Origin: Haliotis asinina
Lineage: Eukaryota > Mollusca > Gastropoda > Lepetellida > Haliotidae
Length of the DNA: 64,000 bases
NCBI RefSeq assembly: GCF_037392515.1
Contig: NC_090283.1
Location: forward strand, 28,288,249 to 28,352,248
Direction of reading: 5' to 3'
The translations under genes and the position numbers were made by a program. Of this stretch, positions 1 through 64,000 are shown in pieces. Every line of letters starts with the position of its first letter. Positions within the stretch are counted from its first letter, which is position 1. The notes beneath the pieces were generated by a model that had not been told where the DNA came from, ran no database searches, and saw only the letters and a list, made by a program, of their open reading frames with translations.

Positions 1-339
1 GGAGTAACACGTTACTGTCAGCCGTCTCATTCGGGGACGGACAAAATCCCATAGGAAAAAAGTCTTTGGGCAGAATCCCTTTCAAGAACATGGTGTAGTA
101 TCCCGTTTATATTTGTTATTGCTACAAAGGCCATTAGTTGAAATATTAAACTGTATAAATGTGTCTGTGATGATGACAGTTTATATCAGTGTTCATCGTC
201 ATGTTATCAGTTACATTTTCTTCAACCAGGAATAAAAAGAATTATGTTAGTCATTCGTGGATTCGTACAAAATACAGTGTTAAACTGTTTGAAAATATTC
301 CAATCATTATGATTCATCCATCCACATCTAAGCATATAC
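1..339. other. AT-rich sequence, nothing identified
   Basis: I see no coding pattern, tandem array or recognised dispersed repeat here. The sequence leads directly into the first THAP-bearing repeat copy. Confidence 0.5.
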
Positions 340-1006
340 AATTGTAGAAGTTGTTATCCATAGATATTATATATTGAAATGTTGGGTTTTGTACATACAG
401 AACATGAAACTGACAATCTGTGTTTACACTCAGTTCCGTCCGACCCAGTCATCCGGGAAAAATGGAGGCAGTTTGTTTGCAACCCACAGACGTAATAACA
501 TGTCATGTGTACAGGAATCGCACCTGCCTGTCTGTAATTACATAATGTGACAGAGACAGGCCCCAGGAGCCGTAAATCAATGTAGTTTGTTTATGGTGTA
601 TAGCCTGACAGGAGTTAAGTTGATCAATGATTGAAGTTGAGTATTGCATATTGTCATTAGCAGACAAGCAGAGAGACAGGTGTCAATAAACAGACATTGA
701 GTTTTGTCTGTGACAGAGACTGCTTGTCATGATCAATATATTTTTCTATGTTTCCATACACATGATTTAAAACATTTCAGTTTTCAGGCTGAACAATGAA
801 ATTAGCATTTCTAATGCTACACATTTTTTTTGAAAACACGGGTTGCAAATGCAGGTATTGTACCAGTGTATTGTTATTATTACCCAACATCTCTTGTTCT
901 CCCATTTCGACGGCAACGATAATCCTTGCACACATCACTTGTTGTGTTTATACGAGTTGGCTTTCCGTTTCATGCTAATCACTGCACATGTGCTATGGGT
1001 GGTGAA

Positions 1007-1037
<31 letters not shown>

Positions 1038-1200
1038 ACACTCTAGCGCTGGGGAAACGTTTGAACTCCGATTTCGTGGGTTTTGTTTAATCGCGTTATT
1101 TTTCGACTTTATAAGTTTAATTTGCATTTTTGATAATTTGTTACCGAACGGAATCAGAATCTGCAAAGAACTGTTTTGTATTACATGTGACCTTGAACAG
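340..1200 (+). repeat. Dispersed ~850 bp repeat with THAP exon remains, copy A
   Basis: This segment aligns in direct orientation with 6070-6930. Shared landmarks are a gttatccat block, a coding-like block (442-492), a stretch around tgacagagactgctt (near 710-725), the phrase gtttgaactccgatttcg (near 1060) and aatctgcaaag (near 1158). The coding-like block reads DPVIREKWRQFVCNPQT. That matches the region of THAP zinc-finger domains where a Pro-rich turn is followed by a Lys-Trp helix. The cysteine-bearing start of the domain is not recognisable in this copy. A C-tract followed by a CA-tract (about 1008-1042) interrupts it relative to copy B. It is probably an exon plus flanking intron or UTR that was duplicated or mobilised, now non-functional. 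Confidence 0.7.
1008..1042. repeat. C-tract followed by (CA)n microsatellite
   Basis: A run of about 16 C residues passes directly into about ten CA dinucleotides. It lies inside repeat copy A and is absent from copy B, so it probably expanded after the copies separated. Confidence 0.9.
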
Positions 1201-1983
1201 ACAGAACGTACTGGATAGACTCAATAAGACGTCTATTGTCCATGCAGCACCAACTGGCATTGTTTCGGTGTATTCCCAGAGCGGCCGTTCTCTGGATTGC
1301 GCAGTTAATAACCGCGGTGTCCACCAAAGGACAACCGAACCGGAACGATGACCGCTTATCGAGGCAGCCTCATAAACCACCTAGTAACAGGTGTGAAAAC
1401 TCGGTGGTCACTTCCGCATAAATCATTGTTTCAACGAGGCAATTACATTTTCGCGGGTATTGACACTTTGAACACTGATGCATTGTCACATAGGTATTGT
1501 TTATCATCTCATCTGGTACGCTGGTCTTGTAAAGCAGGTTGATAAATTCAAATTATGTCTTACATTGTTATTATTGTACATATATCTAGTATATGTCCAC
1601 TAAGAAGTTACAACTTTGTTATAATGAAACGGATGGGAATAATGCATAAGCCTTTTAAATTGTAAAAGCTATTATGAAATATGGTCAAATTCACACTGTA
1701 AAACACTCGGTTGTCTGGTACTAATAGGCTTTGAACAGGGGAAATAATTTTATTCAATTAAGATAATTCTGGTAGTGAAATAAAAAATTCTGCGGGCAGA
1801 AATTTCTGCAGGAAAAAATTCTGCCAGAAATTTCTGCAGGAATGCATTTTCAGAGCCACTTTGTTAACTTATTAACACGTGAACACACTCTCACATGAAC
1901 TTTTCGTGTTCATCTCCTCGAGATCTTTCTAATGAAATGAAATATGTCTTTGTAGCTTGCTCCTTTCTGTGTGTCACGTTAAG
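1201..1983. other. Intergenic; short internal duplication
   Basis: Near 1785-1850 a motif of about 30 bases built on attctgc and agaaatttctgcagg occurs twice. No other feature was identified. The frames open at 1130-1421 overlap the end of the dispersed repeat and read as chance. Confidence 0.5.
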
Positions 1984-2057
1984 ACTCGCTGGCCATTCCT
2001 AAGTTGTCCCGCCCAGCCTACTTCTATGTGGATTTCGTGTATGGGAGAATGAACAGA
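1984..2057 (+). CDS. Possible internal coding exon, gene unidentified
   Basis: A pyrimidine-rich tract (ctcctttctgtgtgtcac) ends in ttaag directly before 1984. A consensus donor gtaagt follows at 2058. The 74 bases between are open in one frame only, starting with two bases that complete a codon: 24 residues including PKLSRPAYFYVDFVYGRM. Both splice sites fit together, and the residue mix is protein-like. I do not recognise the family and found no neighbouring exon. A decoy pair of splice sites is a real alternative, because short open stretches next to a gtaagt are expected several times in a window this size. Confidence 0.3.
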
Positions 2058-2213
2058 GTAAGTATATATGTATGAATGTAAGTACAAGTGTGATTCAATC
2101 TGGGTCTGTTTTCATTATGATAACGTAATTTTTCGTAATGATAACGATATATCTGTATATTTGTAGTTATTGTAGCGTCAACGTCAATGTACCTTACGCT
2201 TGATAATCATAAC

Positions 2214-2331
2214 GTGAGTGACTGACTTTAGTTTTACGCCGCACTATTCCATCTATATGGGGCGGTCTGTAAATACAACGTAATCGAGTCTGTACGAAAC
2301 AATCAGTGATCAACAGTATGGGCAGTTCGCC
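2214..2331 (-). repeat. SINE type 1 fragment (abalone family)
   Basis: Begins gtgagtgactgactttag then ttttacgccgcac, followed by ggcggtctgtaaat, aatcgagtctg and gtgatcaacagtatg, in the order seen in the long copies at 7297 and 58797. The sense strand is minus if the element is read towards its gcggcgtaaaactaaactcac end. The outer half is missing. Confidence 0.85.
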
Positions 2332-3114
2332 TCGAACTTTCAATTATCAATTATGGGCAAGTCGTATGGGATAATAAGTCTTTCACAACATCAACAGGAA
2401 ACTAACGTGAGTGCATGCCCCAATATATATATACAGTCAAGTTTCGTTAAGCCGACAGTATATTGTCGAAAATTGTGCCCATGAGATACGAGATGATTGT
2501 ATCTTGCCAAATGTACCAATGACGTGTATTTTCGGAGTAATAATGTTTTATCAGCGTTAAACGCAACGTAACAGTATGTCAGTGGAGTCGTTATGTAACG
2601 TTCATTCCTGACACCAGTAACAGGTACCTGCAGACCAGGCACCAATGAGGACTTCTGTGCCAAATCTGTGTGGCTCTTGTGCCACCGATACCTCCAATGT
2701 GGTTGGCATCTTATCATGGCTGTTTTCACCCTTGGTCAGCTGTGGGTACCATCAGAACTTCGGATTCGGGACTCTGAAAGAATTCTGTCTTTGTTTGATT
2801 TACAAGTTTGAGTTTTATCCCTTTAATCCACCCTGCCTCCAGGAGAAATGTTTAAAGATGAATCGGCAATGAAGCAACGCAGAGTATAGGTATACTTATA
2901 ACATTGATATTTTGTTCAGTCAAGTATAGGAACGAACATAGTTTCTGAAATGATCCTCAGTTTCGTCTCTTTTCCAATGTAGGGCTAGCCGCTGATTCTC
3001 GGCCAAAACACTTCAACCTTGCCCTACGTGGAAAAATAATTTACTGACATATAATGCCATATAATATCACGCACACATTAAATAAAAGGACACAACAGTA
3101 CTTGATTGAAAGGA
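2332..3114. other. Intergenic, no gene supported
   Basis: Frames are open on both strands at 2391-2729 and 2645-2872 (112 and 75 codons). They overlap antiparallel and show no domain, splice or signal-peptide pattern, so I do not call them. The right edge holds the poly(A) signal of the cysteine-rich gene. Confidence 0.4.
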
Positions 3115-3120
3115 TTTATT
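3115..3120 (-). terminator. Poly(A) signal AATAAA of the cysteine-rich secreted protein gene
   Basis: The minus strand reads AATAAATCC here, 42 bases after the stop codon ending at 3162. The predicted cleavage point is near 3095-3105, giving a short 3' UTR of about 60 bases. Confidence 0.75.
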
Positions 3121-3161
3121 GCTGATGTAAGAAGTTTAGAATTGTGAACTCATGTCATAGT

Positions 3162-4368
3162 TCACAGGCAGTTCCCTTCCTCGCAAGGATATGTCTCGTC
3201 ACATTTCCTTTCAGAAATACTTCCTTTGCGACAGGGCTGGCCATTGTTCATGGCACTCCTTGCGAGAAGGTTGTAGTAGGTCGACTGATTTTTATTGTAG
3301 TAACGACAGCCGTGTGGATTGCCACCGTAGTAGCGGCAGTCGAGGTTCATGTTACCACCGGCGTTTTTGCAGCTGTAGAGACGCAGCCCCCGAGGTCCGG
3401 AACCAGAGTTGCTTTTCTTGATCTCTGCGTAGCTACATGTTACTTCTCCTACTTTTATTGTTCCCTGTGGGGAAAGAGTGAGATCGTTAGGGTAGGTATT
3501 AACATACCAGCAGGATAGATGGAGGGGATTTAAAGGCAACAAGGTGTCACTTTCTCCCATAGAGGTGGGAGGGATGTGCAACTGGTAGCAATTCAAGGAC
3601 GTCACATGAAACTAAGATGACCTTTGAGGGCTCTGACAAAGATCTTATTCCATGTGTTACTGCTATTGAGATGACGGATTATAGGCTGTTAGCATGGTTA
3701 TTCAAAACTTCGAATATTGAAATTTATTACCCGCGTGGTCAACGTATGGGTAGGTGCGTACTAATCTCGTACGTCACAGGAGTGTCGTATCGGGTTGACG
3801 TGTGTCGTAACGGCGTGACCTGATATTCTAACAATTTGATTATAGATAACCGATGACCTCTTAGTTAGGCCACATTGTGACGGAACTACTTTCTCAGTCA
3901 TTACAAACACCTGAATTGATTCAATCTACAACTTTTACTGTGTCAATTAAGTTAGATGCTTTAACGTTATAACAGTTCAGGGCAAAAGTGTACTTTATTA
4001 AACAACACATTGGAGGTAGAGCTAACTGTATTTCTTTTCGAATGTGCCAATTAAATACTTAACGTAACTCAAATAACGTTGTTCTGAACGCCAGGACCCC
4101 CTACGACCAATACAACAAACAAACAAGAATACAGGTTGTTTCAGGAAGTGACTAACACTTGTCCGAGGACAATAATTACAGCTTTCGCTCTTTCAGATAT
4201 TATCTATAAGAAGGGCACTCGATCGCTTCGTATAATTCGTATGTAATGAGACTTTGTGTAGTATTCTCTATGAAATCATGGAATCATTACCGTGATGGTG
4301 GACGGTCCGCCGAGGGCTGGAGTTACAGTCATTGCCAGAGACAGCGCGCAGAGGATGACGACAATCAT
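3162..4368 (-). CDS. Small secreted cysteine-rich protein, two coding exons
   Basis: I join exon 4368-4291 (26 codons) to exon 3464-3162 (100 codons plus TGA), giving 126 residues. The first exon starts at an ATG five bases after a good acceptor (tgtatttcag, 4374) and ends at a gtaatg donor (4290). The last exon follows ttccccacag (3465). The join is in phase 0. Residues 1-20 are a classical signal peptide (MIVVILCALSLAM...PALG), so the product is predicted to be exported. The mature ~106 residues carry eight cysteines (precursor positions 36, 58, 69, 79, 104, 114, 120, 125), enough for four disulfides. They also hold a twice-used CRYY motif separated by GGNPHG, one NQS glycosylation sequon and a C-terminal CDETYPCEEGNC segment. 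A non-coding first exon with a TATA box lies upstream and a poly(A) signal downstream. No named family was recognised. Defence, shell or mucus roles are possible for such proteins in molluscs but are only inference. Frames open on the plus strand over the same bases are shadows. Confidence 0.75.
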
Positions 4369-4414
4369 TGTACCTGAAATACAACCATCACAAACATTTT
4401 TTGCATCCTCAATA

Positions 4415-4895
4415 GCTCCAGGGTATACGTTTCTCTGTACCCTGGATGCATCTACGGCTCAGCCCGATTGGTTTATTACCTCCCTTGACTGGCTTTTTAT
4501 CCAATCAGATGTCTACGCTGAGACGTTGAACGAACCAATTACAACTCACGTTCGCATTTTTCAGTTATCTAACGATTACACTCGGAAACACAAATCATAC
4601 AGATGTTCTCTGAGAGAGGTAGAAGGTGTTCTTGCATACATGTGGTATAAAGTTTCGGGTCTATTAACTTTTCTGTATGGCTTCCCCCAAATCTGAGTCG
4701 TACTGCGAAAAACCTTCGCAGTTGTGACCGCTATCTTTGTTGACACAGTCAACCACGATAGTAAAGGCGGCTTAGTTGATTGGCTACTGTGAGAATGCAC
4801 AGCCAGCAAAGGGAGGTAATAAAGTTACTGGGCCTACCCGTAGATGCATCCAGGGTGTTGTGGCGATTCATCGTAACGTACACCCTAGATGCCAC
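4415..4895. mobile_element. MITE-like inverted-repeat element in intron 1 of the cysteine-rich gene
   Basis: The arm at about 4417-4510 is repeated in inverted orientation at about 4777-4893. Matching landmarks are agggt-tacgt at the outside, accctggatgcatctacgg, then tttattacctccctt and ctggct, and an inner ccaatca. The arms are about 75-85 percent alike with a few short gaps. No transposase frame lies between them, and a perfect 8-base-pair hairpin sits near the centre (4702-4709 with 4715-4722). The gggaggtaa motif inside the arms also occurs at about 37949 and, as I recall, in widespread molluscan MITEs. Open frames at 4292-4696 and 4576-4809 fall on this element and are not genes. Confidence 0.65.
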
Positions 4896-5183
4896 AGGTT
4901 ACAGGGAAGGAATTCCACGAGAAGTCCGTAAATATAATAACTTTCTGAAACATTTCTGAAGATTTATACATATGTAATCTGTCGACAGGGATTATAGTAA
5001 AAGTGGGTGAAGGTTTGGTTTTACTTCGATCATTTCAGCATATTGATTATATTGCATATACATTTTGACATATGAACTGGGCACAGTCCTCCCAGGACTA
5101 CCTTCAGTGTAACAACTTGCATGTAACGTCAATTAACGCCGCCACAGTTTTCAACAAATATCATCATTTAATTCACTACGTAC

Positions 5184-5236
5184 CTGATCTGCTGTAAGTG
5201 GAGGAATTCTTCCAGCGGCAGTTGTCTTGAATATGG
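5184..5236 (-). other. Non-coding first exon (5' UTR) of the cysteine-rich gene
   Basis: On the minus strand, the predicted start site about 30 bases after the TATA box is followed by roughly 50 bases ending CAG (5184). A strong donor gtacgt follows (5183-5178). The matching acceptor is at 4374. The start-site end is approximate. Confidence 0.55.
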
Positions 5237-5260
5237 TAAACAGTGGTCCGATCAACCACC

Positions 5261-5267
5261 ATTTATA
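5261..5267 (-). promoter_or_regulatory. TATA box of the cysteine-rich gene
   Basis: The minus strand reads actataaatgg. It lies about 30 bases before the expected start of the non-coding exon, the normal spacing for RNA polymerase II. A TATA-driven, three-exon small secreted-protein gene is typical of strongly or inducibly expressed genes. Confidence 0.6.
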
Positions 5268-5514
5268 GTATAACTGCTAATCAATAATGGAATAAAACCA
5301 TCATCACCGTTCACAAAAAATATGAAATATGGATAGTACGAATTATGTCCTTGTCACATCGTGACTCTGAAAGTGTGTTCAAAATGCGGCTCAGTGTAAC
5401 TGCTCAGCTTGTATATCAAGAAATCCCAAATACTGTCACTAGTTAGAGGCAGCATCCTGTTAGATTACACCAGATAGATACAGGCGTTAATCTACGAGTG
5501 AAGTAGTGTTATCT

Positions 5515-5588
5515 GTCCCTCTACCCGTTATCCCTCTACCCGTTATCCCTCTACCCGTTATCCCTCTACCCGTTATCCCTCTACCCGT
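5515..5588. repeat. 15 bp tandem repeat
   Basis: The unit ctacccgttatccct is repeated about 4.6 times with almost no differences, which suggests recent expansion or homogenisation. Confidence 0.95.
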
Positions 5589-6069
5589 GTGTACGCCCAT
5601 CCTCATCAAACTTAAACATAAAGTTATTCTTAAAGGTCACATGCAACCAAAAAATCAAACATAATTAAAACACATTTATCACTTATTCATGACATATAAT
5701 ATACATTGCTGCTTTTAAAAAACAAATAAACAAAATTATAAGCGTACAATCGCGATTCAAAAGTGCAATATTTTGTACTTGGTCTTACTTCCCCCGAAAC
5801 GAAGCCCTCGGGAGGCCGAACCCAGTCATAGCGAGTGGATATGCACTCAAGTGTAACGACGGCTTCCGATTGGCTGTTTCATTTGCTGATATGCTGAGGG
5901 TTCATTGTGTGTACAGAAACACGATCTGTTTGATGGGCATTTTAGAAGTATACCGAGCCACAAGAAAGTAAGATTCTTTATGGATAACAACTTCTTTTTG
6001 TGTACTTGATGCATCGTTTCAGTATGGATTCATATACTGTTGTCAAACAAAATCATATACACTAAAAGA
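5589..6069. other. Intergenic with a CCAAT-type patch
   Basis: Near 5855-5880 the minus strand reads cagccaatcggaag in a locally GC-richer patch, and a minus-strand gtaag donor lies at about 5785. This could be the 5' end of an unrecognised minus-strand transcript, but no coding exon was found for it. Confidence 0.3.
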
Positions 6070-6930
6070 GGTCGTTATCCATGAAGAACGTACATAGAGA
6101 TGTTGGGTTTGGAAAATACATGTTCTCTGAATTTGCACTCGATCCAATCAAAAATCATGTCAGTAGAGATGGTAAACTACTGCGTGGCTGGAATCTGTCA
6201 TTCGTCCAAGTAAAAAGCAGGACTTGAACCTGACAAGAGTTTGCACCAGTTTCCGTCAGATCCAGTCATCCGAAAAAAATGAATGTAGTTTGTTTGCAAC
6301 CCACAGACATAAAATCATGTCATGTGTATCACACGTGCCTAATTACATAATGTGGCAGACACAGGGCTCGGGTGCACGAGTCATAAATCAACTTATTTTC
6401 GTTATGTCGTATAGTCTGATAGGTGTTAAGTTCGAATTCAAATTGCACGTGGTCAATGATTGAAGCTGTGTATTGCATGTTGTCTTTAGCAGACAGGCAG
6501 ACAGACATATAGGTGTGAATAAACCAGACACTGAGCTTTCTCTGTGACAGAGACTGCTTACTACAATCAACAAGTTTTTTTACGCAACGAGTAGATTATT
6601 TACTTGTTTGTGTACACAACCAAGATTAGACTACTGTCCACGACCTCAGACGCTGGGCATACATACTGTTTCAAGCTCCGCGAACCTATTCACTGCGCAT
6701 GCGTTATGGATGCAGCGCAGCACAGGTGTTGAAACCAGTTTTCACCCCAGCGCTGGGGGGAATTTAGTGAAACGTTTGAACTCCGATTTCGCGAGCTTTT
6801 TTTTCATCGCGTTTTTTTCAACTTTATAGGTTGAATTGGCATTTTTTATGATTTGTTTCGGTAAGTACATACCGAAAGGTACCAGAATCTGCAAAGTTGT
6901 GGTTTACGTTGCATGTGACCTTTAAATTTA
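6070..6930 (+). repeat. Dispersed ~850 bp repeat with THAP exon remains, copy B
   Basis: Direct-orientation partner of 340-1200, about 75-80 percent alike over most of its length by eye, with several indels. It preserves the left part better than copy A, including the THAP start codon region. The right part (about 6690-6930) is non-coding and AT-rich with cgcatgcg and agcgctgg blocks. It is old: both copies are heavily mutated. Confidence 0.7.
6169..6305 (+). pseudogene. Decayed THAP-type zinc finger exon
   Basis: Starting at the ATG the text reads MVNYCVAGICHSSK, then after an in-frame stop LHQFPSDPVIRKK, then FVCNPQ. THAP domains are C2CH zinc fingers that begin M..C.V..C and continue with a hydrophobic-FP-D...R..W pattern. 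The spacing of the two cysteines, the FPSDP turn and the following Lys-rich helix fit that fold. The invariant Trp codon has become TGA and a second stop follows, so this copy is dead. THAP domains occur in P-element-type transposases and in host DNA-binding proteins, and nothing here decides between them. Confidence 0.7.
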
Positions 6931-7296
6931 CCATTTGTATCAAAGGCGAAGGTGTACTTGCGCATTTTTCTAAGCATGTGAAACGGCACTAAATGACATT
7001 CCATCGACGCACAAAACAACCACGTTATGATTCGACGATAGTCAAAAAGTGTACCACAGATTAGTACTGGCAGTCTGTATAGATACATAATTTATAAGCA
7101 TTAAATATTTCAAAGAAGGCAGATTTTACTCCAAGCCGTTCACCAGCCAGTTTAACCGTTTAGTGGTTACGTTTGCCTCAGGACAGGGTAGAAATGCTGA
7201 AAACCCCGCGTGTTCTACAACGTCAGCTCCATGTAAGGTGATTCTACAGCAAATGAAGGCTACTCAAAGAACAAATTTCATGTGAACAAACGCTGT
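6931..7296. other. Intergenic, nothing identified
   Basis: No repeat, splice or coding pattern was recognised. A minus-strand frame at 6846-7088 starts inside the preceding repeat and reads as chance. Confidence 0.4.
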
Positions 7297-7562
7297 AGTG
7301 AGTGAATTTAGTTTTACGCCGCACTCAGTAATTTTCCAGCTATATGGCGGCGGTCTGTAAATAATCGAGTCTGGACCAGACAATCCAGTGATCAACAGCA
7401 TGAGCATCGATCTGCGCTATTGGGAACCGATGACATGTGTCAACGAAGTCAGCGAGCCTGACCACCCGATCCCGTTAGTGGCCTCTTACGACACGCATAG
7501 TCGCCTTTTATGGCAAGCATGGGTTGCTGAAGGCTTATACTACCCCATACCTTCACGTGTCA
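7297..7562 (-). repeat. SINE type 1, near full length
   Basis: This is the longest minus-sense copy of the family. It runs from gtgagtgaatttagttttac through tatatggcggcggtctg, gatcaacagcatgagcatcg, gaaccgatgacatgtgtcaa and cccgatcccgttag to catgggttgctgaaggc. The 58797 copy carries the same blocks in reverse complement. The plus-strand frame at 7388-7597 is part of the repeat. Confidence 0.95.
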
Positions 7563-8055
7563 CAAACGCTTTAAACAAAAGTCAGTGTCAGATGTAAACA
7601 CTGGAAAGGAATGTAGCCATGTTTGTTTGCGTTTCATGTTCTACGAAAGGACACAATTATTCGAGTGAATACTATAATATAATATAAAGTAGTTAATTAA
7701 ATGACACTATTCCTGAAACAACCAATCAATTGTAAGGACAAATTGTAATCTCGCCAGAGGTTACAGAAAGTATTCTAACTGTATGGGTAACAAATGGCAG
7801 TCGCTCCTTCAGATAAAACATCTGAAATAAACCTGAGCATCAGCGCAAGACCCATTAAATGCATGGAATAATATTGGAAATTCCACTGAACATTGTGAAT
7901 AGGAGTGACAACCTAGAGAATTTATAATCATATAATATAGACATTGTATTTATTTAACAATGATAGAAACCATTATACCTTTGGGATATGTTTTTATTAA
8001 CTGTGTAAGACATGTTTGTTTTTCAGGATGCTGACAGATACTGACACAATCTATA
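7563..8055. other. AT-rich intergenic, nothing identified
   Basis: Contains short ATAT-rich runs but no recognised gene or repeat. Confidence 0.4.
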
Positions 8056-8600
8056 CTATCCAAAAAAGAAACGCATAGACGAGAAATCTGTTGCGAAAAT
8101 GTATTTTCAAACATGTATAACTCGTCTACAAACAATCTTTAGTACATCAAATTTTACACCAGTTCAGAAGAAGAAAATGTCAATACAACCAAGTGGATAC
8201 ATTTAGATAACGGAGACGCTGAGCACGATTGTGACGACGTAGCACGACCCTGACGACGGGTTTCCTGGCTCTCAGACCAATCTCTTTCAGCCTATTCCGT
8301 ACAGTAGACCGGATATCCTCTGAAGTCCAGGCACTCTGGCTGCTGTGCTGTTACCCGTGGCAGTACGATCATACAAATGATGTACCATTCCTTGGCTGCA
8401 GTGGTAAGTCGAGGCCTGTCCGTACTAGGGCGGTCATTAAAACGCGTTTGGTTGCAGCGCGCTGCAAGCCATGATATCTTGCTCAGGCTAACATTCAGAC
8501 GCCTGGCAACAGAAGGTAATCTCCAGCATTCATTCTTTCAATGGTGATGTTCTGTGTCGTAGAGTCAAGACGTGAAGTAGTGATTTGACCTTGAAACGTC
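8056..8600 (-). mobile_element. Tc1-like DNA transposon relic, N-terminal part plus one terminal end
   Basis: On the minus strand, 8560-8195 carries a broken transposase N-terminal region. Recognisable pieces are RRLNVSLSKIS, DRPSTDRPRLTTAA and, in another frame, a continuation ending in a basic RHNRAQ-like tract. This is the paired helix-turn-helix DNA-binding half of Tc1/mariner-superfamily transposases, with the linker normally seen as GRPR. The catalytic DDE half is absent. About 140 bases further a terminal motif atccaaaaaagaaacgc (8058-8075) closes the element, so it is an internally deleted, several-times frameshifted copy. The other end was not found. Confidence 0.7.
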
Positions 8601-9630
8601 TTCAAAACGAATGCCAGTTTCTGAAAGTAATCTGGATTTTTATTGCCAGACAGTGAATGTTCTTTGCTTCACAACTAGAAGATGATTTCTGTTGCATTGT
8701 GGCGATGACTTTCTAATCTAAAATTTGATCAAAATAATCATTTTCAAGTAAAATCGGCTTTTCAACTGTGCAATTGTGTAAAATCATGTTATCAAGTTGT
8801 TACAGATTTTGACGATTGTTTGAACACAATAAGTTATATTAAGTGATATTAATATATTATGGTCACAATCTTCGATTACTTCAGATGGTTGTAATTACAA
8901 GGTCCACGATGTTAGATATTAGAACCCTGTAGACCTCACGTGATATATCTTACATATCTTAGCCAAAACAGATTGTGAGGATAGTATGCGCAGCTAACTG
9001 TTATTTATGACTTAGTTGAAGAGAAAATACAAGTGGTAATCTTAATCACAGCATTTGGGACAATGCTTAGCTCCGTGTTATCTTATTGAACTGGTAAACC
9101 AATAAGTGTGGGTTTTATCTCAAATGTCAAATTTCTATTGACCAAGTTTCTTAATACATGCTCATTAATATCTGAATTCGCTGAAAGGATACGATGTAGT
9201 TTCGTTTGCAGGTGATACTCAAATTTAATTTTTCCAGTTTACTGAGACAACTTTTATCGGAAGACACGGTCAGGTTTATGAAGGTTTTTGTGTTATACTT
9301 TGTTGTGACATGTGAGCCATGAGGGTCTCTAGTGATGGCTTTATGGCTCCAGTTCATATATCAAAACGCAAATGGTGCAGGTAGTCCGGTCCTGAATGGC
9401 ACCTGTATGTGTAAATATACTAACAAACAGGGCACACAGATGGCACGATGACCAAGTGGTGTGAAGACGGATCTGACAAGTTTATTGAACATCCGGGTAC
9501 AAATCATACAGTGTTGCTCTGAGCATGATCTATATGCCGTCTATAAGCCACGCACTGTAACAGATCAGTAAGCACGTCACAGTTTGTATGCGCTGTATGT
9601 GATTGGATCAATACCAATGCAATTATAAAG
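8601..9630. other. AT-rich intergenic, nothing identified
   Basis: Only short chance frames (for example 9151-9357 minus). No tandem array was seen. Confidence 0.4.
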
Positions 9631-9797
9631 TCAGAGAGTGAATGAGTATGGTATTACGCCGCTTTTAGCAATATTCCAGCTGAGACTGGGGGAAACCAGA
9701 TATGGGCTACACACATTATACGTATGTGGGGAATCGAACGCGGGTCTTCGGCTTGACGAGCGAACGCTTTCGCCACTAGGCTATCCCAGCACCGCCA
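9631..9797 (-). repeat. SINE type 2 (tRNA-related head)
   Basis: Reads gtattacgccgcttttagcaa, then ctgggggaaaccagatatgg, then ggggaatcgaacgcgggtct and cgccactaggctatcc. Read on the minus strand, the right end has an A-box-like tagcctagtggcg and a B-box-like gttcgattccc. That is the internal RNA polymerase III promoter layout of a tRNA-derived SINE. The 81-codon frame at 9638-9883 is this repeat. Confidence 0.9.
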
Positions 9798-10093
9798 ACA
9801 CAATTTGCATAAATTATACACTTGCTATATATTGCATATACACTACAGTTAGCAAGGACAATTTAGCACGACTGTCATGGTGAGTAGAAAAAAAAACATC
9901 AAACCTTCTCAAACGACGAACCAATGGACTTACTATGTCTGGCAGACACACTTAGCCCACTCGTGAAAGGTCGACACCATTGATTTTGGGTTTGAATCGT
10001 TATTCGTCGAGAGTGTTTCTGGGTTTGTCAGCAAGAGTTACGACCATGGGACCAGAACAAGCCCTGAAACGTTGTACTCAAGAACAAAAAGAT

Positions 10094-10170
10094 GTAACCC
10101 AGAACAATATCTATGTTCTGTAACCCCGAACAATATCTATGTTCTGTAACCCAGAACAATATCTATGTTC
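10094..10170. repeat. 26 bp tandem repeat, three copies
   Basis: The unit gtaacccagaacaatatcta plus tgttct is present three times with one substitution. Confidence 0.95.
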
Positions 10171-11051
10171 AACATTTACGCTCAAACTCCTAAACGTTTA
10201 TGGCAAACGACCTTTCCTTTGCATTAAACTGGCACGCCTTGTTATGCAATATAAATAACACAAAGTGTAGTACACTGTCTACTGCAAGTGATATATAGTA
10301 TGTTGAACTTGATATAGTGTATATCACATGGGAGGGGATGTGTGTGTTACAAGCCAGTTCTCAGTTCGCAAGGGGCACACTGACCACGACACGCTGTTTA
10401 GGGCCCCGTAGGCTATGAAAGGTAGGAAACGTTGTTTGTGTAAACAATTACGTAGGAAACAACTACGTACTAAACAACGTAAAGTCTTGCGAAGTACCGT
10501 GACCTGCGGAGTCTATACTGCGATATCCCAATACTTTTCAAGACAGCATTAAACCACCTCACTCACTCACATTACTTTCAATTTTCTTGTAACAATTAGA
10601 ACTAACTGTACAATAATACAAGCAATATGGATCTGAGAATAGTAATTTACTGGAATTAATGACGTATCAAACATTCTTGTATCAAACAACGATCATACAG
10701 AAAACGTTGCAATTTTCCTACATTCAAAGCTTTAATTACACTGAATGTTAAAAAGTTCGCTAACATCTGAAATCTTCACCAAACGTATCAAAATGAAAGT
10801 GAAAATAGGTGTATTCTCCATGTAACCTCATCTAGCGTTTATTGAAACCGTTTGAACTTCATTTCTTTCGTCCTGCTCTTTTATCTTTGCTTGTGTCACT
10901 TCCGGTTATGCTATTTATCAGTGACGTCATGTGCCTACAACTGTCGTTACGTCATCATTTGTTTATCCACTGATATGTATATTCACTCACTGAATCTATC
11001 CTCTTTGTCTCCAGCAACACGGTAGATTTCCGCTCTCGCCTCGAGCAGTTT
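10171..11051. other. Intergenic with an ETS/CRE-like cluster at 10899-10960
   Basis: The cluster contains cacttccgg (ETS-like), tgacgtcat (full CRE) and a second cgtcatc half site within 60 bases. A gene 5' end is possible but no exon could be attached on either strand. Two other ETS/CRE combinations occur at about 51400 and 52500. Confidence 0.3.
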
Positions 11052-11213
11052 GTTTGAGATTTTACGCCGCACTTAGCAATATTCATGCTATGAGTTAGCG
11101 GTCTGTAAATAATATACAGACAATCCAATGAACGACAGCATGAGTGCTGGGATGTGTAACCAAGTCAGCGAATCCCGTTAGCAGGCCTTCGCGTCGGTTA
11201 CTGACGATAAGTT
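11052..11213 (-). repeat. SINE type 1, partial
   Basis: Contains gattttacgccgcacttagcaatattc, gcggtctgtaaataat, acagcatgagtgctggg and aagtcagcgaatcccgttag, in the type 1 order but more diverged than the copy at 7297. Confidence 0.85.
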
Positions 11214-11599
11214 TTGGCCCCAGGCTACACGGGGTCGCCTTGGTGAGATTTCCCATTTGTTGTGTCTGCCTGTGGATGACTTTCTCAGAAGGAGGTTCTG
11301 CTTGTATTTCTATCCAGAAGAAAATAATGCTATTTCAAAACATCTGTCCTATTATGTCCAATATACTTGGACTCACCAATGATCATTCTGATACTGAAAT
11401 CTGTTCTCATTTATATTCTTTTTTAAAAAGGTAGTGAATATTCCATAAAAAAGCTATCACAACTACTGATCTTTTATCTCTTAAATTATATGAATAGTTT
11501 AACAGTGAAGTAGGGAAATCTGACCAAAATGTGCACACGTCGATAAATGTCAGATGATCATATATATGTAAGATGTATTACTGAAGACAAGCCATACAC

Positions 11600-11830
11600 C
11601 TAATCAAATATCTGTTGTCAACGTGATTCATTCCATCCCGCACTTCCTGCAGGATAGCGTCATGTTCTTCAGGAATTGTGGATGGTTGTTGAGGGCGACG
11701 TTGGCGACATGTAAGGATATCCCATGCCTGTGCAGTGGGTGACAGGACGGAATGCTGGCCGTGGTAAGGAAGTTATGTTCTCAGACTGGAGTCCAGAAAC
11801 AACGTAGACATTTTGAGAAGTGTGTTCTCT
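11600..11830 (-). mobile_element. Tc1-like transposase C-terminal relic
   Basis: Minus-strand fragments read LPRPAF (family LPWPA.SPD), AWDILTC and RQRRPQQPSTIPE, then HDAILQE. In Tc1-like transposases the same order is LPWPA-SPDLSPIEH-WD-L...RQR...EL...EW, around the last catalytic acidic residue. The IEH stretch lies in a different frame from the flanking words, so the copy is frameshifted and dead. The identification rests on motif order only. Confidence 0.5.
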
Positions 11831-13090
11831 GTGAGTAACATGTTGTATACCCAGTTCAGGTATACAACACTAACAGGTCCCAAACATTGTGTGCTTGTTG
11901 TGAAAACGCCAGAAATATCGCACCAAAGTGAGACATTGCTAGCCTTTCACGTTACTTGCTCGACATGTCATGTTGCCGGCTGACTGACATGCCTCCAAAT
12001 GAAGCCGACAGTACACCAGACCCTGAACCATGTACCGTTATGGGTCCTTATGAAAATCTGTAGGCCCTATATTTTAGGTACAATATAAGTAATTCCGAGC
12101 AAACAAGAAATGTGACAACTAACAAACTGATCAGTTGTAACAAATAAGGTTCTAAAAGCGAATGTTTGTACATTATTTAGTAATAACCTACAGCTGCTTA
12201 ATGAGAGTGAAATTCAAAGATGCTCCCGTCAGACTGGGTGAGAGAAATATAATAAAATCTATTAACCTGTAGGACACGATACTCCTGACACGATAACAAT
12301 GGAAAATTAAACTCAACATTTGAAAAATATACATTGTACATAACATTATAAAAATGGTTCTAAATTTGCCATCACACCATGACATTGATTGCAATCATTC
12401 TTTAACTAACTTTTGACTGCTCTTTTCGATCACCATTATACGGCTGGCCTTCAGCAAGAACCGATGTCGACCTGGTCGCTCCATATCTTTGATAATCAAT
12501 GTCAATATAATTTTCTGTATCTGTCGATGTTCATTTGTTCTCACAAATGTACTTTTTTGCATGTCAGAGACCCGTTTGTAACAGATTTGGTTCTGGCAGT
12601 GTTAGAAGGTTGCTGTATTTGGGTTCTGACTTTGTTTAGGAGTAGAAGGGCCTTGTTTCACAAAGCGATGCAAGCGCTACGATTGTACAATAGAAGATAC
12701 GATAGTCATTGTGTTATTATCGCTGTGTAAAACGCTGCCCAGAGATTTACTTAGAAAGCTGTCGTCTCCGCCCCGAGAAATTAGTACTGATTATTAAGGT
12801 CAGAAGAAGTTACAGTTACAGTTTGAGTTGTGTTCTGTGGACTGGACAGCAAGAAGACCATTTATCCCTCGGTCTCCTGTCTGTTCATGCATGACATCTC
12901 GCTAACGCTTAGCAAGGTCATCAGAACAGGTGATCGGGTACGGATCAAGACTTGCCCGATGCGCTCGTACAATATCTGCGCGTGTTCAGTTTTTATTCGT
13001 GCCTCTGCTGTTCCAGGATATCAACAAATCTTTACAAGCAATTCTCCTGATTACTTTCCTTTACATGTAATATTGTCTCTGAGGCTGTAC
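11831..13090. other. Intergenic, nothing firm
   Basis: The stretch around 12650-12690 (gggccttgtttcacaaagcg) resembles a dispersed molluscan repeat I have seen elsewhere, but there is only one copy here. No exon was recognised. Confidence 0.35.
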
Positions 13091-13500
13091 AGGGTGCTTC
13101 TTGTTCAAGGAGTTCGGATTCAGTCCTTGCTCAAATTCACGTCTCTGTGAGACACAGTTTTGTTCAGTTCTCGTTCAGCTTCATGTGTCCTCGAGACAGT
13201 GTCGTTCTGTCCTCGTTTAACTTCACGTCTCTGCACGTCAGTGTTGTTCAGTCATCGTTCAACCTCATGTGTCCTCGAAACACAGTGTTGTTCGGTCCTC
13301 GTTCAGATTCATGTCTCTATGAGACACACTGTTGTTCAGTACTTGTTCAACTTCACGTCTCTGCAACGCAGTATTGTTCAATTTTTGTTCAACGTCACAG
13401 TCCTTATTCAGTTGTATGTTGCCCTGGCGACAGTGTTGTTCTGTCCTCGTTCAACTTCATGTCTTGGCGAGACACAGTGTCTCTACATGATGCACTGCAC
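13091..13500. repeat. Degenerate minisatellite, about 43-52 bp units
   Basis: Repeated blocks of the type gtcctcgttcaacttcacgtct followed by ctgagacacagtgttgttc recur about eight times with variable spacing. This explains the open frames at 13147-13611 (154 codons) and 13160-13549, which show no domain. Confidence 0.85.
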
Positions 13501-14230
13501 TCTCTGTCTCTCTCTCTTCTCTCTGCATGGCAGTGTTCGGTGCTGCTGATTCAGATTCAACCACATGTTGATGCACGACGCTGCTGGTGTATTGCTGCCA
13601 ACCAGATATAACCTTCGAGATATTGATGACTCATCTGTTTCTGAGACAAACATATTTGTGAAATTGTCGTCATGTATCTTCTGTGGGTTCTGCTGTGACA
13701 CCGGGTGTATGCACCGTGTCTTTGACCAGACTTATTGAGCATGCGCCAGACTTCCATGCATTGATTTTCTTGACGGCATGTCAGCGTGACAATACAGAGG
13801 ATGCAATAACTTGCGTATTGCAGCGATAGCAATCTAAAGATTGACTTTAAAATTAAATTGCGCAAGGGAGATCTGTGCAAGGAGGAGTTGGATTTCTGTC
13901 AAAACAGGACTATAACATCTGTTTCAGATACACCACTGAGAGAACTGTGATATATGTGAGCCTGCAGGCATACGTTGTTGACCCGCTGGTATTCCTGTAG
14001 TAGAATCAGAGAGCATAATGTACCATTTAAAGAATGGTCTGATAATACTAGCACATGTACTATGTAAGTTGAGAACAGTGAAGCACGTGAGGCATAAGTA
14101 TCTAACAGATGTATCTTGGTTTCGGCTACCGGGAAAATGGCAAAAGCAAAACCAGATACCAGGAATAAGGAATGTATTTTAAAAGATTGTAATAGCAAAA
14201 AGCCGGATAGGTATCAAGAATGCAAGTTCA
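13501..14230. other. Intergenic, nothing identified
   Basis: Minus-strand frames at 13483-13880 and 13899-14198 were read and show no domain or splice pattern. Confidence 0.35.
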
Positions 14231-14520
14231 AGTACAGACGTGCCCAGTAGCTGTGTATATCAGGAACAAAATACCTGTCTAGTAGCTGTGTATATCAGGA
14301 ACAAAATAACTGTCCAGTAGCCAGGGAGATTACGAACGCAGTATACACGTGTGTCTAGTAGCCGAGTAGAGGAATAATGGAATTCAAGCATATCTAGTAG
14401 TCAAGAATCAAGAAAAAAGTACTAGAATTACTGAGCCGCCAAATATTAAAAGAATATAGTAATCACTTGTCAAGTAGCCAAGTATAGGGAGAAGAAAGAA
14501 TGTCCAGGAGACGGGTAGAG
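14231..14520. repeat. Degenerate ~42 bp tandem repeat
   Basis: Blocks built on agtagctgtgtatatcagga and acaaaata are repeated. The first two units are nearly identical, and later units (to about 14520) decay progressively, sharing only agtagcc(a/g)agta. Confidence 0.8.
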
Positions 14521-14574
14521 AAGTAACATAGTATCCATGTGGTTTTAGCCTTGAGTATTATGACTTTAGTTTTT

Positions 14575-14601
14575 TAGTTTAGTTTAGTTTTACGCCGCAC
14601 A
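14575..14601 (-). repeat. SINE tail fragment
   Basis: tttagtttagttttacgccgcac is the shared tail of both SINE types. Nothing of the body follows, so this is a truncated remnant. Confidence 0.6.
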
Positions 14602-14841
14602 ACTGTGTATTATAAGGAAATGCGTATGTCTGATAACAGTTTATGAAAGTATAACCAGCACTAAGAAAATAAAATTTTGTAGTAGCCAGTCGGACCAGTC
14701 AAAAAACAAACATGTGGGCGTCGGGGTAGCTAAGGTATATATATTCCTGGCAGACTGACAGGATAGCATAAGATAGCCCAGTTACTGGTAGTCATTTGAC
14801 TGAGAACAACGTGAGCATATCGAGTGTAGACTGTAGAGACC

Positions 14842-15290
14842 GAAGTGTGGGTAGACAGTTGGAGACCATAGGCAGACATTATATGTGGCATAGTTTTGGT
14901 AGACAGTTGGTTTGACATTCAGTTACCATTGTTTGGGTAGACAGTTGGTATGACATTATGTTACCACAGTTTGGGTAGACAGTTAGTATATGACATAAAG
15001 TTACCACAGTATGGGTAGACAGTTGGTATGGATTTAAGTTACCATAGTTTGGGTAGACAGTTGGTATGGCTTTAAGTTACTATAGTTTGGGTAGACAGTT
15101 GGTATGGCTTTAAGTTACCATAGTTTGGGTAGGCAGTTGGTATGGCTTTAAGTTACCATAGTCTGGGTAGACAGTTGGTATGGCTTTAAGTTACAACAGT
15201 TTGGGTAGACAGCTGGTATGGCTTTAAGTTACAACAGTTTGGGTAAACAACTGGTATGGCTTTAAGTTACCATAGTTTGGGTAGACAGTG
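14842..15290. repeat. 38 bp minisatellite, about 11 units
   Basis: The unit tttgggtagacagttggtat plus ggctttaagttaccatag is repeated, with the left end more diverged and the centre nearly uniform. Confidence 0.95.
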
Positions 15291-15470
15291 CTTGCTGAAA
15301 GAACCGATACAGACACAATTTCTACAAAAATGTACCTGTACGACGAAGCTAACATAGTTAAAACAAGTCGTTGGTCGTGAACGAGAAACGCAGCCATGCA
15401 AATATGCGACTGTGGTGTAATCAAAGCGAGTGTGTGGCTCGACAACATGAGTTTTCCCCGACTCTCATGT

Positions 15471-15476
15471 TTTATT
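15471..15476 (-). terminator. Poly(A) signal AATAAA of the 15.5-16.1 kb gene relic
   Basis: The minus strand reads gtgaataaaacatg, starting only 12 bases after the TGA that closes the last open frame (15488-15490). Confidence 0.5.
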
Positions 15477-15487
15477 CACATTCAGGG

Positions 15488-16090
15488 TCAGACTCGTAGG
15501 GTGTCGCAGCACTTGCTGTTGTTGATCAGCGTTAACCCTTGATATGTGAACATTTTACCTATCGGCATGTACAGGGACACCGTGGCTGACGGGTACTCCG
15601 CCAAGTATCGGATGACATTAACACATATATCAGATTCTGGAAAGTCACAGGTTCCTGAGCCACTGGAATGTACTAACAGCACTAGCTCGAAGAAGCTCGT
15701 ATCATTACTCTGTTCTAAATGCCATACTCCACGCTCTTTATTAACGAGGACCAATGAAACATTATATTACTTTTCAAAAGACACATACCACCATCCAGTC
15801 TGTGTGTGCTCAGGTATCTGAGATTTATAGTTGGCGCTGTATGGTGCTTTATATTGAATGTACCATGTTCCTGTCCTAATCGACATTAATCCTGACGACT
15901 CCCCGCTTGTGTATCTGATCTTCATATTTTCCTCCTTTCCCATTAGTATAACTAACTCAGAGTTGCCACCCTCTCTGATATATTCCCAGTAGTGTTTCTG
16001 ATTCCCATGTATTGTTGATGTCTAAACCTGCCCATTCCACGATCCCCTCTTGGTTACCCCGTCTGTTTCTCAAACTGACTAAATCCCGAC
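15488..16090 (-). pseudogene. 3' part of an unrecognised protein gene, interrupted
   Basis: On the minus strand a protein-like text runs through about 190 codons to a TGA followed at once by AATAAA. Recognisable pieces include GIVEWAGLDINNTWES at the upstream end, RTGTWYIQYKAPYSANY in the middle, and CDFPESDICVNVIRYLAEY with a C-terminal NNSKCCDTLRV. Residue use (many W, Y, V and paired cysteines late) suggests a beta-rich extracellular domain. The text is interrupted at about two places, so it is either a recent pseudogene or a gene with very short introns I cannot justify. No upstream exon was found before the minisatellite starting at about 16235. The family is not recognised. Confidence 0.5.
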
Positions 16091-16234
16091 GTTGTTATGT
16101 ATCTGCCTCGCTAGCTGACTTCAACAGTTATGTGTTATATATCAAGACTGATTGGTTTTAATTAACTATTTGTCTGACTATCTAGATCATTTAAAGCCCT
16201 CTTTCCCGTGTGCCCAACCCCTAGTAGTGTAATC

Positions 16235-17365
16235 GCCCCCACGTGCATTCCTCCCTCGTTTCTCTCATGTGCGCTCCTCCCTCGTTTATCTCCGAGTGTA
16301 TTCCTCCCTCGTTTATCTCCGAGTGTATTCCTCCCTCGTTTATCTCCGAGTGTATTCCTCCCTCGTTTATCTCCATGTCTGTTTCTCCCTCGTTTATCTC
16401 CATGTCTGTTTCTCCCTCGTTTATCTCCATGTCTGTTTCTCCCTCGTTTATCTCTATGTGCGCTCCTTCCTCGTTTATCTCTATGTGTATTCCTCCCTCG
16501 TTTATCTCTATGTGTATTCCTCCCTCGTTTATCTCCGAGTGTATTCCTCCCTCGTTTATCTCCATGTCTGTTTCTCCCTCGTTTATCTCTATGTGTATTC
16601 CTCCCTCGTTTATCTCTATGTGTATTCCTCCCTCGTTTATCTCCGAGTGTATTCCTCCCTCGTTTATCTCCATGTCTGTTTCTCCCTCGTTTATCTCCAT
16701 GTCTGTTTCTCCCTCGTTTATCTCCATGTCTGTTTCTCCCTCGTTTATCTCTATGTGTATTCCTCCCTCGTTTATCTCTATGTGTATTCCTCCCTCGTTT
16801 ATCTCCGAGTGTATTCCTCCCTCGTTTATCTCCATGTCTGTTTCTCCCTCGTTTATCTCCATGTCTGTTTCTCCCTCGTTTATCTCTATGTGCGCTCCTC
16901 CCTCGTTTATCTCTATGTGTATTCCTCCCTCGTTTATCTCTATGTGTATTCCTCCCTCGTTTATCTCCGAGTGTATTCCTCCCTCGTTTATCTCCATGTC
17001 TGTTTCTCCCTCGTTTATTTCTATGTGCGCTCCTCCCTCGTTTGTCTCTATGTGTATTCCTCCCTCGTTTATCTCCATGTCTGTTCCTCTCTCGTTTATC
17101 TCCATGTGCATTCCTCTCTCGTATATCTCCACATGCATTCTTCTTGTTGTTATCTCCTTGTGCATTACTCTCTTGTTTATATCCATATGTGTCCCTCTCT
17201 CGTTTATCTCCACATGCATTCTTCCCGTTTTTATCTCCATGTGCATTCCTTCCGTTTTTATGTCATGTGAATATTTTCCCTTGTTTATCCCCTTTCTTCG
17301 CTCGTTTACCGCAATGTACATTCTTCTAGTGTTTATCTCCATGTGTTGTCTACACGTCTTTAGCT
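16235..17365. repeat. 27 bp minisatellite, about 41 units
   Basis: The unit ctccctcgtttatctccatg plus tctgttt has several alternating variants (ccgagtgtatt, ctatgtgtatt, ccatgtctgtt, ctatgtgcgct). Units are clean from 16270 to 17090 and decay towards 17365. Since 27 is a multiple of three and the unit has no stop in most frames, open frames of 333-382 codons exist on both strands: SPSVFLPRL-type on plus and GGIHIEINE-type on minus. These are a property of the array. No splice site, signal or poly(A) pattern supports a gene. Confidence 0.97.
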
Positions 17366-18183
17366 TCATGTAATTCCACCTTTCTCTTCTATATTCCTTC
17401 CTTGCATATCATTTCTGTGTTTAATCCTGTGAATATTCATGCCGAGAATAATTGTTCTCGTCAATATCCCTTCCTTGAATGCTTCTTGTATATTTTCCAA
17501 TTGCAAACTACTGAATTACATTCTCCTTTTATACCTCCTTCTAACACCGTCTGCAAATGTAGAAATCAGACGTTATATCTCATCTTGTAAAACGTGTATC
17601 TGTACAAACATGGAACTAGCTACCAGATTTGACTCATTTTATGGTATGGAAATCCATGGTAGCTCCAGAATAAATACTCCCTGTTCTTAATCTATAAAGA
17701 TACGCCACGCATATACGGTTGGGTTTTGAGTCACCATTACCACGAGCGTGTTATTGACTACATTTATATCTGTCATGTTAATGTGACACATGACCCCTCA
17801 GGGGGATACCTCAACAAGCATCGCTCTAATGGAATTACTACAAGGACAACAGTCGCAACATTTAAATACTGATTGTGCTGTGTAACACCATTCCCCTCTT
17901 CAGACGGGGGTCAACCAAACAGCGTAATTCGTGTGGGATGTCTACTTGAATATTGCAGGCTGGTCATCTCATGTCATATTATTCCATCACAACGATCAAT
18001 ATTCCTCACACACAACCGTTGGGGATTGGTGGCCAATTACAGCAGCTACAGTCAATATTCATGTATTCATTGGGTGGAAAGGCACACATCACTCTTGACC
18101 CTGTATTGCTGCGTTGGTGGGGATCAGGATGATCCGGTTGGAAATGCAAATTTAAATGAGCTTATATCGCTAACCACCGGTCT
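17366..18183. other. Intergenic, nothing identified
   Basis: T/C-rich sequence next to the array, then AT-rich sequence. Frames at 17402-17690 and 17873-18214 show no domain or splice pattern. Confidence 0.4.
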
Positions 18184-18345
18184 CCTAGTCTGTCTCATAG
18201 TCGCGGAACCATAATTATTGTTTCCCCTACAGCCTAGTCTGTCTCATAGTCTGTGAACCATATTACTTTCCCTACTGCAAAGACCTTCCTGCAATGTCAT
18301 TTCTAGATGTCTCCAGGTTCTGAATCTCTGGTCTCCCTGGGGCTC
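18184..18345 (-). repeat. Dispersed repeat family X, copy 1
   Basis: The reverse complement contains gagccccagggagaccagag, gacatctaga and gtgaaccat / gagacagactag. These match the plus-strand copy at 41770-41980 in the same order. A block of about 50 bases (cctagtctgtctcatagtc with cggaaccat) is locally duplicated. Confidence 0.75.
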
Positions 18346-18927
18346 ATTGTGAGTGGGTTTATATGTTACAATGAAAAATATATACACTCAGCGACTACAC
18401 GTTAGTCTAACGGTCCCCGGAGGCGCCCTTGTGTGTGATTCACTCAATAGTAGACCGGTCTGAGTAACTCTGAGCAAGCAGTAATACTCTATTGGTTCCA
18501 TTTTGTCATGTAATGTCACATGAATACAGCAAAACTGTATCACAGTACATTTTTGGACGAACTTTTGATACATAAACTGACGGAAAGTAAGTGTTTCGTG
18601 TTTTCTTACAAATATACAGCTGTTAAGAATCCGAAATCTTTCTGTTTTTTTTGTTGTTGTTGTTTTTTGTGTCAAGTTGTGACACAATGGCAGTACGGCC
18701 ATTGTTGACTATAAATACGTATATGTTTTAAGTCAGTATCAGGATATATGTCAAGCTTGGAGGTTTTACTTATACGAAACATGATAGGTATTCCAAGTTT
18801 TCCCCAAGTGTTTTTGTATATAGGGTAAATATACTAAGACAGATGTTTAACACGCCGAGGCCACGCCGAGACCACGCCTAGTCCTGCTGCGGCTGACACG
18901 TGCGTACACGGGACTTCGCGGACTTAC
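18346..18927. other. Intergenic or possible intron
   Basis: If the exon at 18928-18999 is real this is the start of its following intron. No next exon was found in it. Confidence 0.3.
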
Positions 18928-18999
18928 CAGTCTTGAGTCAACTTCGGGGTTAAACTCCTCCGTAAAGACAATGATCAATGCTGGCATGATATCTCTTTA
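18928..18999 (-). CDS. Possible start-codon exon, caspase-like text
   Basis: On the minus strand a strong acceptor (cactcacgtttttcag) ends at 19000 and a consensus donor gtaagt starts at 18927. The 72-base exon begins with an in-frame TAA, then ATG at 18987, and encodes 20 residues ending in phase 0: MPALIIVFTEEFNPEV and DSRL. The pattern of a short hydrophobic strand, then E-F-N/D-P, then an Arg near the exon end resembles the first strand of caspase p20 domains (ALII...F.....R.G). No continuing exon with the catalytic His-Gly or QAC(R/G)G motif was found on this strand in the window, so the caspase link is weak. Confidence 0.35.
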
Positions 19000-19770
19000 C
19001 TGAAAAACGTGAGTGAAACTCGTCACGATGGATTGCATGTAGAGAAATGGTGGTAGGAATGGTAGTGTAAAGCAGTAAACTCAGTTATATCATGGTATGG
19101 TATCTGTATGTAAGGGGCAAGGCTGATGAGATGCGTTCCAGTCCAGCTCATGGGTTTTTACTGACAAATATATTTAATATAAAATCATGTCGAAAGTCGG
19201 ACTGGAATGAATAATGAGACTGGGACCAGAAACATTTTCTAACTATTTTTCCAACGAATTTACTATATTATCGTATTAAAAACGATAGAAGTCTGGATTG
19301 TCTTGTCCCGATTCGAACACGTATTGGTGTGATTATGCAGCCTTTACTTTGACGGGTTCTAGTTACCTACAGTCTTTACGTTGGTCGTGTGAAAGCATGG
19401 CGAGTGTCACAAGGCAGAGTTGATTAATGGGCCTGTGGTGAATAGTGGAATCGACTGGTTCCTCATCTCGTGAGTAATCTGATGACATGTCCGCTGTGTG
19501 ATTTATTTACACACTGGAAGATAGCAATGACAGATCATAGACGTGCAACAGTTCGATGACACCTGTGTTTCCCAAGGGAACATGGCTGTTCACCTAGATG
19601 TCACACTAACCTCTCTATAGTTGTCTAACAAGCGTCTACAGTCTCCAGTCACTCAGTGTCACATGATCTACTCCAGCACAACCAGGGTCCATCATATGTA
19701 GCTCAGCCTTTACCGCCACATGCTGATTCTGTACAACAGACAGGTCGTAGAAGTAGCATACCAGATGGAG
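19000..19770. other. Intergenic, nothing identified
   Basis: A tRNA-like block (cccgattcgaacac, near 19309) may be the end of an old SINE, but nothing else aligns. Confidence 0.35.
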
Positions 19771-20221
19771 TTGTGTGCTGTCATTGCTCTCAGTTGTGTG
19801 CTGTCATTGCTCTCAGTTGTATGCTGTCATTGCTCTCAGTTGTGTGCTGTCATTGCTCTCAGTTGTGTGCTGTCATTGCTCTCAGTTGTATGCTGTCATT
19901 GCTCTCAGTTGTGTGCTGTCATTGCTCTCAGTTGTGTGCTGTCATTGCTCTCAGTTGTATGCTGTCATTGCTCTCAGTTGTATGCTGTCATTGCTCTCAG
20001 TTGTGTGCTGTCATTGCTCTCAGTTGTATGCTGTCATTGCTCTCAGTTGTATGCTGTCATTGCTCTCAGTTGTGTGCTGTCATTGCTCTCAGTTGTATGC
20101 TGTCATTGCTCTCAGTTGTGTGCTGTCATTGCTCTCAGTTGTGTGCTGTCATTGCTCTCAGTTGTATGCTGTCATTGCTCTCAGTTGTATGCTGTCATTG
20201 CTCTCAGTTGTGTGCTGTCAC
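19771..20221. repeat. 23 bp minisatellite, about 19.6 units
   Basis: The unit ttgtgtgctgtcattgctct plus cag is almost uniform, with one polymorphic site (gtgtg or gtatg). Three units make 69 bases, and the unit has no stop in any plus frame. That creates overlapping frames of 180-205 codons reading MLSLLSVVCCHCSQLCAVIA. Not a gene. Confidence 0.97.
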
Positions 20222-20306
20222 ATGCAAGGAGCCAGATCCACGCCTTTATTATTGAACACGCCTGTCACCATATCCACATCCTTAATCACACGAATGATAG
20301 ACTATT

Positions 20307-20660
20307 CACATGCTTAACGACATATGCCTATCACTAAGTCCACATGCTTAACGACATATGCGTATCACTAAGTCCACATGCTTAACGACATATGCGTATC
20401 ACTAAGTCCACATGCTTAACGACATATGCCTATCACTAAGTCCACATGCTTAACGACATATGCCTATCACTAAGTCCACATGCTTAGCGACATATGCCTA
20501 TCACTAAGTCCACATGCTTAACGACATATGCCTATCACTAAGTCCACATGCTTAACGACATATGCGTATCACTAAGTCCACATGCTTAACGACATATGCC
20601 TATCACTAAGTCCACATGCTTAACGACATATGCCTATCACTAAGTCCACATGCTTAATGA
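20307..20660. repeat. 34 bp minisatellite, about 10 units
   Basis: The unit cacatgcttaacgacatatg plus cctatcactaagtc is nearly identical along the array, with a c/g variant after atatg. It follows the 23 bp array by only about 85 bases. Confidence 0.97.
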
Positions 20661-22019
20661 CATGTTGCGTTTTGCATTGTCTGACATACTCTACCACTTG
20701 TATTGCCATGTGCTTGACATGTTCTATGTTTTTATTGCCCGGCATGTTCTACATGTTGAATTGCCTGACATGGTATACACATGGTATTGCCAGGCGTGTT
20801 ACAGCCGTTCCTGTGTGGCATGCTTTAACACCATCGTTGCGAATGATTCGTTGATTGCCTTCCCATCTCACATCTCGCACCTGACGTCAGACGTTAATGA
20901 TATCATCACTGCATGTTACAGTAGCACCATCTTGACCCCCACCATCAGCGCCTTTGCAGGTATGCCTGGCATCGATTGAACAGCCAGTCGACAGTGTAAT
21001 ACCCTCCACTCTCCACCTTCCTAGACAAGCGTATTGTGGTGTTTCAAGGCGAAGACCCTCCACTTCTATAACCTTCATCCCTTCGCGAGAAACTTACAAC
21101 AAGCGCTCATGTACAGTACATATGGTGAGGTAACAGCAAGGCTTCTCACGCTGCTTAACGACTTGGCCGTCGAGTTGGCCTCCCAAGATACCTTTTTGCA
21201 AAGCACATATAAATAATTAAGGTGCATTGATTTTCTGTCGTGATTTAGTAATCTAATTTGATTAGTAATGCAGTTCCAATCAATGTCATGGCTAGAGTAA
21301 ATCTGTTCTATGTTCAATGTACGTGTAATGGAATTTCTCTAGCGCAAGTTTTATCATGTTATAAAGTTCTTTTATTGTCGGGAATGGGCTGTAAATATCT
21401 TGTTTCCAAAGTGAGAACGTCGAATCAATAATGAAAAATAATGTACTGAAAAACTATGATAAGAAAAAAAATTCTGATATTAAGGTGTCACGGTTGACCC
21501 TCTTGGCCAGGTGCTAGCTGTACTACCGGACCGTGCCTCCATTCACGTCCAGTCGGTGTTGACTCCGAGGATGATCAACAAGTCTGATATGTTCAGTCAG
21601 TAAGATTGAAATCCTGCTGCTGCTGAAGCTTTCCCTCACTCTCTCACCAAGCCAGCCAGTCTACCAGGATGCGATCGCATATATTTCTTTAAGCCTGTAA
21701 TGACTCACTCCAAAGGTGTTTTACCACGCCTGAATTATACATACACTGACAAATGGGTTTTGCTCGGCGGAATACACATGGCGTCGCCCAAGTCAAACGG
21801 CGATCAAGTCAAAATGAACCACTGGGTATCTTGAGAATTGCTTGCATCATCGTTAGAATTACAAAGAAGGCATAATCGTACTGACATACGGTATAGGTAG
21901 CAGAGACGTTCTACCAGTCTTGGCAATACTGAAGACTACCCATGTAGCATTCAGCCCAGCGTATTGTCCCTATCTATTACACTGGACGTCTGTGTACTTG
22001 TATTCTTAAGCTGTTTTAT
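20661..22019. other. Intergenic, nothing firm
   Basis: About 20660-20800 is a decayed continuation with tgacatgttct-type words. Frames at 20630-21317 were read and rejected: no domain and antiparallel overlap. Confidence 0.35.
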
Positions 22020-22234
22020 CCGTGAAGATCCCTGTTCGAACTGATCTTCAGGAACCCATGCTTATCGCAAGGGCTCACCGGTGGTCAGTCCTGCTGACTT
22101 GGTGGACACATGTCATCGCACCCCAATGTAGTAGATCGATGCTCATGCCGTTTATCACTGGAACGTCTGCCTGGATTAATACAGATCGCCGCCATATGTA
22201 ATGCAGCGTAAGACTAAACTCAATCACTTACTTA
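22020..22234 (+). repeat. SINE type 1, plus sense
   Basis: Runs from ttatccgtgaagatccctg through aggaacccatgcttatcg, ggtggtcagtcctgctgac, gacacatgtcatcg and gatcgatgctcatgccg to gcagcgtaagactaaactca. Block order matches 58797. Confidence 0.9.
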
Positions 22235-22459
22235 AGTTGGTTTTGTCCGAAAACATACCTAGTTTCCCTTTTTGCCAGAGTGTGTATATCGGAGTGAATA
22301 CTGTATGAATGGTTATCATGTAAGTGAAGTATTTAACAAGCATTGGCGAGGTTATTACAATGTAGGAAAGTAATGATACTTTATGGATAAAACATCTTTA
22401 TTATACTATAAGGAGACGTTTCGGTATAGATCGATATATCATTGCCCTTCTCACCAATG

Positions 22460-22872
22460 CAAACGTCTCTGTCCTTCCCTGGCCTTCCAAATCGCCTGAT
22501 CTGAACCTGATTGAACCATCCCTGCGACGAACTTGAACGACGCGTCCGTAAACGTCACCATGGTTCTCATACATGTGCAGAACTTGTTAACACGTTGTTG
22601 GAAGAATGACAACGACTTGTGCTATCCCTTCCAGGGCGCTGTCAAGCAGTGATGGCTGCAAGGGGTGGTGTCATCAGATACTGACTGGACGTCCCTTGTG
22701 TCCACGCATGTGCAGTGTGTGAACTGAATAACGCTGACAACGACAATGATGCATATGACCATCCGCGTGTCGAATTTCTTTCATCTATGTTAAAACGTAA
22801 TTGACTTATGCACGCGTAAATACGCTTAATGCATTTCCTTATTGTTCGCCTCTGCGTTTCGAGGAGTTTATG
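22460..22872 (+). mobile_element. Tc1-like DNA transposon relic, C-terminal part plus terminal end
   Basis: Starts with VSVLPWPSKSPDLNLIE, which holds the DLN.IE signature around the last catalytic Glu of DD34E-type Tc1 transposases. After a frame change comes CDELERRVRKRHH, then CAELVNTLLEE, and a final QAVMAARGGVIRY with a stop near 22690. It is broken by at least one frameshift and one stop. A terminal-repeat-like gcctctgcgtttcgaggag lies near 22850-22870 and resembles the inverse of the end at 8058. The upstream two thirds are missing. Confidence 0.8.
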
Positions 22873-23404
22873 TTCATGGACTAAGCCCTAGACTTATCCA
22901 CACAGGACACTCCTCGTCCACCAAACACAAACCGGCGTCAGAGCCTGTGCGTGTGAACAATTATATATTCCCTTTACCTTTAATAATGGAATAACTGATT
23001 CAAGGATCTGTTCAGCAAATATACGTTTTAGGTGAATGCTTGAACAAAGGCTTCATTCAGTCATTAATTCAGGTAACAAAAGACAACCTGCTTATTTTTC
23101 CCATGCATATCAAGATATAAAGGTTATTTGACACAGGCAGTGTTGTTTGGTGGGTTTAATGATTATATCGATATTCCAGTTTGTCGATTGTGTTAGAACA
23201 TGAGATGATTCTATCCACATGTACACATGCTACAACCACGGTTTCCAGAATCGCAAGATGGCCCAGTATGTTGTAACGGTAGCTTATCACCACATGAAAT
23301 AATCCACACTACAGCCAACAATTTGGCATAAACGACTGCATGTCGAGAAAGTAAAGCCAACATCTGCACCCTGACTCTAGCATGTAATTACCATATAACA
23401 ACTA
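22873..23404. other. Intergenic, nothing identified
   Basis: No coding or repeat pattern recognised. Confidence 0.4.
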
Positions 23405-23563
23405 TAGCGAGTGGTTTTTCGCTGCTTGTAGCAATGTTCCAGCAATATCACGGCGGGGGACACCAGAAATGGGCTTCGCACCATATACCCACGTGGGGGG
23501 TGAACCCGGCCTAAGGCGTGATGGGTGAATGCTTTAACCACTAGGCTACCTCACCGTCCCTTC
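23405..23563 (-). repeat. SINE type 2
   Basis: Contains cagcaatatcacggcggggg, caccagaaatgggcttcgc, ggtgaacccggcctaagg and ctttaaccactaggctacct. The tRNA-like head is at the right, read on minus. Confidence 0.9.
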
Positions 23564-25994
23564 AAACCAACCATAAGTAAACTACACTCTAAAACTGCAT
23601 GATGATAAGCATATACTAAAAAAGTCGTTGGTCTGAAACTACAGATGTGACCATGTGAAGATATTTATATATATTCTGCGTGAGTCACCGGGTAATCCGG
23701 GGTGATCTTCCATGCAGACCTGTAACACTGTTTAATTGTTACTTGGGACCTACCCACTTAACCCGTCAGTTTATTCAGGGTAAACATGCTGCACCTAGGA
23801 GCTAGTGTTAACGTCTTAAAAGCGAACAGATCGGTTTTGATCCACTGAACGCCAAGCAGACAACCAGTCAGGTTGAACACAATGCAGGAAAATATTGCGA
23901 TGGGCTTGAAAATGTACATGTGAATTGATCCCGTAGTTCTAGACAACGTCTTCCATTGTTCAAACGGTTGATTCTGTTGTATGAGTTTATGGCCTCATGG
24001 CTGTCATGTAACGGGAGGATCTGACGACCATCTTCTTCAATCGATGTCTGAAGGTCTCGGTGACCCGTATGCAGCTCTCTGTGGGGAGTCAACTACCGCA
24101 GTTGGCTCAGCCTGGTTGCTGATACATTAAAAGCACATGAACAAAGAGAGTACTTATAGGACAGTTACACCTCTGTGTAATGAGATTACAAAGCGCACTT
24201 CACAACACTTTTCAACTGAGGAGACTCAGTTATCTTCCTAGCCAACCACCGTGGGGAATGCTGTGTGTAGTGAAGTACTTAAACAAAAGAGCTCGACAAT
24301 CCCTCCTCAACGGACTGAAGAGGAGGCCCTCTCTAGTTCCTTCAGCAATACTAATCGCACTGATATCTCATGTATCCGCGACACTATCTGTCTCGGATAT
24401 CACTTGACATTATGAATTGGTAATTCATCAATATTTTCAGCTAACTTCCGGAGTAGTAACTGATTGATTGCGGTTGTCGTGCGGCTCAATCGTAATTAGT
24501 CAAGGAAGCGGGCCTACGTGATGGTTACAGCAGATGTCCGCAGTCCATGAAGTCAATTGCAATAGCTGAGTGTGACCGTGTCCAAACTTGCCAGTTTACA
24601 GGATTTACCGTTGCGGGACACAATAAATTTTCTGATATATTGTAAATAAAGTTACCATAAGGGTGAAATAAAGCTCCAGAGCTTACATATTTACGATTTA
24701 ACTTCGGTTTCCTCTTACACATCTCGTACCGCGAATAGACTCTGCCCTTTATGTGTAACAAACATTGGCGGATCCACAGGGTTGGCTAGAGAGGGGTCAG
24801 GGGGTACCCCCTCACCCACACCCTTGAAAATGACTAAAAACCACAATGAACTTAATGTGTTGCATTGACGGAGCCAAGGGGGTTTCGGAGGTTCGAACCC
24901 CTTTAAAGTTCCTAGATCTAATTCCTAGTTCCTATGACTAATATCATCAGAATATATCTCGGTACGATGCGAGTGTATGTTATCAAACGTGACTATGGTT
25001 GATGGTCGTTCGATCATATATAACCCACGGAATGCCCGTTTATCAGCCATTGGCTATTCACGTACCGGTACACCCACGTCCCAGTCATCAATCTAATCAC
25101 CGTTATCGTCAAGGATGACGTTACCAGGCGCAGTCCAGAGCTGTGTCCGAATGTATGCACTCACCCACTATATATAAATAGATCGATACAAACACAAGGG
25201 AGGCATAACGCTCGGGTCATCACCAATGGCAAGTGATAACGGTTGGGAGGGAAAATCAACAGGCATGAGCTAATTCGAGGCTATCACCGTGGTATTTCGT
25301 ACGTCTTCTCAATAGCCCTATGATATGGACTCCGTCAGAAAACAGTTCTGCACATGTCGGAATAGTGTCTGTTTCCAGCACTGGTCTCGCTTTCCATTTA
25401 CTTAGAAAATGGAGTCGATGAAGAAATGTCATATCTTCCGCCCCAACAGATGCCGCCATTAATACTGTATATTGCAGCGCTGTGGTCGAAGGGTTTTGTG
25501 GCATTGGAATTATTCAGGTATGGCCTATAGCTACAGAATAATTAGGGGCAGCTTACATGCAGGAACAAGAACAAAGATAGGACAGATCGATAGGCCTGCC
25601 TGTTTGTGGTTGGGGCTGTGCTACAACTAATGATTGAAACATAACATCCACTGTTATTGATTGTGTTTGTGACTCCAGTGTCGGTCAACAGGTCAGTAGT
25701 GGTCTGCTTGGACATGATCGTGACAACAGTTCCAGCCGTTCGTTAAACATTTACAAGCACACCGACATCTGGTGTCTTGAGGAGACACACGAGACACACG
25801 TACAAACGCCCTCTTGTGACCAGGGCAGTGAGGTCTACTTCATGCAAGGTTCCAACGTAATCCTGTCTGAGCTTGTTCATACTGAATACTTTATATCGTC
25901 TGTCCACCACAACTGCTGCACATAAAACTGAATTACGCATGGCCTTTGCCAATGTAGCTCCTTATATGCTAATCGACCCTCGCATCTGAGCATC
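23564..25994. other. Intergenic, no gene supported
   Basis: Several minus-strand frames (23758-23946, 23868-24092, 24525-24761, 25256-25504) have fairly protein-like residue mixes but no consistent splice sites, start context or family. At 24765-24910 a GC-rich block ggggtcagggggtaccccct is flanked by palindromic sequence and a B-box-like ggttcgaacccc, perhaps an old SINE. Confidence 0.35.
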
Positions 25995-26142
25995 CAGGGT
26001 GATGAGGCGGCCTTGTGGTCAAGTCTGTCCCCAGGTTCGATTCCCCACACAGCACAAAGTGAAGCCAATGTCTGGTGTCTCCTGCCGTGATAGTGGTGGA
26101 ATATTGCCAAAGGCGGCGTAAAACTAAACTCATTCACTCTGA
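25995..26142 (+). repeat. SINE type 2, plus sense
   Basis: Contains gatgaggcggccttgtggtc as a decayed A-box head, then ccaggttcgattccccacac (B box), gtctggtgtctcctgccgtg and ggcggcgtaaaactaaactc. Confidence 0.9.
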
Positions 26143-26514
26143 GCAGTGAATTTCATAGAGGTAACCAAAGTCTGAGTCCCGCTTCAGTAAGCTATACACG
26201 TGTTTCGCGACTACCGTAACGGTATCCCACACCCCTACGACAGCAATATTATCTATGGCCGTGTAATTACCCTTCGGCGGTACAGTGCAGGATTGACCAA
26301 TATAGCCTCCTACACAGGTACATTAGAATGGGAATCTGATGACTGATCTGTTTAGAACGATCATGACTTCTACAACCTCTAAGCCAGATCAACTCAATCT
26401 GAAGTGATAGCATTACAGACAGCTTCAGACGAACCTGAGACTCTCTTCATTTTCAGACCTAGACTCGCCATATATTCTAGGTTGCATGGTCTTTTGGGGG
26501 ATATGTTTGGTTTA

Positions 26515-26642
26515 GTGAGTGAGTGAGGATGGTTTTACGCTAGTTTTAGTACTATTCCAGCAATATGACGACGGGGGAGACCAGAAATGGTCTGTCACAC
26601 ATTGTACCCATGTGGGGCATCGAACCGACAAGTGGACGCCAT
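26515..26642 (-). repeat. SINE type 2, truncated
   Basis: gtgagtgagtgaggatggtt, attccagcaatatgacgacg, ccagaaatggtctg and cccatgtggggcatcgaacc are present. The tRNA-like head is cut off shortly after the B box. Confidence 0.85.
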
Positions 26643-28463
26643 AATCATAACCCGTTTTGTTCATGGTCTGTATGGCAGTCTAGAGTGGTTGCAGTGGTTT
26701 ACTTCTGCACAATGCACAAAGGATGGTGGCTAATTCGGGCAACAAGTGATGTACTCACCAGCAGATATGAACCCTGGAAGCTTTGTTATATAATTAATCC
26801 GGAACGTGCCTCCAAGGGGAATAACTCGACACTTTCAGTAAAAGCTATTATCCCCAAAACATCTCCGACAATGGTTATCTTCCCCCTTAACGCGTTTTGT
26901 ATTCAAAATCATTTAGTCAGTCAAAATCTGATATGAACACCGAACTCATATCACCGCACAGTTATAGCCTACAGTACAAATATAATCTCGTCATGACAAT
27001 TACTTAATTTACAATATAACTTGTTCTTGTTTTCAGGAACATGTTTCAGGAAGATGGATGAGCACGACAACATGTTTTCTTTTGTTTTAATTACACATTT
27101 GTACAATCATCGTTCAAGGTATACAGTAGTGTCAAGGATCCCAGTTATCAGGCTAATGACTTATATATGCCGGACTAAATTTACTAAAAACAAGCAAGCC
27201 CACCTGATATATATAGACTAGGTCATCGTTTAGCCGTCTGTTGACATAGATGAGTGTCACTGTTTTCAGTTTAATGATTCAGTAAGTCTATTAAGGGGTA
27301 GCCAGACATATGCTACTGAACTATGCCACAATAGTCTCTGTGCATGTACTTTCAACCCCGTCCGTACCTCAAACAATCACAGATTCTCTGCTACCTCATT
27401 AAATACCACATAGCATTCAGTCAATAGCAAACACTAGTTCTGATGTGTACAAATCAAGATGAAATTATGTCACCGAATGGAAACATCACAATTATTATAA
27501 TAGCTTAACAGCTATATAGAATTATGATAGAACAATTATCATCCAATTATTGACAAGTGACTTGCTTCCTGTCGCTATTTTGATGCCCACTTCCGGTGGC
27601 TGACCCTACTCAGAGCAGACGACACATACATGAACGTGTTTCATCCATAATTCATCCCCTTTGTTAATCCCCTTCATTATCTCGCTGTTCCCCCTGCATA
27701 CTTCTCCTGTACAATTACGGAAGTGTGATTGTGTGATGCACCACAGAGCAATGTTGGTATTGCCTCCACATTATAGCGTCCATATGTTGGATGAAGGTTT
27801 GAATACTAGGACACGGAACAGCAACACTGTCGGGTATTACTTAAGACTAGAACGCATGTAGAATGTCTATAACATCAATAATATACCTCAGCTCGAACAA
27901 ATGATTTAATACAGATAGTCTTCGCTCTCTTATTCATTGGGACTCGAACTCACATACGCGGATGCTGTGAGCAGTCGTCTTTCGTTGTTGGGCCGTCAAG
28001 TGGTGTGTCACAAGAGTGTTCTCTGGTTTTGATGATCGTTTCCTGATTATTTATTGGTTGTCAGCAGACATTACCAATGCTGAAGTCTTCAGATGTGAAT
28101 GTATATAGACGTACCGTTCACATTAGAGAGACGCACCTTTTGACACAGAGGAATCTAGATTGGTGTAAGTTACCCATTTCACACGTCTTGTGATTGGCCA
28201 GCATTTCAGCTGATGATGAGGATGGTGAAGTATCAACTACACACGACCAGTAGATTTTTTTACCATGTCAAAGATTAATCAAGAAAAATGTGTAAAAGTG
28301 AAAGCGATATCACTGGAGTCGAGGTGGGTTTTTGTGTGATCAGAGGCGGTACTCATTTAGAGATATCAATGTGTAAATGAAAAGACTATGTCATAAAACC
28401 GGCACTTCAATATTCGCATACACACTGTTGATGTCCCATATATTTCTTAGATGGTCTCAGAGA
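26643..28463. other. Intergenic, nothing firm
   Basis: A tRNA-like tail (gggactcgaactcacatacg, near 27940-27960, minus sense) may be a remnant of another SINE. No gene was recognised. Confidence 0.35.
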
Positions 28464-28560
28464 TTACCTTCGATTCCCTGTAGGGGCCGATTTCTGGTGT
28501 CAGCCGTTATACTGTGGGAATATTGTTAAAAGCGGCGTAAAACCAAACTCAGTCACTCAA
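28464..28560 (+). repeat. SINE type 2, head missing
   Basis: cttcgattccctgtaggg, tttctggtgtcagccg, tgggaatattgttaaaagcg and gcgtaaaaccaaactcagtc match the right half of the type 2 family. Confidence 0.85.
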
Positions 28561-29795
28561 ACATTGATTTTTAAGTCGAATGCAAAACAATTTAATTGTT
28601 ATAAACGGTTCAGAATTTGACTGATTAATATAAATTAGTTTTGAGTCATTTTAAATCATATTTTGCTATAGTCTGTCCTGTAGCAGACTGAAAAGTCACT
28701 CTGTACTAATAGGTTTTTGCACATCAGACCATCGCAGCCACATTTACGTCTGTCATCTGTCGAGTCTGGTGATCATGTGTCGAGTCTGGTGACCATGTGT
28801 GGATCCGCATATATATGTTTGTGTTTGTGTATGTGTGTTTACACAGGAAGGGATTATTACTTTATGTGGAGGAATCAATGCGTCCACGATAATCCGTGCG
28901 TAATCATTACGTTGTTAAGGACGAATCGATTTACATGTCCTCAAGATGCATACAAATCAATCAAATATGAAAGCTTCTTGTGGGATCTTTTGTGGCTTTC
29001 TTATGTCCAAATGTCGTCATGGCGGTTGGCTGTGGTAGCAATGGTCCCTCCTTTCACAGAACGGCATTGCTGACACATCAAACGTCATCCGTGAATCTTA
29101 TCTTCGTGGTCAGACACAGCACAGCATCATTAACGTGAAACCCATGCATATTTCAGACTTTAGTTGTCGTTATCTTTTGTCTGTCGTCAGGCATCGTCAA
29201 ATCCACTCACATGACCTGCAAACTACGGATTAGTACCTCCATTACGGTGTCTTAGTGCACGTGCTACAGCCGATCGATCTGCACGTCCGTCACGCTATTT
29301 GACGTCAAGTGTGCGCTCCGTGTATCACGGCACTTGGAATCCATTGCCGAGCAGGAACAACAATCAATATGTATGTCTAGGATGACCCAGAAAGAGTATA
29401 GTTTCATCTAACAATAGCATTCTTATCGTGTAAAACCGACGATTTGCGTCTTGTCTTTCTCTTCTGCTGAAACAAGTCATGATTGTTCGTACGTCTTGGC
29501 TGTGTAAGGTTGTGCAACACAAGAGCATGCCTGACTGTGGCATGTCCTTCACTGGTCATTCTGGACTGCCATTGAGGTACTGGCCTGGGGAGAAACGTCA
29601 TGACATCAGCATACACTGCCAATAATACGTTTTGGACATGTAATAAAGTGCGCATATTTGTCAGGAGACCAGTGTCAAACAGCTACTTATATTCTCACGT
29701 GAAGTAGTCCAGTTGTGACGTACTTGGAGAATTGAGTAATTGATAATGAACAACCACATTATAACTTAAAAAAAACACACAAAGAAAGTGATACT
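28561..29795. other. Intergenic, nothing firm
   Basis: A 21-base unit (gtcgagtctggtga plus ccatgtgt) occurs twice at about 28757-28800. A minus-strand frame at 29404-29655 follows an acceptor-like tttctccccag and is rich in basic residues, but no family or further exon was found. Confidence 0.3.
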
Positions 29796-30080
29796 TGTCT
29801 TGACGGTATGGGTTTTGGCTGTGTTTGAACTGTGCAAGTTGTGATTGTGTCTTAAGTGTATGTTTTGTGACTGTTGTGTCCTGTTTGTGTCTTGACTCTG
29901 CGCGTGTGTTGCGGCTGTGTCTTGACAGTATTGTTCTGGCTGTGTCTTCACGGCATGTGTTCTGGTTGTGTTTTGACAGTATGTGTTGTGACTGTCTTTT
30001 TGACGGTGTATTTTTGACTGTCATGACTGTAGGTGTCGTGTATGTGTCTTGCCAGTATGTGTTGTGACTGTGTCTTCATT
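29796..30080. repeat. Degenerate ~30 bp tandem repeat
   Basis: Blocks of the type tgtgtcttgacagtatgtgt plus tctggctg recur about nine times. A related short cluster (tgactgcctgtattc) lies at about 31710-31770. The frames at 29695-30067 are products of this array. Confidence 0.85.
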
Positions 30081-30788
30081 GTATGGTGGCAGCGAAAATT
30101 ACGAGATTTCCAATTCTAACACTATTTGACTTTCATTCGCTGGATTATTTTAGATGTACACCACGCTCATTGTTAGGCCACATCATGATAATTTTGGGAT
30201 GTGCCAGATTTTTTTTCTTTTTTGCCCAGTTTCCGAAAAACCCAAGATGGCGTCCAAGATTACAGCCTAAAATCAAAGACTTCCAGTTCTAACACTATTT
30301 GATTCAAGCTCAAGCCACATTAACATACAGTGCACTGCATAGTTCCTGCAGTAACTGGTGAAAGTTAGTGTGACTGGAACATCATCAAGTCAAGGGCGAC
30401 ATCATCAAAACTAAAGAAGAATCTTGGATTAAACACTGCATTGGCCTTCTTGCTAAAGAACATTTGACAAAAGGATGACTTTATAGCCTGGTGCCTTTCA
30501 TGCTTCTCGTCAATCCCACGAACAGGCTACAGTAGGAATAAGGTGTCTCCTTACTTTCGTTAAGGACAAAACAGCACGGTTAGGCATGGTATGTCAGTCA
30601 TCAGGACAACGAAAGAGCATTGCAAACCAAAAACAACCCCCAACCATGGCTGTTAACTAACCACTCTGCGCTACCGAAATATGTTCAGTGGAGATAGCCT
30701 TCTGCGCATAGTGAAGATCGTGTACACACAATCATACCTGAAGGTCTCATTCACACTGAAATAACCTGATGGAAACTGTCCTCACTGA
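30081..30788. other. Probable upstream part of the same relic and a short duplicated motif
   Basis: The motif ttctaacactatttga occurs at about 30113 and 30285 in similar contexts, each near a phrase like agatggcgtccaag or cagcgaaaattacgag. Possible remains of the coding relic lie between but cannot be read. Confidence 0.3.
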
Positions 30789-31227
30789 AATGAACAATCA
30801 TTTGAAGACTGGAAAAAAGGGATGTCGGAAAAGAGTCCAACATTCAAATATTGGGATTTGGTTCCTCATCATGAGACAATAATACCGATCTTCGTGAGGT
30901 CCTATCACGACAGAAACATCTGTGTGGGTACATCCAGGTAAAGGTAAACTTGTCCATCGGTCATTTGACCTTGATCACACCTACTATGCACGCTAGATGT
31001 CAGCACAGGTATATAAAGTGCGTCCTGTTGACAGAAGAGAGTCCCTTCACAGAGGAAATAAGACATCAAACACATTTCTGCCATGCTTTTGCAAAATAAG
31101 CAAGAACGGCACAGCGTCTAGTGTGGGTGACACTGCGAGAAGCTCCACAAAGTTGTCGAGAATCAAATGTGGCTGCAAGTGTCAATCTCTTTGCTCAAAG
31201 AAGTACATTTGCAAATCAGGTGGCTGA
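30789..31227 (+). pseudogene. Internally deleted relic of a multi-copy invertebrate gene family
   Basis: From 30789 one frame reads NEQSFEDWKKGMSEKSPTFK, then YWDLVPHHETIIPIFVRSY, and stops. A second frame (30997-31227) has SLHRGNKTSNTF and ends in a cysteine-rich tail, IKCGCKCQSLCSKKYICKSGG, before TGA. I know the W...SPTF.YWD..L..E..I..FVRS text and the later KTSNTFS / CxCxK tail from a large, unnamed, high-copy protein family in molluscs and cnidarians. There they are separated by several hundred residues. Here the middle is missing and the frame is broken, so it is a dead copy. No function is assigned to the family. Confidence 0.5.
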
Positions 31228-32045
31228 TCAAAACAAGAAATGTTTCATCAGTTGAAGATTAAATATATGTTTTACTACCAAACATAAATCTCCGAATTTA
31301 AATTTCTCGGAAGCATAAGAAATGGCCCTTTGAACGGCGAATATATCTCACACATCGCAACAAATGAAGATATTTGTACAGTCGGCGACCATTCATGGTA
31401 TTCTTCAGTACCATTTGAGGAAAAAATATGTTTTGTCATGATGTTCTCTCTCAGTGTGCAAGGCTTTCTGCTGTAATGCAGCGGGGAGAAGTCAAATAGC
31501 GCTTGAATTTTGGCGGCCATCTTGAACTCAATCTTGAATTTTTTGGAAAGTGGGTCTAAAATTTGGACACATCCTCAAAAATATGTTTTATCATAACATT
31601 CCCCTGCACTTTGCAAAGTTTAATGCTTTAGTTCCACAAATATCCATTTTCACTTTTTGTCACTGCACTAATGTGTTGTAACTATATCTGTGTTATCTTC
31701 GCTGTATGCGTCTTGGTTGTATTCTGACTGCCTGTATTCTGACTGCCTGTATGCCAGTTGCATCCTGACTGACTGAGTTCTGGCTACATGGCCATGTTTG
31801 ATATCTACATGTGTATGGGAGACTATTTATAATATCTAACACATTCAGTCAAGTGGTCAGGATATATGAGTTGCACTCCTTGTTTTGTAGCACCTGAATG
31901 TCCTCATTGTTTCCACATCACCATTCCCTACGACCTTGATCGGAGACCGTACATCGAAAGGAACTTTACATTGATGAATTTTCCGGAGTCTTTTTCATCT
32001 GTGCTCCTCGTTTGTCAATAGGTGCTCCACACAAAAACTGGATTT
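31228..32045. other. Intergenic, nothing firm
   Basis: An 81-codon minus frame (31275-31520) begins in a ggcggccat-type block similar to one at about 30245. It is regarded as part of a dispersed repeat, not a gene. Confidence 0.3.
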
Positions 32046-32097
32046 GTCGTGTCGTGACGTGACGTGACGTGACGTGACGTGACGTGACGTGACGTGA
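32046..32097. repeat. (CGTGA)n pentanucleotide microsatellite
   Basis: About nine uninterrupted copies of cgtga. Each junction gives tgacgtga, a CRE-like word, so the array is also a run of potential bZIP sites. Confidence 0.97.
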
Positions 32098-32499
32098 TAC
32101 ATGAACATTCAATGCTGGGCCATGAGCGATTTCAGGTGCGTTATTGAGTAAGATCGAAGAATACCATTCGAAATGACAGATATATTTCAAGGTCATCTAT
32201 TTTTATTATGCACGTTGTATTGGAAACGCCATCAATCCATGAGAGTTTGCAGATGGTCGTATTTTTCAAGTGGAATAAGTTTAAATTGTTAACGATCGAC
32301 ATGTACTGTTGCAGGCACCCTGGTCGTATTTCAGGTTGGTAGAGTGGACGTTGGAGCATTCACGCCAGATTACAGACGCTCGTCAGTGGGAAGTAGATGC
32401 ATCATTTAGACCCCACTGCTATGCATAGATTTCCCTCCGTCTGCTTCTGCACGTTAATAATTCAATCAAGATCTCGTTATCGGTAAACCAAAATATAAT

Positions 32500-32760
32500 A
32501 TGTTTTGAGTGACTTAATTGCTCCCTTTATAGGAATTGATTGGCTAGGAGCTTGTTGGAACTCACAGAGATGGAGTTTGAAGCTTGATCGTGATGGAGAT
32601 AGATCCCCGTCGACGATGTTGATCTCTGGTAGATAGTCGGTGACCCAGAAGCTCGGTACGTCATGCAGGTAGACGAGTGGCTCGAGGCACTAGAATATCG
32701 ATCTGTTTCAAGGCAGACGTAACTGCTGCTCTACTCAGAGATGCCGTCTCACTCTGCTAG
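32500..32760 (-). other. Unassigned coding-like stretch
   Basis: A GC-richer patch in AT-rich surroundings whose minus strand gives protein-like text in more than one frame. It is interrupted and unrecognised. It may be a fragment of an old mobile element or gene. I draw no function from it. Confidence 0.25.
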
Positions 32761-32806
32761 AGATATCGATCAGTGACGTGTGACGTGACTCATATCTGTC
32801 TGAATT

Positions 32807-32923
32807 ACATTTCTGGATAATGTTGTCAAAGAGACGTAATGTTTGTTGCACGTGGACGATGTCTGACATTTCTGGATAATGTTGTCAAAGAGACGTGACG
32901 TATGTTGCACGTGAACGATGTCA
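32807..32923. repeat. 59 bp direct tandem duplication
   Basis: acatttctggataatgttgt starts at 32807 and again at 32866. The two 59-base units differ at a handful of positions. Confidence 0.95.
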
Positions 32924-33046
32924 TGAACATGTCTACTGCAGACAATGAAGCTAGACAAACTGTCTGACATATGTCTAATGTAACCAACCACTTTTGGGAG
33001 TGATGGTCAGCAACTGAAATGATGTTGCCCAACTGACGATGTTGAC

Positions 33047-33295
33047 CATTCTGCCTCCAACAGCAGCGGTAGCAGCATTCCTGCAGACGAAGACGTGCCT
33101 CTACATCTGACAGAGGAGTATGTCCATTTGGAGCTGTTGGTTGTGATTTCCACACCAGATTCGCAACGCGACATGAGACTTAATGTAAAGCCGTGTTTTA
33201 ATGAAAGCGGCGTGTTACTACTTCTGATGAAATCAGATAACCCTTGTCTGCTACTCACAAAGACAGTTGCTGAGACTTCACAAAAACTGATTTAA
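33047..33295 (+). CDS. Possible terminal coding exon, family unknown
   Basis: An acceptor-like ccattctgcctccaacag precedes the open stretch. The frame then runs about 80 codons to TAA at 33293-33295: serine-rich start, PLHLTEEYVHLELLVVI, then VKPCFNESGVLLLLMK and NPCLLLTKTVAETSQKLI. Residue mix and codon use are gene-like, and the segment is GC-richer than its surroundings. An 83-codon minus frame (33007-33258) over the same bases is taken as the shadow. No AATAAA follows closely and no upstream exon was found, so it may be a pseudogene fragment. Confidence 0.3.
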   Translation, partial: HSASNSSGSSIPADEDVPLHLTEEYVHLELLVVISTPDSQRDMRLNVKPCFNESGVLLLLMKSDNPCLLLTKTVAETSQKLI

Positions 33296-33504
33296 ATACC
33301 ACCACAGCCGTTTCTCTCGTCCCTTTAAAATCCCTGTAGCTATAGAATGGTTATTGACTGTTACGGGGTTTTTCACTTTTCTTCTCCACTAATTCATAAG
33401 TTTTTACCTCTTTAAAGAGAGCTTCCAATTGTTTTGCTTTAGGATAATTGAACTGATTGGTCCATCGTCCTGGATCTGGTACAGCCTCTTCTACCGAGTA
33501 AGTG

Positions 33505-33700
33505 CACTTTTACATATTTTGCTACAGACCCTATATATCCAAGAAAGCCCACGCAAGTCTATAAAATGTGGTAAGTCTAGATTTCCACATTTTCTTAACA
33601 TGAAGAGAGTCTCAGGGTTCCTTTTCATTATATTTTACCCTGGGCTTTTTTGTCTGCAAAATATCATTTCAGAGACTAGTTGGTGGCCTCAAATAAGTGT
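33505..33700 (+). repeat. Dispersed repeat family Y, copy 1
   Basis: Contains agaccctatatatccaagaa, agcccacgcaagtctataaa, atgtggtaagtctagatttc and gtctcagggttccttttcat, in the same order as copies at 48372-48500 (inverted) and 50770-50950. The open frame at 33429-33776 (115 codons) is mostly this repeat. Confidence 0.8.
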
Positions 33701-34494
33701 AATTCGTGTCGTCTTCATGGCGATGAAACATTTTCTACATTCGTTTGAAAAACCGACACACGAGAATGGTAACTGACAAACGTAGGGTCACAGTGTGGAA
33801 TTCGAACCCCATTCAACAACTAAAACCTGTAGGTCATTGTCGTCATCGACACTGGCTGCTCTACAAAATCAGAGTTGCGTAATGTGTGCAGTACCATGTG
33901 CTCACACCATTAAACTAGTAAACTTACTGTGTCCCCCAAATGTAGATCTGATGAAAAGGAGACCAGAGATGTTTTAATTTTTACGAAACGATAATTCCAG
34001 CATTAAACAAACATTTAGTCTGTGAAGTGACATATACCACAGAAAAGCTTCCTAATGCATATTGGTAAAATATAATAGAAAGTATCCCAGAGACGTTTTA
34101 CATTTTCACTGGTTATATAGACTTGCCTGACATTCTGGACTTGGATGTACTTGTTTGTGGGTCTCTGTGAGTACGTGCCACCATATACAGACAGGGGACT
34201 GGTGTACATCATTTAAGATACGAACATCCCTACATCTGCTATTGGTCAGGGTTGGTCGGCTGTGGGATTTATGTGACATAAGCCGGCTCAGTTCACTTCA
34301 GCTGAGCGACGAGATGCATTACAAGGCTTGCATTGAGTTGGAGATTCTGTCGGTACACTGCCAGGTCGTATGAACAACTTCCGGCGCTCAATGACTGCAA
34401 CTCAGCAGTGCCCAACCTAGTCCTGCCACTAGTTTATAGCTAGGCTATATAGATGTGTTTGAATATAACCCCGAAACGTCGCAGTTTGAGCTGT
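33701..34494. other. Intergenic, nothing firm
   Basis: A B-box-like gaattcgaacccc near 33800 may belong to an old tRNA-type SINE. No gene was recognised. Confidence 0.35.
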
Positions 34495-34650
34495 GTATGT
34501 GGTTTTACGCCACTGTTAGCAATATTCCGGCAATATTACGGCGGGGGAAACAAGAAATGGACTCACATGTTCTAGCCATGTGGGGAATCGAACGCGAGTC
34601 TTCTGCGTATAGAGCGAATGCGGTAACCACAAAGCTAACCCACCGCCCCT
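34495..34650 (-). repeat. SINE type 2, near full length
   Basis: Contains ggttttacgccactgttagc, caatattacggcgggggaaa, atgtggggaatcgaacgcg and ggtaaccacaaagctaacc. The frames on both strands at 34455-34706 are this repeat. Confidence 0.95.
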
Positions 34651-34774
34651 GTGTATGGGTAACATTTGAGTTTTCTTTAACAGAAAAGAAACAGTTCATA
34701 ATATAATATGTACATGCATAATGAAAATGAGTCTTGATACTTTCTTCGATTTCAGACGTGGAAATTTCGATTTG

Positions 34775-35185
34775 TCACTGGGACAGGTGTTCCGACTGAA
34801 TATAGGCTTCTGAGACGGGTGTTGCGTCTGAGTAGGGGACTAATGAGACCGGTGTTCTGACTGAGTAGATACAAATGAGATTAGGTGTTAGTGAGACAGG
34901 TGTTCCGACTGAATATAGGCTAATGAGACGGATGCTCTGACTGAGTAGGGACTAATGAGACCGGTGTTCTGACTGAGTAGATACAAATGTGATTAGGCGC
35001 TAGTGAGACAGGTGTTCCGACTGTGTATTGGCTACTGAGACAGGTGTTCGAACTGAGTAGGGGCTACTGAGACAGGCGTTCGGACTGACTAGGTGCTATT
35101 GAAGCAGGTGTTCCGACTGAGTACTTGCGACAGCGACGGGTGTTACTACTGACTAGGGGCTACCGAGGCAGGTTCCCCTACTGAG
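34775..35185. repeat. Degenerate ~33 bp minisatellite
   Basis: Words of the form gagacaggtgttccgactga and gtaggggctaat alternate about 12 times with length variation. Confidence 0.9.
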
Positions 35186-35690
35186 CAGACTTGTTGATAG
35201 GAATGATAAGAGACTTAGATTGAAGCGGGAACTCAAATTCCTTAACAATATCGCCACCTACCAAAGACACCTGTGTGTGTGCTCTGCATTCCGGCCTCCC
35301 GACACGGTATGCTGATTGATATTTGTGAAGAAACACCAGGGATGCATGTAATCCGAGCCAGGTCTCTGGGACAACTACATAAATTGTTGGTGAGTCATAC
35401 AGACCTAATCGACTCATATCAGGCCGCGTATCCCCGATAGCTATACAGTGTGTAGTCCGTAGTGTAGTTTGAGTGCTCATCTGACGTGTGTCTGTGGTAA
35501 GAAATGATCATAACAGCTGTAGTCTCGCTCATAGTCTGTGTTGGATCGTGGACATCGTGCAAGCAATCACACCGACTGTCCAAGTACACATTGTCGTCAC
35601 TCAAGTTTGCATTGTCAATGTGTTCACGGGCTGGGTGGAGTGTACATAGGTTGTGAACATGTTTCAACAAACTCATAGTGACAAAAGGAC
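35186..35690. other. Unique sequence between two minisatellites
   Basis: Two overlapping minus-strand frames (35178-35480, 100 codons, and 35419-35736, 105 codons) read fairly like protein. They exclude each other over the overlap, the second begins inside the 44 bp array, and neither matches a family. No gene is called. Confidence 0.3.
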
Positions 35691-36985
35691 ATGGTGACAC
35701 CACACCAATGAGCAACGTAAATCTGTACCAGAACATGGTGACATCACGTCAGTTAGCAATGTAAATCTGCACCAGAACATGGTGACATCACATCAGTTAG
35801 CACTGTAAATCTGTACCAGAACATGGTGACATCACAGCAGTTAGTAATGTAAATCTGTACCAGAACATGGGGACATCACATCAGTTAGCAGTCTAAATCT
35901 GTACCAGAGCATGATGACATCACGTCAGTTAGCAATCTAAATCTGCACCAGAACATGGGGACATCACATCAGTTAGCAGTCTAAATCTGTACCAGAGCAT
36001 GATGACATCACGTCAGTTAGCAATGTAAATCTGCACCAGAACATGGTGACATCACATCAGTTAGCAGTCTAAATCTGTACCAGAGCATGATGACATCACG
36101 TCAGTTAGCAATCTAAATCTGTACCAGAACATGGTGACACCACATCAGTTAGCAATGTAAATCTGTACCAGAACATGGTGACACCACATCCGTTAGCAAT
36201 GTAAATCTGTACCAGAACATGGGGACATCACATCAGTTAGTAATGTAAATCTGTACCAGAGCATGGTGACATCACATCAGTTAGCAATCTAAATCTGTAC
36301 CAGAACATGGGGACATCACATCAGTTAGTAATGTAAATCTGTACCAGAGCATGGTGACATCACATCAGTTAGCAATGTAAATCTGTACCAGAACATGGTG
36401 ACGTCACATCAGTTAGCAATCTAAATCTGCATCAGAACATGGTGACATCACATCCGTTAGCAATGTAAATCTGTACCAGAACATGGTGGCACCACATCAG
36501 TTAGCAGTCTAAATCTGTACCAGAGCATGATGACATCACGTCAGTTAGCAATCTAAATCTGCACCAGAACATGGTGACATCACATCAGTTAGCAATGTAA
36601 ATCTGCATCAGAACATGGGGACATCACACCCGTTAGCAATGTAAATCTGCACCAGAACATGGGGACATCACATCAGTTAGTAATGTAAATCTGTACCAGA
36701 GCATGGTGACATCACATCAGTTAGCAATCTAAATCTGCATCAGAACATGGGGACATCACATCAGTTAGTAATGTAAATCTGTACCAGAGCATGGTGACGT
36801 CACATGAGTTAGCAATGTAAATCTGCACCAGAACATGGTGACGTCACATCAGTTAGCAATCTAAATCTGCATCAGAACATGGTGACATCACATCCGTTAG
36901 CAATGTAAATCTGTACCAGAACATGGTGACATCATGCCACTTAGTAATGTAAATCTGTACCAGGACATGGTGACATCACAGCATA
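35691..36985. repeat. 44 bp minisatellite, about 29 units
   Basis: The unit acatcacatcagttagcaat plus gtaaatctgtaccagaacat and ggtg is repeated. Variants (gatgacatcacg, ggggacatcaca, cagcatct) recur at intervals of several units, which points to higher-order duplication of blocks. Confidence 0.97.
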
Positions 36986-37008
36986 ATGAAATGTAAGATC
37001 ATGCACCT

Positions 37009-37112
37009 GAGGAAATCTAGACTTGCTTCGTTTAAGACGTTTAGCATTACAGAGAGGGCAGGAGAGACGAGAAAATAATCCTGTCCAGGGTCTGTGAGAC
37101 AGTCTAACGTGT
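37009..37112 (+). repeat. Dispersed repeat family X, copy 2
   Basis: tctagacttgcttcgtttaa, agggcaggagagacgagaaa and ggtctgtgagacagtctaac match the copy at 41770-41980. Confidence 0.8.
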
Positions 37113-39775
37113 TGTCAAGTGTGTCTCACCCAGTAGAAGAATAATTCTCATCACGGCCGACTCGATCTAGTGCAACCCAGGGCAGCCACGCCCAGGGCAG
37201 ACAGATGTTCACCTCAAGCGGAGATACTTTAACAGGTGTACGCTCGTGTGGTTTCAGGGTATGCACCCTCCTGACTCAAGGTTTTGTTTGATATGCTCTG
37301 CTGGTGCTCTCCTTGCAGTGCTGCAAACGGTAGATGTGTCTTTAAAATAGGAAAGGGAGACTCTCTCAAACCGCTCTGACTTTCATCGTTCAAACGTTTG
37401 CCCATTTTGATAATTAATATAATTAATCAACGCCAGGAACATGAGCGACGTATACCCTCGAAATATGAAAATTATACTGATGTCAGCTCCCGAAAGGAGT
37501 ATATCTCACGGGTAATTAAGACAGATCTGATCTCCCGGACTCTACGGAGTATATCAAATAGTCCAGAATGAGGGGGAAAGGGTATATTCCTTTCAGACGA
37601 ATTTAATATCGCAACTCCCAGTGTAGTACAGGGCCCGAGGAAAGCCATCGTATATCTTCTGTTTAATTACCCCCATGTTGAATTTAATATGCCATTGTAC
37701 AATACTGGCTGATTATAGAATCAGTATCGTGATCAGCTGGTGTAATCTCGGGAGCCACCACGCCACAACCTGGATCGGAAACATAGCAAGACAGCCGTTC
37801 CCATTAAGACGTGTCCAAAAAAAAAAACAAAACAAAAAAAAAAACCCTCCAATTTTCCAGTAAACATACTGAGATGATTTAAAACGCACAGCTATCGAGA
37901 TATTTAATTCTTGTCAAAGCTGACATGCACTGGCTTTCGTTCACAAAGGGAGGTAATTTACCAACTGTCACGTTGCGATGGCCATCATGTTGAGTGCTAT
38001 AAACGTCACCATTTAATATTCACATAACTTCGCTATTTTCTTGCATTATACACTGAGTGAAGAGTTGTAGGTGACTGAACGGTTTTGTTTATTTGGTGTC
38101 TTCTCATATTTAGTCTTATTACGTGATTCAGTTGCTTTATTCACTAAAATACATGTATGCCGTCTATCTCCGTAGTCTCCTGCCTTAAACAGTTGAATTG
38201 TTCAGAATATTTTAATCACATGGAATGAAATATTTATGGTTAAATAATAATGCAAATGCTATCACTGTCTCGATGTTTACACTTCAACTGTAGTCCATGG
38301 GTTTAGTAAAATGTTGGGAGACAAATAAAAATCGCATCAGTCAATATTCCTATAGTATTCGATTCAAGACACATTTGACCTGTCATATCTCAACTGAAAA
38401 AAGATAACTAAACTAATTTTTTTACCTTTGTTCTCTCGAGCAAGGAATATAATTTTGACCAAATATATCACATAAGTTGAAAACATCTTATTTTAAACTT
38501 TACTGCAGTTTTGCATTCAAATGCACAATAAACCTTCGCCGTGCACGTGCATACTTGAATGCGCCATTTCAGAATACAATGAATAACAACAAATCATATA
38601 TCAAACAGAAATTCTGTTTAATAGGTCTTTAGAGATATTTTTAAGTTTAGGGAATTAGGAAGAATGGCATAATGATCATAATTTGTTCAGAAAATGTGAA
38701 GACCAAATTATCAAGTAACAATTATCATTGATAATTTGATACAGTCACACCCAAACTGACTCTAGCCACTGACAATATATTCACTGGCAGAGTTATGCCG
38801 TAATTCCTCCGACAGGCCAGCCCGGCAATACAAAATCTCACCTCCGGAATGTCTCTCATGTGTCTGAAAGATTGTATCATTTACATGGAGGTAAATGAAA
38901 CACAATCTACCAAGTATGAAAACCCCGTCCAGTTACGGTCACCTCAAATGTGGCCATATTGAGACAACATGCCAGGGCGAGAAACGGGTACAGTCCGCTT
39001 GGCTCAAAAGTGGAACGATATCTGAATTGCAGCCTAACTCGTAAACATATAAACATATAATACACATACTCTGTGAAACATTGATCATAATCAAAACATC
39101 AGACCAACTGTGTGAGGTTTTTGAAGAATTTATGAACTTAACAAATCGTGAACTGTGTCAATATTTTGGATTTTCAAGGCTTAAATTCTGCAATCATCAT
39201 TACATCAATTTGGGATTCGAACTTACGACAAGTGCGTGATGACTAACTAGAGTATGATAACACAGAGGTGCGACACACAGCGCCAAGTTACATTTTCTAT
39301 GTAGTGTCTGTCTGTAATTACAAATCGAGTTTACATACTTGGATTTCGCACCTATAGCACTTGTTTTTCACGTTAATATATAATTGAATCTCTGACACTG
39401 AAACCAGTATTTTGACAAAAGATTCAAGCCATCAGCTTCACATGTCAGTTTATCTCACATAAAATCAGTATACCACCAAGCTGTTAGTAGTATAAAAAAT
39501 ATTCTTTATTGATATTCTATATTGCCATGTGTGTGTCGTATTCTCTGTTCCCCCTGTTATCTCTCGATGGGAGTGTTTATTAAACAGGTGGTCGCAACAG
39601 CGACAAGTTAAACAGTTATACTCACTTCGAAAGCTCTTTCTTGAATCAAGAACATAAGTGTGGTGGAGACTGGTGGCTGTCAAGTGTACGTAGTTGTTTC
39701 AACTGCTCATTGTATCTGAACCATAAGTACATAATTACGCGATCACGGGTTAACATTGTGCAACTGGAATACCAT
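37113..39775. other. AT-rich intergenic, nothing firm
   Basis: Contains a poly(A) run (about 37818-37844), the MITE-type word aagggaggtaattta near 37948 and a B-box-like gggattcgaactta near 39211. No exon was recognised on either strand. Confidence 0.4.
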
Positions 39776-39842
39776 AACGTGTCAACCAAGTCAACGAGCC
39801 TGTCCACCTTATCCTATTAGTCGGCACTTAAGACACGCATAA
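39776..39842 (-). repeat. SINE type 1 fragment
   Basis: acgtgtcaaccaagtcaacg, agcctgtccaccttatccta and agtcggcacttaagacacgc match the middle of the 7297 copy. Confidence 0.8.
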
Positions 39843-40444
39843 GTTCCAGAATACCAGTTCGTACCCAGATCTTCAGGGTTGACAGTAAACAAACTCAAAA
39901 CCAGACAATGAAAATAGTTCCTGAAATTCCTCCCCAAATGTAGCCAAAAATATCCCACTCAAAAGCTTGACATGAACGGTGTTCTACATTCAATACAAAC
40001 CTAAACTTTCTGCAAATGTGTAAGAGGCCAATGATTGGTAAATATTATCATATGGGTTCCTGAAAACCCATTTTGTATTTTGTAAAATTGTAACCCGGTT
40101 CTTCATGGGTTGTGTGTGTGTGAAAGTCATTTTATGGCATTGTACATAACGAATGTGACGTAACATCTTAGTATCATTTCACACAACACAACATACATGC
40201 ACGCACGCACGCACTCATACACACTGGTAGCAAACAAGTTTATTATCGAACCGGAGTTTCCAACAAAGGGTTTGTCTGACTGCCCAGGTGTAGGTTCGGA
40301 TATTTTTGCAGTACACCATGAAATATACGATGCAGGGAAACTAGGTTTAAACCTACGGGTTCCAGATGTGGTTAGTGCGAGGCGTGGACCGTACACATTG
40401 TTGAAGGACAACATAAAGCATTATGAAGATGACAAGCACATCTA

Positions 40445-41165
40445 TCTAAGCCTGACAGTTCACCCGAGACTAGGTTTCTTATTAGCCTGCATGTCCTGTC
40501 TAGACCCGGTACGCATAATACTGAGAAAACACCCGAGACTAGGCTTATCATTAGCATGTAGGCCCTGTCTAGACCCGGTACGCACAAGACTGACAGAACA
40601 CCCGGGACTAGGTGTCTCATTAGCCTGCAGGTCGTGTCTACTAGATCCTGTACGCACAAGACTGACAGAACACCCAAGACTAGGTGCCCCATTAGTCTGC
40701 AGACCCTGTCTAGATCCGGTACGCATACGACTGACAGAACACCCGAGACTAGGTGCCCCATTAGTCTACATGCCTGCAGGCCCTGCCTGGACCTTGTACA
40801 CCTATCTAAGAACTGACAGTGCACCAGAGATTAGATGCTCTCATTAGCCTGCAGGCCCTGCCTGGACCTTGTACACCTATCTAAGAACTGACAGTGCACC
40901 AGAGATTAGATGCTCTCATTAGCCTGCAGGCCCTGTCTGGACCTTGTACACCTATCTAAAACTGACAGTACATCAGAGACTAGTTGCTCTCATTAACCTG
41001 CAGCCCTGCCTGGACCTTGTGCACCTATCTGAGAACTGACAGTGCACCAGAGACTAGTTGCTCTCATTAGCCTGCAGGGCCTGTCTGGACCTTGTACACC
41101 TATCTAAGACTGATAGAACATCAGAGACTAGGTGCTCCATTAGCCTGCAGGCCCTGCCTGGACCC
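40445..41165. repeat. ~69 bp minisatellite, about 10.5 units, two subfamilies
   Basis: The left half (to about 40770) has units of the type ctgacagaacacccgagact plus aggtgccccattagtctgca and gaccctgtctagacccggta. The right half has tgctctcattagcctgcagg with ccttgtacacctatctaaga. Frames at 40197-40847 and 40372-40824 are array products. Confidence 0.95.
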
Positions 41166-41575
41166 GACACAGTGACTACAGTGGATTTCCTTCCCATGTC
41201 GTGTTTACATGCACTTCCTGTACTTTCACCATTAATATCCATCCAGCGGTTTACTGAAAGGTATGTGTGTCGGAAGTCCGGAATTACAGTGTTGTAAGTG
41301 ACAGTATCGCTTGTGTGATATCACAAGGTAAATGCTAGGTCACCATGAGAACACACTGACCATGATACAACACCTCCCTTCAGGTCGCAGTATATCGAAT
41401 GTTTGTTCTCTACAAACATCTTGGCCTTCCTTTCCGTCTACGTATTTCTTTGAGTAAAGAGTTCATATTCCAGAGGCTTCAATATTAATTACAATAAACT
41501 TAAAATGCATTTCCTCTTTCTTAGTATGAATTAATCTTTTTATGTTAAGATTACAGTTAAACAACACATGCAGTG

Positions 41576-41717
41576 AGGGAAGTTTTACGTCACTTCTGTC
41601 AATATATCAGCAATATCACGAAAGGGACACAAGAAAGGAACTTTCCACATTAAGAACGTGAGGGAAATCAAAGCCTGGTCTTCAGCGAACGCTTTACTCA
41701 CAAGACTACCCTATAGC
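41576..41717 (-). repeat. SINE type 2, diverged
   Basis: agttttacgtcacttctgtc, atcagcaatatcacgaaagg and gtcttcagcgaacgcttta match the family at lower identity than other copies. Confidence 0.75.
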
Positions 41718-41769
41718 CCAACCTGCGATAGGTCATTAGCAAAAGAACCAGCTATCTGTCTATAGACTA

Positions 41770-41980
41770 AGGCTCAGTCTCTGCATCTATACAGTTTTGA
41801 TAGTAACAAACAAAGTTAACCCATTTTAATTGAAAAGGAGCCCCGGGGAGACAAGAGATTGAGAACCTGTGGACATCTAGACTTGCTTCATTTAAGGTTT
41901 TGTTGCTACAGGGAAGGCGTGGCAGTAGGAAAATAATGTGGTTCAGGGACTGTGAGACAGACTAATCTGTCTACAAAATA
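41770..41980 (+). repeat. Dispersed repeat family X, reference copy 3
   Basis: Contains ttttgatagtaacaaacaaa, aaaggagccccggggagaca, gaacctgtggacatctagac, ttgcttcatttaaggttttg and gttcagggactgtgagacag. It is the most complete copy. No coding capacity, tRNA-like head or terminal inverted repeat was seen, so the class is unknown. Confidence 0.8.
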
Positions 41981-42472
41981 TACTTGAGGTGAGGTCATGC
42001 GAACAACCTTTGGATTTGCTTTTAATGATTTTTCCGAAATCCGATGTACACCCAAAAAATTCTACAATTCTCTTGACTCCTTTCTGCTCTATTAATATTT
42101 AAAGACAGTTTACATAAATCTTGAAGTATTTCTGTTTTGTAACCGATCGTGTACCCCTAAGGTTTATCTTCCCGAACATAAATCTCGTAAATCTCAGAAA
42201 GTTCACCAGCGGATGCTTGCAGCTGATACCTGACATCTATGAGGTATGCGACTTTGTGTCGGGAGCTACTCTACCGTGACGCACCAACGTAAACGCATCC
42301 AAGCATGGAATTCCTAAGATGTTCGCTGTGAGGAGCTGCACGTATCTCAATTTGTATGTTAGCTTGATGGGTCAACTCAGTGCACTGCTTATTGCTTGTG
42401 CAAGATGCACGTGATGGGGCTGATAGCGTTCATGCCGTGATGCTTCGAACAGTGCGAAACGTACGCAGACTT

Positions 42473-42730
42473 GAGTGAGTGAGTTTAGTGTTACGCCGCT
42501 TTTAGCAATAGTCCAGCGGGCACACCTGAAATGGGCTTCATACAATGTACCCATGTGGAGAATCGAACCTCGATAGCTATACTCGGAACATGTATAGCGT
42601 TACGTTCTTAAGCCCATTCTTAACACATTGGATACGATCAAAGTTAAGTATTCCAAGGGCTACGATTTTTTCGAGAATAAGTGCCCCGGACCAGGAAAAC
42701 TTCAACCACTAGGCTATACCCCATCGCCCC
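42473..42730 (-). repeat. SINE type 2 split by ~130 bp of unrelated sequence
   Basis: 42473-42570 carries the tail and body up to gtggagaatcgaacctcg. The head, caaccactaggctatacccc, appears only at 42703. The 130 bases between are not SINE, so an insertion took place between B box and A box. Confidence 0.8.
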
Positions 42731-43349
42731 TCAGCTGCTAGAGATTGACGAACAAAGTGTAATAACGACTGTGTCCAGGGTACACGGATGTATAGATTCT
42801 GTGGTTCGATGCTCGGAAAAGGCTCCAGGTCACAAGTGCTGATCATGAGAAACGACTGAAAGGATTGGTCAGTCACGTCCAGTCTTTTGGCTGACGACGT
42901 GTCATGCTGCACGTGCATTATTCACTGTGTAAGTTCTCTGGTTTTTCGATTATAAATACAGTTGAGATAGGACTTTGACAGCTAATGAAAAGACTTAGAA
43001 GAACGTGCCCCCTGCCTCTATCCCAGTTGTTCGTTCGTTCAGTTTGGTGCTTTTGAAGTCGCCTTCACCGGTTGGCATGTCGGCAGACCAATCCCAGTAG
43101 ACTGAGACAGCGTCTGAAATGACTGCAGCAGCCTAAAACAAAGGGTGTGTTCTTGGCTTACTCCAGCTGGTAAATATGTCTACACTTATCTTTAAACTAA
43201 ACATGATGTCATGGTTATTTGTGTTGATGTTTGTGTGAAAATAAGATATGAGGCAAAATTACATAAACACAGCGGTAACGTGCGCCATTGTTACGTCACA
43301 GTAAGAACATCCCCATTCATTGCCAGATAAGTACGGCCATCCCCTGATG

Positions 43350-43400
43350 GGAACCTGCCATTAGTACCCCCATGGAGTACCACATGGGGGTCAGATAATT
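43350..43400. other. Perfect 9-bp hairpin
   Basis: acccccatg at about 43367 pairs with catgggggt about 8 bases later. Stable stem in DNA or RNA; function unknown. Confidence 0.5.
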
Positions 43401-43714
43401 CAGCATACCCTACCCCAGCCCTACACACAAATAATATACACCCTCTCTGTAAAACCTGCTACGCCTTCGTTCACCCTTTAGATATTGAACTTTGACCTCA
43501 TGTCAGTAGCATCGACCTTAATCATCGTCAGAGGGGATGCAATGATTAATTGCATGAAGTAGGACGGTTTCAGCTGATACACTGATAAGGGTTATAGTAT
43601 TCTGGCATTTGTGCATGTCATGTCTGTTTCTCCAACCTCGTGATGGTCAACCATGTGACGGAACACGTATTGCGTCTTGACGCAGCAATACAGATCGTAA
43701 TATCTGTTACACAT

Positions 43715-43830
43715 TCAGTTTCTGTATCTTTGTACCTATTGTGTTTATCTTTGTATAGTTCACAGGATATTGCCACTTTTCTGTATCTTGTACCTTCTGT
43801 GTTTATCTTTGTAGTTCATGGATTATTGCC
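43715..43830. repeat. ~60 bp direct duplication
   Basis: ttctgtatctttgtacctat and tgtgtttatctttgtatagt are repeated as ttctgtatcttgtacct and tgtgtttatctttgtagtt, each followed by a (t)catggattattgcc-like phrase. Confidence 0.85.
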
Positions 43831-43859
43831 ATTGTTCCCTCGTTCACTAAAAAATAGTA

Positions 43860-43990
43860 AATTATCAACAATCACGGTGGGGAAACAAAAATGGGGCTTC
43901 ACGTGTACCCAATAGAGGTGGGGAGGGTTGCATAAGGGATGTAGAACGTAGTTTGGGTCATGGTGAGCTAACGCTTTAGACACCGGCCCT
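43860..43990 (-). repeat. SINE type 2, strongly diverged
   Basis: caacaatcacggtggggaaa, aaaatggggcttcacgtgta and agctaacgctttagacaccg follow the family order, but the B box is lost. Confidence 0.5.
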
Positions 43991-44192
43991 CATACACCAG
44001 GTTAAATATTGAACAAGGACAAGATTGAAAGGATGGCTGTGTGCGTTCATGCGTACGTGCGTACGTGCGTGTACGTGTGGTTGAGGGACTGTGAGACAGG
44101 CTAGATGAGGGTAGTGAACGAAGACGTGTAGGTATAGCCATGACAGATTTGAGAGGAATGGTGAAGGGGTGGGGTCTGAGCTAGGGCCGTGG

Positions 44193-44257
44193 ACTTTGGG
44201 TTGGGTGTGGTGGTGGGAGGGGGTGGTGGGAGGGGGTGTAGGGTGAGGAGGAGGAGG
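44193..44257 (+). other. G-rich tract, quadruplex-capable
   Basis: Five or more runs of at least three G occur within 65 bases (ggtgggagggggtggtggga and similar). A C-rich tract at about 44500-44526 gives the matching potential on the other strand. Confidence 0.7.
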
Positions 44258-45404
44258 GATTAGATGAAGACAGTGCGGTCACGAGATGTTCTCGTGATGT
44301 GTACAGCGCCATTACTTACATGTCAGCTCCCTCGCTTTACTCTAAATGCCACATTATTTACAAATTGCCTCTGTACGCAAGCACATACTTGAATTCTCAG
44401 AGGAACTACAAATGGGTTCTCTGTGTGTGTGAGTGTGTGTGGTTGTTTTGCAAATGCTTAATACATTCACAACAAAGTTGGCAAAAATAAGTCACGACAC
44501 CCCCCACCCCCACCCACACCCCCACCTCATTATGGCTTGTTTGTGAGCTGACCTTGCTGTCTAAGGATGGACAAGCGTGTTTCCATGTAATTCATGGCGA
44601 GAGATAGAATACAGGGAATTCCATACCACTGACATTTCACATAATTCACCCTCATTATTCTCAACCTTTCCAACACTCTCTCAAAGTGGTGGTAGCCTCC
44701 GTCGCTACAACATTAAGGCGGGACGTTTCCAACAAGTTCGGTTTCAGTCTATGGTCGAAACTGTAAATAACAAAATGAAAAAAGAAAACAACAGCAAACA
44801 ATTTCCAATTCAATTGCAGAGATGTAACTGGGGTGTTGTGATATATCCCTTTTCGGTATATATACATCCAAGATAAAAAAAATAAATTGTTGTGGATTCA
44901 AATTAAATATTTGTTGAGTTGAGTGTCGGTGGCAACATCATGATCAAAGTCATATACTTATTATATTATGTTGCAGACTATCAACGCCAAGGTCGGAAAC
45001 ATATAAATTGGTGATACAGTGTAAACAACTATAGATCAAGCTACTTAATCATCTCAATGAGGATATATACTACCGTGTAGGATACAGCCTGTAGAACTGC
45101 AAGTCCTATGAGTGGACGAGTTAGGTTCAATATAACACCACATGTTTAGACTGATATGTAGCTTGATCGCATCGCTCGATCTGCGTTATACGCTTTACTA
45201 AGCCAGTAAATAATTTCTGCTGCAGTCAGCAATTTTCAAGCTTAGCGTTGAAAGTCCAAAATATTACCAGAACGAATCCAACTCGGGTCAATATTAAGAG
45301 CAACAATAGTGTAGGGGCGATGCCATACTTTCAAACAGGTATGCACGTTGATCACTTTTCCCGTTATCACCTAATTTTCAGGATCGGTTTGCCAGTTAAT
45401 TGCC

Positions 45405-45550
45405 AAGAAAGCCGCTGAAACAAGTCTAGACTTCCACAGGCTCTGATTCTCTGCTATCCCTGGAGCTTCTTTTCAGTTTAAAAAGGTTTTCTTTGTTTCT
45501 ATCAAAATTATAAAGTTTCAGGGACAAAGCGTTAGTCTTAGCTGAAATCT
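45405..45550 (-). repeat. Dispersed repeat family X, copy 4
   Basis: The reverse complement reads gatagaaacaaagaaaacct, aagaagctccagggatagca and cctgtggaagtctagacttg, matching 41790-41890. Confidence 0.75.
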
Positions 45551-45864
45551 CATGTAGTTTTTGTTTTTCACTAAACGGCAAAGTAATTGCTGGAGACACA
45601 TACGCTCATAAAGTCTTTAATTTTCTCTGTCCTGGAAATGACCACTCTAAGCAGTCAACACTGAAGTAATGCGCTGGGGGTAAGGGTGGGGTCAACCCTG
45701 GGGACTATCCAGAAACATGTATATATAATCGCATGGACTAGCCCTGAGGATACTCCAGAGTAGGCTTATACTATGAGCATACAAGGAATGTATGATGAAG
45801 ATATCAACTGGTAGAGATATCCACATGGGTGTCATCGGACATTCCCGTAAATCTGTACATTTGC

Positions 45865-45892
45865 TCGGCACCACCTCCCGTTGTGGTGCCGA
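45865..45892. other. Perfect 10-bp hairpin
   Basis: tcggcaccac and gtggtgccga are exact inverse complements separated by ctcccgtt. The cccgttgtggtg word is repeated once just downstream. Confidence 0.8.
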
Positions 45893-46439
45893 ACATCCCC
45901 CGTTGTGGTGAATCGTACATCTCTATAACAACATCACAGCTGTCTTGGTCCACTTTACATAATAACTCTTTGACAACCGTATAATGATGATAATTATCCT
46001 GATTACTTTTGACTTTTTTAAAACACTGCAGCTATAAGCATGTTATTGTGGAATCTGCATAACCATTGGTATCATCAATCATACTTACCATACAGTTGGC
46101 CACTATCAGCAAAAATCTCTCGACATAGTTTAAATACCAGGTTTGTGTAACACAGTTAGGGAACTGCCCCTGCATCTATTTAACGGGCTAAAAACATATG
46201 CGTAGACTGACATGAAGAATAAAGTTAAAATGTTTATTTATAACGGGGGAGGTGTTTGTCATCAGTTTGAACAAAGTTAAATATTTGTGCACAGAAAAAG
46301 TCCTGTGTTAACTATAAGGCCGCATAACACTGGGGAGTAATGATAATGGATGGTACGACATTAAATCAATCATTTATCATTTGTTTTCACGTGGAATTGT
46401 GTCAGCAGCATTCCTCTCATTGTTAAACATCACAGGATA

Positions 46440-46566
46440 GTACACTTGTAAAACCGAACGCGCACGAGCTCTCGTGTGACCGCATTAGATGTACGGGGTG
46501 TGTCCCGGCGGAGATCAGCCTCGTCTTCGTCTATCTAGGTCACATGATCCCGGCACGAGGAAAGAG
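46440..46566 (+). promoter_or_regulatory. Probable TATA-less promoter and 5' UTR
   Basis: A local rise in CpG (gaacgcgcacgagctctcg, gtcccggcggagatcag) precedes the MAAANDSP exon, with tcacatgatc as a possible E-box-like site. The start site cannot be placed exactly. Confidence 0.45.
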
Positions 46567-46591
46567 ATGGCGGCTGCAAACGATTCTCCAT
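46567..46591 (+). CDS. First coding exon of a larger gene (5' end only)
   Basis: gaaagagATGGCGGCTGCAA is a strong initiation context. It is followed by eight codons (MAAANDSP) and one extra base, then a perfect donor gtaagt at 46592. CpG-rich sequence upstream and a very long following AT-rich region with no other plus-strand gene fit a first exon with a long intron. Candidate next exons in the right phase begin at about 57657, 59099 and 63105 (after pyrimidine-rich acceptors), but each soon meets a stop or lacks a clear donor. I do not choose among them. The protein is not identified. Confidence 0.5.
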
Positions 46592-48230
46592 GTAAGTAGC
46601 ATCTTTATCCCAGCACTTTCTATGTAGTTGATCATATCATTATTTCAGATTGTGTACATAGTCTTCTTTGTATTTTGTAACCATTAGGTAAAAGAGGTAT
46701 TTTTCATCTCATGTGTAAAGAAGTTACAAGGAAATCCACATTTGACAGATTGTCGGTGGCGCACGTTTGTTTATTATAAATAGCATGCATATTGTCTGCC
46801 GGTTCAAGCTGAATTATAATATCACGTAACCGTATGTGTCGAGTTTTCTTGTGAAAGGTACGGTAAAAATCACGTTCTCTTGTAAATTAAAGGTGGTCCG
46901 GTTAAATGTGGATTAAATTCTCATTTTGGTGATTTTATATATTTGCATAATTTGACAGGCGCATTGAGTAATCGTGCGGTAATAATGGATTCAGTGGCTA
47001 CATGCATTAACTTAAAGCGAGATGTCTGGAAAATAACGTGTAGTCGTAGCAGTCAGAAAAATGAAACATTAAACTCTTCGCATTTATCTGGGTGAAAAGA
47101 TGTCGGAGACCAAGGTTTCCAGACAGTGTGCGCGTTTGCAGACGATGAAAATTTCCGTGAATTGTTGAGCCAACGTGAGTCATGGGTCGCCGCTGTGTCA
47201 TTATATTATAATTATTTGTAACATCATCGGCATTAACTGATTGCGTAAATCACGCTTGTATCTGGTTCAGAAGATCATATTTCTTTTTTCAACTAAGATG
47301 TTAAATCATTTAACAGGTGTAAAACATCTGAAAACGCTTACAAAGGGTCAAAGTCGGGATTCGGGCCTCCCTGAAAATTTTGACAGATGGTCTTTCGTCT
47401 TGTGTCAAAAACTCATTGTGCGTGTTAAAAAGCGATTCCTGGATTTTCTATAGCTTTCTAGCGCTACTCGCTGTTGACAAATTTGGTTATTTTGCGAGTT
47501 CGGGTTTACTTGGGGACATCCAAGCATCGTCCACTGTTTAACGTACAGCGGAGTTGCAAACAGAAGCTGGGGAACGGTATTTCACAAGTCTTTGTCTCGC
47601 TTCATCGATAGGGCTTTGTCCGGCGTTTGCGTGCTCAGGCCCTCTCACTCCCTCACAGCCCCTTCTCTCTTGTTTATTGCTAATAGGGGGTGTAGTTTTA
47701 GAGCTAGCAAGCCTGGAAACGCCGTGTCATTGTAGGGGGTCGTCACTCAGTTCTGTATGACTTGTCAAATTCAACCTGGCATTGCCAGTATCTAGTTTCT
47801 CCTGTTGCCTAGGCTACGAGAGCCTGTGGTTTCTCTCCAGTGGTTGAGAATGAGAGTCACAGTTGCGATCTACACTGAGATAAAGTTCATGGGATATTTG
47901 GAATATTTGGATTGCAGTTAGGCTCTCTAGGCCCTGTCTGGGGAACTGGCATGGGGCATGGAAACTGACACCCTTCACAGTGCTGAGGCCAGTTCTTTGT
48001 AGTGCTCAAGTTGAAGTGATGTATGCTGGTAATAGTTATCATGAATTGACAGACAAAATGTTTTGATTAAAAAAGTGAAAGGTTTCATTGAGGAATTCAT
48101 ATATTTGTTAGTGGAAATAAATAAAATGACGTCTTTACATCCTTGTCACATCTATAGGAGACATGAACAAGATACAATATTTTAAGGAATTATTAGTTGT
48201 TTGTTGTAGAAGTTTTAATAAAATGTTAAC
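46592..48230. other. Probable intron; nothing else identified
   Basis: Frames at 47241-47453 and 47554-47760 show no domain or splice pattern. The left third remains relatively CpG-rich, as expected next to a promoter. Confidence 0.35.
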
Positions 48231-48244
48231 TTAGACACATGTGT

Positions 48245-48245
<1 letters not shown>

Positions 48246-48278
<33 letters not shown>

Positions 48279-48296
48279 GACTACTACTTTTACTAC
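48246..48296. repeat. Mixed (CTA)/(CTG) trinucleotide array
   Basis: About five cta units, six ctg units, then gactactacttttacta. It lies about 195 bases before the longer pure array. Confidence 0.9.
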
Positions 48297-48371
48297 TGTA
48301 GACAAGCAACTAGTTTTGGACATGAACATATTTAAAAAAACAACAACAAAAAACACCTGAAAGTAACACAA

Positions 48372-48489
48372 AACATAATCAAAAGGAACCCTGAGACTTT
48401 CTTCATTCCTGAAGCGGAAATATGGACTTGCCACATTTTCTATGCTTGCCTGGGCTTTCTTGGATATATTTGCTTTAGGGTCTGTATGA

Positions 48490-48500
<11 letters not shown>
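48372..48500 (-). repeat. Dispersed repeat family Y, copy 2
   Basis: Reverse complement: agaccctaaagcaaatatat, ccaagaaagcccaggcaagc and aaagtctcagggttcctttt, as in 33505-33700. Confidence 0.85.

Positions 48501-48563
<63 letters not shown>
48490..48563. repeat. (CTA)n microsatellite, about 25 units
   Basis: Uninterrupted cta repeats. The minus strand is read as polyvaline in the 114-codon frame at 48231-48575, which is an artefact. Confidence 0.98.
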
Positions 48564-49740
48564 GTGACTTGTCACAGATTGTCTGTCATATTCAGTACAA
48601 CAAATTATACATCAATTTGCCATTTAGCCTTGATTTAGAATGGGATCTATTCCCATCATTTGGTCACTTATCTGCCCATCATGCTGTCTGTGTTGTTGGA
48701 AAGGTGTGATTCAGTGTTAGCTGTATAGGATCATGTGACGGCAGCTGAGCCTGTCCCAGTAGGTAGTTTACAACCACCTCAGTGAAATGTGTAACTCATG
48801 AGTCATTGACATATACTGTATTAACTATGCTGATGCAAACACCAATATGGCTTGCTGGTTGTGCAAGGTTGTTTATCACGTTACAGTCTAGATATGTCAA
48901 TTGTTGTAATTGTATAGAGTAAATACTATCACCTCAAGGAAATAAAAGAAGGAAAACTGACCACACAATGTTACAAACCTGGACATTTCCGCTTCATAAT
49001 GCATATTTGATCTTAATCAACATTATACCAATTGTCGTTCAACAATATTCCTTATCACATGTATACATTGGTATAACATTCACTTGTTTGGTTACACATT
49101 TATCTGTTGATATAACTCCAACCATGTTTAAACTTGCCATAAACATCAGCCCAAGCATGAAGCAAGGTTTTAGTGTGCATTACATGGAGATTACATTGTT
49201 GTTAAATTTTGAAAAACACTATATAGTGTACAATTGTACAGTTATATTTTTCATGCAGTCTTTTTAATGAAGACAATGATACTATGTGGTCGTCCCATAT
49301 CAGCAATATTGAGGGCATATTTTAACATTAAATACATAAAATGTTGATATGGATCAACTTTTTAGAGCAATGTTCTTTTTCTTAACCATATTACCTAAGG
49401 AATACAGGGTGCCGTTGTATTTATGAAAGGTTAGAATAGGTCCCAGTACCAAATTGTGGTTGAGGAAGATGTGTAACAGCAGTGATGTTGCTGATAGATT
49501 GTGTCATCATACCCTGATGGCAGCAGCTTTGTCTAATGTAGTTGCACACTGCTGTATATGAAAACCTCCTGTGTAGGTTTGAAACCGTAGAAGACTAGTA
49601 CTGAAGTATTTCGCCTTGGTTTGGTAAACTGCAAAACAATCCAAAATTTAGGTGTTTTCATACTGTCATTTCTATCTAGCCATAAAGTGACTGTTTTGTA
49701 TATGCAGAATAACAAAGGTTATGGTTATTATTTTTCCATG

Positions 49741-49960
49741 TTATTAAAGAGTAATGTTTGGCTCTAGACTAATGCTTACTCCTTGGATATATATAACTGG
49801 ATAGAAATATATGATCCCAAGTAAATTCGAACAGATCCCCAATGAATTGGGAGGAAATCTAGACTTGCATCATTTAGCAGGTTAGGTTAGCAGGGAGGGC
49901 TAGGTGGTAGGGACAATAACGTGGTTCAGGGGCTGCAGACAGACCAGTTTGGCTCATTTA
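49741..49960 (+). repeat. Dispersed repeat family X, copy 5
   Basis: Contains tctagactaatgcttactcc, aggaaatctagacttgcatc, agggagggctaggtggtagg and acgtggttcaggggctg. A fragment of its left part (gtagactaatgcttagttgc) recurs at about 53658. Confidence 0.8.
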
Positions 49961-50149
49961 ACAGTTTAACCCACATTTACGAGCCTTCATAATTCTTGCT
50001 AGTAAGCCGTGTTCAGTTGACTAAATTGTCCTGATGACAGGTATACATCCAGTGCTCACTATAACTAGAATCATTGGGTAATTATCGTTCTTAACTAGTT
50101 CTTTAATTTTATGTTATTAATAAGAACTGACAAAAATTGAAAGTAAACC

Positions 50150-50300
50150 ATCTAATTGCATAAACTATCTACTTCATCTCACTTGAAAGTAAACCATCTA
50201 CTTCATCTCACATCTACTTCATCTCATGTGAAGGTAAACCATTCACTTCATCTCACTACAAACCATCTCGTATAAAAGCCATGTTCCCAATCCCCACATT
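50150..50300. repeat. Degenerate short tandem cluster
   Basis: Words like aaagtaaaccatctacttca and tctcac repeat four to five times with irregular spacing. Confidence 0.7.
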
Positions 50301-50769
50301 TTTAGTAAGCCATCTCATCCACCTCTACACTTAAATAAGCCATCTGCCTGACCTCTTTATATATAAGCTGTCTTACTCATCACAACATGGAAGAAAACCA
50401 TCTGTCCTACACCACATGAAAGTATTAGCATGTATATAAGCCATCTGTCCAAGGCCCTGAAGTAATTCAGCCATTTGCCCCATGCTTACATGAAATATGT
50501 AAACTGCACCAGTCCCCCTGTAACAATTCTTCCTTGCCCAAGGCTTTAAAGGAAGCACAAGAAGATGCTGAGAAGGCACAGGATTGACAAGAAAAACCTA
50601 AATGCATGGACACATAAGTAATAATCATTGTGCCAAGGGCTTGACAAGAATCATGCATGTCCTGTAATATCCAAATCTTGGTGTTCAGTCCACTATTCAC
50701 AGGATCTTGATACTTGCAGTCCCTGACACCAGTGATACCTAGGATTGTAGACCAAGGTACAAGCTAGTC

Positions 50770-50950
50770 TGTTATACAGATCCTGAAACAAATATACCCA
50801 TGAAAGCCCAAGCAGGTCTAGAATATGTTTAGTTTAGAGTTTATAAGTTTAGATTTCTGCTGTTTCTGATAATTGTAGTCTCAGGGTTCCTTTTAATTAT
50901 GAACTGTTTATGTCAAGTATGTTCTTTTCAGAAGCTAGTTGTTAGCATTG
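50770..50950 (+). repeat. Dispersed repeat family Y, copy 3
   Basis: Contains gaaagcccaagcaggtctag, aagtttagatttctgctgtt, agtctcagggttccttttaa and cttttcagaagctagttgtt. Confidence 0.8.
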
Positions 50951-51389
50951 GTACAGCCAAGCCTTGTAGGCTGTACCGAATGCTGAGCCCATGGGATATA
51001 TAGTAATTCTTCCCTTTGGAAGAGGAAAGTCTAGATGAGAGGACAGTACAATCCTGCACCAAGACATGAGCATTTCTGCCTTACATCCACTAAACACATG
51101 GTGCAGGTATCTGTCCATGATGTATTGTAATGTGATAGCTCAGGGAAGGTTAGATACAAGCTTGCTACTGTTGTGGAGATAAAGACCAGATAGACATAGC
51201 TGGCAAGTGGAGGTTTATTTGGTTCATGAGTCATTTGATTTCAAGTTTGGAAACTCCTATTTCAAATATTTGAAACATGTGTGCAGCTGATATCCTAATC
51301 ATGTGCTAGCAAGTGATGACATGATGTAATGTAATATGAAAATTTACTCTTGATCTTTGTTCACACCTACATATCCATGGCTTGTTATA

Positions 51390-51460
51390 GGACAGACCAC
51401 GGTGACGTCAGTGTTTTGATCACGTGGTGCGCCCGAGTACTTCCGGTAGGCAGAAGTTAA
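51390..51460. promoter_or_regulatory. CRE / E-box / ETS cluster
   Basis: ggtgacgtcag, atcacgtggt and gtacttccggtaggcagaag occur within 60 bases. The words tgacgtca, cttccg and ggtaggcagaa recur in opposite orientation at about 52460-52510, next to a gene start. Confidence 0.4.
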
Positions 51461-51919
51461 ACATAAACACGAGAGAACCACACAAACTGCATACATTTGA
51501 TCGTTGACTTTTCATACGTAACAACTCTTCCCGGTCTGTATTTCTTTTTCTTTTGGTGTGTTGTGTAATTAGACAAGTACACAACCTTTATCTTGGTAAA
51601 ATATTTGTGCAAAGTATCATATTCACAATATCCAGATTTCATACTTCAGTACTCTGGCCCAATACTGCAAGTCTTCGTTTTTTAAGCAAAAATGTAATGC
51701 AAAAACTCCCAAGTGTTTGTCTCGCATTTCTTTCAAACAATACAAATTTTAAACAAATAATCCCTCACATCCTGTTTCCTTGCTTACATGTTGTCACAGA
51801 GTCAATGATATAATCAGGAAAGGTGACTAATCTGCCTCACCTGCCAGTCATACATGTTACATAAACACCACTCCAAACCTTCCTTGTCAACTATAACAAC
51901 ACATGCATCTACAGTTCAA

Positions 51920-52091
51920 AAGTCTTTAAATGGCATTGAGTGACCATTTCATCACAGCTTTGCCTTCTTACGAAAACAGATAAAGAAGTAGCTTTGATCT
52001 AAGCTAAGTCTTTAAATTGCATTGAGTTATCATGTCATCACATTAATTCCTACTTACAAATAACACATACAAAAGCAGCCTTGATCTATGC
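51920..52091. repeat. 86 bp direct tandem duplication
   Basis: aagtctttaaatggcattga (51920) and aagtctttaaattgcattga (52006) begin two units that both end agc(t/c)ttgatct-agcta or -atgcta, about 75-80 percent alike. Confidence 0.9.
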
Positions 52092-52159
52092 TAATCTCAT
52101 CAACAGGGTGGTTTCAAAACGTTCCAGACACACTTGTGGTAGACATCAGCAATATATTC

Positions 52160-52453
52160 TTTATTCCTAACAATCCAGTATGTAACTTGAACAGTCATCT
52201 CACAAACATAATTTTCTCTTAGCAGACATCCAGCAAACACAGAGGTGATTTGCCATCGACATTGTGGTACTGTATCGGAAAAAGGTGTCCACTTTCCACA
52301 TATTCATATGCTTTCAGTGACTTGAAGGCTTTCATAGATTCGAGGGTGAGCTGACCTGGGGTGTCTATCAGATAGAAATAAAATCTTAAGTACATAATCC
52401 GACCATTCTTTGCCTTTCACGCTACACCGGTTGCCATCGTTATCATCAGCCAT
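52160..52453 (-). pseudogene. Short copy of an uncharacterised multi-copy gene (MADDNDG... / ...LKAYEYVESG...)
   Basis: On the minus strand ATG at 52453 opens MADDNDGNRCSVKGKEWSDY and runs on to a stop in that frame. From about 52365 a different frame reads TPGQLTLESMKAFKSLKAYE, then YVESGHLFPIQYHN and a TAA at 52219-52221. AATAAA follows at 52165-52160. The SLKAYEY..SGH text is familiar from large invertebrate proteins that carry a SWIM-type zinc finger and a YqaJ-like nuclease-type region. Here both would be missing. A short stretch tttatttctatctgatag just before the second frame looks like an intron acceptor. The likeliest reading is a truncated copy in which two exons are brought together and the rest is lost. 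CRE and ETS-like sites lie directly upstream (tgacgtcacttccg at about 52495-52509). Confidence 0.5.
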
Positions 52454-52494
52454 TGTGGCTTTCTGCCTACCCATGTATGAGTGAGCGTGGTTTG

Positions 52495-52509
52495 TGACGT
52501 CACTTCCGT
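52495..52509 (-). promoter_or_regulatory. CRE plus ETS-like site upstream of the 52453 start
   Basis: The minus strand reads cggaagtgacgtcac about 45 bases before the ATG. The composite of an ETS half-site and a full CRE is a common layout of TATA-less promoters. Confidence 0.5.
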
Positions 52510-55345
52510 AAACATATGGACACCGCTATTGTAGGTGTTCAAGTATTGTGATCATGCAAAGTGTCAGGTTGTATTACAGATAGCACTTGCTGAATCACTA
52601 GTCACACTGATGTCATGAGTCAGATATGATGAAGTGCAAGCAGGAATGTTCTGTGAAGAAGAATCTGTTTGCAGAGGTTACATATTCATATTAATATAGA
52701 ATGATATATTATGTTGGAAATTGTGTGGAAGGAATATATGTGCTTATTAACATAGTATGATATATTAATGTGGGGAATATTTGTATCAGGAATATGTGTG
52801 CAGATTAACGAAGTATTATATATAATGAGTTTGAAATATTATGTGTAAGGGAATATGCCATGTAAAGGTGTTTGGGATGTACAAGAATATAGTGTGTAAA
52901 AGGAATATAGTAGTCTAGTACTGTTCAGTTAAGTGACCTCCCATACAAACATGTATTGAATACAGAATATGGGTAAGTACTAAGAAAGCTAAAAAGCTGA
53001 AAAGCCTCACATTGGGGAATGTATTGTAACTGACGGAATCCGTGCACTGCATATTCAGCTTAACACCAGTTTGATTTCTGATTTTGGTGTGCTATTTATG
53101 TTACAGAGCCATGCTGTTTTACACCCCCAGTGTAAAAGTACTAATATCTCCCAATGTTGTGTTATCAGTTATAGTTCATAATCACATAGCTAAAACTGTG
53201 TCATATTAATCACAGAAACAAAGTTTGATAGAAGAAGAATACTTTATTAAGACACAGTGTTTCAATATGCAGTAAAATGCCATTATTTGGACATCTGCAT
53301 TCCTAATTATGCGTATTGATTCAGCGAATGAGCATTGAGATTCTGATCTGGCCCTTAAGGATTGCCATACTGATGGTAATACCCTCAGTACAGTTTTATC
53401 CACGGTTAACTGATAGAGGACTTAGTGGTCAGGGAGGTTTCATATTTGTTGCCTTTATGAATTATTAATGTTTAAGAGGGAACCTGTGTGAGCTTATTCC
53501 ATTGTCTAATGTCGGAAACATCAGCCTACAGCTGGTCCAGATGTCAGAGATGATTATATTATGGGATGTGTTAGGTTAGGAGGCCATGTGATTCATTGTG
53601 AAGACAGATCGAGTGTTTGGCCCCCCAACCATCTTGTGTTGGTAGCAGTTACTTTCCTGTAGACTAATGCTTAGTTGCTGTATGTATATAATTTTACAAA
53701 TAAACACATTTAAAATGTAAGACAAAAAATGTAATTTTTATCTTTAACGTCATTTAACACTTTGATTTTGCTAACCTTGAGTGATAAAGATATATTCATC
53801 TGTGTAACAGAAAAATATCATGTGTTTCCTACAAAAATAGTGTTGATGACATCGTATCAGCGAAACTGTAGCCGCTTGCCACAACTGGGTCTTTTGTATG
53901 TGTTTTTTTGACGATGAGTCATACTTTTCCCTCCGCACTGTGTTTTGATCATGTGGCTTCCAGTTTTATACATAACCTGTCACTAGCAGACGAACATTCT
54001 TGCTTAATTTCGCTTGCTATATTTTGTTAAACAGGCAGTTGATTTTGCATCTGAAGTGGCAGTAACTATCTCGGGTAAATAATATTGCTGTTTATTTTCT
54101 CTTTACATAACTTAACTTACAGATTTCAATTGTCAATAAAATGTTTCACGACAGGAACTGGGCATCCGCCCTACCTATGAAACTGTGCACTCCAATCAGG
54201 CACGTACTTCCCCGATATAGTACTAGCAATGCAATCGTAGAAATCACCAGAAAGTCGAATTAACCTCGCATTGGGATTCATATTATTCAGTGGTGTTTCA
54301 CTCTGTTGTTGTTTCACTATCTGTATTTCAGTTAAGTCTTTTGTCCTTTTCTCAGAATATTTGGAATTGTTAAGCTATTTATTAGATTGATTCCACCGAT
54401 CACTATACTGTGTTTATGAAAGGATATGCTAATTCACAGGAAGTCAAGTATTCAGGATATGAAATTTGTTACAAGTGAATTGACGCATCACAGTCCACAC
54501 TTACAGCCATATTACTGTAGCCTGTTAATCTGATTTTACAAGCAATAATCTATGTCGTGGTGTTATGGCATAATCAGTGGTATCGTGCACCACAAGACAT
54601 CCACATAATCTGAGGTTTGATCGGTCTAACACATGGCCCTGGTTAGACAACAGTAGCGCTTAATGCGGAGACTCAGGAGTGCAAAAGGAAATGCCCTACC
54701 ATAGTAGTACCAAGAGTATCATGTAGACAACCATGCACCTTTCTTTGCTCATTTCACCAGTGACGTAACACCTGAAGTGTGCAGTGTATGCCCTACTTTC
54801 TTGGTTCATTTCAGCTGTAAAGCTGACAGTTAGTGCTTTATTTCTAATTTACTGCAATAAAATTTCTAATTCTTACAATTATGATTCAAGATAGCTTGGG
54901 CTAACGCTTTGGCCTAAGCATATATTTATTTAAAGCTTCAACAATTCATGCCAATTTACCTCTGAACTTTACAGCATTTCATATGTGAAAAATAGAACAC
55001 TTCCCCTATTTTCCTGGAAATTGTAGCTGTTAAAGGATGAACTATGTTACCATAGTGGCACACCTTCTCTCTCTGAAATGATTCTGGCCTGCAGTTGTTT
55101 ATTGGGGTTGGTGGTGACTGACAGTACATCATTTTGGCTGTTTCCAGTGATGATTGACTTCCTGTGCCATGTGTCCACCTATATCATGCCTGGAGTGCCA
55201 TGGTCTGACACACGACCTTCAGATTGTGAGCGTGTGTAATGTATATGTGCAACATGTCAGGGTACAACAGATACAATACATATGTACTTTGCTACAGTAG
55301 ATTAATTTTAGCATATCCTGTCCTGTATGTCTGGGAGTGCCTCTG
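52510..55345. other. AT-rich intergenic or intronic, nothing identified
   Basis: Repeated words like aggaatatgtgtgcagatta and gtatgatatattaa near 52680-52860 suggest a decayed short tandem structure. No gene was recognised. Confidence 0.35.
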
Positions 55346-55610
55346 ATGTGGAGTTTTTCGATTGTCCACCCTGAGATCTGAAGGTCGTGGGTCGATCCCT
55401 GTTAGCATCATACCAACATCATATGGAAGTTTTTGGTCCTTGCCTGGTGCTTAACATTAATCAGTACAACAAGGACTGCCGAGAGTCATAATAATGTCTC
55501 TGAGTGGGGTATTGATGCTAAACTCCAGCATGGTAGTGAGCTAGCACTATTAAGGCAGGTTAAGTCTGGACTAGTACAAGCAGCCACACATACACACACA
55601 CACACACATG
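55346..55610 (+). repeat. Putative third SINE type with (CA)n end
   Basis: Begins near a tRNA-like ctgaaggtcgtgggtcgatc with a B-box-like ggtcgatcc. The body holds agtttttggtccttgcctgg and gtctctgagtggggtattga, and it finishes in (ac)n at about 55590-55609. I know similar text from abalone DNA, but only one copy is present here. Confidence 0.5.
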
Positions 55611-58600
55611 CACATTGTCATATCATACATATGAATGAAATATCCTAAAGTAGGATGTTAGACCACATTTCACCACACCTACATGTTCTTTCTTGGTGGT
55701 ATTCTGCAGATATGAAAGGGAAACTGGTAGCTTGCCTGCTAGCCTGCAAGAGTAGTTTTCAAAAGCAGTGTGTGCCTGTCAAGCTCTGAAGTTGTAAATC
55801 CAGCAAAGTCTCTATGGAAAGAGTTGATAACGAGGATTTGGATAGTAGATAGTGACTATCCAAAGCTTATATTGACACAATGTGGCAATGCACATATTGT
55901 TTGTACAATGTTTTATCCTTTGGAGATATTTGTTGCCGTTTGCTGACTGTCACTTCGGCATCGCCGTTCCATGTTTCATGAACATGATTCCAACTTGTTG
56001 ACTCCCCTTGGATTTCGGACCTTTCTGCAGAGCCATCATGGTGACCACAAGACACGTATGAATATGATGCACAATACATGTGCTTGGACTGCTAAACTGA
56101 TTATGACCTTTATGACTTGTTGATTCATTCATGAATAAAACTGACTAAATGTGTGATCTGGTGCTTACATTGTAACCTGGCTGGTATTGCATCATCCTAA
56201 TCTATAGGTTTGATTGCTGCTCATTACTGATTAACTCACTCTCTTGTGAATACACACAGGTTCTATGACTAGGTTCTGAATATATCTAGGCCAGGGTTGG
56301 TCTTCAGTAACCTGTAATTTTTGTGAGGATTTGACTAACAGTATCTGGTGGTCAGACTCATTGACTTGTTCATGCACATCATATTCAAACTGGGTAGATT
56401 GATGTACATGGCATCAAACACCTGATTGTGACTATCCATAGATCCACTGACAGCTCGAAAAATACTCCGCCTGTGCATGGGTGTGTGGGTGCATGCATGG
56501 TTTCTTATTCAACAAACACACACACTCCACACAAGCTATAAGCATCTGAGTGTTTCCGGCAGCAACTCCAGCAGTTTCTCTGCTGTTTCAGCTGCGTACC
56601 GAGCATTAAAACAAGGTTGTTCCGAAGTCATTCATAAGATAACATGTAAACCTTTTAACATGTTCCTTGTCTTGCAAATTGTATTTATGATGACTATCAG
56701 AGATGTGAGGTCAGTGTTGAGACTGACAGGCGACCAGAGATACTGGTTTGTGGAATGTAGCGGAGTTCCAAACTGGACCTCACCTGTGACATTCTTATCT
56801 TAATAAACACATTCCGTCATATGTAGCGTCATTGACATCTCATCTGATGCAATATCCATGTTTGATAAATACCACTGATCACCAGGTAGCTATTCATGAA
56901 CATTTAATGTAGGAAAACCAAGTTCTACACAGAATTTTGTTTTGTATTACACCTCTTTAAAATTTAGGGTAGGCAGGTTGGATTTTTTTAATTTTTACTT
57001 TTGTAGAAGTAAAATAGAAACATAGAAACTGATAACACATTTATCAATCTATAATTGTTTATTCAACCAAGCTTCCTACCATCATGTCGACTTTCTTCAT
57101 CAGACTGACTGACATCTCTTAGTGCCAGGAAAAAACAATGATATCTGAAGGCTTATTCAATTGATGCCATTTAAATGGTGGGAGGTGGGGAGTGATTAAA
57201 ATGGACTCTGTCATACGCCAGTGTGTCCTTGCACCAGGGATTGGGAAAGGCAGGGGCCATGAGGCATTTTGCTCATTAGAATGAAAAATGGCCCTTCAAA
57301 AAGTTTGGAGTTTGCTATTGACACAAGGTCAGTGACCCATTCTAAATTCAGAAAATGGCTAGTAATCTTGAAAATGGCCCATTGTCAAAGTTCTCTTTCC
57401 CAATCCCTGATGCACAGTTGTCTTTTCTGTAAAAAATGTCAATATTTCTTAACCATGCTTGACACATAGATGTGTGATGGTGTACTGGTGCCTTTAGGTT
57501 GTTGTAATACTGAACAGAATATTGTCAACACTGTCCTACTTTGTCAAAGCATTTAACATTTAACTGGTAGACATATTCATGAAGAGAATTTTGCTATTGT
57601 GAGGGACATTGATGACTTTTGTGTTCTTGTTTTCTTTAGGCCTTATTGCAAGAGACTGCATCATGTTCGAGCAAGACATGCCTGATGATTGTGTTAGTAC
57701 CTACACCAAAACGTTGCGCTCACTGCTGTAGCAAAGTTGACTGTCCATAGAATTTAGTTTTCCTTTATCTTCACATCTTTGAAAGAAGTATTTATGGTGT
57801 CTTAAGTTTGATGATTCAACTTGCTTCCTGTCTGTTTTGTCAAATTAGTTTAATCCAAACTGGTAGAAATGTTTCCTTTTCATACAAGAATAGTGACTGG
57901 ATGTGATTCAGTTTCGCTAAGTGGTAATCTGTCTCTGAAGTTTGATTTAGCTGGCATGTTGTACATGCCAGAAATATCTGGACAGAATCTTCTCACTGAA
58001 TCCTTGATAAGAAGAGAAAGCAGATGTACAGGGGAATGCCATGCTGTGGAGTGTAGAGCATATTATTATGGCAAGGACTTGCTAAGTATTCTAGACCAAG
58101 TGCTGTTGGCAGACAAAGGTAATTTTGCTCTTATATATTCATCATCACAGGGGTTCAAAAGTCCCAAATCCCATCGCGCGACACCACAGACAAGTTTTCA
58201 TTTCGGGCACTCAAATAATGGTATCTTACTTACCTTGGGCTACTAGGTAATTTCTGCTTCCAGTATCAAACTGCAAATAAACTTGGATTTCATTTCATAT
58301 CTGCTCTAAAGGTAGCTATTAAATTTTGCAATGATAATGTAGCAGAATTATCTTTCATTGCTATTTATTTGTGATAAATAGTCCCAGTAAACACAACATC
58401 TCATTATGAATATGTCATAAAATCAGGGCAACAGGAAATTATTCAGGACAAGTTACTTGCTTAAAGTCACTTGCCCTTTGGCAAGTGGCTTTAGAAAAAA
58501 CTTTAAAGCCCTGTTGTCATAAATTGTCAAGGGGATTTTAACTTCCATTCAATGCTAATATGTTCATCAAACATTGAAGCTTGTTCATGATTATTGGCTC

Positions 58601-58796
58601 TCTCATGAGTTCTCTTAGGACCTTTTGACCAACTGTTTCTGCAATGATATCGTAACTTTTTGAACATACTTCAAACATTTTCACTCTTGAGGGAGATCAT
58701 TGGCCATTGAGCACATCTTGATAAATCCCTGATATAGTACCACTTACAGAGATGTATGGCATATTCAGCTATTCCGATTCATTTCTCTTAATTTCT
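55611..58796. other. Probable intron, no exon confirmed
   Basis: A frame of 125 codons (57869-58246) and an acceptor-preceded frame from 57657 were considered as exons and left uncalled: the first has stops or weak splice sites on its left, the second meets a stop after about 29 codons. Confidence 0.35.
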
Positions 58797-59062
58797 TTGA
58801 CCCGTGAAGGCCCCGGGGTAGAAGAGGCCTTCAGCAACCCATGCTTAGAAGGCGACTCAGCTTGTTGTAAGAGGCGACTAACGGGATCGGGTGGTCAGAC
58901 TCGCTGACTTGGTTGACACATGTCATCGGTTCCCAATTGCGCAGATTGATGCTCATGTTGTTGATCACTGGATTGTCTGGTCCAGACTCGATTATTTACA
59001 GACCGCCACCATATAGCTGGAATATTGCTGAGTGCGGCATAAAACTAAACTCACTCACTCAC
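58797..59062 (+). repeat. SINE type 1, full length, plus sense
   Basis: Runs from gacccgtgaaggccccgggg through tcagcaacccatgcttagaa, gaggcgactaacgggatcgg, gttgacacatgtcatcggtt, attgtctggtccagactcga and gaccgccaccatatagctgg to gcggcataaaactaaactca. It defines the family here. The 129-codon frame at 58913-59302 starts inside it. Confidence 0.97.
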
Positions 59063-59888
59063 TTAATTTCATTTTTCTTGGTAATTTTTGTTTACATCAG
59101 ACAGCATCATCTTCAGTGGTGTGGACACTTTAGTTATTGGCTTAGTATGGCAAGTAAGATATGGCATTTCCCATGTCTAGAATTCCGAAAGGTCAATGAA
59201 ATTATGATGGTCTGCGTCAGACAGGCAAGGTCGGTCAGGTTAATGGAACCATGCTATTTTTACAGACTTTTCCAAGAGACCCAAGGAAACCACATGATGT
59301 AGGGTTTAGTCAGCATCCTATACAGATGTACTGCTGCCAAATGCGTGATCGTATGGCTAAGTAATTGAGCAATAATTTTTATATATTTTTTTCAGCAAGT
59401 TAGTAATTGGCATTAGACAATAAGCATAAGTAGCTAGTTCCTTCACAATCAGGGCCAATGCTGCACAGGAAAGAAAACACTTGCATCTAACAGTGTCTAA
59501 TAAGGAAGATAAACCCTAGACACAATACTAGGCCCTGACAGCCCCTTGTGTTAAAAGTGTCTGCTTGGTTTTCATTTGATGCCTTCAGATATATATGGTG
59601 AAGTCAAGTAGTTAAATAATTAGTTCACATTACACAGTTCACATACTGTGCTCTAGTCTGTTCCCACATCAAAGTACTTGCAACATGCAGTGAGAGTTTT
59701 GTGACAACACATTGTATTGTAGTGAGCAGAGTGAAGTCCACAGTACAGTTTGGGTACTTTGGGCTGCCTTCTAATGACCGATATGTAGAGTTTGGAACCA
59801 CCTTAACAACGAACATCAATCCCTACCACTTCAGATAATGTTCTGAACTATAGTTGAAATGGTATACCATGTGTAAGTCCAGGGTGAA
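59063..59888. other. Intergenic or intronic, nothing identified
   Basis: A 53-base stretch between ttgtttacatcag (59098) and a gtaaga donor (about 59152) has two open frames but no recognised family. Confidence 0.3.
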
Positions 59889-60045
59889 TGGGGTTGGCTC
59901 AGTACCCTAGTGGTTAAAATATTCACTCGTCACGCTGAAAACCTAGGTTCGATTACCCACATGGGTACAATGTGTGAAGCCCATTAGTGTTCCCCTCCAT
60001 GATAATGCTAGGATATTGGTAAAATCAGCGTAAAACTAAACTCAC
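59889..60045 (+). repeat. SINE type 2, full length, plus sense
   Basis: Head ggggttggctcagtacccta plus gtggttaaaatattcactcg (A-box region), cctaggttcgattacccaca (B box), body and tail aatcagcgtaaaactaaact. This copy shows the tRNA-like head most clearly. Confidence 0.95.
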
Positions 60046-60189
60046 AGACTACAGAGTTAATGCTGTTTGCCTCATTGTTATTTATGCTGAGTTGTTAGAG
60101 ACTCTTTGGTGATGTGGATAGTATGTGATTTCATAGATAACTGAAAATACACTGCATATACTGTACTTTGAGCCAACACTCTTAAACAA

Positions 60190-61640
60190 ATGCCAGGACA
60201 CAGGTGACCCTGTTCCGCAACAGCCTAGACAAAGAAGACGCTGTACCACTGCAGTTCCCAGCAGCCTAGACACAGGTAACACTGTTCCCCAACAGCCTAG
60301 ACAAAGAAGATGCTGTACCACTGCAGTTCCCAGCAGCCTAGACACAGGTAACACTGTTCCCCAACAGCCTAGACAAAGAAGATGCTGTACCACTGCAGTT
60401 CCCAGCAGCCTAGACACAGGTAACACTGTTCTCCAACAGCCTAGACAAAGAAGATGCTGTACCACTGCAGTTCTCAGCAGCCTAGACACAGGTAACACTG
60501 TTCCACAACAGCCTAGACAAAGAAGACGCTGTACCACTGCAGTTCCCAGCAGCCTAGACACAGGTAACACTGTCCCACTACAGACTAGACAAAGAAGACG
60601 CTGTACCACTGCAGTTCCCAGCAGCCTAGACACAGGTAACACTGTCCCACAACAGCCTAGACAAAGAAGATGCTGTACCACTGCAGTTCCCAGCAGCCTA
60701 GACACAGGTAACACTGTTCCACAACAGCCTAGACAAAGAAGACGCTGTACCACTGCAGTTCCCAGCAGCCTAGACACAGGTAACACTGTTCCACAACAGC
60801 CTAGACAAAGAAGACGCTGTACCACTGCAGTTCCCAGCAGCCTAGACACAGGTAACACTGTTCCCCAACAGCCTAGACAAAGAAGATGCTGTACCACTGC
60901 AGTTCCCAGCAGCCTAGACACAGGTAACACTGTTCCACAACAGCCTAGACAAAGAAGACGCTGTACCACTGCAGTTCCCAGCAGCCTAGACACAGGTAAC
61001 CCTGTTCCACAACAGCCTAGACAAAGAAGACGCTGTACCACTGCAGTTCCCAGCAGCCTAGACACAGGTAACCCTGTTCCACAACAGCCTAGACAAAGAA
61101 GACGCTGTACCACTGCAGTTCCCAGCAGCCTAGACACAGGTAACCCTGTTCCACAACAGCCTAGACAAAGAAGACGCTGTACCACTGCAGTTCCCAGCAG
61201 CCTAGACACAGGTAACACTGTTCCACAACAGCCTAGACAAAGAAGATGCTGTACCACTGCAGTTCCCAGCAGCCTAGACACAGGTAACCCTGTTCCCCAA
61301 CAGCCTAGACAAAGAAGACGCTGTACCACTGCAGTTCCCAGCAGCCTAGACACAGGTAACACTGTTCCACAACAGCCTAGACAAAGAAGACGCTGTACCA
61401 CTGCAGTTCCCAGCAGCCTAGACACAGGTAACACTGTTCCACAACAGCCTAGACAAAGAAGACGCTGTACCACTGCAGTTCCCAGCAGCCTAGACACAGG
61501 TAACCCTGTTCCACAACAGCCTAGACAAAGAAGACGCTGTACCACTGCAGTTCCCAGCAGCCTAGACACAGGTAACACTGTTCCACTACAGACTAGACAC
61601 AGAAGGCACTGTTCCACAACAAACTAGACACAGGTAACAC
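60190..61640. repeat. 72 bp minisatellite, about 20 units, dimeric unit
   Basis: The unit is cctagacacaggtaacactg plus ttccacaacag joined to cctagacaaagaagacgctg plus taccactgcagttcccagcag: two related half units of about 31 and 41 bases. Because 72 is a multiple of three, the minus strand has a 511-codon frame (60082-61617) repeating LLGTAVVQRLLCLGCCGTVL, ending in 37 non-repeat residues. No signal, splice or poly(A) pattern supports expression. Confidence 0.97.
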
Positions 61641-62025
61641 TGTTCCGCGTCAGACTAGGCACAGAAGACACTGTTCCATAACAGCCTAGATACAGGAGAC
61701 AGTGTTCCACAAAAGACCAGACACAGGGAACACTGCTCCCCTATAGACTAGACACAGGAAACCCTGTTCCACAACAGACCAGACACAGGTGACACGGTTC
61801 ACAGGCAAACTGTAGCGCAAAAACATTTGAAACATTAGAGAAAATGACCAGTCTTCATATATGCGGGCGAAGCGAGCAAAGGTTGGCAATGCACTTCCCT
61901 TGCTTTAGCTTTGAGTCTAGATGCAGGTAACACAGTTCTACAACAGCCAAGACAGAGAAGACACTGTCCCACAACAGCCTAGACACAGGTAACACTGTTC
62001 CACTACAGACTAGACACGGGAGATG
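61641..62025. repeat. Decayed monomeric extension of the 72 bp array
   Basis: Single ~32-base units (actagacacaggtaacactg plus ttccacaacag) continue with increasing divergence. They are interrupted by about 100 bases of unrelated sequence near 61800-61910. They look like the ancestral monomer from which the dimer was built. Confidence 0.85.
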
Positions 62026-64000
62026 CGTTATTAGCATGTTCACAGCAGTTCACTGGAATGCTTCACATACATATTCACAAATAGCTCCAACACAGACGAT
62101 GTCGCATGTGCTCAACATTGGAAGAGGATTCTGGGAAGGTCACAGTATTCTCCCACATTAGAGAAGCACTGTGACTGGGTGACAATATGCATTGTGATGT
62201 TTCCAGTGCACTAGCTGTTCAGGAAATCATGTATAAAAATGAATTTTGATATCATGGTTTGAATTAAACATATACTAAATTATCATGACAACATGTCTTA
62301 TAATGCAGGTATATTGGTGTCCTGTCTGGCGTGTCCCATCCTGGACATAGATTGAGTGCAAATCACATTACGACATGTAAAAGCTCTCCAAAATTGATGT
62401 AACACCATTGATTTCCTTTGGATAACATCCCCCTGGCAACAAATCACAGCTTTCCTGGTGTGACTACCTTTCCAAATTGAGTGGGTATCCTCCCCCATGG
62501 GCATTTTGTAGCGAGGCTGGCAAAGCAGCTTCATGCATATTGTACTGCACCCTGCCCACGTGAAAGACCATTACAAGCTGTGTCTCTTATCCTGGTTGCA
62601 GATTAAGGCACATCGACTCGAAAAGCTGATGTGATGACCGTGTCTTACCATAATGTCATAGATAATGCCACATATAATGATCATTGTGGCTGTCAGTTAC
62701 ATCAGTGTTAGCTCATGATGGCTCTGTGAAACATGTACAATTCTGTGAAACAAGTTTGGAATGCACAGTTCCTTGCCATTAATGTTCTAGAAGTGAATTT
62801 AATTAATAAGGATCTCTCTGATTACTGCATATGAGCAGATGGACCTTGCTTTTGTTATCCTTATGACTGTAATATGTAGCCAGATGTGCTGCATTTCCTT
62901 AGTATTTTTAAATGTAGGTTTAATATGTCATCTTGTTACGCATAAGGAAGCTCACTGGCCGGAGAGTCTGTGCATGCAGTGCCTGCACTCCTTCTGTATG
63001 TGACGCTGATGTCAGGAAGATGGGCCTGGGCTGGCTGGTATTGATTGATCTATTGGCAGTATGTTCTGTCTGAGCATGTGCAGCCTGCTCCTTTGGTGTG
63101 CAGGTGTTAAAGAGGACAAGATGACATGCTTCGAGCAGCTTGTGTCACACAGTTCGTCAGCTCACTGATCTCACTGATCTTTGGCTTCATGGAGGAAGTG
63201 AAAAGAACAACATCAAAGTAATGTTGAGATGTTTTATTGTAATGGAAATATGAAAGGTTTATCCAGTCATCCAAAGCTGCAGATCTTTTAATGAATATAT
63301 TTCTTTGCATTTTTGTGATCAGTTAGTTCGAGGTTTTCATCATTGCAGTTAACTTTCAGTTTCTATGGTCCCTATCTAAATATTGGATATAAGTATTGTT
63401 CTTAGTGTTTTCAATGTACCAGTGGCAATTTGATTAAAATACTAAGATATGTGAACTTCATTAATGTAGAATTACACTACTATTTTTTTGTAGTTGTGGA
63501 TATAAAGCACATTAGCTATTTCATACTGGGTGTGTAATGTAACATTTTATTGATTTTGTGTTTGATTTTGAATATTAAATTAATTAATTAATTAATCTTA
63601 AATAGTCCATGGTCAGTATGCACAGTAGCATTTCGGGAAGTTTGAAACGCTGTGTGAAAGATGATGTTATGTCATCATGTATACTGCACTGCTGATGTTT
63701 ATAATCTGGTAATGGTCTTAGTACTTGCTAAATCAGTGTTCACGCTGATGTTTCAAAGTTACAGGAGATTGGGTCCTGTAAGTTTCAGATGTCTGTCTGA
63801 CCCACTGAAAATTCAAGGACCCACAGAATGAAGTTAAACAGATATTTCAGATTTATATGTCTTATAATTGGCATTGAATTGTTAACATTATATATGGTAA
63901 CAGACATAAGATTTCTAAACAGCAACTTCATAGGAAGACATTGTGAAAAATATTCAGTCAGACCCAGGGGCTGGCGGGTTGGTGATTTCTAATGGACCAC
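62026..64000. other. AT-rich intergenic or intronic, no exon confirmed
   Basis: A (ttaa)n run lies at about 63571-63597. A minus-strand 78-codon frame (62298-62534) and an acceptor-preceded plus-strand frame from 63105 were read and left uncalled. Confidence 0.35.

What the first reader, a model, noticed from the sequence alone, without database searches (positions are those of the whole stretch)
3115..5267. A complete small secreted-protein gene with an unfamiliar eight-cysteine pattern
TATA box, non-coding first exon, signal-peptide exon, phase-0 intron, cysteine-rich last exon, stop and AATAAA are all present and mutually consistent. The mature protein has eight cysteines, a doubled CRYY motif and an acidic C-terminal knot-like segment that I cannot place in a named family such as defensin, macin, Kunitz or WAP. 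It is the best candidate for an undescribed effector in this window.
Basis: partly seen in the sequence, partly recalled or inferred. Interest (0 to 1): 0.75.

Follow-up and report, generated by a model that had tools for sequence, protein, structure and literature searches.

The report
Abalone secreted FGFBP-core-like protein gene
This looks like a real abalone gene for a small secreted protein whose cysteine core resembles a very distant, stand-alone version of the vertebrate FGF-binding proteins, without the tail that holds the growth factor.

Summary
The gene is real. The doubled CRYY is not conserved.
'No named family' is mostly wrong. The only Pfam family reported at E <= 10 is FGF-BP1 (PF06473; 22.2 bits, cut-off 25), and this exon is the only PF06473 match reported in the 1.14-Gb genome. 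Profile comparison with vertebrate FGFBP1 aligns cysteines 1-6; 0 of 200 shuffles with cysteines fixed reach its score. Predicted elements run in the same order up to the main helix.
It is not a full FGFBP: no C-terminal FGF-binding segment, and below Pfam's cut-off. Two genomic paralogs and three database relatives have KDEL-like tails; the window gene has none. Best reading: a secreted, glycosaminoglycan-binding FGFBP-core protein. Homology is moderately to well supported; function is inferred. An 'effector' role has no support.

The parts
5262..5267 (-).
   Evidence: Sequence; P0001 residue 1 maps to 5262; TATAAA occurs 57 times in the window on both strands
5184..5262 (-). Exon 1: 5' UTR if the TATA is used (5' end unknown), coding in the database model P0001
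   Evidence: Donor CAG|GTACGT at 5184; same junction in P0001
4374..5183 (-). Intron 1
   Evidence: GT...AG, junction matched by P0001
4439..4856 (.). 418-bp MITE-like element with 56-bp inverted ends inside intron 1
   Evidence: Inverted repeat, 82% complementary; 39 other full or near-full-length matches at 81-83% identity, from the 40 candidates scored of 2975
4291..4373 (-). Exon 2: ATG 4368, signal peptide and first mature residues, MIVVILCALSLAMTVTPALGGPSTIT; phase-0 end
   Evidence: hydrophobic maximum 3.23 Kyte-Doolittle over 10 residues; cleavage after ALG is inferred
3465..4290 (-). Intron 2, phase 0
   Evidence: GT...AG, junction matched by P0001; a matching phase-0 signal-exon/cysteine-exon boundary can be read in both paralogs
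3162..3464 (-). Exon 3: 100 codons, eight cysteines, stop TGA 3164-3162
3201..3437 (-). FGFBP-core-like region, cysteine 36 to cysteine 114
   Evidence: Pfam PF06473 over residues 57-107; profile-profile over 80 columns
3168..3185 (-). Extra C-terminal cysteine pair C120-x4-C125 without a counterpart in FGFBP1; present in all six Haliotis proteins found
3115..3120 (-). AATAAA polyadenylation signal
   Evidence: AATAAA occurs 76 times in the window on both strands
5516..5588 (.). 15-bp tandem repeat, 4.9 copies, 100% matches, about 250 bp upstream of the TATAAA

Best explanation
The gene makes a secreted, disulfide-bonded protein of about 106 residues whose first six cysteines form a stand-alone version of the N-terminal core of FGF-binding proteins (four beta strands, then a helix), plus one extra C-terminal cysteine pair. 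Shown: gene structure, conservation in Haliotis, a statistical but sub-threshold link to the FGFBP core, absence of the C-terminal FGF-binding segment. Inferred: it is secreted, folds like that core, and uses a net-positive surface to bind sulphated glycosaminoglycans in the extracellular matrix, either covering matrix sites or mobilising matrix-stored ligands. Direct FGF carriage is not supported, because the known FGF-binding segment is missing. Relatives with KDEL-like tails suggest that the same core is also used inside the ER. My odds: homology to the core about 0.85; glycosaminoglycan binding as main activity about 0.35.
For: FGF-BP1 is the only Pfam family reported at E <= 10 for the product, 1.4e-4, and the best for H. 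rubra P0002, 4.4e-5. Run over the whole genome, PF06473 reports one place at E <= 10, this exon (18.3 bits). hhalign of six Haliotis proteins against 14 of 94 FGFBP1, both trimmed to the core: score 28.8, P 1.6e-4, 80 columns, cysteines 1-6 in register; shuffles with cysteine columns fixed: mean 11.6, sd 2.2, maximum 17.0, 0 of 200 reach it; full shuffles: maximum 20.6, 0 of 200. Profile of 51 of 94 FGFBP1: 6 of 8 Haliotis sequences outscore all 4000 cysteine-preserving shuffles, though three of the six by under one bit. Reverse: 27 of 94 FGFBP1 outscore all 4700 shuffles. Cysteine spacing 20/21-10-9-24/28-9 against 16-8-8-23-11 in 78 of 94 FGFBP1; G-[NDKQ]-P-x-x-C at C4 in 92 of 94 FGFBP1, N-P-H-x-C there in 5 of 6 Haliotis proteins. 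Models from separate alignments give E-E-E-E-H in the same order. Net charge C1-C6 is +10 here, +4 to +6 in four FGFBP1. Parts of FGFBP1 other than its C-terminal 44 residues interact with heparin (PMC4241576, passage).
Against: Below Pfam's gathering score (22.2 and 23.8 against 25); 3 of 6 members have no PF06473 match at E <= 10, nor do the two paralog exons. P0005 and P0006 do not beat the shuffles, and only P0002 has E < 0.01 there; 67 of 94 FGFBP1 do not beat them in the reverse test. hhalign probability is 50% trimmed, 28% untrimmed, 4% in global mode (P 0.0033). Genome-wide E is 0.81, and none of 14 control genomes rang; a frog FGFBP1 finds nothing in the genome. The Haliotis model is weak (pLDDT 53), and after the main helix it has a low-confidence helix where FGFBP1 has a strand; neither model has a clear PDB match. 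The basic run after the main helix of FGFBP1 is not kept. FGFBP1 coding sequence is one exon (PMC4241576), here at least two. A C. elegans interactome paper lists no worm ortholog of FGFBP1 (PMC1513213, table passage).
Confidence: 0.62

Rival explanations
1. An unrelated Haliotis-restricted cysteine-rich secreted family; the FGFBP likeness is chance helped by similar cysteine spacing.
For: Below Pfam cut-off; relatives found only in Haliotis among 4414 candidates; 3 of 6 members do not match PF06473; global profile alignment has a probability of 4%.
Against: Shuffles that keep the cysteine columns never reach the observed score, 0 of 200; PF06473 reports a single place in the genome, here; predicted element order agrees up to the main helix.
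Confidence: 0.13
2. A host-defence (antimicrobial) or shell-forming mantle secretome protein, as the first reader's 'effector' suggests; the fold may still be FGFBP-like.
For: Small, cysteine-rich, with a signal peptide and net charge +6; only 80% identity between H. asinina and H. rubra; the paralog pair has dN about equal to dS, one of them with a broken frame.
Against: No antimicrobial family reported by Pfam at E <= 10; no paper of the library holds any of five tested peptides of it; no expression data could be examined here.
Confidence: 0.15
3. A full FGF carrier like FGFBP1, with the C-terminal cysteine pair standing in for the FGF-binding domain.
For: Core likeness; FGF signalling is reported in Spiralia (PMC8180254, title and abstract start seen in the listing).
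Against: FGFBP1 binds FGF through its last 44 residues (PMC4241576, passage), a region with four invariant cysteines; this protein ends 12 residues after C6. FGF genes of the abalone could not be searched, since PF00167 did not complete.
Confidence: 0.08
4. Gene-prediction artefact or pseudogene.
For: No RNA reads could be examined.
Against: Intact frame, consensus splice sites, relatives in other Haliotis species and paralogs with the same exon boundary.
Confidence: 0.02

Closest known systems
Vertebrate FGF-binding protein 1 (FGFBP1, Pfam PF06473), N-terminal core
   Same: Signal peptide; six cysteines in register; G-N-P-x-x-C or close to it at C4; Y-[WY] pair at the start of the main helix, mostly followed by a basic residue; predicted beta4-alpha order; net positive core
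   Different: No C-terminal FGF-binding domain, an extra C7-C8 pair, coding sequence split by a phase-0 intron, below Pfam's cut-off, no basic run after the main helix
FGFBP3
   Same: FGFBP1 and FGFBP3 share eight cysteines (PMC6206164, passage), so presumably the same core
   Different: Not compared by sequence here; its FGF binding also lies in a C-terminal 66-residue piece (same passage), which is missing here
Haliotis KDEL-tailed relatives (P0004, P0005, P0006; genomic paralogs L005, L006)
   Same: Eight cysteines (in L005 only across its frame break), same signal-exon/cysteine-exon boundary in L005 and L006, 45-53% identity of P0004-P0006 to P0001
   Different: Four more residues between C4 and C5 and a C-terminal RDEL, DDEL, KEEL, EDEL or KDEL; the window gene ends GNCL

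Membership tests
FGF-BP1 (PF06473) | Score above Pfam's gathering cut-off (25 bits) | tested here: not met
   22.2 bits for the product, 23.8 for the H. rubra ortholog, 18.3 for the exon in the genome search
FGF-BP1 (PF06473) | Six core cysteines in order, with G-N-P-x-x-C or close to it at the fourth | tested here: met
   hhalign register, spacing table; the five spacings differ by 1 to 5 residues from the commonest FGFBP1 pattern
FGF-BP1 (PF06473) | C-terminal FGF-binding domain with four cysteines | tested here: not met
   Protein ends 12 residues after C6; the four invariant C-terminal cysteines of 14 aligned FGFBP1 have no counterpart
FGF-BP1 (PF06473) | Same core fold | tested here: inconclusive
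   Same element order up to the main helix in two separate models, but the Haliotis model has pLDDT 53 and differs after the helix; no FGFBP1 relative found in the PDB by sequence at E <= 10
FGF-BP1 (PF06473) | Coding sequence in one exon (human FGFBP1) | tested here: not met
   Phase-0 intron between signal and cysteine exons; one exon for FGFBP1 per PMC4241576 (passage)
FGF-BP1 (PF06473) | Binds heparin and FGF | not testable with these tools
   Needs recombinant protein
Defensin, macin, Kunitz, WAP | Match to a Pfam model | tested here: not met
   None among Pfam families reported at E <= 10
ER-retained luminal proteins | C-terminal KDEL-type signal | tested here: not met
   Window product ends GNCL; paralog L006 ends KDEL, P0004 RDEL, P0006 KEEL

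The most novel reading that the evidence does not exclude
The FGFBP core is older than FGF binding. In abalone it exists alone as a small domain with two fates, one secreted (this gene) and one held in the ER by KDEL-like tails; vertebrates would later have joined it to an FGF-binding tail. The core's original job would then be glycosaminoglycan binding or chaperoning of matrix cargo.
Probability: 0.35. Interest if true: 0.65.

Novelty: new variant of a known kind. Interest (0 to 1): 0.42.

Why it matters
Every FGFBP1 hit that carries a species name is a mammal or a frog, and no FGFBP1 relative was found by sequence in the PDB copy searched. A 100-residue natural protein that looks like the bare core would let one ask what the core does without FGF, give a compact target for a first structure, and help date the family. 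The KDEL-tailed relatives add a test of whether the fold acts as a chaperone before secretion.

Full report
What is there. The minus strand of window 3115-5267 holds a complete three-exon gene. Donor and acceptor sites are consensus, the intron within the mature frame is phase 0, and the spliced frame is MIVVILCALSLAMTVTPALGGPSTIT followed by a 100-residue cysteine exon, 126 aa in all. The window lies in G000 contig C4 at 28288249-28352248. The species follows from a database protein, P0001, named as Haliotis asinina and 100% identical over the full product. No convincing second copy lies in the window (nothing else below E 0.29) or in the 40 kb beyond its low end (E <= 0.01).

The 5' end. H. 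rufescens P0003 has a similar extension, 13 of 28 columns identical, while H. rubra P0002 starts at the signal peptide. A classical signal peptide favours the 126-aa form; this is inference, since no reads could be examined.

Relatives. Besides P0001, five Haliotis proteins were found: P0002 and P0003 are the orthologs (80%, 74%), and P0004, P0005 and P0006 form a second group. Within the sensitivity of the search (shared 5-residue words) nothing outside Haliotis appeared among 4414 candidates at E <= 10. The genome has two more copies, at C4:22.188 and 22.227 Mb (such counts are lower bounds), both of the second group; a scan of 120 kb around them found no third. In both, a matching phase-0 boundary between signal exon and cysteine exon can be read. 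L005 has a frame break near an A run, and the pair has dN 0.12 and dS 0.11 over 80 codons, so the pair is recent and perhaps under relaxed constraint.

The family. Pfam reports one family for the product, FGF-BP1, E 1.4e-4 over residues 57-107; for P0002 4.4e-5 and for P0003 0.068. Of the six members 3 match and 3 do not, and the two paralog exons do not. All scores are below the gathering score. The same model run over the whole genome reports one place at E <= 10, this exon, at 18.3 bits and a genome-wide E of 0.81; the first look passed only two candidates, and none of 14 control genomes rang. So this search saw no better FGFBP in 1.14 Gb read exon by exon. A frog FGFBP1 query found nothing, which proves little.

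To test the link further I needed FGFBP1 sequences. Profile-profile comparison of the six Haliotis proteins with 14 of the 94, untrimmed: P 6.5e-4 over 48 columns, probability 28%. Trimmed to the core: score 28.8, P 1.6e-4, probability 50%, 80 columns, cysteines 1-6 in register; in global mode P 0.0033 and probability 4%. Column shuffles that leave the cysteines in place average 11.6 (sd 2.2, maximum 17.0; 0 of 200 reach 28.8); full shuffles reach 20.6 at most (0 of 200). A profile from 51 of the 94 ranks 6 of 8 Haliotis sequences above all 4000 cysteine-preserving shuffles: P0002 at 20.3 bits, P0001 13.1, P0003 10.3, and three more by under one bit over the best shuffle (8.8); P0005 and P0006 do not pass. 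In reverse, 27 of 94 FGFBP1 outrank all 4700 shuffles, best 16.5 bits against 9.4. Spacings: 20 or 21-10-9-24 or 28-9 here, 16-8-8-23-11 in 78 of 94 FGFBP1. Shuffles keep composition and cysteines but not evolutionary background, so they are a control, not a proof.

Structure. AlphaFold2 of the Haliotis alignment alone is weak (pLDDT 53) but places strands at 54-59, 62-69, 80-88, 97-99 and a helix at 114-125 (numbering of P0001). The FGFBP1 model, from an alignment with no Haliotis row, has a core at pLDDT above 90 in 9 of 10 blocks from 61 to 160, with strands 62-66, 72-79, 83-90, 95-102 and helix 114-127. Laid on the sequence alignment by eye these are the same elements in the same order. 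After that helix they differ: the Haliotis model has a helix at 139-145, in a stretch below pLDDT 50, where FGFBP1 has a strand at 153-158. No FGFBP1 relative was found in the PDB by sequence, and neither model has a clear PDB neighbour. The two models could not be superposed with the tools at hand.

How it may work. FGFBP1 binds FGF through its last 44 residues, and other parts interact with heparin (PMC4241576, passages seen); FGFBP3 likewise uses a C-terminal piece, and FGFBPs release matrix-bound FGF (PMC6206164, passages seen). The abalone protein has the core and stops 12 residues after its sixth cysteine, so the FGF-binding part is missing. What remains is a core with a net charge of +10 between C1 and C6, against +4 to +6 in four FGFBP1. 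I therefore think glycosaminoglycan binding in the matrix is the most likely activity, at about one in three, and that FGF carriage is unlikely. The helix of mouse FGFBP1 runs into basic residues (RKQKN) where the abalone protein has SAMNNGQ, which speaks against a simple transfer of a heparin site.

The KDEL tails. P0004 ends RDEL, P0005 DDEL and P0006 KEEL, L006 KDEL, and L005, in another frame than the first part of its exon, EDEL. KDEL and RDEL are ER-retention signals in animals and KEEL a weaker form (recalled). The window gene and its two orthologs end at GNCL or GNCM. So one group looks ER-held and the other released. The tails are a direct sequence fact; the locations are inferred.

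Verdict. It is not filed as a member of FGF-BP1, since the Pfam cut-off and the C-terminal domain were tested and not met. As an 'effector' it has no support. The literature searches named in Tried and rejected showed no report of an invertebrate FGFBP in the listings seen, and one paper lists no C. elegans ortholog of FGFBP1 (PMC1513213, table passage).

Noticed in passing
L005 5647-5745 and L006 5461-5799 (G000 C4 22.188 and 22.227 Mb); P0004-P0006: Relatives of the window gene carry KDEL-like C-termini (KDEL, EDEL, RDEL, DDEL, KEEL), suggesting ER retention of one subfamily.
   Followed up: partly
L005 around 5649: One paralog has a frame break at a run of A in the cysteine exon; with its neighbour it shows dN about equal to dS.
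   Followed up: partly
window 4439-4856: 418-bp MITE-like element with 56-bp inverted ends in intron 1; 39 other full or near-full-length matches at 81-83% identity, from the 40 candidates scored of 2975.
   Followed up: yes
window 5516-5588: 15-bp tandem repeat, 4.9 copies, 100% matches, just upstream of the gene.
   Followed up: no
P0004 and P0005: Listed as isoforms X3 and X1 of one H. rubra locus, yet they differ along the whole cysteine exon; the gene model may merge tandem copies.
   Followed up: no
window 16162-17408, 19629-20337 and 60082-61627: Long open frames made of short tandem repeats; low-complexity arrays, not genes by appearance.
   Followed up: no
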